Part shown: one piece after another, positions 1 to 46,624 of the stretch
Position numbering within the stretch: position 1 is the stretch's first letter
Layout: every line of letters starts with the position of its first letter
Source: Candidatus Portnoyibacteriota bacterium
GTDB lineage: Bacteria > Patescibacteriota > Minisyncoccia > Portnoybacterales > GWB1-42-6
Length of the DNA: 46,624 nucleotides
Assembly (NCBI GenBank): GCA_016208745.1
Contig: JACQXN010000005.1
Span: forward strand, 1-46,624
Direction of reading: 5' to 3'
Program-made: the position numbers and the translations under genes
Notes under the pieces: model-generated
Database searches by the model: none
What the model saw: the letters and a program-made list of their open reading frames with translations, nothing else
What the model was told of the DNA's origin: nothing

Positions 1-332
1 TTAAATTTGATGTTATTCCAATCACCCTGCTGTGGAGAAGTGTTATTAGAGGTAAAAGTAATGGTTCCATTTAATGTGCCAATGGCTATTAATTCCCCAG
101 CTATAATTAAAGAGGTATTGGTGCTAAACTTTACCATTACTCCAGGTTCTACAGTTAATTTTAAACCCAGAGGTACAGTTACAGTACTTGTAACAATATA
201 GGTATTCCCTGTACTCCAAGCACCTGATACATTCCCACTTACCTCAATTACACCTGCATGTGCATGACTAATTCCTAAACTAATCATCAACCCGCTAATA
301 ACCAAAACTTTCCTAATAACCTTTTTTACCAT
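1..332 (-). CDS. Secreted protein, partial (C-terminus beyond window edge); signal peptide then beta-helix-like repeats
   Basis: Reverse-strand translation from ATG at 330-332: MVKKVIRKVLVISGLMISLGISHAHAGVIEVSGNVSGAWSTGNTYIVTSTVTVPLGLKLTVEPGVMVKFSTNTSLIIAGELIAIGTLNGTITFTSNNTSPQQGDWNNIKF; no stop before edge; 'LTVEPGVMVKF..LIIAGELIAIGT' is typical of right-handed beta-helix proteins. Confidence 0.7.
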   Translation of the reverse strand, partial: MVKKVIRKVLVISGLMISLGISHAHAGVIEVSGNVSGAWSTGNTYIVTSTVTVPLGLKLTVEPGVMVKFSTNTSLIIAGELIAIGTLNGTITFTSNNTSPQQGDWNNIKF

Positions 333-786
333 TTTTATATTCCTCCTTTTGTTTATTTATTATATTTAATTTCTTTTCATACACATACGAATAATGATCT
401 TTTATTAATTTCATGCTTTCTTTATATTTATTTAAAAAGTCCTGATAAAAATTCCCAAATGGAACAAAGCAATAAATTCTACCATTTATTTCTATTTCCA
501 TCGCTTTTTTATATTTACTTATACTTTCCTCATACCTCCTCAAATGTTGACAATAAATAGAACCTTGGATATCATATGAAGCAAGACAATTTACAATTAC
601 TTGTAATACCCACATAGGATTTTTAAAAATCATATCATTATCTTTTATATTCCTTATAAGAAAATTTTGGGGATATTTTTTTAACTCTTCTAATATTCTT
701 TTTCTATTTATAAATTTAGGTAGAAGCTTACAGAAAATCCCTTGAGGAATTAAAATATAATCCTTCGCAAGTGTTTCATCATACAT
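313..786 (-). CDS. Hypothetical protein, 157 aa
   Basis: ORF; TAATG overlap with the upstream (truncated) oxidoreductase stop. Confidence 0.45.
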   Translation of the reverse strand: MYDETLAKDYILIPQGIFCKLLPKFINRKRILEELKKYPQNFLIRNIKDNDMIFKNPMWVLQVIVNCLASYDIQGSIYCQHLRRYEESISKYKKAMEIEINGRIYCFVPFGNFYQDFLNKYKESMKLIKDHYSYVYEKKLNIINKQKEEYKNGKKGY

Positions 787-1862
787 TAAATATACAGGAC
801 GGGATATACGATCATTAGATATAATCTCCTTAATTTTAATCCTTTTAACACCGAGATAAGTTTTTTGCGCTCTTCTTTGGTTATGGAATTCAATTTTTTA
901 TCCGGGCTTATTTTAGAAAAACGCACGATCAGCCCGCTTAGTTTTCGTGGAACGAGTTCGGGCAAATAATTTTTAAAGTTTTTATTGTTTTTAAAATCTC
1001 TCTGCAGCCTTTTATCCAAAGTTAAAAAGTCTATGGCCGGCTTAAGATCGATCTCTAAAACCACTTCCCCGACGGCTAATAGCTCTCCAATTTTTTTACT
1101 TAAATCCAAAATTATCGGCCCGCTTAAGCCAAAATGGGTAAACAGCATCTCTCCAAACCGATAATCCAGTTTTTTATTATTTTGAAAAAGCGCGACGCTA
1201 ATATTTTTTAAATTCAAACCCTGAACATCCAGAACCCAATTTTCCATGGTTTCAACCGGCACCAATGCCGGCTTGGGATTTATAATTTTATGCCCCATTT
1301 TTTCCGCCCACTCATATCCGCTGCCGGTCGAACCTGTTTGCGGATAAGATTTCCCGCCCGTACATAAAATAAACCGGTGAGCGGCTATTTCCCCTCCTTT
1401 TAATTTGACGCTTTCGATTATTCTTTTTTTGACATTAAAACCGATGACTTCCTGACCCAAAATAAATTTAACTTTATTTTTATGTAAATATTTCAATAAA
1501 ACATTAAGAACGTCTTCTGCTTTATCCGAAACAGGAAAAATTCGCCCGCCCCTTTCCTCTTTTATTTTTAACCCGTTGTTTTCAAAAAATTTTATTGTTT
1601 CTTCCGGCCCAAAAACCGAAAGCGCTGATAAAAGAAACTGGCCATTTTTGCCCAATTTTTCAACGAATTTTTTATCGTTAAATTCGGCTTGTGTAATATT
1701 ACAGCGGCCGTTTCCGGTAATTAAAAGCTTTTTTCCGAAGACTTGATTTTTTTCAATCAGAACAACCCTGGCGCCAAGCTCTGCCGCCCGGCCTGCGGCC
1801 ATAATCCCGGCCGGTCCGCCGCCAATAACCGCCAGATCAAATTTTTCTTTAATTTTTTCCAT
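786..1862 (-). CDS. NAD(P)/FAD-dependent oxidoreductase, HI0933/BaiN-like flavoprotein, C-terminally truncated
   Basis: N-term FAD motif FDLAVIGGGPAGIMAAGRAAELGARVVLIEKNQVFGKKLLITGNGRCNIT; expected C-terminal GxxFAGEVLD..GGYN region missing. Confidence 0.85.
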   Translation of the reverse strand: MEKIKEKFDLAVIGGGPAGIMAAGRAAELGARVVLIEKNQVFGKKLLITGNGRCNITQAEFNDKKFVEKLGKNGQFLLSALSVFGPEETIKFFENNGLKIKEERGGRIFPVSDKAEDVLNVLLKYLHKNKVKFILGQEVIGFNVKKRIIESVKLKGGEIAAHRFILCTGGKSYPQTGSTGSGYEWAEKMGHKIINPKPALVPVETMENWVLDVQGLNLKNISVALFQNNKKLDYRFGEMLFTHFGLSGPIILDLSKKIGELLAVGEVVLEIDLKPAIDFLTLDKRLQRDFKNNKNFKNYLPELVPRKLSGLIVRFSKISPDKKLNSITKEERKKLISVLKGLKLRRLYLMIVYPVLYI

Positions 1863-1868
1863 TAGTTT

Positions 1869-1914
1869 AAAAAACGCCCCGCGCCCTACAAACTGCGGGG
1901 CGGGGGCGTTTTTT
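1869..1914 (-). terminator. GC-rich hairpin with flanking A/T tracts
   Basis: aaaaaacgccccgc...gcggggcgggggcgtttttt; downstream of csp on minus strand. Confidence 0.6.
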
Positions 1915-1926
1915 ATAATTTATCCC

Positions 1927-2124
1927 TTAGGCGCGGGACACTCCAGTCGCATTGGGTCCCTTTTCGCTTTCCCCGATTTCGAAAGTAACGGCATCGCCGA
2001 CTTTCAATTCGTCAAAAGTCACGCCCTTCAACTCATTGGAATGGAAAAAAAGATCCTTTGTTTCGCCTTCGCGAGAAATGAATCCAAATCCCTTATCCGT
2101 CAATGTTTTGATAGTTCCAGTCAT
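1927..2124 (-). CDS. Cold-shock domain protein (CspA family)
   Basis: MTGTIKTLTDKGFGFISREGETKDLFFHSNELKGVTFDELKVGDAVTFEIGESEKGPNATGV; the ORF extension to 2214 looks like leader. Confidence 0.9.
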   Translation of the reverse strand: MTGTIKTLTDKGFGFISREGETKDLFFHSNELKGVTFDELKVGDAVTFEIGESEKGPNATGVSRA

Positions 2125-2295
2125 TTTTTTATTCTTGATTATGGTAGAAACTCGACTACGTCTCTTGCTCTTTATAAGCATAACTATTATACATCCAATT
2201 AAACCCAAAGTCAATCTTTTTTAGCACGGGGTAGCAAACAGCGTTAAAACCTACTTTAAATTAGCGCAGAATTGCATTTATATACCAGATTTAAA

Positions 2296-2336
2296 ATAAA
2301 AAAGGCCGTGAATTTCGTCGTTAACGACCACGGCCT
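2296..2336 (-). terminator. Rho-independent terminator
   Basis: ggccgtg...cacggcc stem followed (minus strand) by TTTTTTATTTT. Confidence 0.75.
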
Positions 2337-2356
2337 CATAACCTTTTTATTTCTCC

Positions 2357-2659
2357 TCATCTCTTTTTATAGATAATTACGATCGTTGTATTGATGCCCT
2401 CGTCCCTAAAAGCCTTGTCAGCTTGAACCGTTGCTACGCTTGCGCTAAGAACAGTGGCTTTATTATTTGAAAGCCAGTCCGATATCTCCTTTTCGACTTC
2501 AGCTACTTTTTTTTCATATTCATTGGAACCCGAAGGATCGAAGCTGAAAAAGTTAAAAATCTTTACTCCATCGCCACCCGCGTCTTGAGCTACAGCCAAA
2601 GTCGGCACAAAAAATACCGGCATTAACAAAAAAGGTCCTAACAATAATACTTTTTTCAT
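2357..2659 (-). CDS. Secreted hypothetical protein, 100 aa
   Basis: Signal peptide MKKVLLLGPFLLMPVFFVPTLAVAQ. Confidence 0.65.
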   Translation of the reverse strand: MKKVLLLGPFLLMPVFFVPTLAVAQDAGGDGVKIFNFFSFDPSGSNEYEKKVAEVEKEISDWLSNNKATVLSASVATVQADKAFRDEGINTTIVIIYKKR

Positions 2660-2692
2660 TTTCTCACCCTCCGCAAAATTTTTTTAGAACTA

Positions 2693-2722
2693 AAAACAGC
2701 ATAGCGTAAACTATGCTGTTTT
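2693..2722 (-). terminator. Rho-independent terminator
   Basis: acagcatag cgtaaa ctatgctgt stem with T tail. Confidence 0.7.
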
Positions 2723-2842
2723 GTCAAATCTACACACGAGCGTAAGGGAAGTTCGAATTTTCTATCAAAATAATCTTATAACCGAAAGATAAAGACATCT
2801 GAAGTAATCATATAAAAAGTCCCGCTTTTGACGGGGCTTCTA

Positions 2843-3184
2843 TTATTCTATCTCAACTCCGAGTTTTGCTTTTATTACTTTTTCAACCTGCGTCATCTTA
2901 TACTTCATAATCTTGAATTCTTCCCGAAAGTCTTCTTGGGCCTTAACATAACCGTCGATCAAACCCCATGTCTGATCAATCTTCTTTTCAAGAATATCAA
3001 AACGTTTATCATGCTCGGTGAGCTTAGACCCTAATAATATAAACCGGGTATCGACATGTTCAAATTTCTTATCAATATTATCGAATTTCTTATCAATATG
3101 TTCGAATTTTTTATCAACCGCGTCAAAACCCCTTTTCACCATTCCCGCCAAACTATTAAATTCTTTTTTAGTTTCCCTATCCAT
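2843..3184 (-). CDS. Coiled-coil hypothetical protein (DKKFEHIDKKFDNIDKKFEHVD repeats)
   Basis: ORF with heptad repeats; hairpin gtcccgcttttgacggggc just downstream. Confidence 0.7.
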   Translation of the reverse strand: MDRETKKEFNSLAGMVKRGFDAVDKKFEHIDKKFDNIDKKFEHVDTRFILLGSKLTEHDKRFDILEKKIDQTWGLIDGYVKAQEDFREEFKIMKYKMTQVEKVIKAKLGVEIE

Positions 3185-3420
3185 ATTAGTACAATTATAT
3201 TAGCACTTACATAATATCGCTGATCCGTGAATTGTCAATCAACGCTAATTATTCTTAATTTATCTCACTTCTGATAACTTATCCACAACAAGACGGAAAA
3301 AGTTACCTTTTTGGGCAAATTTGCACACCAGCGCAGAGGAAGTTCGAATTTTCTATATTTAGGAAAGGGTTAAAAGAATGCTTGAGGTAATTGGAAGAAC
3401 ATCCAGGCGCTGGCGATAAA

Positions 3421-3963
3421 TTAATGGGTTGACCCTATCTTTTTCCACTCTTCGTATATCCTTGAAAGAGTACTAATTCTAGACGTCCATTTCTCCGGAT
3501 TGCTCTTTAGCTCTTCTATGATTTCATCAATCGACATCCATTTTATCTCGACCACCTCACCATCGCTAAAATTGACAGAATCGCCTTCGCGCCATTTATA
3601 ATAAAAGACATTATTGAATTCTCTATTTATTCCTCCGTTCCATTTATAAGAAGAACCTCTTATCAAGTCGCCTATCGCGACTTTAATACCGGTTTCTTCT
3701 TCTAGCTCTTTCACAGCTGTGTCCTCAATTGTTTCCCCTGCCAAAACATGCCCGCCAAAACGCGTATCCCAACAATCCGGACGCAAATCTTTAAAAGGAG
3801 CGCGCAAGTGAACTAAAAGCTCGTCTTTGTTATTAAATACATAAATATGGACAGAGTTATGCCAATCGCCCTCTTTATGCACCAAAGAACGCTCCTTTTT
3901 TATTCCAAGAGGAACGCCGTTTTCGTCTAGGATATCGAAGAGTTCCGGGGTTTTGTCATTCAT
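3421..3963 (-). CDS. NUDIX hydrolase
   Basis: GGHVLAGETIEDTAVKELEEETGI = Nudix box GX5EX7REUXEEXGU-like. Confidence 0.88.
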   Translation of the reverse strand: MNDKTPELFDILDENGVPLGIKKERSLVHKEGDWHNSVHIYVFNNKDELLVHLRAPFKDLRPDCWDTRFGGHVLAGETIEDTAVKELEEETGIKVAIGDLIRGSSYKWNGGINREFNNVFYYKWREGDSVNFSDGEVVEIKWMSIDEIIEELKSNPEKWTSRISTLSRIYEEWKKIGSTH

Positions 3964-4049
3964 AGTATAGCAAGAGATACTGGTCTTGAGAATCCATAAT
4001 CCTTGCTGGGTCTGGATGACGAAAAAATATCATACATACGGAAATAAAA

Positions 4050-4760
4050 TTAAATTTCTCCTTGTTTAACCTTGTCTCTTATAAAAGCGTTAAGTGATGA
4101 AAAATTATTTAATTCCGATTTTAATTTTTCAGAATTACCTACATATTTTTCTAAGAAAATATTTACCCTGTCTTTTAGCTCAAACGGTAAGGGTTTATCA
4201 TCTCCCTCGGGAATATTTTGAGCTAATGTCGCCTCTCCATAAATTGGATAGGCTTTTTGCAATTCCAATACCCTTTCTCCTTCCGATAGACCACGCTCAT
4301 TTAAAGAGATAAGTAGTGCCGTCTGATAAAAAAGATCTACTTGCTCCTGCATTTTTCTTTCAACATCATATAGATTCCACCATTTTTTTATATCGTCATT
4401 CCTAACACCTTCTTGTTTTTTATAATCTAATTTTCTCCTAAATATTTGGGCTGCCTTTTCAAACCGATCTTCTTTGGCTTTTGATTCTCCTAAAATTATA
4501 TCACCAAAATTATGCGGCAAATAATAAGTTCCGTATTTTTTAGATTCTTCAATAGCCCTATCAAGTAATTGACCAGCCGTAACACTAGGACTTGGAATGC
4601 CAGTATTTGTAAAAAATTCTATATAATAATTTAGGAGTGATTGCTCTGTGTCGTTATATTTTGAAAAAAATCCCATATATTTTTTTAAAATAAGATAGGC
4701 TCTCGGGTCGTTTGAACCTGCCCCCTGATGGCACTTACTATAGCTCTTATAATTTCTCAT
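4050..4760 (-). CDS. Hypothetical protein, 236 aa
   Basis: Long ORF overlapping start of / following the transglutaminase-like gene. Confidence 0.6.
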   Translation of the reverse strand: MRNYKSYSKCHQGAGSNDPRAYLILKKYMGFFSKYNDTEQSLLNYYIEFFTNTGIPSPSVTAGQLLDRAIEESKKYGTYYLPHNFGDIILGESKAKEDRFEKAAQIFRRKLDYKKQEGVRNDDIKKWWNLYDVERKMQEQVDLFYQTALLISLNERGLSEGERVLELQKAYPIYGEATLAQNIPEGDDKPLPFELKDRVNIFLEKYVGNSEKLKSELNNFSSLNAFIRDKVKQGEI

Positions 4761-5373
4761 GTGCCTCCCTAACTTTTAAACAATACTTTTTAAGATCCTT
4801 AAAATCCTTTATCCCTAGCTCCCAAGAATCCAATCCCTTCCAACATATAGTAAATCTTTTTCCAGCAGGCCAAGCGTAATCTAAATTAATAGTTCCGACA
4901 GTCGGATCTGTGATTCTCCATTGTCTATCTATATATAGATCTACGAAAACATGCCCACTAATGATTTCTCCTTGTGATTTCAACCATTCAGTATCAAGCG
5001 CTTCTACAATCTTCGCAGGAATGCCATTGGCGCGCATTAGAGAAGCAAACACTACTGCCCTATCGCCACAACCTGAAGCTTTTTTACTTTTTATAACCTG
5101 TGCCGCGGTCCTCTTACGTAAATTATCTCTGCGCCAAGGCCAAGATTGAATATGTTTTAGATTCGCTTTTATCCAGCGAAAGGTATTAAAGGCAGTTTCA
5201 TAATCATTTCTTCCGAGCAATCGCTTGGCAATTTTTTTGATTTTCGGCGTGATTTTTGTCTGCTCCCCAGATTGCAAAAAATGCTTCGGACTTATAGTTT
5301 TAGTCATATCTTTATCCACTGTTATCCTAGAGTTTACTGGAAACAAAAAGTGAAGAATTGCGCGAAGAGGCAA
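4747..5373 (-). CDS. Transglutaminase-like superfamily protein
   Basis: GCGDRAVVFASLMRANGIPAKIVEAL...SGHVFVDLYIDRQWRITDPT: Cys/His/Asp triad pattern. Confidence 0.75.
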   Translation of the reverse strand: MPLRAILHFLFPVNSRITVDKDMTKTISPKHFLQSGEQTKITPKIKKIAKRLLGRNDYETAFNTFRWIKANLKHIQSWPWRRDNLRKRTAAQVIKSKKASGCGDRAVVFASLMRANGIPAKIVEALDTEWLKSQGEIISGHVFVDLYIDRQWRITDPTVGTINLDYAWPAGKRFTICWKGLDSWELGIKDFKDLKKYCLKVREAHEKL

Positions 5374-5439
5374 ATTTCACCCCGAAAAAAGATGAGCACG
5401 GGCTGAGGGTATCCTACGCTAAAGCTTCGGAATACCTAA

Positions 5440-5715
5440 TTATAGACCAGTCTTATCATTCTTCAATGCTACGGAATTAAGTAGCCTTTTATACGCAAGT
5501 GCTTTACCGGAACCTGATTTTATATATCGCTCAAAATCTTTGGCCAATTTTTTCGTTTGGAATGCCGCGTAGAATACCAGCGTCCATGGCCTAAACGGTG
5601 CTGTGGCTTTTGAAAACCCGTTATTATGCTCCCCAAGTCTCTTTCTTAAATCTTCCGTGTAGCCGTAATAAAAGTTCTTAGATTTTAAGCTATATAAGAT
5701 GTAAACATAGAACAT
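5440..5715 (-). CDS. GIY-YIG nuclease superfamily protein
   Basis: MFYVYILYSLKSKNFYYGYTEDLRKRLGEHNNG...PFRPWTLVFYAAFQTKKLAKDFERYIKSGSGKAL; start set internal because upstream ORF part overlaps a tRNA. Confidence 0.88.
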   Translation of the reverse strand: MFYVYILYSLKSKNFYYGYTEDLRKRLGEHNNGFSKATAPFRPWTLVFYAAFQTKKLAKDFERYIKSGSGKALAYKRLLNSVALKNDKTGL

Positions 5716-5757
5716 TTTTGTGGGCCAAAGCCATTCCGTAGCCTTGGCGAAGGATGG

Positions 5758-5828
5758 CACGGGATGAGGGAATCGAACCCCCGCCTACTCTTTTGGAGAG
5801 AGTCATACTGCCACTATACTAATCCCGC
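5758..5828 (-). tRNA. tRNA-Trp (CCA anticodon), G73 with CCA tail encoded (5755-5757)
   Basis: GCGGGATTAGTATAGTGGCAGTATGACTCTCTCCAAAAGAGTAGGCGGGGGTTCGATTCCCTCATCCCGTG: acceptor stem, anticodon stem ACTCT/AGAGT, loop CTCCAAA, T-arm GGTTCGATTCC. Confidence 0.88.
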
Positions 5829-5837
5829 ATTTTTTAA

Positions 5838-6512
5838 TTATGCGCTAAATTTTTCTAAAAATGCCTTTCCCAAACCCAGCAATTCGCGTGCAACCGTGGC
5901 GTCATAATATTTGATATTTACACAGCCAGCGTATCCTGATTTTATATTTTTGCCCGCATTTGGCTTTATATAAGGTTTTATAAATTGAGAGCTCGGAATT
6001 TTTGCGACATCCGACCAAAACTTTATCTGCTCTTTCACTAAATGATATTTATGTATATGCAAGGAAACTCTAAACTTTGATTCGACTAACTGGAATGATC
6101 GTCTTAGTAAATTAAGAAATGCTCGAATCAATTTTGGATCAGAATTTGTGAATTGAACTTCCCCATCGTGACTTTTGCCACCCTCGCAGTAGTACATAAG
6201 GGCGCACATAATTTTAAGAATACCTTTATCGCATAATATCTGATTTCTATCATCTATTAGGTCTACGCCAGCCATAAAGCAGGCAAGACGACTAGCGTCA
6301 GTTTTTTCCTTTCTGTTTTTAGCCGAGATAAGCTGCCCCGATGTTAACCGCTTAGATAATCGGGCTGAAGCCTTATCCGAAAGAATAAAGTCGCGGAGCC
6401 AAAGAGAAGCAGTGCTCTTGGAAATCTTTAGCTTTCCGCTAATTTCATTCAGCGATAATCCCCTTCTTCTTAAGGCTTGGGCCTTTAAAAATTGCTTTTT
6501 TAATCGCGGCAT
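5838..6512 (-). CDS. HTH-containing hypothetical protein, possibly LAGLIDADG-like
   Basis: LRRRGLSLNEISGKLKISKSTASLWLRDF (HTH); ALMYYCEGGKSHDGEVQFTNSDPKLIRAFLNLLRRSF resembles LAGLIDADG-like domains. Confidence 0.6.
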   Translation of the reverse strand: MPRLKKQFLKAQALRRRGLSLNEISGKLKISKSTASLWLRDFILSDKASARLSKRLTSGQLISAKNRKEKTDASRLACFMAGVDLIDDRNQILCDKGILKIMCALMYYCEGGKSHDGEVQFTNSDPKLIRAFLNLLRRSFQLVESKFRVSLHIHKYHLVKEQIKFWSDVAKIPSSQFIKPYIKPNAGKNIKSGYAGCVNIKYYDATVARELLGLGKAFLEKFSA

Positions 6513-6598
6513 ATTGAACTGCTTTTATGGATTACTTAACCCCTATAATCAGTTTATCATTCTAGTGTCTTGCAGCAAGTCCAATATCCACACAAAAG

Positions 6599-6646
6599 CT
6601 ATTTTTTCGATTCCTTATGTGGCGTGTGTTTCTTGCACCATTTGCC
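6599..6646 (-). pseudogene. 3' fragment of a second bL33 (rpmG) gene
   Basis: Minus-strand GKWCKKHTPHKESKK* parallels intact rpmG end CRWCRKHTPHKESKK* located 95 bp away; upstream side broken at a cccttcgacttcgctcagg repeat. Confidence 0.7.
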
Positions 6647-6694
6647 CTTCGACTTCGCTCAGGATAAAACTTCCTTAATATTCTGCTGTTTTGT

Positions 6695-6853
6695 TTATTT
6701 TTTAGATTCTTTATGCGGTGTATGCTTGCGGCACCAACGACAGAATTTTTTTACTTCAATTTTGCGCTCAACTTTGCGCTTGTTTTTGCTTGACCAATAA
6801 TTAGTCCTCTTGCAAACTGTGCACTGCATTTTGATTAAATTTGGTTGCGGCAT
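6695..6853 (-). CDS. rpmG: 50S ribosomal protein bL33 (52 aa; below the ORF-track cutoff)
   Basis: MPQPNLIKMQCTVCKRTNYWSSKNKRKVERKIEVKKFCRWCRKHTPHKESKK*; CxxC...CxxC zinc motif and L33 pattern. Confidence 0.92.
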   Translation of the reverse strand: MPQPNLIKMQCTVCKRTNYWSSKNKRKVERKIEVKKFCRWCRKHTPHKESKK

Positions 6854-7031
6854 GTTCACTATCGCTCAAGTTAAAAGTTAAAAATGAAAAGTTCAAATTT
6901 TTCTTTTTTAATTTTAAGATGTCGTTTTTATATTTTTTTGCTAAAGGCGAATCAGCCTCGGGCTGAAATTTTTACTTTTTAATTCCTCTTGAGCCGTTGG
7001 TCCCGCATCTTGCGGGACGACCCGTCTCTTG

Positions 7032-7301
7032 AGCCGTTGTCCGGAATCGAACCGGAGACCTACTCCTTCATTTTGTACCTCTTTTTATATAATACTTATA
7101 AGAGGATTAGACTGTATATTTGGCGTGTCTCAAATGAGATTTAGCCACCCTTGTCAGTCGTTCGTCCGCCTAAGGCGGAACGGTCTTAACCTAGTATAGG
7201 CCTTTAACCGTTATTCGGGATTCGCAATTAAATTTCTCTAATTGTGGGCATAGCCTCTGCGGCTTACCATGGAGTTGCTCTACCGACTGAGCTACAACGG
7301 C
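7032..7301 (-). tRNA. tRNA-Thr (GGT) interrupted by a group I intron; exons 7266-7301 (36 nt) and 7032-7068 (37 nt)
   Basis: Spliced: GCCGTTGTAGCTCAGTCGGTAGAGCAACTCCATGGT|AAGGAGTAGGTCTCCGGTTCGATTCCGGACAACGGCT gives a perfect 73-nt cloverleaf. Confidence 0.95.
7069..7265 (-). ncRNA. Group I intron (197 nt, no ORF) between tRNA positions 36 and 37
   Basis: P1 CAUGGU/GCUAUG with U.G at 5' splice site; P2 CAATTA/TAATTG; P4 ACGGT/ACCGT; P5 CCTA/TAGG; P6 TCCGCC/GGCGGA; P7 GACTG/CAGTC; P8 TGGC/GCCA; P9 CCTCTT/AAGAGG; terminal omega-G. Confidence 0.93.
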
Positions 7302-7346
7302 AAAAAATAACTTTGAACTTTTAACCTTAAACTTATACCTATCGTG

Positions 7347-7430
7347 TGGGCAGGGAGGGATTCGAACCCCCGTAGGCTAGAAGCCAGCAGTTTTACAGAC
7401 TGCCCCGGTTAGCCGCTTCGGTACCTGCCC
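7347..7430 (-). tRNA. tRNA-Tyr (GTA), long variable arm
   Basis: GGGCAGGTACCGAAGCGGCTAACCGGGGCAGTCTGTAAAACTGCTGGCTTCTAGCCTACGGGGGTTCGAATCCCTCCCTGCCCA; anticodon loop CTGTAAA. Confidence 0.92.
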
Positions 7431-7462
7431 GTATCCAAAAATTCGAAATCTAAGTTTTTTGG

Positions 7463-7535
7463 AGCCATCCCGCGGAATCGAACCGCGAACCTACTGTTTA
7501 CAAAACAGTTGCTCTGCCGATTGAGCTAGGATGGC
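7463..7535 (-). tRNA. tRNA-Thr (TGT), T73 with CCA tail encoded (7460-7462)
   Basis: GCCATCCTAGCTCAATCGGCAGAGCAACTGTTTTGTAAACAGTAGGTTCGCGGTTCGATTCCGCGGGATGGCT; loop TTTGTAA. Confidence 0.93.
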
Positions 7536-7612
7536 TGATGGAACTCCTTATAATTTAAAACGATAGCCGGCGGCTATCGTAGAACCTCCGACTTAAAACA
7601 TATTTTAAGTCT

Positions 7613-8302
7613 TTAATCCAGTTCCTTTATTTTTTCAGCTACTTCCAAGTCTTCGGGATTTAATTTTAAAACCTGCTTAAAGCAACCTATGGCATCCTCT
7701 TTGTTGCCTTGATTCAGATAAAGAAAGCCGAGCTTCCGATAAGCCTTGATATTTCGCGGATCCCGCGCTATCAAATCAATACAGGCCTTTTCTTCGGGAG
7801 CCTCAAACCCATTATTTTTGCTTTCCGGCAACGCCTTATTCTTACCATTATTTTCTTCAACCTTCACTTCCTCTTTGGCCTTCTGGATGCTTTCTAAAAT
7901 TTGGGCCTGATCTAATTTTTCTAATACCTGAAGCTTCTGAATTTTTTTCAAACGATGTTGTTCCATCCAAGCGCGGGAACGGACTGTCCAAACCTGTGAT
8001 TTCTCTCTTAATCTCTCAATGAGAAAAACAAAAAAGTTGTCTATTTTTAAAATAGATAGGCGCAATTTTCTTAAAAGCTTCTCAAGCCAGCCGGAAACCG
8101 CCGGCTGGAAACTTGAGTATTTAACCCCTCTGATTTTTATCTTAAACTTTTCAAGTAACGGAGAAGAAATATTAGCTTCTTGCGGTTTTTCGGGCAACTT
8201 CAGCAAAAGCTGCATTTTTCGCAAAACAATAACCACCATCCCCACAAAACATATAGCCAGAACAACCCAAGGCGTATAAGTTAGAATCAAATTAAGATTC
8301 AT
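7613..8302 (-). CDS. Membrane-anchored TPR-repeat protein
   Basis: N-terminal TM (YTPWVVLAICFVGMVVIVL); C-term LIARDPRNIKAYRKLGFLYLNQGNKEDAIGCFKQVLKLNPEDLEVAEKI is TPR. Confidence 0.8.
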   Translation of the reverse strand: MNLNLILTYTPWVVLAICFVGMVVIVLRKMQLLLKLPEKPQEANISSPLLEKFKIKIRGVKYSSFQPAVSGWLEKLLRKLRLSILKIDNFFVFLIERLREKSQVWTVRSRAWMEQHRLKKIQKLQVLEKLDQAQILESIQKAKEEVKVEENNGKNKALPESKNNGFEAPEEKACIDLIARDPRNIKAYRKLGFLYLNQGNKEDAIGCFKQVLKLNPEDLEVAEKIKELD

Positions 8303-8883
8303 AATTCAAACCTTATAAATCTGCCAACTTTTATTTTCTCCCCGATTTTGCCGACATACTCGCTGACTAAATCTTTTATTTTTTGGTCAGGATTTTTCAC
8401 AAATGCCTGCTCCAAAAGACAAATCTCGTCGCCTATTTTTCTTATCTTGCCTTCAATAATCTGGCTAATCACTGCTTCTGGTTTGCCAGAATTTTGAAAT
8501 TCTTCGCCAAAACCCTGTTTTTGTTTATCTAAATATTCCTGCGGAATGTCTTCTGGTGAAAGATACAAAGGATTCATCGCCGCAATATGCATAGCCAAAT
8601 CATGAGCCAGTTCTTTGAAGGTCTCATTTTTGGCCACAAAATCTGTCTCGCAGTTTAGCTCAACTAAAACTCCGATTTTTTTGTTGGGATGAATATAGGC
8701 TTCAACAACTCCGGCTTTAGTTTCTTTTTCAGCGCGTTTTTCCGCGATTTGCTTTCCCCGCCTCTGCAGAAGTTCCAACGCCTTATTAAAATCCCCGCCT
8801 GCTTCCTCAAGCGCCTTTTTGCACTCCATCATTGAAGACTGGGTCTTATCTCTTAATTGTTTGACTTGGTCAGAAGTAATCAT
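8299..8883 (-). CDS. tsf: Translation elongation factor Ts
   Basis: VKQLRDKTQSSMMECKKALEEAGGDFNKALELLQRRG...VELNCETDFVAKNETFKELAHDLAMHIAA. Confidence 0.97.
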   Translation of the reverse strand: MITSDQVKQLRDKTQSSMMECKKALEEAGGDFNKALELLQRRGKQIAEKRAEKETKAGVVEAYIHPNKKIGVLVELNCETDFVAKNETFKELAHDLAMHIAAMNPLYLSPEDIPQEYLDKQKQGFGEEFQNSGKPEAVISQIIEGKIRKIGDEICLLEQAFVKNPDQKIKDLVSEYVGKIGEKIKVGRFIRFEL

Positions 8884-9054
8884 GAGATCTCTACAGATTA
8901 CAGATAAATTACTGATATACGGATTAAATTCAAAATCCCTCCTAGCCTCCCTTTTTAAAAAGGAGAGGCTATTTTCGCTCCCTCCTTTGGAAAAGGAGGG
9001 CTGGGGTGGATTTTTATTTTTATACGAGTATCCGTATTTATCAATATTCCGTAG

Positions 9055-9780
9055 CTAAATTTCTTTCGCTTGCTTTATCGCCCCGACTATCGCATCTAAA
9101 ATAATCCGCACAGAAGACGAGGCATCGTCGTTGGCTGGAATAGGATAATCCACTAAAGTCGGGTCGGTGTTTGTGTCGCAAATTCCCACAACCGAAATGC
9201 CAACTCTCCTTGCTTCTCTGACAACTAAATTATCTTCTTTGATATCGGCGACAAAAATCGCTTCGGGCAATCTAGTCAAGTTCTTTATTCCTTCAAGATT
9301 AGTTTTTAAGCTTTCCAACTCCTTTTGAAATGCCAGCCGTTCTTTCTTGGTGTATTTTTGCAATTCATCTTGGGCAATCTGCGTTTCCAGGTTTCTGAAA
9401 TATTCAATGCGCTTGCCAATGGTTTTAAAATTCGTCAATGTGCCGCCAAGCCATCGGCCAATTACATAAGGCATGCCACAGTTTTGCGCTCCTTCTTGAA
9501 TAATTTTTTTGACGGTTGGCTTTGTACCGACAAAAAGAATTGTGCCGCCTTTGCTAGCTATTTCACTAATAAAATTCACTGCTTCCTCCAGCTTAGCCAA
9601 AGATTTATCCGCGTCAATAATATGCACCGCGTGCCTGACGCCAAAAATATACGGCTTCATTTTAGGATTCCAGCGGGAAGTTCTGTGGCCAAAATGCGCG
9701 CCAGCTCCAACCAGCTCCTCAACCGAGGGCAGTTTAAAATCTATTTTTTGTGGTTCTTGTTTTTCTTCAGTCATAATCAT
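9055..9780 (-). CDS. rpsB: 30S ribosomal protein uS2
   Basis: LVGAGAHFGHRTSRWNPKMKPYIFGVRHAVHIIDADKSL...GGTLTNFKTI...ANDDASSSVRII. Confidence 0.97.
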   Translation of the reverse strand: MIMTEEKQEPQKIDFKLPSVEELVGAGAHFGHRTSRWNPKMKPYIFGVRHAVHIIDADKSLAKLEEAVNFISEIASKGGTILFVGTKPTVKKIIQEGAQNCGMPYVIGRWLGGTLTNFKTIGKRIEYFRNLETQIAQDELQKYTKKERLAFQKELESLKTNLEGIKNLTRLPEAIFVADIKEDNLVVREARRVGISVVGICDTNTDPTLVDYPIPANDDASSSVRIILDAIVGAIKQAKEI

Positions 9781-9829
9781 ATCTCTTTCTTGCTTAGGTA
9801 ATAAAAATAAACCAATAAATTTTTTATTA

Positions 9830-10198
9830 TTAGCATTTATCCTCCTTATCTAATACAAAATCAGTATATAATAAGGCGGGAAATAAATCAACTCCAAAGA
9901 CGACTAAAAAATAAATTTTATGCATCCCCTCCTTAGATGAGGAGGGGAAATAAAGGGGTGGTGCTGAAATAATATCAGCACCACCCCTCAATCCTCCCCT
10001 CATCTGAGGGGAGGAGGAAATAATACAATAATCTTTATATTTAAAAACCGACTCCTCCGAGTCGGTTTTGTGTTTTTGTTTCCTGCTGTAGCCCTTTCTA
10101 CCTCTCTTGGTAGTCTGAGCGCCTCCTTTGCTCCGGAGCGCTTGCACCATTTCCCCGGGCAGACGCAATCCTAATTTCTTCTTACGCCTTTTCCTCAT
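9830..10198 (-). CDS. Small basic protein; only the N-terminal ~48 aa look genuine, the remainder reads through a hairpin and a palindromic repeat
   Basis: Strong SD AGGAGGTGCGCT-ATG; MRKRRKKKLGLRLPGEMVQALRSKGGAQTTKRGRKGYSRKQKHK then hairpin ACCGACTCGGAGGAGTCGGTTTTT. Confidence 0.45.
   Translation of the reverse strand: MRKRRKKKLGLRLPGEMVQALRSKGGAQTTKRGRKGYSRKQKHKTDSEESVFKYKDYCIISSSPQMRGGLRGGADIISAPPLYFPSSSKEGMHKIYFLVVFGVDLFPALLYTDFVLDKEDKC
9921..10021. repeat. Compound palindrome, intergenic-type copy of the rnhB/miaB family
   Basis: catcccctccttagatgaggaggggaaataaaggggtggtgctgaaataatatcagcaccacccctcaatcctcccctcatctgaggggaggagg. Confidence 0.92.
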
Positions 10199-10964
10199 AG
10201 CGCACCTCCTAAATAAATTACCCCTCCCTTTTTAAAGGGAGGCTGGGAGGGATTTTAAAAATCCCCCTTAATCCCCCCTTTTTCAAAGGGGGAGATAAAT
10301 TTATGCTAATCGCCACAGGGCTGGGGCAGATGCGGGGTAACTTTCTCTGCCTCCACAGCCCTCTGACGATTAATTATTTTAAAAGTTTTCCTTCTCTGAA
10401 TCCGCTATTTTTCATACCGGACTCGGAAATGGAGGGAACCGCGGAAAAATTTTTTTGCGGTTCCCGTTTATAAATTACTCTCGGTGGCTTCCTCCCTCTG
10501 GCTTGCCAGATGCCTAATCCTGCCCTAATTTTGATTATTGGACTGAAAGATTTTGGCAACAGCAGGTCAGTCGCGGTTTTTTATAGTTCCGCGGCTGCCA
10601 TACGCCTGGGCCGTCCGTTGTCTTGGGCCATAATTGCGGACTGGATTTGTCCATCGCCCGTAATAACGCCCACCGAGAAATTAATTTTGAAAAAAGAACA
10701 TTCCTTTCTCTGAAACTTCATAAACATTTATTATAAAGTCTCGGAGAAAGGGAGGGCTCGTAAATATTCGCGTGAGCCCTCCAAGATGTCCAATTATCGG
10801 ATTGGACTTCCGGCAGGATTCAGTTCCAGGCTCCTGCAAGCCTGCGCGTTTTTTTCACAGGAGTCGCTTCCCTCCTCCGAGTTCCATTCCTCTGACTTGC
10901 TCCTTTCTTAGAAAATTTCGGGTGGCATTTTGATATTTGATAGCTGCCCGTAACCAATACTTAT

Positions 10965-11579
10965 TTAGAGCAACATGCTCAGGGCCTTCTCGGTCTCCTG
11001 AATTTCCTTTTCTATCCACCCCCGACTGTATTTGTTATTTACTCTCGAAAGCTCTTCCTTCTTCGCGTTAATTTTCCAACGCAGAAAAGCTTCCTCGGAC
11101 TCGAAGCGTCCTGCTTCGATGCGCGCCTTGGGGTACCCAGCGTCCCAGTCCATCCAACGTAGGTTCTCAGGCGTGAGGGCGAAGTCGGCCGGATCGTCGT
11201 TGAACTTGGCGTTACAAGCGAAGTTATAGACGAGCCGATCGGAGCAGTTGGAATCGTCAAGCTCATTGGCGCCTTTGAAGGACACCTCGTTGAACTTCTT
11301 GATCCAGCCGTCCATCCGACGTTCCCATAGAATCTGGGTGAAGTGCGAGAGGCTGTGCACCCAACCGCCATGCTTATTGCGTCGATTCTCCCGCGCAGCA
11401 AGGAAAGTCTCGAGCGCTGCCTCCAACAATTCCGGCGTGGATTTATCCTCACTCAGAACCGTGAGAACAAAATTCTCGCCCTCTATGTAGTCCTTGACGC
11501 TCCGAACCATTTCAATGGCTCGGTCGGTCTGTCCGTCATGGATCAAGCCTTTTAGTTGATCATTGCGTTCACTCATCAT
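10965..11579 (-). CDS. Hypothetical protein, 204 aa
   Basis: ORF adjacent to (stop/start contact with) receiver-domain gene; visibly higher GC than surroundings. Confidence 0.7.
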   Translation of the reverse strand: MMSERNDQLKGLIHDGQTDRAIEMVRSVKDYIEGENFVLTVLSEDKSTPELLEAALETFLAARENRRNKHGGWVHSLSHFTQILWERRMDGWIKKFNEVSFKGANELDDSNCSDRLVYNFACNAKFNDDPADFALTPENLRWMDWDAGYPKARIEAGRFESEEAFLRWKINAKKEELSRVNNKYSRGWIEKEIQETEKALSMLL

Positions 11580-11948
11580 CTATCTCCTTTCAACGAGATT
11601 GTCCACGACCGTTTTCAAATCGTAGGGGTTTCTGTTTGCTGTTCCGTCAACTTCCACGCCAGCTCGGTTGAACTGTTCTACACCGCCACCGCTGTTAGCG
11701 ACGATATATCCGCTGTATCCTCCTTTAGAGAGAGAACGGACAACATCTGCTCCGGTGATATCGGACTTTCCCAATCCATAACCGACCAACACCACATCCG
11801 GCTCGAGAGCATTCACCATCTGGCAAGTCCGTTCGATAGAATCGAACGGCTCCAGAGTCAACAGCTCATGATTGCTTGCGCAACTAGAGAGCTCCCATTG
11901 ACGCACAACCTCATTGAGTCGATCGTCTACAAAGAAGACTTTGGCCAT
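11580..11948 (-). CDS. Response-regulator receiver-like protein
   Basis: KVFFVDDRLNEVV...LEPDVVLVGYGLGKSDITGADVVRSLSKGGYSGYIVANSGG, CheY-like architecture; SD GAAAGGAGCAGGACT-ATG. Confidence 0.7.
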   Translation of the reverse strand: MAKVFFVDDRLNEVVRQWELSSCASNHELLTLEPFDSIERTCQMVNALEPDVVLVGYGLGKSDITGADVVRSLSKGGYSGYIVANSGGGVEQFNRAGVEVDGTANRNPYDLKTVVDNLVERR

Positions 11949-11978
11949 AGTCCTGCTCCTTTCTTATTTTTTATCTCA

Positions 11979-12026
11979 ACTGAGACAAAATAGAAACTAG
12001 TTTTTCAATTCCCATTTTGTCTCAGT
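11979..12026. promoter_or_regulatory. Perfect 13-bp inverted repeat (ACTGAGACAAAAT..22 nt..ATTTTGTCTCAGT) upstream of the receiver-domain gene
   Basis: Exact reverse-complement arms read from sequence; function unassigned. Confidence 0.5.
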
Positions 12027-12745
12027 CAAGAATTGTATAAAAGAACATTTCTCTCCAGCAATCGAAGAGAAGGATGGAGGCGAAGAAAAATATTTCCCTC
12101 CCCCATCCTTCTATCAAATTGCGGCATCCGAATGGCGTAAAATTCTATGCGAATTACGCCCATGCGAATAGATAACATTGAATGACGAAAATTCACCCGA
12201 ACGCGCTCACCCGAATATTTCATAACTCACCCTACCCCTCTCTTATCTTAAGAGAGGGAAAAATACCCGGAAAACAAATAAGGCGGCTAAGAAATATCAT
12301 CTATAATATCTATATAGAGGAGACTTCCCAACCGCCTTTTCTGCCTTGGCTATATGCTATAAGCCATATGCCATAAGCTACACTTTAGTCTCTCCTCTAA
12401 AGTTATATTTTAAGCTAAAAAGTACCTTTATTTATCGTGCGCTCTCATTATAGCATATTTCAGAAACATTGTCAAGTCTTTGGCTATTTTTTTATTTTTC
12501 CATTCTTTTCCGCCTTGCCGATATCTTTTTTCCCTTGTTTCCTTATCGCCCAGTTTTGGCCTCTAATAATGACCGATTTGCAGTATGCGCTAGTATAGCA
12601 TATATTAGATTCATTGTCAAGGATTTCTCTCTCCCCTCCTTTAGGAGGGGCTGGGGGAGATTTTTTAAAAATCCTCCCTAACCCTCCTTAAAAGGAGGGA
12701 AAATTTATCTCTCCTCTTGCAAAAAAGCTCTTTTATTGATAAGAT

Positions 12746-12836
12746 AGCTACGGAATACGGATTTTGTACTGACATACGGATAAGAACAAAATTCGTAATC
12801 TGTATATCCGTAATAATCTGTAATCCGTAGAGAAAT
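12746..12836. repeat. Cargo-less ATACGGAT palindrome upstream of rpmE
   Basis: agctacggaatacggattttgtactgacatacggataagaacaaaattcgtaatctgtatatccgtaataatctgtaatccgtag. Confidence 0.85.
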
Positions 12837-12837
12837 C

Positions 12838-13071
12838 ATGAAAAAAGATATTCATCCAACCTATCATCCCGCCGCCACCGCCAAATGCGCTTGCGGCAAC
12901 ACTTTCAAAGTCGGCTCAACTAAACCGGAACTTAATGTTGAAATTTGTTCGGCTTGCCATCCTTTCTATACCGGCAAAGAAAAACTAATTGATACTGCCG
13001 GAAGAGTTGAGAGATTCAAGAAGATGGTGGAAAAAGGGAAGGGAATGAAAAAGGGCAAGAAATCTAAATAA
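12838..13071 (+). CDS. rpmE: 50S ribosomal protein bL31
   Basis: [62 protein letters not shown]. Confidence 0.97.
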
Positions 13072-13241
13072 ATTTCCAATTTCTAATTCCTAATTTCTAA
13101 TAAAAATCCCGATATCCAAACCCAAAATTTAGTCATTGGACATTAACTCATTGGGGCTTGATTAGGTTAATTAGAATAATTAGGTCAATTAGAAATTTAT
13201 TTGCCCGATAAGACAGGCTTTGTCTGGCAAAGTAAAACGCG

Positions 13242-13973
13242 ATGAACACTCCAAGGGGTATTATACTAGAAATCCGTGCTGGTACTGGCGGCGATGAAGC
13301 CGCTCTTTTTGCTATGGATTTGTATAAGATGTATTCCAAGTTTGCCCAGTATCAAGGCTGGAAACAAAGCGTTATTGACTCAAGCCAAACAACTATTGGC
13401 GGGTTAAAAGAAATCGTTCTTGAAATTGACGGCCCTGAAGTTTATAATTCATTAAAGAACGAGGGCGGCGTGCATCGGGTGCAAAGAATTCCCAGAACCG
13501 AGAAAAACGGCCGGGTTCATACTTCAACTTCAAGCGTCGCTGTTTTGCCAAAAATAGAGGCTTCGGAAATTAAAATAAATCCAGCGGATTTGGAAATTGG
13601 CACAACTCGTTCCTCTGGTCCGGGCGGCCAAAACGTTAACAAGGTTGAAACAGCTGTCAGGGTTGTTCACAAACCAACGGGCATTATGATTCTTTCGCAA
13701 ACCCAGCGCTCGCAATCGCAAAACAAAGAAAAAGCAATGGAAATTTTGCGCGCCAAACTTTATGAAAGACAACAAGAACAGCAAAGCTCGCAAATTGGCC
13801 AACAGCGCAGAGAACAAATAAAAAATGCCGAGCGTTCCGATAAAATAAGAACCTATAATTTCCCGCAAAATAGAATTACAGATCATCGCATCGGAAAATC
13901 GTGGCATAATCTGGAAGAAATTTTGGATGGAAAATTGGATGTTATAATAAAGGCGTTTAGGAAACAATCATAA
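13242..13973 (+). CDS. prfA: Peptide chain release factor 1, lacking N-terminal domain 1
   Basis: [29 protein letters not shown]...[26 protein letters not shown]...[17 protein letters not shown]; in-frame TAA at 13233 just upstream. Confidence 0.93.
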
Positions 13974-14311
13974 TTATCCTGAATTACGAAACGCACAGGA
14001 CGGATTTAAAAATCTCCCCTAGCCCCTCCTAAAGGAGGGGAACAACTCCCTCCCTTTAGGGAGGGTTGGGGTGGATTTTAAAAATCATCCTCTTTAAAAG
14101 AGAGGCCAACTATTTCGCAATTCATAGGACTTCAGTTCTTAAACAATTTTTAGGAGGAAACTGGGTCGCTTTCGTCCTGCTTTGCGGGGCTACGGCGAAC
14201 CAAGGAGGATAAATAATTAACAACCATAAGACCTTCTGCTATCAACTTTAAAGCAGGGCTTTATGGTTGATGGCAAAGAAGTTTTCATGGTTTGCAAAGG
14301 AGGTGTGAATT

Positions 14312-14959
14312 ATGGAACAGATAAAATCAGGATCCAACCAACCCCTAATAATGCCGGGGCCGAAATTCAATGAGCCAGAAGAATCTTGGATGAAAAGAAA
14401 TGGCCAAAGAATTATTCTGGGCATCATTGCTGTTTTGATTATCGCTGGCGGAATTTATCTTTATAACAATTATAAAGATACAAATTCCCCGATAACCCAG
14501 GAAACGCAAGAAGAAAATACAGAAGAGATAACTCCAGACCAGGTAAAAGTCGGCGAATCTAATCAGACTGCACAAGGCAACCAGACAGACCAAACAGGCG
14601 CATCAACAAACCAAACTCTGACATCATTAGAAAAAGCGGTGTTATTAAAAATAGAAGGCGGAAAAGTAGCAGTTAAGGCAGAAAAAGGAGCCGGCGTCAC
14701 TCACCTATCAAGAAAAGCGCTCAAAGAATACGCGCAGGCGCATCAGGATATAAAACAGAATTTGACTCCGGAAAAGAAAGTTTATGTTGAAGATTATCTC
14801 ACTAAAAAATCAGGCCCGATGAGAGTGGCTGTTGGCCAAGAATTATCTTTTGACGAAAACCTTATCAAAGAAGCGATTGATAAATCCAACCAATTAAGCG
14901 AGTCCCAGCTCAAAAATCTTCACAAATATGTTTTGCTAGCCCCCTCTTTGTCAGCGTGA
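14312..14959 (+). CDS. Single-TM hypothetical protein, 215 aa
   Basis: SD AAAGGAGGTGTGAATT-ATG; TM IILGIIAVLIIAGGIYLY. Confidence 0.75.
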   Translation: MEQIKSGSNQPLIMPGPKFNEPEESWMKRNGQRIILGIIAVLIIAGGIYLYNNYKDTNSPITQETQEENTEEITPDQVKVGESNQTAQGNQTDQTGASTNQTLTSLEKAVLLKIEGGKVAVKAEKGAGVTHLSRKALKEYAQAHQDIKQNLTPEKKVYVEDYLTKKSGPMRVAVGQELSFDENLIKEAIDKSNQLSESQLKNLHKYVLLAPSLSA

Positions 14960-14975
14960 AATTAGTTTCTAACAT

Positions 14976-15006
14976 AAAACCCCCGCGATAAGCTTAGGGG
15001 GTTTTA
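14976..15006 (+). terminator. Rho-independent terminator
   Basis: aaaaccccc gcgataagctta gggggtttta. Confidence 0.75.
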
Positions 15007-15025
15007 TGTTGTTTGCACCGGGTTA

Positions 15026-15065
15026 GATGTCCGACGTCAATATTTAAATATTGACGTCGGACATC
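15026..15065. repeat. Perfect 40-bp palindrome with no loop
   Basis: GATGTCCGACGTCAATATTT|AAATATTGACGTCGGACATC. Confidence 0.95.
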
Positions 15066-15097
15066 GATAATTTTTTAAATAATTTCTATTTTCGCCA

Positions 15098-15290
15098 TCC
15101 AAAAATTTTGCCATAAATTCGGCCGAGGCGAGCGTTAAAAATTTGCGTGCTGTGGTCGTCAGCGCGAAGCGCTGGGCATAGCAAATTTAGCGAGCCGAGG
15201 ACCAGAATTTATCAAAATTTTATGGCTGGCGAGAGTTTTTTGCCTACTTTTTGTCGGCACAAAAAGTAGGTCTTTACCACCTTTAGATAA
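15098..15290 (+). repeat. Structured ~190-bp element family F, copy 1
   Basis: gccatccaaaaattttgccataaattcgg...ccagaatttatcaaaattttatggc plus terminal cctactttttgtcggcacaaaaagtagg hairpin. Confidence 0.8.
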
Positions 15291-15300
15291 AGGTGATTTT

Positions 15301-16575
15301 CTATTTCAACATTATATCCAACTGCTCTTGAATTACCCTAGCCAGTTCCATAACCGAATCCCCGTAAAATCTGTAAACTGATTTATTCCAATTGGAGCCG
15401 GCAAAATAGATCATTGCCGCTTTCCATTCGGCATCCTGCGTCTGCTGATTGGCGCCGTTGCTTGAAAGCTTAACCGCCGCGGCTGTAAAGGCATCATCTA
15501 TGTTCCAAGGCGAAGGCGGATTGTGGCCGGTTAACTGCGCTACTCTGTCTTTATAACCAAGCCAGGTGGTTGGCAAAAATTGAGCTGGGCCCATTGCTCC
15601 GCCCCAACCATATGAAGGCTTCCGCGAAACCGGCATTTGGTCAGGGTCAAGATTTAGTTCATCGCAAATCTGAACAAATGCTTTTTGATCAGCTGGCCGC
15701 ATATCTTTTTTCCAAGTGCCTGTGCCGACATTTGTTCCCCAGCTTGATTCTTGTTTTAAAACCGCCAGCAAAAACGCGGGGCGAACGCCGGTTCTATCGG
15801 CGGCAAATTTGGCGTGCTTATAAGCCTCTTCCAAAGTCATTGATAAGCCAACGCCTTCCAAAAGATACATCTGCTTTTTAATTTCTGTTGCGCTTGATTT
15901 TGCTTTTTGCAAAAGCTTCTGATAAGCGCTTTCTTCGCCTTTTGTCTGAGTCAGCAATTTATTCTTTTCGGTCTGCTGCAATCTTAAGGCCTGGCGTTGA
16001 ATCTCCTGTAGGGATTTTAATTGCAACTCTTCTTCTTGCCTCTGAGAAAGATCATTTTTTTCTTCCTGCAAATCTTCTTTAATGGTTTTTATTTCCGTTA
16101 TGGTGGCGTATGTTCTTTCCTGAATTGTTTCCAGGGCATTCATTTCGCTAAAAACATCCGATAGTCTTTTCTGGCTGAAAATTAATTCTATCATATTCTC
16201 CTGATCAAATTCATGAATACCTCTTAGGTATTGAACCAGCAATTCCCTTTCTCTTTCAAGCTTTGTCTCTTGCTTGCCAATCTCGCTGGATTTATCAATG
16301 ATGGCTAATTGCGTCTGCCTTAAAACAAGCTCTGTCTGTTTTATCTCAAGCTCCACCTGCTTTTTTTTATTGTCTAAATTTTTAATTTCCTGATTTAGAG
16401 TTTTAGACTGGCTTTGCGCCCGGCTGATTTCTGAACGATATTGATCTATTTCCGCCTGAATCTCATCCAGCTCTTTCTGAAGACTATCTCTTAAATCATC
16501 TACCGAAGCGCGGCTATTGAGAACAGGGGCGAATAAAAAGAGCAGTAAAAAAACAAAAATAAATCCCCACACCAT
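15301..16575 (-). CDS. Lytic transglycosylase-like protein with N-terminal TM and coiled coil
   Basis: VWGFIFVFLLLFLFAPV; long coiled coil; VRPAFLLAVLKQESSWGTNVGTG...GWGGAMGPAQFLPTTW; ORF extends to 16770 but the extra N-term looks repeat-derived. Confidence 0.82.
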   Translation of the reverse strand: MVWGFIFVFLLLFLFAPVLNSRASVDDLRDSLQKELDEIQAEIDQYRSEISRAQSQSKTLNQEIKNLDNKKKQVELEIKQTELVLRQTQLAIIDKSSEIGKQETKLERERELLVQYLRGIHEFDQENMIELIFSQKRLSDVFSEMNALETIQERTYATITEIKTIKEDLQEEKNDLSQRQEEELQLKSLQEIQRQALRLQQTEKNKLLTQTKGEESAYQKLLQKAKSSATEIKKQMYLLEGVGLSMTLEEAYKHAKFAADRTGVRPAFLLAVLKQESSWGTNVGTGTWKKDMRPADQKAFVQICDELNLDPDQMPVSRKPSYGWGGAMGPAQFLPTTWLGYKDRVAQLTGHNPPSPWNIDDAFTAAAVKLSSNGANQQTQDAEWKAAMIYFAGSNWNKSVYRFYGDSVMELARVIQEQLDIMLK

Positions 16576-16875
16576 AAACCCGCATCTATAATTTTCTAAC
16601 CTACCCACTGAGTCACTAGAACATTTATGCGCTTTGTTGCCCTGATGGGCTTTTGGTGTGGGGATAAAAAAGCGCCAAGCCATAAATATTGCGGACCTGT
16701 ATCCGTTAGTATTTCTTGCCGATGGCTGGCGCGATTTCTTAATATTGACTAAATTTAGAAAAAATTTCAATTGACCTAATTCCTAATTTCTAATCAAATC
16801 CCAATCTCTAAATACCAAATAATAAAATTTTTGGAAATTGATGGTTGGGTATTATTTAGGTTAATTAGAAATTCT

Positions 16876-17553
16876 CTATTTTTCTCCGGACTCTTTTTCT
16901 GCCGAAGCCTCAGCTTCCTTGGCTGCCGCTTCCTCTTCGCCAACAACCTTAACTTCCTCAATCTTCTCTTCAATCTTTTCTTCCAAAGTGGCTAACTCTT
17001 CTTCCGAGCGTGGCGGCACAACAGAAGCCACAATTTCATCTGGCTCAGCCAAAATTTCAACGCCAGACGGGACTAAAAGATTTTTAATTAAAATGTGGTC
17101 TTCAAAAGTCTTTAGCGCCGAGATATCAACATCTAAATGATGAGGTAAATTTCCGGGCAGAGCCTTAACTTCTATCTCTTGGATATTTTTAACCAAAACC
17201 CCGCCCTCTGATTTAACTGCCGCTGATTCACCGGAAAAAACCAAAGCCACCTTGGCTTCAATTTTTTCATCCATTCTTACCTGATAAAAATCGATGTGTA
17301 AAATCCGTTCGCTTAACGGATCGCGGACAATATCATGAATTAAAACATTGGTTTTTTTGCCATCAATCTCAAGAGCCACCAATGATGATTCTCCGGCTTG
17401 ACGATATAGTTTATCGAAATCTTTCTCGGACACAGAAACAGGCTGCGATTTTATTCCCCGGCCATACAAAATAGCCGGTATCTTATCGGCTTTTCTTAAT
17501 TTATTAACCTTTCTGCCAACTTCTTGTCTTGATTGCGCTTTTAGAGATAGCAT
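16876..17553 (-). CDS. rplY: 50S ribosomal protein bL25/Ctc
   Basis: R..VGRKVNKLRKADKIPAILYGRGI...IHDIVRDPLSERILHIDFYQVRMDEKIEAKVALVF. Confidence 0.95.
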   Translation of the reverse strand: MLSLKAQSRQEVGRKVNKLRKADKIPAILYGRGIKSQPVSVSEKDFDKLYRQAGESSLVALEIDGKKTNVLIHDIVRDPLSERILHIDFYQVRMDEKIEAKVALVFSGESAAVKSEGGVLVKNIQEIEVKALPGNLPHHLDVDISALKTFEDHILIKNLLVPSGVEILAEPDEIVASVVPPRSEEELATLEEKIEEKIEEVKVVGEEEAAAKEAEASAEKESGEK

Positions 17554-17628
17554 ATAAATCTTTGAGCTTAATCAATTTAACACAAGCATCTTATCATAAG
17601 TTTACAAAAAAAACAAGCACTTAGACGT

Positions 17629-17671
17629 AAAAAGTGTCAGGCAACTTTATACAAGGCGCCCGACACTTTTT
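17629..17671 (-). terminator. Terminator hairpin, bidirectional
   Basis: aaaaagtgtc...gacacttttt. Confidence 0.7.
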
Positions 17672-17688
17672 CTAACATAAAAAGGCCT

Positions 17689-17907
17689 TTACTGAATTTT
17701 TATCACCTGCACCGGGCAAATATCTGCCGCATCTTTGCAGCAACCCGGATCCAAAACCTCCAGCTCCTCTATACCTATTCTCTCTGTATTTTTAATTGCG
17801 TTTTTTAAATGAGATAACCCGTCTTCTGCCATCTCAAAAAAAGCCGGGCAAATCGCGGCGCAACTTCCGCAACCAATGCATTGAGAACGCTCTAATATAA
17901 TTCGCAT
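17689..17907 (-). CDS. 4Fe-4S ferredoxin
   Basis: CIGCGSCAAICPAFFEM...CCKDAADICPVQVI. Confidence 0.9.
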   Translation of the reverse strand: MRIILERSQCIGCGSCAAICPAFFEMAEDGLSHLKNAIKNTERIGIEELEVLDPGCCKDAADICPVQVIKIQ

Positions 17908-17996
17908 ATCCTAAGCGACCCCGACACCCTGATTACACCCGGATTATCCAGATAAATTAATCCGGGTCATCCGGGTGTATCCGGATATCGGTGTCG

Positions 17997-18962
17997 CTAT
18001 ATCTTTACTGGCGTTTCTGGCTCCCCGCCTTTTAAAACCGCAATTATATTTCTAGCGGCCAGCTCCGACATCGCGCCTCTTGTTTCTTCTGTGGCGGAAG
18101 CGGTATGAGGCGTTAAAACCGTGTTCTGAAGGCCAGCTAAACCTTCGGCCATCTTTGGCTCCTGCTCATAAACATCCAAAGCCGCGCCCCTAATATCGCC
18201 AGCTTTTAGTGCTGCGACAAGGGCATTCTCATCAATAATTGGCCCGCGCGCCGTATTTATAAGATAGGCTGTTTTTTTCATCATTTTAAACTGCGGACCC
18301 CCTATTAAATGTTTGGTTTCCGGCGTCATAGGCACGTGTACTGAAATAAAATCAGAATCTTTTAATAGACTTTCTAAATCCCGGTATTCTAATTTGTATT
18401 TCCCCTCCGCTTCCTCATTTCGCTTGACGTCGTAATAAAGAATCTTCATTTCAAAACCATCAAACATTCTTTTCGCCACCGCCTCGCCAATGCGGCCAAG
18501 ACCAACTAGCCCCAAAGTTTTGCCAACCAAATCATTGCCCAAAAATAGCATCGGCGCCCAGCCAGTATACTTTCCGTCGCGCATATATTGATCTGACTCA
18601 ACTATCCGATGAGCGAGAGCAAAAATTAAAGCGATTGCATGTTCAGCAACTGATTCTGTCAAAACTCCGGGAGTATTAGTAATAATAAGATTATGCGCCG
18701 CCGCATCCTGCAAATTTATATTATCATAGCCGACCGCATAATTGGCAATGATTTTTAACTGCGAACCGGCTGCCTGCATTAATTCCGCGTCCATTTTATC
18801 GGTCAGAAGCGACAAAATCGCGTCAACGCCTTTAACTTTTTCTAGGAGTTGCTGGCGCGGCAAGACGCCGTCAAAATCCGAAACTTCAACCTCAAACCCC
18901 TCCTTCTTTAATAACTCAATCCCAGATTCTGGGATTTTTCTTGTGACAAAAACTTTTGGCAT
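17997..18962 (-). CDS. D-2-hydroxyacid dehydrogenase (glyoxylate reductase-like)
   Basis: GKTLGLVGLGRIGEAVAKRMFDGF...INTARGPIIDENALVAALKAGDIRGAALDVYEQEP. Confidence 0.92.
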   Translation of the reverse strand: MPKVFVTRKIPESGIELLKKEGFEVEVSDFDGVLPRQQLLEKVKGVDAILSLLTDKMDAELMQAAGSQLKIIANYAVGYDNINLQDAAAHNLIITNTPGVLTESVAEHAIALIFALAHRIVESDQYMRDGKYTGWAPMLFLGNDLVGKTLGLVGLGRIGEAVAKRMFDGFEMKILYYDVKRNEEAEGKYKLEYRDLESLLKDSDFISVHVPMTPETKHLIGGPQFKMMKKTAYLINTARGPIIDENALVAALKAGDIRGAALDVYEQEPKMAEGLAGLQNTVLTPHTASATEETRGAMSELAARNIIAVLKGGEPETPVKI

Positions 18963-18986
18963 GATTTTATTTTTTATTATTAATTA

Positions 18987-20657
18987 TTATCTAAGAGAGA
19001 AACAATTGTCTTTATTGGGCAAAGTTTTAGTTTCTACAAAGCCTTTTTCATTAACTAAAGCAAAAGTGGCCTGGCTTGTAGTTTTAAGTTTTGTCCAGAC
19101 GCAATAACCGCCCCCATTTCTGCTTGAATCGGTCCAATAATAGGCGTATTCGGCATCAGTCTCGTTAGACAAAGGAATCAAAAGATTATATGGTGCCAGA
19201 ATTTCTGAATTAGGCGGTATTGGAACTGGATTATTTGGCAAGTCTGGATATCTAGTATTCTCATCATAATACATCTCCATCACTAAAACCATCTGATTTA
19301 TGGTCGCTTTTCTTTGCGCATCCTCTGCTTTGGCTCGCGGCACCTCAATAACTGATTCTAAAAATTCACTTAATGGCTTGGAGTCTGCTGGCTTTTCCAA
19401 TTCCATCGACTCATTAAAATTAGATAAAGACAAGCTTATTGCAGAAAATTCTTTAATTTTGGACTCTGCGACAACCGGCTCTTCCTTTTTAAGAACAATT
19501 TTATGGATCATCCTGTCTGATTTTCCTACCCAAATTTCTCCGCTAATTTTAGCAAGCTCATCGGCAAATTCCCTAAATACTTCTTCGTTTTCAAAATAAT
19601 CTTTTTCCGTTTTTAGAATCTCCGCGACTCGAGATAAAAAGTTTCTGATTTCAGACGCATTAAGAGTCACAAGGTAATGAAAAGATTTTATTTTATTGTC
19701 GTCTTCCAAAAGAATGTCATTTTCTTTTTCCTCTTTTATATTGAAAAGGTTGGTTTGCTTAATCAAGTCGCGAAGCTGCTCCTCTTCTGCTTGGCTTAAA
19801 GCATTATCAATGCTGCGCAGACCGAGCTCTTCTCTCTGTTGTTCATAGTCATCAAGAGCGCTCTCCATGCCTAAATCCTTTAATGACTTCTCCAAATCCT
19901 CCTTGGTTACCCTTATCCATTTATTATCAAACGTTGAATCTCCGGCAAACGGAATAGGAAAATTTTCTAATTTAAAATAGGTTTCCTTGTCAATATGCTT
20001 GAGTTGGCCAGAAAAAGAAAAGTTAATCGGTGATCCAAGCGTATTGAGCTCAAAATTAATATCAATTTTTGGTTGTTTGATATCTTTAAAATCAAAAAAA
20101 CCAGCTGATTCAATGGTTAGCTCTGTTTCGGAGTCCTGCGCGTTTAGAGTGATTGAAGAATTATCTGCTATCGCTGAAAAAATAGCCCCAAAAATATTAT
20201 TTTCGAAAACAGAGGATATTTTCTTTGTGCCTATCTCAAATAAAAAATCATATCTAAAACTTCTTAAATCCTTCCCCATTTTTCCAATCGCCTGCTTAAC
20301 TACCCTCTCTGGCGATGGAGATAAAAACTGGCTATAAGCAAAAAAGGCTAAACCAATAATCCCAAAGAGACAAATAAGCCCGAGCGCCACCGGTTTCATT
20401 TTGGAAGACAGCGGAGATCCAATACTTTCCTCTTTAATTGCTGGTGATTCAGAAATTTCTGATCCGAAGGAAGGGTAAATTATCTTTACTTCCTGAGGTT
20501 GCGCCTGTTGTTGGCTAGGAGGAAACAAAGAATCTAATGCTTCTTGCACCTGACCTTCGCTCCAGCCCACCTGCAAAAGATCTTCGCGGGTTTTTTCTTT
20601 AGAAAATCCGCTGGCCAAAGATTGTTTAATATAATCTGCTAATTTTTGATCAATCAT
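18987..20657 (-). CDS. Hypothetical TM protein, 556 aa
   Basis: TM PVALGLICLFGIIGLAFFAY; C-terminal pilin-like YYDENTRYPDLPNNPVP...YAYYWTDSS. Confidence 0.7.
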   Translation of the reverse strand: MIDQKLADYIKQSLASGFSKEKTREDLLQVGWSEGQVQEALDSLFPPSQQQAQPQEVKIIYPSFGSEISESPAIKEESIGSPLSSKMKPVALGLICLFGIIGLAFFAYSQFLSPSPERVVKQAIGKMGKDLRSFRYDFLFEIGTKKISSVFENNIFGAIFSAIADNSSITLNAQDSETELTIESAGFFDFKDIKQPKIDINFELNTLGSPINFSFSGQLKHIDKETYFKLENFPIPFAGDSTFDNKWIRVTKEDLEKSLKDLGMESALDDYEQQREELGLRSIDNALSQAEEEQLRDLIKQTNLFNIKEEKENDILLEDDNKIKSFHYLVTLNASEIRNFLSRVAEILKTEKDYFENEEVFREFADELAKISGEIWVGKSDRMIHKIVLKKEEPVVAESKIKEFSAISLSLSNFNESMELEKPADSKPLSEFLESVIEVPRAKAEDAQRKATINQMVLVMEMYYDENTRYPDLPNNPVPIPPNSEILAPYNLLIPLSNETDAEYAYYWTDSSRNGGGYCVWTKLKTTSQATFALVNEKGFVETKTLPNKDNCFSLR

Positions 20658-21532
20658 AATTTAATTTTATCTTGTGAACCAAATAATTTTATTTTTTCTT
20701 CCACGACCTCTCTTAGTGCTTCAAGAATCGGCTCCAAAATTTTATAAGGCGTGGTCTCTTCGGGGTTATCCTCTAATTGCTCGCTTAATCTTTCTTTATA
20801 AACAACGCGTAAATCAGTATTAACATTCACCTTCACAATGCCAAGCCTAATTGCCTCCTTAACGTCTTCTTCGGGAATGCCCGAACCCCCGTGTAAAACT
20901 AGAAATGCTTTGCCTTCCAGCTCATTTCTAATGTCGGTCAAACGCTCCAAATTTAATTTTTCCCCGCCTTTTGAAAAAATACCATGCGCATTGCCAATGA
21001 CAACCGCTAGAGAATCAACGCCTGTTTTTTCAATAAAATCCCTTGCCTGATCTGGACTAGTTAAGTCTTCCTCTTTTATTTTAAGCTCCTCTTTATGCAA
21101 GGAAGAGCTGCCACGCAAATACCCAAGCTCGCCCTCAACTATTATCTGGCGGTCAAAAGTTTTTTCTACTTGGCGGATATAATCAACTACTAATTTTGTT
21201 TTGGCTACATTTTGCTCATAGCTTAATTCTGAGCCATCAAAATGAATCGCGTCATAGCCAGCGGCCAATGCCTTTTTTATTTTTTCAAGCGATTTCCCAT
21301 GGTCTAAATTTAAAATTATCGGCAATTTTGTCCCAATGCGCCAAGCCTCAACCAAAGCCACTGCTTCTGGCATGCCGACAAATTCCGCCTCGCCTTCAGA
21401 AGTTGAAACAATAATTGGCGCGTTTAGGTTTTTGGCAGCCAAAACTATCGCCTTTAATGTCTCGGCGGTTGAAAAATTGAAAGATCCTACCGCGTATTTA
21501 CCCAATTGTGCCTGTTTTAAAATCTCCTTCAT
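20654..21532 (-). CDS. fba: Class II fructose-bisphosphate aldolase
   Basis: YAVGSFNFSTAETLKAIV...LNLDHGKSLEKIKKALAAGYDAIHFDGS...LVLHGGSGIPEEDVKEAIRLGIVKVNVNTDLR. Confidence 0.95.
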   Translation of the reverse strand: MKEILKQAQLGKYAVGSFNFSTAETLKAIVLAAKNLNAPIIVSTSEGEAEFVGMPEAVALVEAWRIGTKLPIILNLDHGKSLEKIKKALAAGYDAIHFDGSELSYEQNVAKTKLVVDYIRQVEKTFDRQIIVEGELGYLRGSSSLHKEELKIKEEDLTSPDQARDFIEKTGVDSLAVVIGNAHGIFSKGGEKLNLERLTDIRNELEGKAFLVLHGGSGIPEEDVKEAIRLGIVKVNVNTDLRVVYKERLSEQLEDNPEETTPYKILEPILEALREVVEEKIKLFGSQDKIKL

Positions 21533-21538
21533 AGCCTT

Positions 21539-21572
21539 GCTACGGAATACGGATTTATTACGGATATACGGA
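21539..21572 (+). repeat. Left arm of inverted repeat bracketing GxxExxY pseudogene
   Basis: gctacggaatacggatttattacggatatacggatt; inverted match to 21965-22001. Confidence 0.85.
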
Positions 21573-21964
21573 TTAATTTATATTAACGACTCTTTTAAAT
21601 TTTACGCCGCTCTTTGTAAAATGGGCAATAATTCCAAGTTTTAGATTTTTGGCTTTTAAGTAAGAATACAGCTGGTCTATGTCCTTTTTAGAAAAAAATT
21701 ACGGATTTTTATTTCTAAAATAATCTTGTCTTCTATTAAGAAATCGAAATAATATATACCGATATTTTTTCCTTTATAGGATATTTTTGCCGGCAATTGC
21801 TCTTTAAAAATGAATCCTATCTATTCTAGCTCTCGCGACACGCCTTTCTGATAAAAACTCTCTTTGTGCCCTGATCCAATATTATTAAAAACACTAAATA
21901 GCGCGCCGATAATTTTATGGGTCAAGTCTGAATAGATTAGGGGTTTTCTCAAATTAGTCGGCAT
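21573..21964 (-). pseudogene. GxxExxY family (PD-(D/E)XK nuclease-like, PDDEXK_3) pseudogene
   Basis: MPTNLRKPLIYSDLTHKIIGALFSVFNNIGSGHKESFYQKGVSRELE*IGFIFKEQLPAKISYKGKNIGIYYFDFLIEDKIILEIKIRNFF(frameshift)KKDIDQLYSYLKAKNLKLGIIAHFTKSGVKFKRVVNIN*; TAG at 21821-21823. Confidence 0.9.
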
Positions 21965-22001
21965 TTTATCCGTATATCCGTATTTATCAGTATTCCGTAG
22001 C
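21965..22001 (-). repeat. Right arm of inverted repeat bracketing GxxExxY pseudogene
   Basis: tttatccgtatatccgtatttatcagtattccgtagc. Confidence 0.85.
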
Positions 22002-23251
22002 TATTTTAACTCAATATAACCACGTTCCATATTTTCCACCACCATTTCTTCCAACTTTTCTTCTCCCATATATTCAATAAAAATTTTATTCCAAAGAGCC
22101 TCTTGTTGATGATAAAGATATTTGCCCAACCCCCCATGGGTTAAAGAAATAACATTATCTACCAAATCAAAACTAACTATCTCTTCCCCTTTTTTCCCGG
22201 CTGGGAATATTTCGCCGGCAAAATCGTCTATATCGCGCCAAAAATCAAATTTTATCTGCGGATTCTTTTGCCCCATTGCGTCCATTTCTTTTTCAGCCTT
22301 TAACCAATGAATGGTTTCGGGATTAACGTGGGGCTTAAAAAGTCGGGGGTCATTGGGATCTATTTTAGCTAAATAACGGACGATTATTCGCCACAATGTC
22401 CCGCCATTATCAGGCATAGATTCAACAATAGAACCCGACAAAAGACTAACTAGACGCTGGCCAAAATTTGGCTCGCTTGAATATTTCAAAAATAGCTTTG
22501 AATAAAAATCAATTTCGTGAAGATAATGTAAAACGAGACTAAAGGTTTCCAGAGATTGACCAACCAGTTGCTCTTTTTTAATTGGTAGGATAAATACAAA
22601 ACCTAGCTCTTTTAGATGGCTGATGTTATGGAGTTTTTTGCCAACAAATTTTTCCCCAATTTCAGTCCATTTTTCGGACAATACCCTAACTTCAATTTCT
22701 CTTTCTTCAAAACTATCAACGGTTAAATCGTTATACGGTCGGAAAAAAGTCTCATTCAACCAACGCTCATTTTCTACGAATCTTAAAGCAGCGAAAATCT
22801 CAAAAAGATCTTCTTTTTCCAGCAATTCCTTAATCTCTGAATGCCCCAGAGCCTTTAAAATATTGCGAGGCGGATTCAAAAAAAGAAAATCCCGCATCTT
22901 TTCTTTTTTAAGAAAAAAGCCTTTTTTTATGTTAGCTGTAGTCTTTAAAATATCTATCATTTTTTGGCAGCAGACGTTCTTGCTAAAATCGGGCCGGCCC
23001 AAAAATTCAAAAAGGGCATCGTCAGCTTCTTTGGTTTTTTTTAAAATTTCTCGCTGGACATATTGAGCATCTGCCTTATCTTGAGCAATGCCCAAATCAG
23101 CTAGCTTTTGCCGGACAATCCGTTCGTTTTCCTCAAAGATTTTTTCCGGAATGCCCTTTTTACCGGTTATTTTTTCCATTTTATCAAATAGATCGACCAA
23201 AACATTTTCTGGCGTTCTAAGAAGTCTGGCTATGTGTTGAATCTCGTTCAT
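22001..23251 (-). CDS. Hypothetical protein, 416 aa
   Basis: Long ORF between fba and PfkB kinase; no family recognised. Confidence 0.75.
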   Translation of the reverse strand: MNEIQHIARLLRTPENVLVDLFDKMEKITGKKGIPEKIFEENERIVRQKLADLGIAQDKADAQYVQREILKKTKEADDALFEFLGRPDFSKNVCCQKMIDILKTTANIKKGFFLKKEKMRDFLFLNPPRNILKALGHSEIKELLEKEDLFEIFAALRFVENERWLNETFFRPYNDLTVDSFEEREIEVRVLSEKWTEIGEKFVGKKLHNISHLKELGFVFILPIKKEQLVGQSLETFSLVLHYLHEIDFYSKLFLKYSSEPNFGQRLVSLLSGSIVESMPDNGGTLWRIIVRYLAKIDPNDPRLFKPHVNPETIHWLKAEKEMDAMGQKNPQIKFDFWRDIDDFAGEIFPAGKKGEEIVSFDLVDNVISLTHGGLGKYLYHQQEALWNKIFIEYMGEEKLEEMVVENMERGYIELK

Positions 23252-23267
23252 AAGAATTTATTCTTGC

Positions 23268-23422
23268 ATGGCAAAAATTTTGTGATAAAATCGTGGCGAG
23301 ATGAGCGTAAAAATCGCGTGTATCGCACTCCGAAGGCGGGGCGGGCATAGCGATTTTATCCGCCTTGGGCGGAGAGCCTGATTTTATCAAAATTTTATGC
23401 CCAAAGTAACGAGAAAAGTTAT
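23268..23422 (+). repeat. Structured element family F, copy 2
   Basis: gcatggcaaaaattttgtgataaaatcgtggcgagatgag...gcctgattttatcaaaattttatgcc. Confidence 0.85.
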
Positions 23423-24426
23423 ATTTTAAAACTCTTAACCTCAATCTTTTTCCATTCCCCCCATTCCCCTTTTTTTAATAAACCATTTTTAGCTCCAAAA
23501 TGCTGGACAGTTGAAGTCGCATTAGCTGTTCCAAGCTGAATTGCGTGCTCAATGATAGAAGGCTGAATTTTTGTCTGCGAAGATTTCTGGATAAAACCAG
23601 CGACAAACCCTGAACCAAAAGCATCGCCAGCGCCTGTCCGGTCTAAAATTTCAGATTCCGGGATCCCAGCCCGATAAATGTTTCGGCCGTCAGAAACTTT
23701 AACGCCGTCTGGACCTTTAGTCATAACCGCAATTCCCCTCACCCAAACATCTAGCCGCTTAAAAATTTCTCTCTCTTCGTTATATGGCAAACAGGTTAAT
23801 TTTGCCGCCTCTTCTCTGTTTAAAATAAAAATGTCAATTTTATTTAATAGCGGCTCAAGTTTATTAATGCTTAATTTTAGTTGATCTGCGCCGGGATTAA
23901 CCGCGATTTTTATCCCTTCTTTATGGGCAAAATTAATCAGCGGTTCAAATAATTCTGCTGATTTTCCCGAAAGACCGGAGATATAGAACCATTCGCTTTT
24001 CAGCTCTTTCCAAGAAACATCACTTTTTGCAAGCTCATGACAGGCGCCTTCATAAACCAGAATGCTTCGCTCGCCAGAAGGAACTGACAAAACAACAGAA
24101 TAAGCTGTTTTATTTTTTTTATCTTTAACAATAAAACCGGTATTTATATTAAGTTTTTTTAACTCGCTAAGAATTGTCTCTCCGCCCGCATCCCCGCCAA
24201 CTTTTCCAACATAAGCGGTTTTTAATCCCTGCAGAGCAAAGGTCGCGGCCGTATTCGTCCCTCCGCCGCCTGTGGCAAAAATCACGTCTTCAACATATAT
24301 TTTTGCGCCCTGCGGCACGCATAATCCCTTGCCAGTCGCAAAAACATCGTCTTTTAAACGCTGAAAATTCTTGCTGACAACAAACATATCGCGAGTGGCA
24401 GAGCCGAAAGTAATGATATCAAACAT
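23419..24426 (-). CDS. PfkB-family carbohydrate kinase
   Basis: GGGGTNTAATFALQGLKTAYVGKVGGDAGG...DRTGAGDAFGSGFVAGFI. Confidence 0.93.
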   Translation of the reverse strand: MFDIITFGSATRDMFVVSKNFQRLKDDVFATGKGLCVPQGAKIYVEDVIFATGGGGTNTAATFALQGLKTAYVGKVGGDAGGETILSELKKLNINTGFIVKDKKNKTAYSVVLSVPSGERSILVYEGACHELAKSDVSWKELKSEWFYISGLSGKSAELFEPLINFAHKEGIKIAVNPGADQLKLSINKLEPLLNKIDIFILNREEAAKLTCLPYNEEREIFKRLDVWVRGIAVMTKGPDGVKVSDGRNIYRAGIPESEILDRTGAGDAFGSGFVAGFIQKSSQTKIQPSIIEHAIQLGTANATSTVQHFGAKNGLLKKGEWGEWKKIEVKSFKI

Positions 24427-24461
24427 AAATCAGAATTACGAATCAAGAATTACGAATAACC

Positions 24462-24645
24462 TTGCATGGCAAAAATTTTGTTATAAAATCATGGCGAGAT
24501 GAGTGTAAAAATCGCGTGTATCGCACGCCGAAGGCGGGGCGGGCATAGCGATTTTAGCGAAACGAGCCTGATTTTATCAAAATTTTATGCCCTGCAAGTA
24601 ATCTTTTGGTTACTTTTCTGTTAGCAGAAAAGTAACAAGAAAAAC
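24462..24645 (+). repeat. Structured element family F, copy 3
   Basis: gcatggcaaaaattttgttataaaatcatggcgagatgag...gattttatcaaaattttatgccctgcaagtaatcttttggttacttttctgttagcagaaaagtaac. Confidence 0.88.
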
Positions 24646-26894
24646 TATATCGCCTTCATTATCTTCTCCTTTAACCCCTTCACATCAAATTCCGCTAATT
24701 GATAAACTTCATTCACCGGGCCGGATTTTAAGAAATGATCCACACCGATAACTTGATTTAGGTAATTGGGCGGCAATAAGAATCTGTATAAAAATCCGGG
24801 CCAGCCATTGTGCAAGGTGATAACATGCGGCCGCTCATCGTCGGACAAAATTAGATTAGCTTTCTGCGGATCGTTTTTCTTTAATTCTTCAAATAATTCC
24901 GGCGAGGTAACCGCAATAATTTTTATATCAAAATCATTTTCAAGTTCAGGCAGAATTTCCAAAACATTAGCCAAAACCTGCCCGCCGCAAATTGCCAAAA
25001 CGACTTTCTTCTTATCATTCTCCGAAAATGGTTTAAAAACATAAGCGCCATTTGTCGCTTCGCTAGCCTGCGGCACAACCCAGCCTGGGCGAATTTCCCC
25101 GCGTTTAAGCACGGGGGTCCCGGGCCTCATCACAGACAAAGCAATCGGCTCGCCTTGTTTAAGCGCGTAAAAAAGCATCTCAATTGTTTCATTGGCATCC
25201 ATGGGTTTATAAACCTTTATCCCCGGATAAGCGTCAAACAAAGACATCCAATACATGCCATGGTGCGTTGGCCCGTCTTCGGCTGTTTCCATTCCGTCGT
25301 GCGCGGCCAAAACTATAAAAAATCCCTTGGAGGCTTCATCCATTGCGTTATTTATCAAAGCCATACGGACAGGGTTGCTCATAATGGTTGTGAAAACGCC
25401 GTAAGAAGCAAAAACGCTCATTGGCCGGAAGCCCCCCGGCAAAGAATCAAGAGTCAGCGCCGTTGACATCATAGCCATGTTGGCTTCGGCAATACCAAAA
25501 CGGATGCCCCGACCAAGCGGATTTTGACCATTGATAATGCCATAAACATTTTCTGCTGCGCCGGTTAAAATTGATTTCATTAAATCCCCTGCGCCGATAT
25601 AGAAAAATCCGTTTTGCCCCATCAGCCATTTAAAAAATGCTTCGGTGGCTTTTCTGGTCGCGATTTTTTCGCCTTCCTTAAAGATGAGTTCTGGCGGCAA
25701 CTCTTCGGGCCGCTTAATGGATTTATAATCTGCCATTGGCCGTCCATTTAAGATTTTTTGCATTTGCGACGATAATTCGTTTTCTGGCTTTATTTTTGAT
25801 TTGCAAATTTCCAACCGGCTTAAAATATATTTGGCATCATCTTTATCTAGTTGCGAGATTACAACATCAATATCTTTTTGGATTTCTCCGTCAATTCCCG
25901 GAACATCAAAGCCAATATTTTTCATAATCTGAACGTATTCTTCGTGCGGCGCGGGTGTACCGTGAGAATCAGCTGTGCCTTCAAGCTTGCCATAATATTT
26001 ACCCTTGATAGCATGACAGATAACAACAGTTGGCCGACCATTGGCAAAACCCTCATATGCCTTTTGATAAGCATGGCATAATTCCAAAACATTGTGGCCA
26101 TTAGCCTCAATCACATTCCAGCCTAAACCCCACCAATGATTGATATAAGGCGAAGCAATAACTTCTGTTATTGGTCCATCAATACCAAAACCATTAAAAT
26201 CCAAGGTAACAATAACATTGTCCATACCCATTGAAACAATGGAATTCCTTGCTTCATAACTTATACCTTCTTCGGTTTCCGCATCGCCGGCAATAACAAA
26301 AACTTTTGCGCCAAGCCCGTTTGATTTTTGTAAAGTCGCCAAACCTAAAGCCGCGGAAAACCCGTGACCCGATGAGCCGGTTGAGACATCAGCCAAAGCA
26401 TAACGCGATTCAACGTGGCCTGATGGCCCGGAACAATGCCTGAAATATTTTAGGCAGCTTGGCAAAACTGCCCCTAATTTTTCTTTGTCAATTTCAACGC
26501 CTTGACGCTCTAATGATTCGTATATCAGAGCTAATGTTGCGTGAAAAAGCGGCGTGCAATGTCCGGCTGACCAAACGACTCTGTCTCTGCCCGGATGTTT
26601 TTCCTGCATTGGATCAAAAGCGATAATGCCTCCAAGAATCATTGCTAAAATTTGCTCAACTTTTGAAGATGAACCGCCCGGATGACCAGATTTTATTCCT
26701 TCAATAGCCGAAAAAGCCAACCCGCGAACAATCCGCGCCAGATTTTCTATCTTTTTTAAATCAACTCCGTCAATTGGCTCAAGCTCTAAATTTTTTAAAT
26801 TCAAATACGCTCCCCCTTCTGGGCTATATTTAAATCTCTGCGGTTCTTTTTCTTTTAAATCTTCTAATTCTTTTTGATTGAGAATGTTATACAT
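24645..26894 (-). CDS. tkt: Transketolase
   Basis: GIKSGHPGGSSSKVEQILAM...SSGHGFSAALGLA...GDAETEEGISYEA; C-term Pyr/transketolase_C domains. Confidence 0.92.
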   Translation of the reverse strand: MYNILNQKELEDLKEKEPQRFKYSPEGGAYLNLKNLELEPIDGVDLKKIENLARIVRGLAFSAIEGIKSGHPGGSSSKVEQILAMILGGIIAFDPMQEKHPGRDRVVWSAGHCTPLFHATLALIYESLERQGVEIDKEKLGAVLPSCLKYFRHCSGPSGHVESRYALADVSTGSSGHGFSAALGLATLQKSNGLGAKVFVIAGDAETEEGISYEARNSIVSMGMDNVIVTLDFNGFGIDGPITEVIASPYINHWWGLGWNVIEANGHNVLELCHAYQKAYEGFANGRPTVVICHAIKGKYYGKLEGTADSHGTPAPHEEYVQIMKNIGFDVPGIDGEIQKDIDVVISQLDKDDAKYILSRLEICKSKIKPENELSSQMQKILNGRPMADYKSIKRPEELPPELIFKEGEKIATRKATEAFFKWLMGQNGFFYIGAGDLMKSILTGAAENVYGIINGQNPLGRGIRFGIAEANMAMMSTALTLDSLPGGFRPMSVFASYGVFTTIMSNPVRMALINNAMDEASKGFFIVLAAHDGMETAEDGPTHHGMYWMSLFDAYPGIKVYKPMDANETIEMLFYALKQGEPIALSVMRPGTPVLKRGEIRPGWVVPQASEATNGAYVFKPFSENDKKKVVLAICGGQVLANVLEILPELENDFDIKIIAVTSPELFEELKKNDPQKANLILSDDERPHVITLHNGWPGFLYRFLLPPNYLNQVIGVDHFLKSGPVNEVYQLAEFDVKGLKEKIMKAI

Positions 26895-26955
26895 AATATT
26901 TTTGCCTCCTTTATAATATTGCTTTTTCGTTTATACTAGAAAATGATCTTATTTT

Positions 26956-28818
26956 TTATCTCTTAAGCCCTCCCCATTCAACCAACGTGAATCCATTCCT
27001 CTGAAAACCAAAAAAAGTCTGCGGTTCGATTATTCGGTCTGGCTTATTAAGTAGCGGCTCCCAGTCTAAAAATATGCGTAAAACAGAATTCGGCCTTGGC
27101 GAAATCTTCATTGGAATCAATTTATTAAGTTCCTTGGTTTGCAAAAAAGACAAGCGATAATAGGGGGCGTTTTTCCTTTGCAATTCTGGCAACCAATACG
27201 AAATCATGTCTGATTTTTCTTTCTCGGTCAGCCCAAGTTCGAATAATTTTTCATTTAAAAAATTTCCCAATTCATTATTTTTAACTATCCAACCTTTTTC
27301 TGGCTTTTCGTAAGACACAAAAAAAATTTGACCGCTCCAATAAAGATACGGATATTCATTCGCCAGACAAGCTAATTTAGCATATTCCAGACCGATCTCT
27401 TTGTTATTGATATCGTTGCAGTCTGTTAGTTGTGGCTGCAAGTCTTGGATTCTGCCATCAGGATAAGCCATTACATCCCAGTTGGCTAAATAATTTGGCA
27501 TAACAGTTGAAAACTCAACAGGCCGGATAAAGCTAGTTTTTACTTCTGTCGGTTCTGTGGGATATAAATATATAACCGGTTTTCCGCATCCGCCGGGTAT
27601 TAAATACTCAACTTCGCCCAGCGCCAGCCAATTGCCCCACGGATCTTTTAATAATAAGACTGGATTTTTTGAGACATACTCATCATAATTAGGAACTACA
27701 ATCTTATTGAGCTCTTCAAAGAAATCCTCGCTTTGAATCACCTTATTATAATATTCGGCTTGATTTAAGAGATGGTTTTTTTCTTTCAAGGCGTAGAGGT
27801 TAGCCCCGCTTTTAGTAGTCCCGATTTTAATAAGATCTGTATCGGAAATATTTTTAACTATGTATGTAGAATCAGTCGCTCCGCAGCCTCCCGGCAATAA
27901 TGTTCCGTAGGTTTTATACAATGGAATGATTGAAGCAATTTCGCTATCAACGATAAAATCCCCGTAACTAACGTATGGCTCTTCAGTAGACTTAGAACGC
28001 TCATATGACTCTTTTGAAGTAATCAGATATGTAAATATTAATCCCGAATCGTCTTGAGCTAAAATATAGGTTCTGGCAGACAAAAATTGATTTGTGGCGG
28101 ATTCCAAAAGTTTCTGTCCTGAAGTTTTTTCTCCCTCTTCCCGTCCTGAGGAATTAATTGATGGAACCGATTCATAGTACAGTCGAACTCCCGGTATATC
28201 GCTTTCTATCGCAAGGTCGCCTGGATTAATCTCGTATAAATCAATAAGCTGGCGAATTAAAATGAAATCGCCAAGTTCTATAATCTTTGGCTGTTTAAAA
28301 TTAAGGTCTGCGAAACCAATGACTTTTTTGTTTTCAATCCCGCTCTCTTCTAAATTTAAATCCAGAGGGAAAGACATGCTGTTTTTATCTAATAAATAGC
28401 TTTTATAATCATTAGTAGCAAAAATAGCAATAAAATAGCCGGTCATGCTTTCCGCGCTACGCGCCCCCAGAATAAGCTGATAACCAGCGTATTGGCCCGA
28501 ACTAATGATGCCGGCATCATAATATTCATAAGTTGGAATAAAATTATTAAGCTTGTCCGACTCTGTGGCCCTGAATAAACCTAAATCTTGATCTATCTTC
28601 TTTAATGGAGTGCTTCTTTCGTTTTGATTAACTGGTTTCGCAATATTTATATTCTGCGTATTCTGCGATTCTGGCTCCGTCTTTATCCAATAGAACGCCA
28701 CGCCTGCGGCGACAATACAAATAACCACGATCGCAATACTTAAACCAAATTTAATCCCGCCCTTTCCTATAAACTTATTTGGTTCTTCGGATAAAAACGG
28801 CTGGTTAATATTTGACAC
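26956..28818 (-). CDS. Single-TM hypothetical protein, 620 aa (CGKPVIYLYP motif)
   Basis: TM FGLSIAIVVICIVAAGVAFYWI; PGGCGKPVIYLYPTEPTEV. Confidence 0.7.
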   Translation of the reverse strand: MSNINQPFLSEEPNKFIGKGGIKFGLSIAIVVICIVAAGVAFYWIKTEPESQNTQNINIAKPVNQNERSTPLKKIDQDLGLFRATESDKLNNFIPTYEYYDAGIISSGQYAGYQLILGARSAESMTGYFIAIFATNDYKSYLLDKNSMSFPLDLNLEESGIENKKVIGFADLNFKQPKIIELGDFILIRQLIDLYEINPGDLAIESDIPGVRLYYESVPSINSSGREEGEKTSGQKLLESATNQFLSARTYILAQDDSGLIFTYLITSKESYERSKSTEEPYVSYGDFIVDSEIASIIPLYKTYGTLLPGGCGATDSTYIVKNISDTDLIKIGTTKSGANLYALKEKNHLLNQAEYYNKVIQSEDFFEELNKIVVPNYDEYVSKNPVLLLKDPWGNWLALGEVEYLIPGGCGKPVIYLYPTEPTEVKTSFIRPVEFSTVMPNYLANWDVMAYPDGRIQDLQPQLTDCNDINNKEIGLEYAKLACLANEYPYLYWSGQIFFVSYEKPEKGWIVKNNELGNFLNEKLFELGLTEKEKSDMISYWLPELQRKNAPYYRLSFLQTKELNKLIPMKISPRPNSVLRIFLDWEPLLNKPDRIIEPQTFFGFQRNGFTLVEWGGLKR

Positions 28819-28843
28819 GGATTTTTTATTTAAAAATTGTTTT

Positions 28844-29488
28844 TTATATTACTGATCTTTTTAACTCCTCAATTGCCTGCCCGACATCTCCTGCCCCAAA
28901 TATCGCTGAGCCGGAAATTAAAATATCGGCGCTGGCTCCAATGGCTTTGGACGCGGTTTCTTTGTTGATGCCGCCGTCAACCGCAATTTCAATATCAGGG
29001 TATTGCGCTCGTAATGAAAATATTTTAGAAATCACCCGCTCGTCAAACGGATGACCATAGAAGCCAATCTCTGAAATGCCCATCAGCTGGACAATCGCTA
29101 AATCTTTCGCGGGAATTGGAAGGTTGCCCAAAACGCTAATTGGCGTTTGGAGAGCCAAAACCAACCCCATCTCCAATCCCGCGGCTTTTATTTTTTTATA
29201 AATTTCTTCAATTTTTTCTGTGGATTCAAAATGAATTAAAATTCTTTTGACGCCCGAGCTAATCCATCCATCAATCACTTTCTCTGGTTCAGAAATCATC
29301 AAATGCGCTTCCAGGCTCAAATTTGTGTTTAGCTTCTTTAGTTCTTCTGGATTACTCCATGTTTCTTCTTTTGTAAATTTGCCGTCGGAAATATCAAGTT
29401 GAGCCCGACTTACATAGGGCTCAATTAATTTAATCTTACCTTCCAACTCCTGAAAATTTTTAGCGATAATGGCGGGAACGATCTCCAT
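28844..29488 (-). CDS. rpe: Ribulose-phosphate 3-epimerase
   Basis: MEIVPAIIAKNFQELEGKI...AQLDISDGKF...EAHLMISEPEKVI...IAVDGGINKETAS. Confidence 0.9.
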   Translation of the reverse strand: MEIVPAIIAKNFQELEGKIKLIEPYVSRAQLDISDGKFTKEETWSNPEELKKLNTNLSLEAHLMISEPEKVIDGWISSGVKRILIHFESTEKIEEIYKKIKAAGLEMGLVLALQTPISVLGNLPIPAKDLAIVQLMGISEIGFYGHPFDERVISKIFSLRAQYPDIEIAVDGGINKETASKAIGASADILISGSAIFGAGDVGQAIEELKRSVI

Positions 29489-29493
29489 AAAAA

Positions 29494-29611
29494 TTTCCAA
29501 TTTTCAATTTCCAATTTCCAATCCAGCCCGCCTTACCGGCGAGGCAGGTCCCGCAAAACGGGACATTTTGAGAATTGGACATTAGAAATTTTGTTGGAAA
29601 TTAGGAATTAA
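29494..29611. repeat. ~115-bp direct repeat copy 1, 3' side of rpiB
   Basis: ccaattttcaatttccaatttccaatccagcccgccttaccggcgaggcaggtcccgcaaaacgggacattttgagaattggacattagaaattttgttggaaattagg; near-identical to 30080-30210. Confidence 0.95.
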
Positions 29612-29619
29612 GAATTTTT

Positions 29620-30063
29620 TCAGCTTCGTTCTATATTCTCTATCTTCTCAATCCTTCGCTCGTGTCTTTCGTCTCCGGAAAACTCCGCTTCCAGCCAAAT
29701 TTTTACAAGTTTTTTGGCTGTCTCTAAATCCGTAACTCGACCGCCAAAACAAATTACATTAGCGTCCAAATGCTCAGCGGCGCTCAAAGCCGTAAATTCA
29801 TCGTGAACCAACGCCGCTCTTATGCCGTTAACTTTATTGGCCGCGATACAAACTCCTTGCCCTGTACCACAAATTAAAATTCCTTTTGAATCCTCGCTGT
29901 CCAAAATATTCTGCGCCAAGCGATAAGCAAAGTCCGGATAATCATCCGAAGGATCAAGCTCTTCGTTGCCCAAATCCACAACCTCAAGCCCCATCTCTTC
30001 CAAAAATGGTTTCAGTTCCTCTTTTAACGGATAACCGGCATGGTCGGCGGCAATGAAAATCAT
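29620..30063 (-). CDS. rpiB: Ribose-5-phosphate isomerase B
   Basis: MIFIAADHAGYPLKEELKPFLEEMGLEVVDLG...GILICGTGQGVCIAANKVNGIRAAL; ORF extension to 30141 is repeat-derived. Confidence 0.95.
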   Translation of the reverse strand: MIFIAADHAGYPLKEELKPFLEEMGLEVVDLGNEELDPSDDYPDFAYRLAQNILDSEDSKGILICGTGQGVCIAANKVNGIRAALVHDEFTALSAAEHLDANVICFGGRVTDLETAKKLVKIWLEAEFSGDERHERRIEKIENIERS

Positions 30064-30079
30064 AACTTTAATTCTTAAT

Positions 30080-30210
30080 ATCCAATTTTCAATTTCCAAT
30101 TTCCAATCCAGCCCGCCTTGCCGGCGAGGCAGGTCCCGCAAAACGGGACATTTTGAGAATTGGACATTAGAAATTTTGTTGGAAATTAGGAATTAGGAAT
30201 TGGAAATTTT
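30080..30210. repeat. ~115-bp direct repeat copy 2, 5' side of rpiB
   Basis: Near-identical to 29494-29611 (accggc versus gccggc). Confidence 0.95.
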
Positions 30211-30915
30211 TTGCGACATTTTTCTCCTCCATCCCCCTATCTCCTTATGGTTCCCGCTCAAAAGCACTTTTGGCACTTTCCATTTTTTAAAATTCTCCGG
30301 TCGTGTATATTGTGCGTATTCTAAATACCCTTCTTTGCTATGACTTTCTTCATTCAATGACTCCTTTTTTCCCAAAACTCCCGGGATTAATCGCGAGATA
30401 GAATCTACTAATATCATAGCAGGAATTTCGCCGCCAGTTAAGACAAAGTTACCCACAGAAATCTCCTCATCCGCGATATGTTCTGCTACCCGCTCATCAA
30501 CACCCTCATATCGCCCGCAAATTAAAATCAGCTGGTCGTATTTTGCCAATCTTTTTGCGTCCGCCTGATTAAATTGCTTGCCCTTGGCGGAAAATAAAAC
30601 TACTCGGTTTTTCCCCCTCCTGTCATTCCGGCCTTGAGCCGGAATCCATGTTTTAAGTCTGGATTCCCGCTTTCGCGGGAATGACAAATCGGATATATCC
30701 TTCACGGCTCTGTATATTGGTTCTATCTTAAAAATCATACCGACTCCTCCGCCATATGGCTTATCATCAACCGTTTTATGCTTATCGCTAGCCCAGCGCC
30801 TTAAATCATGCGCTTCAATTTTAATCAGCCTCTTTTTCTGCGCGCGCTTCAAAATGCTCTCATTAAAATAAGAGTTAAAAATTTTGGGGAAAATTGTGAT
30901 GATATCAAATTTCAT
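30193..30915 (-). CDS. trmD: tRNA (guanine-N1)-methyltransferase with in-frame palindromic insertion
   Basis: MKFDIITIFPKIFNSYFNESILKRA...RRWASDKHKTVDDKPYGGGVGMIFK...ICGRYEGVDERV...VGNFVLTGGEIPAM; insertion SFPRKRESRLKTWIPAQGRNDR. Confidence 0.96.
   Translation of the reverse strand: MKFDIITIFPKIFNSYFNESILKRAQKKRLIKIEAHDLRRWASDKHKTVDDKPYGGGVGMIFKIEPIYRAVKDISDLSFPRKRESRLKTWIPAQGRNDRRGKNRVVLFSAKGKQFNQADAKRLAKYDQLILICGRYEGVDERVAEHIADEEISVGNFVLTGGEIPAMILVDSISRLIPGVLGKKESLNEESHSKEGYLEYAQYTRPENFKKWKVPKVLLSGNHKEIGGWRRKMSQKISNS
30621..30686. repeat. 66-bp palindromic element inside trmD
   Basis: tgtcattccggccttgagccggaatccatgttttaagtctggattcccgctttcgcgggaatgac. Confidence 0.92.
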
Positions 30916-30924
30916 GATAGTAAT

Positions 30925-30961
30925 AGAAAAGCCGCGCTACTTAAATTGTAGCACGGCTTTT
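30925..30961 (-). terminator. Terminator hairpin downstream of khpA
   Basis: agaaaagccgcgctac ttaaatt gtagcacggctttt. Confidence 0.7.
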
Positions 30962-30986
30962 CTGAACTGCAATATACTGAAAAGTT

Positions 30987-31319
30987 TTACAGCTGTAATT
31001 CGTCAACCACCTGGTCAACGTTTTTTGGAGCGCTGACAGAAGCGTCTTCTCTACGAGGAACGCGTCCGCCTTCTGGCTCTTCGATTTTGAAATTCACCCG
31101 AGCATTGTGCTTTGCACCAATCACTCTAAGCAAAGTTCTAATCGCCCGAGCAGTGGAGCCCTGTCGGCCGATAACTTGGCCCATATCAGCAGGATTGACT
31201 TTAAGCGTCAAAAGAACGCCCATTTCATCAATCTTGCGGTCAGTGGAAACCTCGTCAGCATGGTCAACAATGCTTTTAATCACATACTCGACAAACTCCT
31301 GATCTACAAATTTAGCCAT
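30987..31319 (-). CDS. khpA: KH-domain RNA-binding protein (KhpA-like)
   Basis: LKVNPADMGQVIGRQGSTARAIRTLLRVIGAKHNARVNFKI. Confidence 0.9.
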   Translation of the reverse strand: MAKFVDQEFVEYVIKSIVDHADEVSTDRKIDEMGVLLTLKVNPADMGQVIGRQGSTARAIRTLLRVIGAKHNARVNFKIEEPEGGRVPRREDASVSAPKNVDQVVDELQL

Positions 31320-31459
31320 ATCTTTCTTTGAATCTATTTAATCGTTGCGATATTTTAATCCCATAGTAGCCCGACCGTTTCAAGCTTTTTGACTTGTAGC
31401 GCTACTACCTTGTTGTATATTATACTCTTTTTAAACTATTAGTCAATAATTTGACTTTT

Positions 31460-32914
31460 TTACGGGTTGAGAATCGCTTTTAAATCATTGGCTGCTTTTT
31501 TTAATGTTCCATCTTGATTAGTGATGGCAAGCCCCCCAAAGGGCGGACCAGCGCATTCCATATCGCCCGGACCAGGTTTCCAGCCCCAAAGGTTAAAACC
31601 ATAAGCTTTTGATAAAGCGTGAGAGACTATGGTTGTATCAACTCGCGCCTGATTTGCATCTTGAGCATTACAGCTGGTGGCGCCAAATTCACCAATTATT
31701 AATGGCTTTGCCGGATGAAGGGCTTTGAATCGCGAAGCCCGCAAATCAATTTCGTCTTTAATCTGCTGATCGGTTTTACTCTCAAAGCCATAGGCAACGG
31801 TGCTTAAAAAGTCAAAGGGATTAGGGTTGAGGGTTGGCGACACGCCTCCCGCCCAATTAAGAGTGATTAAAGAATAATCATGATAGCCCATTTTAAATTT
31901 TGACCGTAAATCTGCGGGCAGACGATTTGGCAAAGAGCCAAGCGTTGCGCGTAGCAAATCAGCGATTTCTTTGGCATCTGTATAGGCATTCCAATCACGG
32001 CCAGCGCCTGGTTTTGGCCCGCAAGGCTCTGAATTTTCAGTAAAAAAGAGGACATAAGCCATATCGCCATACGAAGAAATCCGGGTCATAAATTCTTTAG
32101 CATAAGCTTCAAAAGAATTATACATTACAGAATCAGTAATCCATTTACATTTATCTATGCCTTCAGGTTCCCAGCCTTTGCCAAGATAATTTAGCCCGAT
32201 TATCGCTTTCATGTTATTCGCCCTCAATAAATCTAAAACCTTTTTAAGGTCAGAAAAAGATTGTTCGTTATAAATAGGCGGAGTTGCTAGGGGTTGAGGA
32301 TTAAAATTTCTCCAAGCGTTAACCAGCCAAACGGTGTTAAAGCCAGTTGATTTCATTTTTGGCAAAGCGGCCTGTAAATTTAAATAAGATTGCGCCGCAG
32401 TAACGCCAAAATCATACCAGGTAACACTTTTTATATTACTAACTAATGTAGCTGGCGGAGGAGTTGTAGTTCCCTGAATTTTAAACGGACTGTTGCTTGT
32501 ATCATTGCAAGTATTATCAACGCATTTTACATTAACTAAATAATCGCCTGATTTAACGTTTGACGCGACAGCATAAAGAGTAACGCCATCGTTTTGCGTG
32601 TTTTTTTCAACTGTTACAGTCGACTGCCCCAAAGCAGTCGTTGACGGCTTAAGCGAAACATCAACTCGTTTATTGCCGTAGCCCGCTTTAACGCTCCACT
32701 GAATTACATAAGATTTGCCGATATTCCAGGTTTCTCCGCCATTTGGCGAAAGCACGACAATTGGCGGAATGCTCCAATAAAAACCGAAAATCAAAACACC
32801 GCCGCCAACCAACCCAATTAATACAATGCCAATCAATATTCTAACTACTACTTTTTGCTTAGTTGCGGTCATGGTATTTTGTTTATTGCTATTTTCTCCT
32901 TCTATGTTTTCCAT
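31460..32914 (-). CDS. Membrane-anchored protein with Ig-like domain and glycoside-hydrolase-like TIM barrel
   Basis: TM VRILIGIVLIGLVGGGVLIFGFYW; VLSPNGGETWNIGKSYVIQW; STGFNTVWLV...VLFFTENSEP...PLIIGEFGATS, with acidic motifs reminiscent of clan GH-A. Confidence 0.65.
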   Translation of the reverse strand: MENIEGENSNKQNTMTATKQKVVVRILIGIVLIGLVGGGVLIFGFYWSIPPIVVLSPNGGETWNIGKSYVIQWSVKAGYGNKRVDVSLKPSTTALGQSTVTVEKNTQNDGVTLYAVASNVKSGDYLVNVKCVDNTCNDTSNSPFKIQGTTTPPPATLVSNIKSVTWYDFGVTAAQSYLNLQAALPKMKSTGFNTVWLVNAWRNFNPQPLATPPIYNEQSFSDLKKVLDLLRANNMKAIIGLNYLGKGWEPEGIDKCKWITDSVMYNSFEAYAKEFMTRISSYGDMAYVLFFTENSEPCGPKPGAGRDWNAYTDAKEIADLLRATLGSLPNRLPADLRSKFKMGYHDYSLITLNWAGGVSPTLNPNPFDFLSTVAYGFESKTDQQIKDEIDLRASRFKALHPAKPLIIGEFGATSCNAQDANQARVDTTIVSHALSKAYGFNLWGWKPGPGDMECAGPPFGGLAITNQDGTLKKAANDLKAILNP

Positions 32915-33087
32915 CTTTTTTAAAAAATAACCCGACTCAAAATTGAGCCCGGCTAATTTTTGCTTTTATTTTCTGTTTGTTCATTTAACCTTATTATATC
33001 GCGCCCAGAGATAATATTCTATACAATTTGTGGATAATTATTCGTAACAGAAAACACCCCGCCTTGGGCGGAGTGTCTTTTAAAATC

Positions 33088-33591
33088 TTAACTCTCTTTA
33101 TTGTTTTCTTCTTTTTTTTCTTCTTGCTTAATCTCGCTTGATCCTTCGGGCTTCTCTTCTTTTTGCTTGACCGTTTCTGGCTTGGATTCTTCGGTCTTTA
33201 ATCCTTTCTTATTATCGACGACCTCAGGCTTCTCGTCTGCCTGAGACTCGCTGACCTTCTTTGTTTCTTCCTCTGATTTTTCCGGAGCATCTGATACTTC
33301 TTTTTCCTGCGCGCTGCCCTCTTTTTTCTTTGGCCGCCAGGCTTTAACTTTCTGCCCTTGAATGATCCCTTCGCTCACTAATAAATTATGAATTGTTGGT
33401 GAACATTTAGCTCCCTGTTTTATCCAATGTAAAATTCTTTCCTTGTCAAAGGATTTTTCTTTTAACTTCGGGATATAATAACCAAGCTCCTCCAAAAACT
33501 TGCCTCTTATTGGATTTGAGGCTTCGGTAACAACAATTTTGAAACTTGGATCATTCTTTTTCCCCCTTCTCGTTAATCTGATTATTAACAT
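33088..33591 (-). CDS. rpsP: 30S ribosomal protein bS16 with long Lys/Glu-rich C-terminal tail
   Basis: MLIIRLTRRGKKNDPSFKIVVTEASNPIRGKFLEELGYYIPK...; tail KKKEGSAQEKEV...EENNKES. Confidence 0.95.
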   Translation of the reverse strand: MLIIRLTRRGKKNDPSFKIVVTEASNPIRGKFLEELGYYIPKLKEKSFDKERILHWIKQGAKCSPTIHNLLVSEGIIQGQKVKAWRPKKKEGSAQEKEVSDAPEKSEEETKKVSESQADEKPEVVDNKKGLKTEESKPETVKQKEEKPEGSSEIKQEEKKEENNKES

Positions 33592-33652
33592 ATTTTATTC
33601 TTTATTTTCTATATTTATTATTAACTGATGAGCTGACAAACTGATCAACTGA

Positions 33653-34348
33653 TTACCCGTTCCCCCATTCTTTTTTTCTCAAAGCGTTTTCCGCCGCGTG
33701 CTGTTGAGCCTCCTGTTTTGATAAACCGTCTCCTTCAGCCACTAATTCTTCGTCCAAAAAGACTCCAACTCTAAAATGTTTTGCATGATCTGGTCCTGAT
33801 TCAGATAAAACCTCGTAACTTGGGGTAATTCCGACTCTTTCTTGCGCTTCTTCCTGAAATTTGCTTTTAGCGTCGCGATAACTGCCTTCTTCAAGAATTT
33901 CCGGCAAATGAGTCAAAATATTTTTATTGACAAATTTCGTGGCGCTCTCAATCCCTTGATCATAATAAATTGCGCCGATTAATGCTTCCAGCGCGTTAGC
34001 CAAAATATAACTTCTTGCCCGGCCGTTATCTTTGGCCTCTCCGCGGCTAAGCATTACATAATCATTTAAATTAATCTCTGAAGCCACTTCAGCCAACATT
34101 TTCGCATTGACTAAAGCCGCCCGCCAATTAGTTAATTCGCCCTCGGGGTTTGGGTAGTTGCGATAAAGATATTCTGTCACTATTAATTCCAAGACCGCGT
34201 CGCCCAAAAACTCCAGCCGCTCATTTTGACCTATCTCAAAGTCTGGATTTTCATTTAGATAAGAACGGTGGGTTAAGGCTTGCAAAAGCAAATCCTTATT
34301 ATTGAATTTAATACCGATTTTGCCTTCAAGACCCGATAAATCGTTCAT
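33653..34348 (-). CDS. rnc: Ribonuclease III
   Basis: NERLEFLGDAVLELIVTEYLYR...; dsRBD at C-term; internal start MNDLSGLEG chosen. Confidence 0.96.
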   Translation of the reverse strand: MNDLSGLEGKIGIKFNNKDLLLQALTHRSYLNENPDFEIGQNERLEFLGDAVLELIVTEYLYRNYPNPEGELTNWRAALVNAKMLAEVASEINLNDYVMLSRGEAKDNGRARSYILANALEALIGAIYYDQGIESATKFVNKNILTHLPEILEEGSYRDAKSKFQEEAQERVGITPSYEVLSESGPDHAKHFRVGVFLDEELVAEGDGLSKQEAQQHAAENALRKKEWGNG

Positions 34349-34453
34349 CTGATAATTTCCAATTACCAATTTCCAATTTCCAATAATATTCACCCGCCGT
34401 GGCGGACGGACTGGATTAGAAATTAAAAATTAGACATTGTGTATTTTTAAAGA

Positions 34454-34891
34454 TTATTCATCTTTCTGCGGTTCGCCTATCTCGCGATAGACTGTGCCTA
34501 AGACTCCATTAACAAACTTTCCGCTTGATTCGCCGCTGAAATTTTTTGCCAGCTCAATCGCTTCATTAATCGCCACCTTTGGCGGCACTTCATTTCTGTC
34601 GCCAAAAAGCAATTCATAAAGACCCAGCCTTAAAATATTTCTGTCCACTATTGTTATCTGTTCAATCGGCCATTCGGGCGCCGACTTTTCAATAATTTTG
34701 TCTATCTTTGGCAAATTCTCAATTACGCCATTGACTAAACGGGAAATAAAATCTTCCGAATCAAGGCCCGGACCAAATTCTTTTATGTTCTGCCCAACAA
34801 TCTCCTTTATCTTTTTATTATCCCTTCCCAAAAAATCCCACTCATAAAGAGATTGCATGGCAATGGAACGAGAAAGATGTCTATTAGCCAT
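34454..34891 (-). CDS. nusB: Transcription antitermination factor NusB
   Basis: [20 protein letters not shown]...[14 protein letters not shown]...[32 protein letters not shown]. Confidence 0.94.
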
Positions 34892-35024
34892 CTTAAAATT
34901 TCTAATTGACCTAATTACACTAATTGCTCTAATCAAATCCCAATAAATATCTAATGTCTAATATTTTAGGATTTAGGAATTGGGATTTATTTAGATTAAT
35001 TAGGTTAATTAGAATAATTAGAAA

Positions 35025-35309
35025 TTATTTTGCGGATAATCTTTCCATATTCAAACTTTCCGCTTCCCCTCTTTGCTCTCTTGCTTCTTCCATTTCTTTT
35101 TCTTTGGCTTTTCTTTCTTTTTTGGTTAATTTTTTCAAAACATCTATTACTTCTCTGCCCTTAAAACTGCCGCAATTTGCGCATAAATGATGCGGCAAAA
35201 CGCTCTGGCCGCATTTTAAGCACACACCTAAAATCTGCTCTTTTAAAGCATGGTGCGAACGCCTTCTATTTCTTCTTGATTTTGTGTGTCGCTGTTTGGG
35301 TAATGGCAT
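35025..35309 (-). CDS. rpmF: 50S ribosomal protein bL32
   Basis: MPLPKQRHTKSRRNRRRSHHALKEQILGVCLKCGQSVLPHHLCANCGSFKGREVI. Confidence 0.95.
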   Translation of the reverse strand: MPLPKQRHTKSRRNRRRSHHALKEQILGVCLKCGQSVLPHHLCANCGSFKGREVIDVLKKLTKKERKAKEKEMEEAREQRGEAESLNMERLSAK

Positions 35310-35658
35310 ATGCGCTATCGCTAAATTAAAAGTTAAAAATTAAAAGTTTAAAGTTGAATCTAAAACAAAAACGGCACAAATCTTGTGTCATCCTGAATTT
35401 GCTTGCCCCGCTTGGCGGTGGTTTCAGTATCTCGTCTTAGGGACGCTGAAATAAGCCCAGAATGAATGTTAATAATAATATATCAAATAAATTTTAATTT
35501 GGCAAGCTTATGCAGAGATTTAAGAACTGGAAAAACCGCCGGGCTTAATCCCCCACGCTTGTATCATTCCTGCTCGATCGTATCAATAATGATACATTAT
35601 ACCAATCGGGCAAAGATGAGATTGGTTTTGCCCGACAACAACAAATTGGTATATCGTT

Positions 35659-36405
35659 TTATTTTAACCGAAAGCTTTTGCGATGAATTTTACACGGCCC
35701 GTGTTTTTTTAACGCCTCGCAATGCAAACGCGTGCCATAGCCTTTATGTTTTTCAAAGCCGTATTCGGGGTATTTTTTAGCATATTTTGTCATTAGCCTA
35801 TCGCGCGTGACTTTAGCAATAATTGAAGCCGCCGCGCAGGAGAATATTTTCTCGTCGCCTTTTATTACGGCTTTTTGGTTAATAGATAAATCTTCCAGGA
35901 TGAAATTCCCATCAAGCAATAAAAAATCCGGCTGAACGCTAAGTTTCTCCATCGCTTTTTTCATTGCTAGTTTTGTCGCTTCAAAAATATTTATCCGGTC
36001 AATAATTTTTTCTGAAACCACACCAACCCCCCATTTGATATCGGGGTGACTGGTTAAAAATTCATACCAGATTTCGCGTTGGACTGCGCTTAATTGCTTG
36101 GAGTCACGCAATACCATACACCTCCTCCCCTCAAATGAGGGGAGGGTTGGGGTGGGGTGATGAAAACCATTTTTATCAACACCACCCCTCGATCCCCTCC
36201 TCAACTGAGGAGGGGAGGAAAATTTAAAAATCACCGCCGAAGCAACCACTGGCCCTGCCAACGGTCCCCTGCCAACCTCATCTAAACCAACTACAACCCT
36301 ATAGCCGCGCTTCCAGTAATTCTTTTCTTCATTAAAATTAGGATAATTTTTAATTTTTCCCGCCAGAGGCGGACCAGCCTTTGGCTGGAATTTTTCCTTT
36401 TTCAT
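35659..36405 (-). CDS. rnhB: Ribonuclease HII with in-frame palindromic insertion
   Basis: VVGLDEVGRGPLAGPVVASAVIF..[insert]..LRDSKQLSAVQREIWYEFL...LLLDGNF...AAASIIAKVTRDRLM. Confidence 0.95.
   Translation of the reverse strand: MKKEKFQPKAGPPLAGKIKNYPNFNEEKNYWKRGYRVVVGLDEVGRGPLAGPVVASAVIFKFSSPPQLRRGSRGGVDKNGFHHPTPTLPSFEGRRCMVLRDSKQLSAVQREIWYEFLTSHPDIKWGVGVVSEKIIDRINIFEATKLAMKKAMEKLSVQPDFLLLDGNFILEDLSINQKAVIKGDEKIFSCAAASIIAKVTRDRLMTKYAKKYPEYGFEKHKGYGTRLHCEALKKHGPCKIHRKSFRLK
36121..36221. repeat. ~100-bp compound palindrome inside rnhB
   Basis: cctcctcccctcaaatgaggggagggttggggtggggtgatgaaaaccatttttatcaacaccacccctcgatcccctcctcaactgaggaggggagg. Confidence 0.93.
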
Positions 36406-36467
36406 TTTTATATTTTAAATTTTATCACGCCTTGTTTGAGATTAGCAATTCGCATATAATAGATCAT

Positions 36468-37076
36468 ATGCTCGAAAACACAACAAAACTAAACCTTAAT
36501 TGGTCAGCGGTTGAAAAAGCTTTGGCCGAAGGAACTTTTTCTGGCTATAAAATCGGGGTTCTGGAAACAGAAAAATTATTTAACGATTTTTTAAACCAGA
36601 AAAAAATACCAGGCCGCAATATTGAAACTAAAATAAAATATGTAAAGGATTTTTTAAGCCGCGCCGAACAATTAAAATATGGCCGGGAAATTTATAAAAA
36701 AATCATCCAGCGGCCAAATTTTGGCTTAAGCCAAGAAGAAACCAAACAAGCTATCGGCGGCTACTGGCAGGCAATGCTTGATTTAGAAGAAGCAATTGTT
36801 ACGCTTTCGGTTTGGGAAAAACTAAAACTTAAATATCAATATTTCTTGGGGCTGGCAGAAAAAAAGATAAAATTAATCGGGCTAATTTTTGCGCTGACTC
36901 TAGTTGTAATTCTATTCTTAAACGACCTTAACGCCGGCAGAAAAACCGCGCTAGCCATCGGCTCTGCCGCGCATTTTTTTGTTTTCAAAATCGGCCCGTG
37001 GATTCTTGGCGCGGCCTTAGTCGTGTCTCTGTTTTGGCTGGGAATGAAGATTTTAAAAAAGAAAAGAGAATTTTAG
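36468..37076 (+). CDS. Hypothetical membrane protein, ~202 aa
   Basis: MLENTTKLNLNWSAVEKAL...; two TM helices at C-term. Confidence 0.7.
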   Translation: MLENTTKLNLNWSAVEKALAEGTFSGYKIGVLETEKLFNDFLNQKKIPGRNIETKIKYVKDFLSRAEQLKYGREIYKKIIQRPNFGLSQEETKQAIGGYWQAMLDLEEAIVTLSVWEKLKLKYQYFLGLAEKKIKLIGLIFALTLVVILFLNDLNAGRKTALAIGSAAHFFVFKIGPWILGAALVVSLFWLGMKILKKKREF

Positions 37077-37119
37077 AATTTAACCTGCGTATAATAAAAA
37101 CCCTGATTTTGCTTTTCTC

Positions 37120-37302
37120 CTTGCATCGAAAAATTTTGTGAGAAAATTGAGATGAGCGAAGCGTAAAAAATTGGCGACGGAGGAGTGAAGCGACGAGTTT
37201 ACGAGACAATTTTTAGCTGAGCGAATCCAATTTTCTCAAAATTTTATCGCTGCAAGTAATCTTTTGGTTACTTTTCTGTTAGCAGAAAAGTAACCAAATT
37301 TT
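37120..37302 (+). repeat. Structured element family F, copy 4
   Basis: gcatcgaaaaattttgtgagaaaattgagatgagcg...ccaattttctcaaaattttatcgctgcaagtaatcttttggttacttttctgttagcagaaaagtaac. Confidence 0.88.
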
Positions 37303-37307
37303 AATTG

Positions 37308-40300
37308 ATGAAATTTACCCACCTCCACGTCCATAGTCACTACAGCTTATTAGACGGTCTCGGAAAAATCGATGGATTGATTGATTTGACGTTGGCACAA
37401 AATATGGACTCGCTAGCCATAACCGACCATGGCGCCTTATACGGCGCTATTGAATTTTATAAAAAAGCTAAAGCCAAAAAACTGAAACCGATTATTGGCT
37501 GCGAAATGTATGTGGCGCCAGGAGGCATGTTAAATAAACGGCCAAAAATTGATGACAAAAGGCATCACTTAGTTGTTTTGGCAAAAGACAAAACTGGCTA
37601 TGAAAATCTGGTTGAAATGACAACTAAGGCATGGTTGGAAGGATTTTATTATAAACCAAGAATTGACAGAGATTTATTAAGAGAAAAAAGCCAAGGTCTA
37701 GTTGGCCTCTCGGCTTGTTTGGCCGGCGAAATTCCAACTGCTATTTATAACGGCGACCTTAAAAAAGCCGAGGCCTTGGCTCTTGAATATCAAGAGATTT
37801 TTGGCAAAGATAATTTTTTTCTTGAGATTGAACACCATCCCGGCATAAAAGAACAGGAACCGACCAATCAAGAAATAATTAAAATCGGCCGCAAATTAAA
37901 AATTCCGATTGTGGCTACCAACGATGTCCACTATTTAAGGCCCGAGGACTCTGAAGCCCAAGATGTCCTGATGGCCGTAAATACCGGGGTGCAGCTTGAT
38001 CAGAAAGAACGCCTTTCAATGCGGTCGGATGATTTTTCCCTAAAATCTCCGGAACAAATGGCTGAATGGTTTAAGAAAATTCCCGAAGCGATTGAAAACA
38101 CTCAACAAGTCGCAAGCCTCTGCAACCTTGAATTTAAATTAGGGAATATTCAGTTGCCACACTTTAAGGTTCCAAGCGGCAAATCGCCAAACGAATTTTT
38201 AAAAGAGTTGGCTTATCGAGGCTTGAGCCGCCGCTATAAATCAACTAGTCCGGATATTTTAAAGCGGCTGGAATATGAATTAGATGTTATCTCCCAGACT
38301 GGCTTTGCTTCTTATTTTTTAATTGTGCAGGATTTTGTTAACTGGTCTAAAGAAAATGGCATTGCGGTTGGCCCAGGACGCGGCTCAGCTGCCGGCTCTA
38401 TAATTGCTTACCTCTTAAATATTACTGACATTGATCCTTTAAAATACGATCTTCTTTTTGAGCGCTTTTTAAATCCTGAAAGAATTTCTATGCCAGACAT
38501 TGACTTGGATTTTGCTGATGCCAGACGCGAAGAAGTCATTGAATACGTCAGGCAAAAATATGGAAACGACCATGTTGCCCAAATCATCACTTTTGGGACA
38601 ATGGCTGCTCGCGCCGCCATTCGAGATTCTGGCCGCGCTATGGGTTATTCTTATAATCTTTGCGACCAAGTGGCTAAAATGATTCCCTTTGTGCCTGGCC
38701 AGACCTTGGAACGCGCGCTTCACGAAACCATTGAACTGCATCAGCTTTACGATTCTGACGAACAGGTTAAAAAACTTATTGATACCGCTATGAAGCTTGA
38801 AGGCGTGGCGCGCCACGCCTCAACTCACGCAGCCGGCGTGCTTATCTCAAAAGATTCGCTGACACGAAGCGTTCCTCTCCAACACCCAACGCAAGATGAT
38901 AATATTATTGTTACACAATACGAAATGCATGCCATTGAAGATTTGGGGCTTTTGAAAATGGACTTTCTGGGCCTAAAAACCCTAACCCAGATAGAAAACA
39001 CTCTTGAAATTGTCAAAAAAACAAAGCAAAAAAATATTGATATAACTTCCCTGCCGCTTGACGATAAAGATGTTTTTAAATTATTGCAAGAAGGCAGAAC
39101 AACTGGCGTTTTCCAGCTTGAGTCTGGCGGCATGAAAAGGACGCTTCGTGACCTTGGGCCAACAGAGCTTGAAGATATTATCGCTATTGTCGCTTTATAT
39201 CGGCCCGGCCCAATGGATTTTATTCCTGAATTTATCGCCAGAAAACATGGCCTTAAAAAAATAGAGTATCTTCACCCAAAGCTTGAAACAATTCTTAAAA
39301 AAACATACGGCGTCTGCGTTTATCAGGAACAATTAATGCAGATTGCCAGAGAATTGGCTGGCTTTTCTCTGGCTGAAGCTGACACCTTAAGAAAAGCGGT
39401 TGGTAAAAAAATTAAAAAACTTTTAGACGAACAACGAGGAAAAATGATTCAAGGCATGGAAAGAAACGGCATTGAGACAAAAACTGCCGAAGAAATCTGG
39501 CAATGGGCTGAGCCATTTGCCCGTTATGGGTTCAATAAATCTCATGCCGCCTGCTACGCCACGCTTGGCTATCAAACCGCTTATTTAAAAACTCATTTTC
39601 CGACAGAATTTATGGTAGCGATTATGAATTCTGAACAAAACGATATTGAAAGAATCGCCTTTTTGGTTAATGAATGCTCGCAAATGAAAATCGATGTTTT
39701 GCCGCCTGATATTAATGAAAGCTTAGAAAATTTTACGGTTGTTAAAGATGGCGTTATTCGTTTTGGTTTGGCAGCCGTTAAAAATGTCGGCCGCAATGTA
39801 GTTGAGGCGATTGTCAAAGAACGTAAAGCCAGCGGACATTATAAATCAATCTCTGATTTTGTTGAAAGAGTGCGCGATAAAGATTTAAATAAAAAATCTC
39901 TGGAAAGCTTAACCAAATGCGGAGCAATGGATAAATTAGGAGAGCGCGGCCAATTGCTTTTTAATATGGAGTATATTTTGGGATTCTCCCGCGAAATCCA
40001 AAAATCAAAAAACAATGGCCAAGTCGGGCTTTTTGACGTTTTAAAAACAAACGGCGATCTCCAAAGCAGCGGCTTACCGCAATTAAAACTTCAGGATACA
40101 CCGCCCGCCATAAAAAGAGAACGGCTAACTTGGGAAAAAGAATTGCTCGGACTTTATATTTCCGACCATCCGGTTAAAGAATATGAATCTTACATTGAAA
40201 AAAATGCTCTGCTTTGTTCAAAAATTTCGCCCCAAATGCTCGGCAAAAATGTGAAAGTTGGCGGAGTAATTAGCAAAATCCATAAGATTATTACCAAAAC

Positions 40301-40523
40301 CGGCCGGCCAATGCTTTTTGTGACTATTGAAGACACAAAAGCAAAAATTGAAGTTTTGGTGTTTCCAAAAACCCTTGAGCAAACTGCCACTCTCTGGCAG
40401 GAAGATAAACCAATTATTGTTTCTGGCCGGCTAGACGACAAAGACGGAAATTTAAAAATTCTCTGCGAGGAGGTTCGAGAATTAAATGGAAATCATCTAA
40501 ACCATTTAAATAATTTTCGATAA
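37308..40523 (+). CDS. dnaE: DNA polymerase III alpha subunit
   Basis: FTHLHVHSHYSLLDGLGKI (PHP), GPGRGSAAGSIIAYLL, PDIDLDFADARREEVIEYV, OB-fold C-term. Confidence 0.97.
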   Translation: MKFTHLHVHSHYSLLDGLGKIDGLIDLTLAQNMDSLAITDHGALYGAIEFYKKAKAKKLKPIIGCEMYVAPGGMLNKRPKIDDKRHHLVVLAKDKTGYENLVEMTTKAWLEGFYYKPRIDRDLLREKSQGLVGLSACLAGEIPTAIYNGDLKKAEALALEYQEIFGKDNFFLEIEHHPGIKEQEPTNQEIIKIGRKLKIPIVATNDVHYLRPEDSEAQDVLMAVNTGVQLDQKERLSMRSDDFSLKSPEQMAEWFKKIPEAIENTQQVASLCNLEFKLGNIQLPHFKVPSGKSPNEFLKELAYRGLSRRYKSTSPDILKRLEYELDVISQTGFASYFLIVQDFVNWSKENGIAVGPGRGSAAGSIIAYLLNITDIDPLKYDLLFERFLNPERISMPDIDLDFADARREEVIEYVRQKYGNDHVAQIITFGTMAARAAIRDSGRAMGYSYNLCDQVAKMIPFVPGQTLERALHETIELHQLYDSDEQVKKLIDTAMKLEGVARHASTHAAGVLISKDSLTRSVPLQHPTQDDNIIVTQYEMHAIEDLGLLKMDFLGLKTLTQIENTLEIVKKTKQKNIDITSLPLDDKDVFKLLQEGRTTGVFQLESGGMKRTLRDLGPTELEDIIAIVALYRPGPMDFIPEFIARKHGLKKIEYLHPKLETILKKTYGVCVYQEQLMQIARELAGFSLAEADTLRKAVGKKIKKLLDEQRGKMIQGMERNGIETKTAEEIWQWAEPFARYGFNKSHAACYATLGYQTAYLKTHFPTEFMVAIMNSEQNDIERIAFLVNECSQMKIDVLPPDINESLENFTVVKDGVIRFGLAAVKNVGRNVVEAIVKERKASGHYKSISDFVERVRDKDLNKKSLESLTKCGAMDKLGERGQLLFNMEYILGFSREIQKSKNNGQVGLFDVLKTNGDLQSSGLPQLKLQDTPPAIKRERLTWEKELLGLYISDHPVKEYESYIEKNALLCSKISPQMLGKNVKVGGVISKIHKIITKTGRPMLFVTIEDTKAKIEVLVFPKTLEQTATLWQEDKPIIVSGRLDDKDGNLKILCEEVRELNGNHLNHLNNFR

Positions 40524-40540
40524 AAATTTCTGGATTTGAA

Positions 40541-40704
40541 CGGTTGACAGATGCTGCAAGCGGTCTTAAAATAAACCTAGAGCGACGAAGCAGACTCACC
40601 ACCTGTTGAGCTCTCGTTAGTTGCCAACGAAATTGGCGCAAAGAGTGCCCAGAAATCATGGGAAGCCAAGTGGAACCCCCCGTAGTTGCGGGGCTTGGCA
40701 TCAA
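40541..40704 (+). promoter_or_regulatory. T-box-like tRNA-sensing leader upstream of thrS
   Basis: Stem I base UUGACAG/CUGUUGA; CUGC/GCAG stem; specifier-loop candidate ACUC-ACC-AC; antiterminator-like hairpin GCCAAG-[UGGAACC]-CCCCG-UAGUUG-CGGGG-CUUGGC with exact UGGNACC bulge. Confidence 0.82.
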
Positions 40705-40814
40705 ATGATTTTTGGGTATTTTTATTTAATTTTTAATTTTGTAATTTTTAAAAATATCCTGCAGAGCAGGATTGGATTAAAAATTAGAAATTAGACATTA
40801 GAAATTACGCTGCG

Positions 40815-42620
40815 ATGAAGAATCAAAATTCCAATAGAGAAAACCAGCTAGAAATACTCCGTCACTCCACGGCACACATACTCGCGGCCGCAGTGTTTAA
40901 TATGTTCCCCGAAGCCAAATTTGGCATTGGCCCAACAATTGAAGATGGCTTTTATTATGACTTTGATTTGCCGCGAACTTTGATTCCCGAAGATTTGCCG
41001 ATTTTGGAAGAAAAAATGCGCGCCATTATCAAGCAAAATCTGGCATTTGAAAAAGAAAAAATAGATGTAAAAAAAGCACAGACTCTTTTTAAAAAAGCCA
41101 AACAGTTATATAAAGTTGAATTAATTAAAGAGATTAGCGAACAAGGGATAAGTGAACAAGTAGATAAGGACAAGAGACCCAAAAAACTTGCGACTAGTTC
41201 ACTTGTCACCATCTATAAAACCGGCAATTTTGTTGACCTTTGCCGCGGCCCGCATATTGATTCAACCGGCGAGATAAAACCGGATGCTTTTAAGCTCTTG
41301 AAGATCGCCGGCGCTTATTGGCGCGGCGATGAAAAAAATAAAATGCTCCAGCGAATTTATGGAACTGCCTTTGAAAGCAAAAAAGATTTAGGCGAATATC
41401 TGAAAAAGTTGGAAGAAGCCGAGAAACGAGACCACAGAAAACTTGGCGAATATTTAGACCTTTATAGTTTTCCCGAATTAACCGGCGGCGGCCTACCTGT
41501 CTGGCATCCAAAAGGCGCGCAAATTCGCAAACAAATTGAAGATTTTTGGAAGACAGAGCATGAAAAGCGCGGCTACAGCCTCGTCTATTCTCCGCACATC
41601 GCCAATTTAGAGATCTGGAAAAAATCTGGCCATTGGGATTTTTATCGCGAAAATTTATATTCCCCTATTAAGATTGACAACGAGGAATATATGCTCAAAC
41701 CCATGAACTGCCCTTTTCATATTTTTATTTATCAGCATCAAATCAGAAGCTACAATGATTTGCCCATAAGATACGCCGAGCTTGGAACGGTTTATCGCTA
41801 TGAACGATCGGGCGCGCTTCATGGTTTAACCCGCGTTCGCGGCTTTACTCAAGACGATGCCCATATTTTTTGCCGGCCTGATCAGATAAAAGAGGAAGTG
41901 GTCAATGTTTTAAAACTAGCTGGCCTTATGATGGAAACGTTTGGCTTTGAAAAATATAATGCTTATCTTTCAACGCGGCCGGAAAAAGCTATCGGCTCTG
42001 ATGAAAACTGGAAAAAAGCAACTTCTGCTTTGGAAGCGGCGCTTGGAGAAGCAAATATCAAATATGAAATTGATCCGGGCGAAGGAGTTTTTTATGGTCC
42101 GAAAATTGATATAAAAATAGAAGATGCGCTTGGCCGGCAATGGCAGGGGCCGACCATTCAAGTTGATTTCAATTTCCCGGAAAGATTTGAACTCTATTAT
42201 ATTGACGACAAAGGCAAAAAACAACAACCGGTTATGATCCATCGCACAGTCCTTGGTTCAATGGAGCGCTTTGTGGGCGTTTTAGTGGAAAATTTTGCTG
42301 GCGCCTTTCCTTTGTGGCTTGCGCCAGAACAGGTTTGGGTTTTGCCGATTGGCTCGCGGCATGAAGAATATGCGTTGAAAGTAGCTGAAAAAATAAAAGC
42401 GGAAAATATCCGCGTTATTGTTAAAAGCGAAAACGAAACCATCGGCAAGAAAATCCGCGAAGGCGAAATGCAAAAAATTCCATACTTATTAATCGTTGGC
42501 GATAAAGAAATAGAATCTGGTTCTGTCGCGGTGCGCGAAAGAAATAAAGGAGATTTGGGACCGATGAAAATGGAAGAGTTTTTGGAGAAAATCAAAACAG
42601 GGATAAAAAACAAAAAATAG
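40815..42620 (+). CDS. thrS: Threonyl-tRNA synthetase (no TGS domain)
   Basis: LRHSTAHILAAAVFNMFPEAKFGIGPTIEDGFYYDFD...FVDLCRGPHIDSTG...MLKPMNCPFHIFIYQ...ALHGLTRVRGFTQDDAHIFC. Confidence 0.97.
   Translation: MKNQNSNRENQLEILRHSTAHILAAAVFNMFPEAKFGIGPTIEDGFYYDFDLPRTLIPEDLPILEEKMRAIIKQNLAFEKEKIDVKKAQTLFKKAKQLYKVELIKEISEQGISEQVDKDKRPKKLATSSLVTIYKTGNFVDLCRGPHIDSTGEIKPDAFKLLKIAGAYWRGDEKNKMLQRIYGTAFESKKDLGEYLKKLEEAEKRDHRKLGEYLDLYSFPELTGGGLPVWHPKGAQIRKQIEDFWKTEHEKRGYSLVYSPHIANLEIWKKSGHWDFYRENLYSPIKIDNEEYMLKPMNCPFHIFIYQHQIRSYNDLPIRYAELGTVYRYERSGALHGLTRVRGFTQDDAHIFCRPDQIKEEVVNVLKLAGLMMETFGFEKYNAYLSTRPEKAIGSDENWKKATSALEAALGEANIKYEIDPGEGVFYGPKIDIKIEDALGRQWQGPTIQVDFNFPERFELYYIDDKGKKQQPVMIHRTVLGSMERFVGVLVENFAGAFPLWLAPEQVWVLPIGSRHEEYALKVAEKIKAENIRVIVKSENETIGKKIREGEMQKIPYLLIVGDKEIESGSVAVRERNKGDLGPMKMEEFLEKIKTGIKNKK
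41137..41208. repeat. Candidate in-frame repeat insertion in thrS
   Basis: aagtgaacaagtag...ctagttcacttgtc inverted arms; encodes EQGISEQVDKDKRPKKLATSSLV between KVELIKEIS and TIYKTGNFVDLCRGPH. Confidence 0.65.
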
Positions 42621-42675
42621 TTATATTAAAAAAACGATTCTTGTAAAAGAACCGTTTTTTTGTTAATATCCGATT

Positions 42676-42862
42676 CATGCCGCGCATGTGAAAAATTTGT
42701 AGAAAAATCGAGATGAGCCGAGAGATAAAAATTGCCGAGCGACCCGCCCTAGGCGGGGAGTTTACGAGACAATTTTTATCAGAGGCGAATCCGATTTTAT
42801 CAAATTTTTTCACCCGCGCGCAGTCTTTTGGTTACTTCTCTGCTGACAGAAAAGTAACTTGA
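42676..42862 (+). repeat. Structured element family F, copy 5
   Basis: ccgcgcatgtgaaaaatttgtagaaaaatcgagatgagccg...ccgattttatcaaattttttcacccgcgcgcagtcttttggttacttctctgctgacagaaaagtaac. Confidence 0.85.
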
Positions 42863-42869
42863 TTAAGAT

Positions 42870-44384
42870 ATGCAATATTACATAATCACCTACGGCTGTC
42901 AAATGAATTTGAGCGACTCGGAAAGGATTGAGGCGCTGCTGCAAAAACGCGGCGGGAAACCCGCTAAAAATGAACAGCAGGCTGATTTAATTGTGATTAA
43001 TGCCTGCTCGGTGCGCCAAACGGCAGTTCATCGGGTTTATGGAAAAATAAATAAATATTTTGTGGCAAAAAATCCCCCACCCCATCCCTCCCCCTTTGCA
43101 AAAGAGGGAGGGCGCAAGGAGAGGGTAAAAAGAATCATCCTCGCCGGCTGCCTAACGGAAAAAGACAAAAACGCGCTCAAAGATAAGGTTAGCGAAATTT
43201 GGCATCCTGATGAATATTTCTACAACGAGTCATTGCGAGGAGTCTCGCGTAGCGAGGATCCTTCGTTATACTCAGGACAGGCTCCGCAATCTCGTTGCAT
43301 ACAGCTGTCCTCGGACGAGATTGCCGCGCTCCCTCATCCCGCTACGCGGGATTCGGTCGCTCGCAATGACAAGACTACCGCCTATCTCCCGATTATGACA
43401 GGGTGCAACAATTTTTGCTCTTATTGCGTTGTCCCTTTTACTCGCGGCCGAGAAAAATCAAGACCAGCAAAAGAAATTATTAAAGAAATAAAATCGCTGA
43501 CTAAAAAGGGCTACAAAGAAATAGTTTTATTAGGACAAAATGTGAATTCGTATAAATCGAACGAGGCCTCCTCCCCTCAGATGAGGGGAGGATTGAGGTG
43601 GGGTGCTGAAAAAGCAACACCTCCCCCTACCCCCTCCTCAACTGAGGAGGGGAGGAATATTTTAAACTTCGCAGCCTTACTCAAAACAATCAACGCCCTC
43701 CCCGGCAATTTCTGGCTTTCATTTTTGACCTCTCATCCCAAAGATATGTCTGAAGAACTTGTTGAAACTATCGCCAAATGCAAAAAAGTTATTCCCTATG
43801 TTCATTTGCCGGTTCAGTCGGGCGACAATGAAATTTTGCGGAAAATGAATCGCCGCTATAGCGTTGCGCATTATAAAAATCTCATTAAAAAAATCCGCGT
43901 TGCCTTCAAAAAATACCGGCCCGCCTTCCCGCCAGTTGCTGTAACAACCGATATTATTGTCGGATTCCCCGGCGAAACAAAAAAACAATTCCAAAATACG
44001 CTCAAACTTGCCAAAGATATAAAGTTTGATATGATTTATTTTGCGAAATATTCGCCTCGCCCAGGCACCGCTGCCGCCAGATTAAAAGACAATGTGCCGC
44101 CAAAAGAAAAAGTAAAGCGATGGAAAATGCTCAATGAAGTTCTTAAAAAAACAGCGCTGGAAAGTAATAAAAAATATATCGGAAAAATTGTCCCGGTTTT
44201 AACAAACAGCGGCCCCCTCCTTTGCAAAAGGAGAGCTGGGGTGGATTTTCTTTTTGGAAAAACAATCACCGGAAAAAATATTAAAATAGAAAATCCGCAC
44301 CTGAAGATCGGGCAGATTGTAGAAATAAAAATAACCAACGCGACGCCATGGAGCTTAAAAGGAAAACCCCCACACCTAATTTGA
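42870..44384 (+). CDS. miaB: MiaB-like tRNA methylthiotransferase with four repeat-derived insertions
   Basis: YYIITYGCQMNLSDSERI...LPIMTGCNNFCSYCVVPFTRGREKSR...VHLPVQSGDNEILRKMNRRY...DIIVGFPGET. Confidence 0.93.
   Translation: MQYYIITYGCQMNLSDSERIEALLQKRGGKPAKNEQQADLIVINACSVRQTAVHRVYGKINKYFVAKNPPPHPSPFAKEGGRKERVKRIILAGCLTEKDKNALKDKVSEIWHPDEYFYNESLRGVSRSEDPSLYSGQAPQSRCIQLSSDEIAALPHPATRDSVARNDKTTAYLPIMTGCNNFCSYCVVPFTRGREKSRPAKEIIKEIKSLTKKGYKEIVLLGQNVNSYKSNEASSPQMRGGLRWGAEKATPPPTPSSTEEGRNILNFAALLKTINALPGNFWLSFLTSHPKDMSEELVETIAKCKKVIPYVHLPVQSGDNEILRKMNRRYSVAHYKNLIKKIRVAFKKYRPAFPPVAVTTDIIVGFPGETKKQFQNTLKLAKDIKFDMIYFAKYSPRPGTAAARLKDNVPPKEKVKRWKMLNEVLKKTALESNKKYIGKIVPVLTNSGPLLCKRRAGVDFLFGKTITGKNIKIENPHLKIGQIVEIKITNATPWSLKGKPPHLI
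43071..43126. repeat. CCCTCC..AAAGGAGGG-type repeat inside miaB
   Basis: aatcccccaccccatccctccccctttgcaaaagagggagggcgcaaggagagg. Confidence 0.85.
43229..43370. repeat. GTCATTGCGAGGAG..CTCGCAATGAC palindromic element (~142 bp) inside miaB
   Basis: gtcattgcgaggagtctcgcg...gcaatctcg...cgagattgc...gctcgcaatgac. Confidence 0.92.
43566..43656. repeat. Compound palindrome inside miaB, same family as in rnhB
   Basis: gcctcctcccctcagatgaggggaggattgaggtggggtgctgaaaaagcaacacctccccctaccccctcctcaactgaggaggggagg. Confidence 0.93.
44211..44250. repeat. CCCTCC..AAAGGAG-type repeat inside miaB 3' part
   Basis: ggccccctcctttgcaaaaggagagctggggtggatttt. Confidence 0.85.
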
Positions 44385-44502
44385 ATCGGGCCAAAGGTTC
44401 AGAATTAATAAAGCCGGAAATATTTTTATTAGAAAGTCAAAATGACAAACAAAAATACGATAGAGCTTTTAAATTAAAATTGGGTGTAGGGAAAAAATAG
44501 AA

Positions 44503-44528
44503 AACCGTTATCAAAAATGATAACGGTT
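44503..44528. terminator. Bidirectional terminator hairpin between convergent genes
   Basis: aaccgttatcaaaaatgataacggtt. Confidence 0.75.
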
Positions 44529-44946
44529 AAGATGTGAGACCTAAAAAGAAAAGGACCATTAGCCTAATAGCATTAAAAAATAAAATAACAAAAAGAGTAT
44601 ATCGTAATCCTAGAATCTGGCCGGAAATAAGCGCTGTTTCCTTAAGCAAAGGCAGAAAGGGAATTAGGCATAAAATGATAAGGCCAGTATAGCCAAATCT
44701 GCATATAATGCCTGAAGATAAACGGCACGCTTTGGAAGAAATATTTTCCGCCTTTTTTGAAAAAAGGCTCCAGCCGATTTTATTTAGCCCATAGAGAGCT
44801 AAAATGCTCAAAGAGCTGAATAGAATGACCGCGGATATAACTATTACGGGGCTGGCTTCTGCCATTCCCAAGGTTAAAAAAGAACTGTCCGGATGGAATA
44901 AGGCATGAATAAATCCGCCCAAAAACCATAAGATTTTTTCCACCAC
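44527..44946 (-). CDS. Small multi-pass membrane protein (GTG start)
   Basis: Hydrophobic; SD AAGGAGGTGA upstream of GTG; GYTGLIILCLIPFLPLLKETALISGQILGLRYTLFVILFFNAIR. Confidence 0.7.
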   Translation of the reverse strand: MVEKILWFLGGFIHALFHPDSSFLTLGMAEASPVIVISAVILFSSLSILALYGLNKIGWSLFSKKAENISSKACRLSSGIICRFGYTGLIILCLIPFLPLLKETALISGQILGLRYTLFVILFFNAIRLMVLFFLGLTS

Positions 44947-45105
44947 TCACCTCCTTGGTCCGCTGTAGTCCCGCAAGGCGAGACAAAGGCGACCTTTTGG
45001 ATTTTGTTAAACAAAAAATGCCAAAAAGTTGGCTAACTAAATTATAGCTTTTTTAAGATAAAATGCAAAATAAATTGTCCACAGATAAATATAAATTAAA
45101 AAAAG

Positions 45106-45125
45106 AGGACCGATTTCTCGGTCCT
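45106..45125 (-). terminator. Rho-independent terminator
   Basis: aggaccgatttctcggtcct, followed on minus strand by CTTTTTTT. Confidence 0.75.
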
Positions 45126-45152
45126 AAAATTAAATGCAAAACAATTATAATT

Positions 45153-45419
45153 TCAATACCAAACTGCAACAACATCATAACTCAAGTCGCTCACTAACTG
45201 TCCTGCTATAAGCAGCAGGCCCGCCGCCTCTGATTCTGGCCCGGAAACTCGTATGAATGGCTTGTTTTCTCCTTTGAGGTTTTTTACCTCATCGGAGCAA
45301 ATGATAATAACAATATTGTCCGCTAGACTTGGCAAACATAATTTGAGTAGATAATCCCTAACAATCTTTCCCACAATTTGGGAACCTTCTTGCCCATATC
45401 CATGAATTTCAATATTCAC
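45153..45419 (-). CDS. Hypothetical protein, 88 aa
   Basis: ORF with SD (AAGGAGGGGAT) and own terminator. Confidence 0.6.
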   Translation of the reverse strand: MNIEIHGYGQEGSQIVGKIVRDYLLKLCLPSLADNIVIIICSDEVKNLKGENKPFIRVSGPESEAAGLLLIAGQLVSDLSYDVVAVWY

Positions 45420-45481
45420 TATATCCCCTCCTTATTTATTAAAGAAATTTTATTTTAGAATCATAGCTTTTTTCAATTAAG

Positions 45482-46459
45482 ATGTCAATAAAAACCCGAA
45501 ATCAAAAATTAATAATCGTTCTTGGCCCGACTGCTTCTGGCAAGTCGGATTTGGCTGTGTCTTTGGCTAAAAAAATTAATGGCGAAGTTATTTCGGCTGA
45601 TTCGCGGCAAGTTTATAAAGGACTGGACATTGGTTCAGGAAAAATCACCAAAGAAGAAATGCAAGGAATCCCTCATTGTCTCTTAGGGGTTGCCGACCCA
45701 AAGCGGCGTTTTTCTGTGGCGCAATATAAAAAACTGGCGCAAGTTGCAATCAAAAAAATCCAACGACAAGGCAAAATTCCAATTATCTGCGGCGGCACGG
45801 GATTTTATATTCAGGCTGTGGTTGACAATATTGCATTGCCAGAAGTTAAACCCGACTGGAAATTGCGCAAGCAATTAGAAAAATTCAATACTGATGAACT
45901 TTTTAAAAAATTAAAAAAACTTGACCCGCGCCGCTCCAGAAATATTGATTCGCATAATCAAAGACGTCTAATCCGGGCTTTGGAAATTGTAATAAAAAGC
46001 GGGAAGCCGGTGCCTCTTTTTGTCATTCCCGCGAAAGCGGGAATCCAGAATTTAAAATCTGGATTCCGGGTCAAGCCCGGAATGACAGATTATAAAAATC
46101 TTACGCCTCCGAGCACTCTTATCCTCGGCATCAAAAAATCGAAAAAAAAATAAAAAAAACTAATTCATAAGCGTCTGATTAAACGTCTAGATCAAGGAAT
46201 GATAGAAGAAGTTAAAAAACTACGAAAATCAGGCGTTTCCTGGCGCCGCCTAGAAGAATTCGGCCTTGAATATCGCTGGATTGCCAGATTTTTACAAAAT
46301 AAAATAAGCCGCCAAGAAATGCTTGAGCGGCTGCAAAAAGACATAGAACACTTTGCCAAAAGGCAACTGGTTTGGTTTAAAAGAGACAAAAGGATTCGCT
46401 GGATTAAAGATAAAAAAGAAACTAAAAAATTAGTAAGTAATTTTTTAACCAGAACCTAG
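45482..46459 (+). pseudogene. miaA: tRNA dimethylallyltransferase, interrupted by one in-frame TAA (46151-46153); ORFs 45482-46153 and 46199-46459 are in the same frame
   Basis: IIVLGPTASGKSDLAVSLAKKINGEVISADSRQVYKGLDIGSGKIT...SHNQRRLIRALEIV...KKSKKK*KKLIHKRLIKRLDQGMIEEVKKLRKSGVSWRRLEEFGLEYR. Confidence 0.88.
46021..46086. repeat. 66-bp palindromic element inside miaA, same family as in trmD
   Basis: tgtcattcccgcgaaagcgggaatccagaatttaaaatctggattccgggtcaagcccggaatgaca. Confidence 0.92.
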
Positions 46460-46460
46460 A

Positions 46461-46485
46461 AAACCCCGCTTAAGCGGGGTTTTTG
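46461..46485 (+). terminator. Rho-independent terminator
   Basis: aaaccccgcttaagcggggttttt. Confidence 0.8.
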
Positions 46486-46582
46486 ATTACTTGATAAACC
46501 GCCGGCTTTAGCCGGCGTGTGCGTTTAAAGCGTAGCTCGCGGATATATAATAAAATCACCGCCCAAGGAAGGAGGTGATTTT

Positions 46583-46624
46583 ATGTTTTCCAATCGAAGA
46601 TTATATCAATTGGACCACTGCACA
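46583..46624 (+). CDS. Start of a CDS truncated by window end (MFSNRRLYQLDHCT...)
   Basis: SD GGAAGGAGGTGATTTT-ATG; open to edge. Confidence 0.5.
   Translation, partial: MFSNRRLYQLDHCT

Follow-up and report, generated by a model that had tools for sequence, protein, structure and literature searches.

How would a bacterium obtain tRNA-Thr(GGU) from a gene that is split within the anticodon loop? In the 46,624-nucleotide stretch of DNA analysed here (the window), a tRNA-Thr(GGU) gene on the minus strand at positions 7032-7301 is divided by 197 nt inserted between nucleotides 36 and 37. Comparative sequence analysis points, with a probability that we put at about 93%, to a group I intron, compact and lacking an ORF, that is expected to excise itself from the precursor of tRNA-Thr(GGU).

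The interrupted tRNA-Thr(GGU) gene

The gene is missed by plain ARAGORN and by an Rfam scan of the window. When introns are allowed, ARAGORN reports a tRNA-Thr(GGT) interrupted by 197 nt at 36/37, and joining the exons gives a 73-mer that folds as a canonical tRNA-Thr. This agrees with the exons of 36 and 37 nt, joining into a 73-nt tRNA, that an earlier note on this DNA had described. The gene consists of the following parts.

7266-7301, minus strand: 5′ exon of tRNA-Thr(GGU), nucleotides 1-36 (36 nt); ARAGORN call and compensatory stem changes across relatives
7266-7268, minus strand: anticodon GGU, inside the 5′ exon
7069-7265, minus strand: group I-type intron, 197 nt; homologues at the identical site and covariation
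7069, minus strand: omega G, the final intron base
7032-7068, minus strand: 3′ exon of tRNA-Thr(GGU), nucleotides 37-73 (37 nt); ARAGORN call and covariation in the T-stem and acceptor stem

The earlier note had also stated that the insert carries no homing endonuclease ORF, and no intron reading frame is open beyond 42 codons. It had named a second, intact tRNA-Thr(GGT) elsewhere in the genome as evidence against its reading; none occurs among the 51 tRNA-model matches of the 859-kb, 97.8% complete host genome, in which the Thr isoacceptors are TGT and CGT. The neighbouring tRNA-Thr(TGT) gene is present as described, with the correction that a tRNA-Tyr gene sits between it and the tRNA-Thr(GGU) gene.

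Distribution and detection of the intron

A DNA search of the host family found the same interrupted gene, split at the same site, in six of nine genomes. The intronless orthologues that the earlier note proposed to look for in related genomes exist in two family members, G001 and G005, where the sequence runs uninterrupted through CATGGT-AAGGAG. Among the family relatives, exons are 88-97% identical and introns 61-82%.

Downstream of the window copy (6986-7039), CAACGGCTCAAGAG is repeated at 6986-6999 and 7026-7039 as partial copies of the tRNA-Thr(GGT) 3′ end, and longer 3′-half copies trail the intronless genes of G005 and G001 (L038 1300-1545; L039 330-465). Integration or slippage may have left such copies behind.

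A covariance model of the intron core (R1) matched 8 of the order's 23 genomes. In samples from the class and from the phylum (Patescibacteria) it matched 57 of 384 and 18 of 380 genomes, a few of the matches in each sample being weak. All 61 strong matches that were parsed automatically lie in tRNA-Thr(GGU) at 36/37, after U36, and end in G, exactly as the earlier note had placed the window's insert; the parse looked for the terminal G but placed no constraint on the anticodon, stem and acceptor pairings. The parsed introns are 175-257 nt long, and inspection of further strong matches by eye agrees with the automatic parse. A Thr(GGU) host is unusual, as earlier suggested, when set against the named classic tRNA cases, but the intron is common within Patescibacteria.

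For some relatives ARAGORN gives the labels tRNA-Arg, tRNA-His or tRNA-Ala; these reflect shifted splits, and re-parsing returns Thr(GGU) at 36/37. A pattern scan of named genomes yielded at least 45 true matches, with record titles of Patescibacteria lineages or bacterial bins. Among the matches listed, those outside Patescibacteria all scored 15 bits or less with the model and were discarded. The host genome has a second R1 match (contig C18, 19.8 bits), for which Rfam gives no support. The intron tree is poorly resolved. Introns cluster to some extent by host family (11 changes against 17.7 in shuffles), and some host families are split by supported branches.

The earlier note had proposed a search with the Rfam group I model RF00028. 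On the window this gave no match at gathering or permissive thresholds, even when E values as high as 10 were allowed in a search of 396 nt, and the model matched none of the tRNA-Thr(GGU) relatives tried. In the same scans RF00028 does find an intron in the host 23S rRNA gene, as well as tRNA-Asn and tRNA-Asp introns elsewhere in Patescibacteria, so in sequence the tRNA-Thr lineage stands apart from the library model. RF00028 is a tool for detection and sets no structural criterion. It misses the entire lineage while still finding other introns, so the negative result does not refute a group I assignment. Because ordinary tRNA finders drop the gene and RF00028 is blind to the intron, genomes of this kind give the impression of having no tRNA-Thr(GGU). 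The intron is matched in roughly one-seventh of the class genomes sampled, and the standard RNA-family model nevertheless misses the lineage; the 59 introns aligned below provide a model able to find it.

Intron structure and predicted splicing

Covariation was scored on an alignment of 59 full introns (A5). Over the whole structure 94.8% of cells are paired, compared with 79.0% in shuffles, 460 cells are changed on both sides (136 in shuffles) and the covariation score is 0.486 (0.176 in shuffles). Sliding the structure by 1-3 columns leaves at most 43.9% of cells paired and a covariation score of at most 0.106. The elements of the window copy are as follows, in 5′ to 3′ order of the intron.

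7247-7268, minus strand: P1, anticodon GGU (7266-7268) with internal guide GCC (7247-7249); GGU/GCC in 59/59 folds
7261-7264 and 7252-7255, minus strand: variable extension of P1, AGCC with GGCU, within 7247-7268
7223-7246, minus strand: P2 stem-loop; 9 of 10 pairs changed on both sides, loop GNRA in relatives
Within 7231-7236, minus strand: L2 GAAA tetraloop, the loop of P2
7217-7219, minus strand: P3 5′ strand, CCC; compensatory C-G to U-A changes in 3 of 3 pairs
7180-7211, minus strand: P4, ACGGUU (7206-7211) with GACCGU (7180-7185), enclosing P5; invariant
7188-7202, minus strand: P5, with A-rich J4/5; 4 pairs changed on both sides
7165-7179, minus strand: P6 stem-loop; 4 of 4 scored pairs changed on both sides
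7155-7159, minus strand: P7 5′ strand, GACUG; invariant, 59/59
7148-7150, minus strand: P3 3′ strand, GGG, pseudoknotted with P7; covariation
7121-7147, minus strand: P8 stem-loop; 4 pairs changed on both sides, receptor type follows L2 type
7110-7114, minus strand: P7 3′ strand, CAGUC, with J8/7 just before it; invariant, 59/59
7078-7105, minus strand: P9 stem-loop; 4 of 5 scored pairs changed on both sides
7070-7107, minus strand: P9.0, AU (7106-7107) with AU (7070-7071), adjoining omega G; AU:AU to GC:GC double changes

Covariation is strong in P2, P3, P5, P6, P8, P9 and P9.0. P4 and P7 are invariant or nearly so and 100% paired, and for that reason gain no covariation support of their own. 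The helices that had been paired by hand in the single sequence (P2 and P4 to P9) hold up, P2, P5, P6, P8 and P9 by covariation and P4 and P7 by conservation. P3, only weakly placed before, can be assigned to only three Watson-Crick pairs, each of which shows concerted C-G to U-A changes. In P9.0, AU:AU and GC:GC replace each other as a whole, the outer pair being AU in 37 introns and GC in 22. By analogy, P7 would be the guanosine-binding helix.

For P1 the earlier proposal had two parts. The U.G wobble at the 5′ splice site stands: the minimum-energy P1 fold holds GGU/GCC, and with it U36.G, in 59 of 59 introns, the guide GCC is present in every intron and GCCC is invariant. The longer pairing of CAUGGU with GCUAUG is not conserved and was rejected, GCUAUG occurring in one of 59 introns, that of the window itself.

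If L2 contacts P8 as in Azoarcus, the type of L2 loop should track the type of P8 receptor. The P2 loop is a GNRA tetraloop in the relatives. Of the introns with a GAAA loop, 29 of 32 have in P8 an internal loop of the CUAAG..UAUG type, like the 11-nt GAAA receptor, compared with 1 of 27 introns with other loops, counts that are uncorrected for relatedness. In 26 of the 27 introns whose L2 was scored as GUAA, GCAA, GGAA, GCGA, GUGA or other, P8 forms a plain helix; the remaining one is a GAAA loop shifted in the alignment. On the tree each trait (L2, P8) changes 13-14 times, and the only two usable independent pairs on supported branches nearly always agree. The set of 59 introns offers a natural series for the study of L2-P8 tertiary contacts, of intron gain and loss, and of tRNA maturation in very small bacterial genomes.

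In the window copy, P8 has CUAAA..ACG, a degenerate variant of the GAAA tetraloop receptor found in relatives. This variant, the failure of Rfam to recognize the intron and the presence of two other tRNA-Thr isoacceptors would all fit a group I intron that has decayed and no longer splices, left in a dead tRNA gene, ACC and ACU being decoded by a different tRNA-Thr, for instance the UGU isoacceptor. However, all core helices of the window copy are intact and its R1 score, 129.2 bits, is the second best in the order. The exon stems, despite the interruption, show compensatory changes across relatives. The fold is also more stable than that of any of 200 shuffles; the gene (z = -5.0 for the pre-tRNA) and the intron (z = -3.8 on its own) each fold better than every shuffle. 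Because exon stems and intron core are both intact and compensated, we consider a dead gene improbable.

The group I assignment, by contrast, is strongly supported by the covariation across 59 introns, the conserved splice-site features and the intronless alleles, all of them comparisons of DNA sequence. In group I splicing, P1 is docked, a guanosine held in P7 attacks the 5′ site and the exon hydroxyl then attacks after omega G. Applied to this gene, guide GCC would pair with anticodon GGU to form P1 with the U36.G wobble, and a P7-bound guanosine would attack after U36. The freed U36 hydroxyl would in turn attack after omega G, which P9.0 is expected to hold, and U36 would be joined to A37 to give the mature tRNA. 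Removal by a splicing endonuclease and a ligase, as in archaea and eukaryotes, would suit a short insert (197 nt) one nucleotide from the canonical archaeal 37/38 site, but it is very improbable, since a PF01974 search that detected four archaeal controls found no splicing endonuclease in the host genome, and the covarying, pseudoknotted group I-type helices and the U.G and omega G sites would be needless for a bulge-helix-bulge.

Known group I introns and tRNA-adjacent nucleases

The Azoarcus pre-tRNA-Ile(CAU) intron is a compact, ORF-less member of subgroup IC3 in the anticodon loop, whose guide pairs with the anticodon triplet, with a U.G at the 5′ site, and whose GAAA-type L2 can contact a P8 receptor. 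The present intron shares its compactness, absence of an ORF, anticodon-loop site, anticodon-pairing guide, 5′ U.G and GAAA-type L2. It differs in its tRNA-Thr(GGU) host, the guide GCC, a 3-bp P3, P7 of GACUG/CAGUC and the lack of recognition by RF00028. Structures of the Azoarcus intron are cited in PMC3984707.

Group I introns are also described in bacterial tRNA-fMet and tRNA-Ile2 (PMC8450103). Together with those in tRNA-Leu(UAA), in cyanobacteria, Acidovorax and Burkholderia, they resemble the present case in being of the self-splicing type, in lying in the anticodon loop and in hiding the gene from tRNA finders; they sit, however, in other isotypes and other bacterial phyla. The rRNA group I introns of CPR bacteria (PMC11270868) come from the same phylum, and one such intron is present in the host's 23S rRNA gene, but these have an rRNA host, belong to a different lineage and are detectable with RF00028.

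A 2025 preprint by Nakagawa et al. (bioRxiv 10.1101/2025.07.03.662931), as cited in PMC12641178, treats tRNA group I introns of Patescibacteria, that is, introns from the same phylum and the same kind of host gene; to judge from that citation, the kind is already known. Full-text literature searches returned no other description besides this preprint, itself represented by its citation in PMC12641178. It is conceivable, though we think it rather unlikely, that a separate divergent lineage defined by its P3, P7 and guide, fixed at one tRNA-Thr(GGU) site across Patescibacteria and invisible to RF00028, was previously undescribed.

The weak R1 matches (26-41 bits) mostly represent another kind of group I intron that RF00028 can detect. 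Such introns occur in tRNA-Asn(GUU) and tRNA-Asp(GUC) genes of other Patescibacteria (loci L120, L121, L122, L123, L124 and L126); judged by eye, they apparently lie between nucleotides 35 and 36, inside the anticodon, and those of L120 and L126 encode an HNH-like stretch. This kind differs from the one in tRNA-Thr, so tRNA group I introns of at least two lineages exist in Patescibacteria. The host 23S rRNA gene contains several large inserts, one of which has a group I match below the Rfam cut-off.

L001 1501-1672 (G000:C28:20627-20798): group I match in an insert of the 23S rRNA gene; RF00028, 34.4 bits

Small GIY-YIG (PF01541) genes cluster by tRNA genes, in the window at 5440-5760 on the minus strand and elsewhere in the host genome (G000) on contigs C1, C6, C7, C13, C16 and C25. 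Eight of the 14 GIY-YIG genes in this genome lie within 75 nt of a tRNA; random placement predicts 0.28 within 250 nt, and none of 20000 draws was as high. Across the host family, 15 of 30 GIY-YIG genes fetched (L273-L302) are within 130 nt of a tRNA, and the isotypes differ between genomes. The genes look like free-standing homing-type nucleases that use the surroundings of tRNA genes, and the intronless tRNA-Thr(GGT) of G001 has one at a distance of 71 nt.

Follow-up and report, generated by a model that had tools for sequence, protein, structure and literature searches.

The sparse spread of T-box riboswitches has been used in arguments about the age of this class of regulators, and work by Sherwood from 2015 is said to have described actinobacterial translational ileS T-boxes with a short or ultrashort Stem I. 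Descriptions of T-boxes come for the most part from Firmicutes, Actinobacteria, Chloroflexi and a small number of other groups (PMC2494555, PMC7583486). The placement of the specifier in the apical loop of a short kink-turn Stem I is a described type, represented by the actinobacterial ileS T-boxes (PMC7583486; PMC10651847), which act on translation and in which Stem II with its S-turn is reported to be essential when Stem I is short (PMC7583486). In the open-access literature, with subscription journals and preprints lying outside its scope, our search turned up no publication that deals with T-boxes of CPR bacteria; since the literature covered was open-access, priority for such T-boxes is not proven. 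To our knowledge, almost nothing is known about gene regulation in Patescibacteria.

Here, we analysed a stretch of 46,624 nt from Candidatus Portnoyibacteriota, a CPR (Patescibacteria) bacterium with a tiny genome (contig JACQXN010000005.1 of assembly GCA_016208745.1, positions 1 to 46,624, forward strand), referred to as the window. According to our analysis, the leader of its threonyl-tRNA synthetase gene is very probably a transcription-attenuating T-box riboswitch of reduced architecture, which would sense tRNA-Thr(GGU).

Architecture of the thrS leader

The whole riboswitch element spans about 40579-40727 on the + strand. Its parts are given below together with the promoter, thrS and the tRNA gene concerned; percentages of paired positions and two-sided changes refer to an alignment of 40 leaders.

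7031-7301, - strand: tRNA-Thr(GGU) with a 197-nt intron after the anticodon (position 36)
40544-40572, + strand: promoter, inferred from sequence; -35 TTGACA (40544-40549), 17-nt spacer, -10 TAAAAT (40567-40572)
40579-40614, + strand: mini Stem I, a kink-turn hairpin (in the MFE fold; covariation; blind kink-turn search)
40579-40583 with 40610-40614, + strand: Stem I C-stem AGAGC/GCUCU (97% paired, two-sided changes)
40584-40586, + strand: Stem I 3-nt bulge GAC
40587-40588 and 40608-40609, + strand: Stem I tandem GA/GA
40589-40593 and 40603-40607, + strand: Stem I NC stem AGCAG/CUGUU (86% paired, two-sided changes)
40594-40602, + strand: Stem I 9-nt terminal loop ACUC-ACC-AC
40598-40600, + strand: specifier codon ACC (Thr), then A40601; complementary to the anticodon GGU of the above tRNA-Thr
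40615-40639, + strand: Stem IIA/B-like H-type pseudoknot (pairing and covariation)
40615-40618 with 40626-40629, + strand: pseudoknot helix S1, CGUU/AACG
40622-40625 with 40635-40638, + strand: pseudoknot helix S2, UGCC/GGCG
40640-40645, + strand: purine string AAAGAG, 5' of Stem III (purine-rich in the leaders inspected)
40646-40659 with 40705-40718, + strand: terminator conformer, UGCCCAGAAAUCAU with AUGAUUUUUGGGUA (MFE fold; covariation)
40648-40651 with 40659-40662, + strand: Stem III CCCA/UGGG (91% paired; 4 of 4 pairs two-sided)
40665-40699, + strand: antiterminator hairpin with UGGAACC bulge (covariation)
40665-40670 and 40694-40699, + strand: antiterminator helix A1, GCCAAG/CUUGGC (99.6% paired)
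40671-40677, + strand: T-box bulge UGGAACC
40678-40682 and 40689-40693, + strand: antiterminator helix A2, CCCCG/CGGGG (94% paired)
40719-40727, + strand: U-rich tract 3' of the terminator
40815-42620, + strand: thrS, threonine--tRNA ligase, 601 aa (TIGR00418, 744 bits versus a cut-off of 384)

The promoter matches 11 of 12 consensus positions, and 5' of 40 homologous leaders the best promoter-like pair scores 9.8 of 12 on average, versus 7.9 in shuffles. Transcription probably starts at about 40579, at the base of the kink-turn hairpin. The original prediction had closed the base of Stem I by pairing UUGACAG with CUGUUGA, a lower stem which we ruled out since its 5' arm is the -35 hexamer of the TTGACA-17-TAAAAT promoter; because the start is predicted near 40579, this arm would not be transcribed, and CUGUU pairs instead with AGCAG (40589-40593). 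Other elements of that prediction were borne out, namely, the hairpin of GCCAAG, UGGAACC, CCCCG, UAGUUG, CGGGG and CUUGGC at 40665-40699, the codon ACC followed by A at 40598-40601, the match of the A of UGGA to U73 in both tRNA-Thr genes of the window, and thrS as the next gene, confirmed by its TIGR00418 score.

Stem I is about 36 nt long and ends in the specifier loop, so that the distal double T-loop for tRNA elbow stacking is absent, while the kink-turn at its base is recognizable by sequence from the succession of C-stem, 3-nt bulge, GA/GA and NC stem; the first pair of the NC stem is poorly supported in the 40 leaders. The specifier fits the regulated gene and is followed by a purine (ACC-A before thrS). 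Stem II is absent from the leader, with at most 1 nt between the C-stem and the pseudoknot in the window. Among the outer three pairs of S1, two are 95 to 97% paired and the outermost 82%, and the inner three pairs of S2 are 96% paired with two-sided changes, the weak pairs of the pseudoknot being the innermost of S1 and the outermost of S2. An element equivalent to the purine string has been described for T-boxes (PMC7583486). The UGGN(ACC) bulge lies between two covarying helices, with N complementary to the tRNA discriminator; in the antiterminator, 10 of 11 pairs show two-sided changes, and all thrS and glyS leaders whose T-box was read have UGGA. Palindromic insertions occur in two relatives and are apparently tolerated, one (CCCTTCGCTACGCTCAGGG) within the specifier loop of L040 (G004) and one (ATCCGCCC-TGGGCGGAT) within the pseudoknot loop of L039 (G002).

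Homologous leaders and exchange of the specifier

A DNA search of related genomes returned clear homologues in G003, G008, G002, G004 and G014, with thrS downstream except at contig ends. Directly 5' of thrS lies an AT-rich block around TTAGAAATTAGACATTAGAAATTA (about 40770-40806), of which nearly all of the related genomes searched contain many near-identical copies; this tail of the leader is the source of most weak DNA matches and was set aside in the homologue search. In the alignment of six leaders, two-sided changes are already seen at 18 of the 32 ON-state pairs, a number that none of 500 shuffles reached, with the qualification that one row with an insertion was trimmed by hand and that the later sets of natural sequences weigh more. 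The covariance model built from these six thrS leaders, R1, has matches in 60 of 388 class genomes (E up to 1) and in 45 of 290 phylum genomes (E up to 0.001), and thrS is downstream at 52 of the 70 class loci examined and at 17 of the 18 phylum loci inspected; we regarded the matches L091-L097, L099 and L102-L104 as false or unresolved. When named genomes were scanned with a pattern, the thrS leader was found in Portnoybacteria, Moranbacteria/Moraniibacteriota, Falkowbacteria, Uhrbacteria, Adlerbacteria and Saccharibacteria, where a cultivated strain probably has a homologous leader too (compare L124 and L129). The scan placed T-box matches 5' of glyS in Magasanikbacteria and Peribacteraceae and also picked up T-boxes of the ordinary kind in Firmicutes, Thermus/Meiothermus and Chloroflexi.

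Across 40 leaders, 91.2% of the ON-state cells are paired, versus 28 to 49% in slid controls, and two-sided changes occur at all but two of the 32 ON-state pairs (30 of 32), counts which lean toward the ON structure in that the alignment was fitted to it. The comparison of homologous leaders proposed with the original prediction came out in favor of its T-box call. The UGGAACC bulge, the ACC codon and all of the helices return in homologous thrS leaders with compensatory changes, so that hairpin and codon are not a chance occurrence. The f48 family and similar thrS leaders keep the T-box hairpin and differ in their 5' part (L067, L069, L070, L072 and L073, and likewise L078, L080, L081, L084 and L090).

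R1 also matches glyS leaders, which carry GGC in the hairpin loop. When the downstream genes were named by NCBIfam (ileS, aspS including non-discriminating forms, serS, proS, glyS, trpB or other trp genes, and thrS), the codon in the loop was found to follow the gene for nine amino-acid specificities, according to blind search and inspection: ACC before thrS, GGC before glyS, AUC before ileS, GAC or AAC before aspS, UGG before trp genes, UCC before serS, CCG before proS and UGC before cysS. The blind kink-turn search returned 43 loops, 34 of which hold a cognate codon, an agreement equaled in none of 20,000 label shuffles; the number of loops found is a lower bound, since the finder misses imperfect GA/GA or long insertions, and some finds are false (for instance, L064 and L090). 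The agreement extends to the non-thrS loops (11 of 15, a level that 3 of 20,000 label shuffles reached), and ACC occurs in 22 of the 28 thrS loops and in none of the 15 others. The blind search found no kink-turn in several thrS leaders, notably those of family f48. The base 3' of the specifier is A in the thrS leader of the window, and the purine is not constant in glyS leaders. On one Moraniibacteriota contig, two leaders built on the same scaffold carry different specifiers:

L160:2199-2349 and 4252-4389: two T-box leaders, that of cysS lying 5' of that of thrS

The loop of the cysS leader, ACUUGCACC, contains UGC (Cys); this CysRS was recognized from its sequence, without a family search. 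The variable base of UGGN changes as well, being A in thrS and glyS leaders, U in ileS and proS leaders and mostly C in asp, ser and trp leaders. Position 73 of tRNA-Thr, the one tRNA whose discriminator was checked here, is U and complementary to UGGA. The discriminators of these tRNAs are U73, A73 and G73, in line with UGGA, UGGU and UGGC.

Some leaders deviate from this common form. In the trp-linked leaders L207, L209, L216, L218, L222 and L224, Stem I appears to be longer and to carry UGG next to an upper hairpin, in contrast to the mini hairpin seen in leaders of synthetase genes. L204 and L211 precede bacterial-type AspRS genes with the Asn specifier AAC, which suggests that these enzymes are non-discriminating and controlled through tRNA-Asn.

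The T-box model of Rfam, RF00230, gave no match in the window even at E 10, nor did a scan at the Rfam gathering threshold, and no T-box was found by RF00230 in the window's own genome. Of 191 class genomes scanned with the model, 28 gave matches below the 93-bit cut-off and 0 gave a match above it. However, among the leaders linked through R1, it matches four of thrS (L065, E 4.2e-7; L076, 2e-4; L068, 5e-4; L053, 5.5e-4) and one of glyS (L077, E 3.7e-8). The appeal to RF00230 in the original prediction therefore fails for the window itself and holds for its R1-linked relatives, which match significantly (E 4e-8 to about 5e-4), and through these intermediates homology to T-boxes is supported; of the T-box hallmarks accessible to this analysis, most are present. 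Taken with the homologues, the covariation and the codon swaps, the proposal of a thrS T-box in a CPR genome that would read tRNA-Thr(GGU) via ACC and UGGA is strongly supported.

It had also been suggested that splicing of the intron in tRNA-Thr(GGU) might feed into thrS control. A homologous insertion is recognizable in about 7 of 19 relatives, and an Rfam search of the tRNA region for group I introns matched the tRNAs alone. The leader and the intron can occur separately, G001 and G003 having the thrS leader with an intron-less tRNA-Thr(GGU) and G009 and G017 having the intron with no R1 match, and on this co-occurrence the coupling is not supported and was rejected.

Terminator, switching and rival explanations

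The terminator (OFF) conformer is the MFE fold (-61.4 kcal/mol) and contains the kink-turn Stem I, compared with -41.2 kcal/mol for the ON conformer, both without tRNA and the latter with Stem III enforced and the pseudoknot left out. The terminator consumes the whole 5' arm of Stem III (40648-40651 being common to both) and encloses the intact antiterminator hairpin, which is itself compatible with termination, unlike in the textbook T-box layout. Its outer helix, which was not part of the alignment model, is 79% paired in the 40 leaders, with 12 of 13 pairs two-sided. Because Stem III and the terminator share 40648-40651 and both covary, two exclusive states exist. With the antiterminator staying intact in the terminator, the way in which the tRNA blocks termination is harder to see than for T-boxes of the textbook type, and the switch most likely sets a tRNA-stabilized Stem III against the terminator. 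L035-L040 show the nested layout, whereas L064, L076 and L089, inspected by eye, appear to have the textbook one, with antiterminator strands taken up by the terminator, and for this reason the terminator layout appears to have changed within the leaders of one gene, thrS, of one family.

The conserved helices, the match of codon to gene, the match of UGGN to discriminator and the two mutually exclusive helices are read directly from the sequences, and from these we infer tRNA binding and the direction of switching, along with the start site. In the mechanism that we propose, RNA polymerase would start at the base of the kink-turn hairpin, in whose terminal loop ACC would be available for pairing with the GGU anticodon of tRNA-Thr, while the H-type pseudoknot and the purine string would link Stem I to Stem III and the antiterminator. 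When threonine is scarce, uncharged tRNA-Thr would pair GGU with ACC and its 3' UCCA with UGGA, and in bridging these sites would stabilize Stem III stacked on the antiterminator and keep out the AUGAUUUUUGGG strand; with both elements held together, transcription would proceed into thrS. With charged tRNA-Thr, the 3' contact would fail, and the downstream AUGAUUUUUGGG strand would invade Stem III, so that the 14-bp terminator with its U tract would form.

In E. coli, ThrRS recognizes an anticodon-arm mimic in the leader of its own gene, thrS, and represses it. A protein-bound operator of this kind could be imagined here, the gene being thrS and a hairpin with a 7- to 9-nt loop resembling an anticodon arm, but the loop holds the codon ACC, i.e., the complement of the anticodon, and the loops of other genes hold GGC, AUC, GAC, UGG and UGC; since the conserved UGGN bulge that tracks the discriminator base and the pseudoknot would also be left unaccounted for, we deem this reading very improbable and rejected it. 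Still less probable, and likewise rejected, is attenuation by a leader peptide in which a ribosome would translate ACC ACC as Thr codons. Although ACCACC is present in the window and in several relatives, there is no ATG between the predicted start at 40579 and ACC, the second ACC is not conserved, and the codons belong to a hairpin loop whose distance from the T-box bulge is nearly fixed and whose stem shows compensatory changes.

A somewhat less remote alternative, though still a very improbable one, is that the leader descends from a T-box, has lost tRNA control and now acts as a mere terminator or constitutive leader, as the minimal Stem I, the missing Stem II and the persistence of the antiterminator inside the terminator might indicate. 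Against this, many genera have kept ACC, UGGA, the kink-turn and the two exclusive helices, with compensatory changes, and codon and UGGN track the identity of the gene.

Comparison with known T-box types

We consider it likely that Patescibacteria harbor a phylum-wide class of T-boxes with an apical-loop kink-turn mini Stem I (before thrS, glyS, ileS, aspS, serS, proS, cysS and trp genes), missed by current models, and that its thrS form, with no elbow-binding apex and no Stem II, is the smallest of T-box architectures to date and switches by giving up Stem III rather than the antiterminator in exchange for the terminator. What appears to be new here is an ultrashort apical-loop Stem I in Patescibacteria combined with a transcription terminator, such a stem being known before in translational ileS leaders of Actinobacteria; the thrS form adds the loss of Stem II and a terminator that takes Stem III and encloses the antiterminator. 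T-boxes across Patescibacteria would change the distribution map of these riboswitches and would put natural sensors of amino acids at hand for work on these bacteria. The specifier swaps between leaders amount to natural mutants, and the thrS form makes it testable how a T-box beats a terminator in real time without either of the two known aids to tRNA capture.

Like the actinobacterial ileS T-boxes, the thrS leader has a short Stem I with a kink-turn base and an apical-loop specifier, without the elbow-binding double T-loop, followed by a IIA/B pseudoknot, Stem III and a UGGN discriminator domain. The ileS T-boxes, however, are translational and have Stem II with an S-turn, whereas the thrS form has a terminator with a U tract and no Stem II, and gene, codon and host phylum (Patescibacteria) differ. 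By eye, the ileS, aspS and serS leaders of the class appear to retain Stem II with an AGUAGAA-like strand.

With canonical RF00230 T-boxes, such as those of Bacillus, the leader shares the specifier codon, kink-turn, UGGNACC antiterminator, Stem III and intrinsic terminator, as well as an aminoacyl-tRNA synthetase or amino-acid gene downstream. It differs in having no long Stem I, no side bulge for the specifier and no elbow-binding apex, and in a score far under the Rfam cut-off; moreover, its terminator takes Stem III and leaves the antiterminator enclosed, whereas the canonical terminator consumes the 3' strands of the antiterminator. The glyQS-type T-boxes likewise have no Stem II and a strong G+C-rich specifier (GGC in glyQS; ACC or GGC here), and by analogy with them the strong codons ACC and GGC may explain why thrS and glyS leaders do without Stem II. 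However, glyQS keeps a long elbow-binding Stem I, whereas the thrS form is without both aids to tRNA binding.
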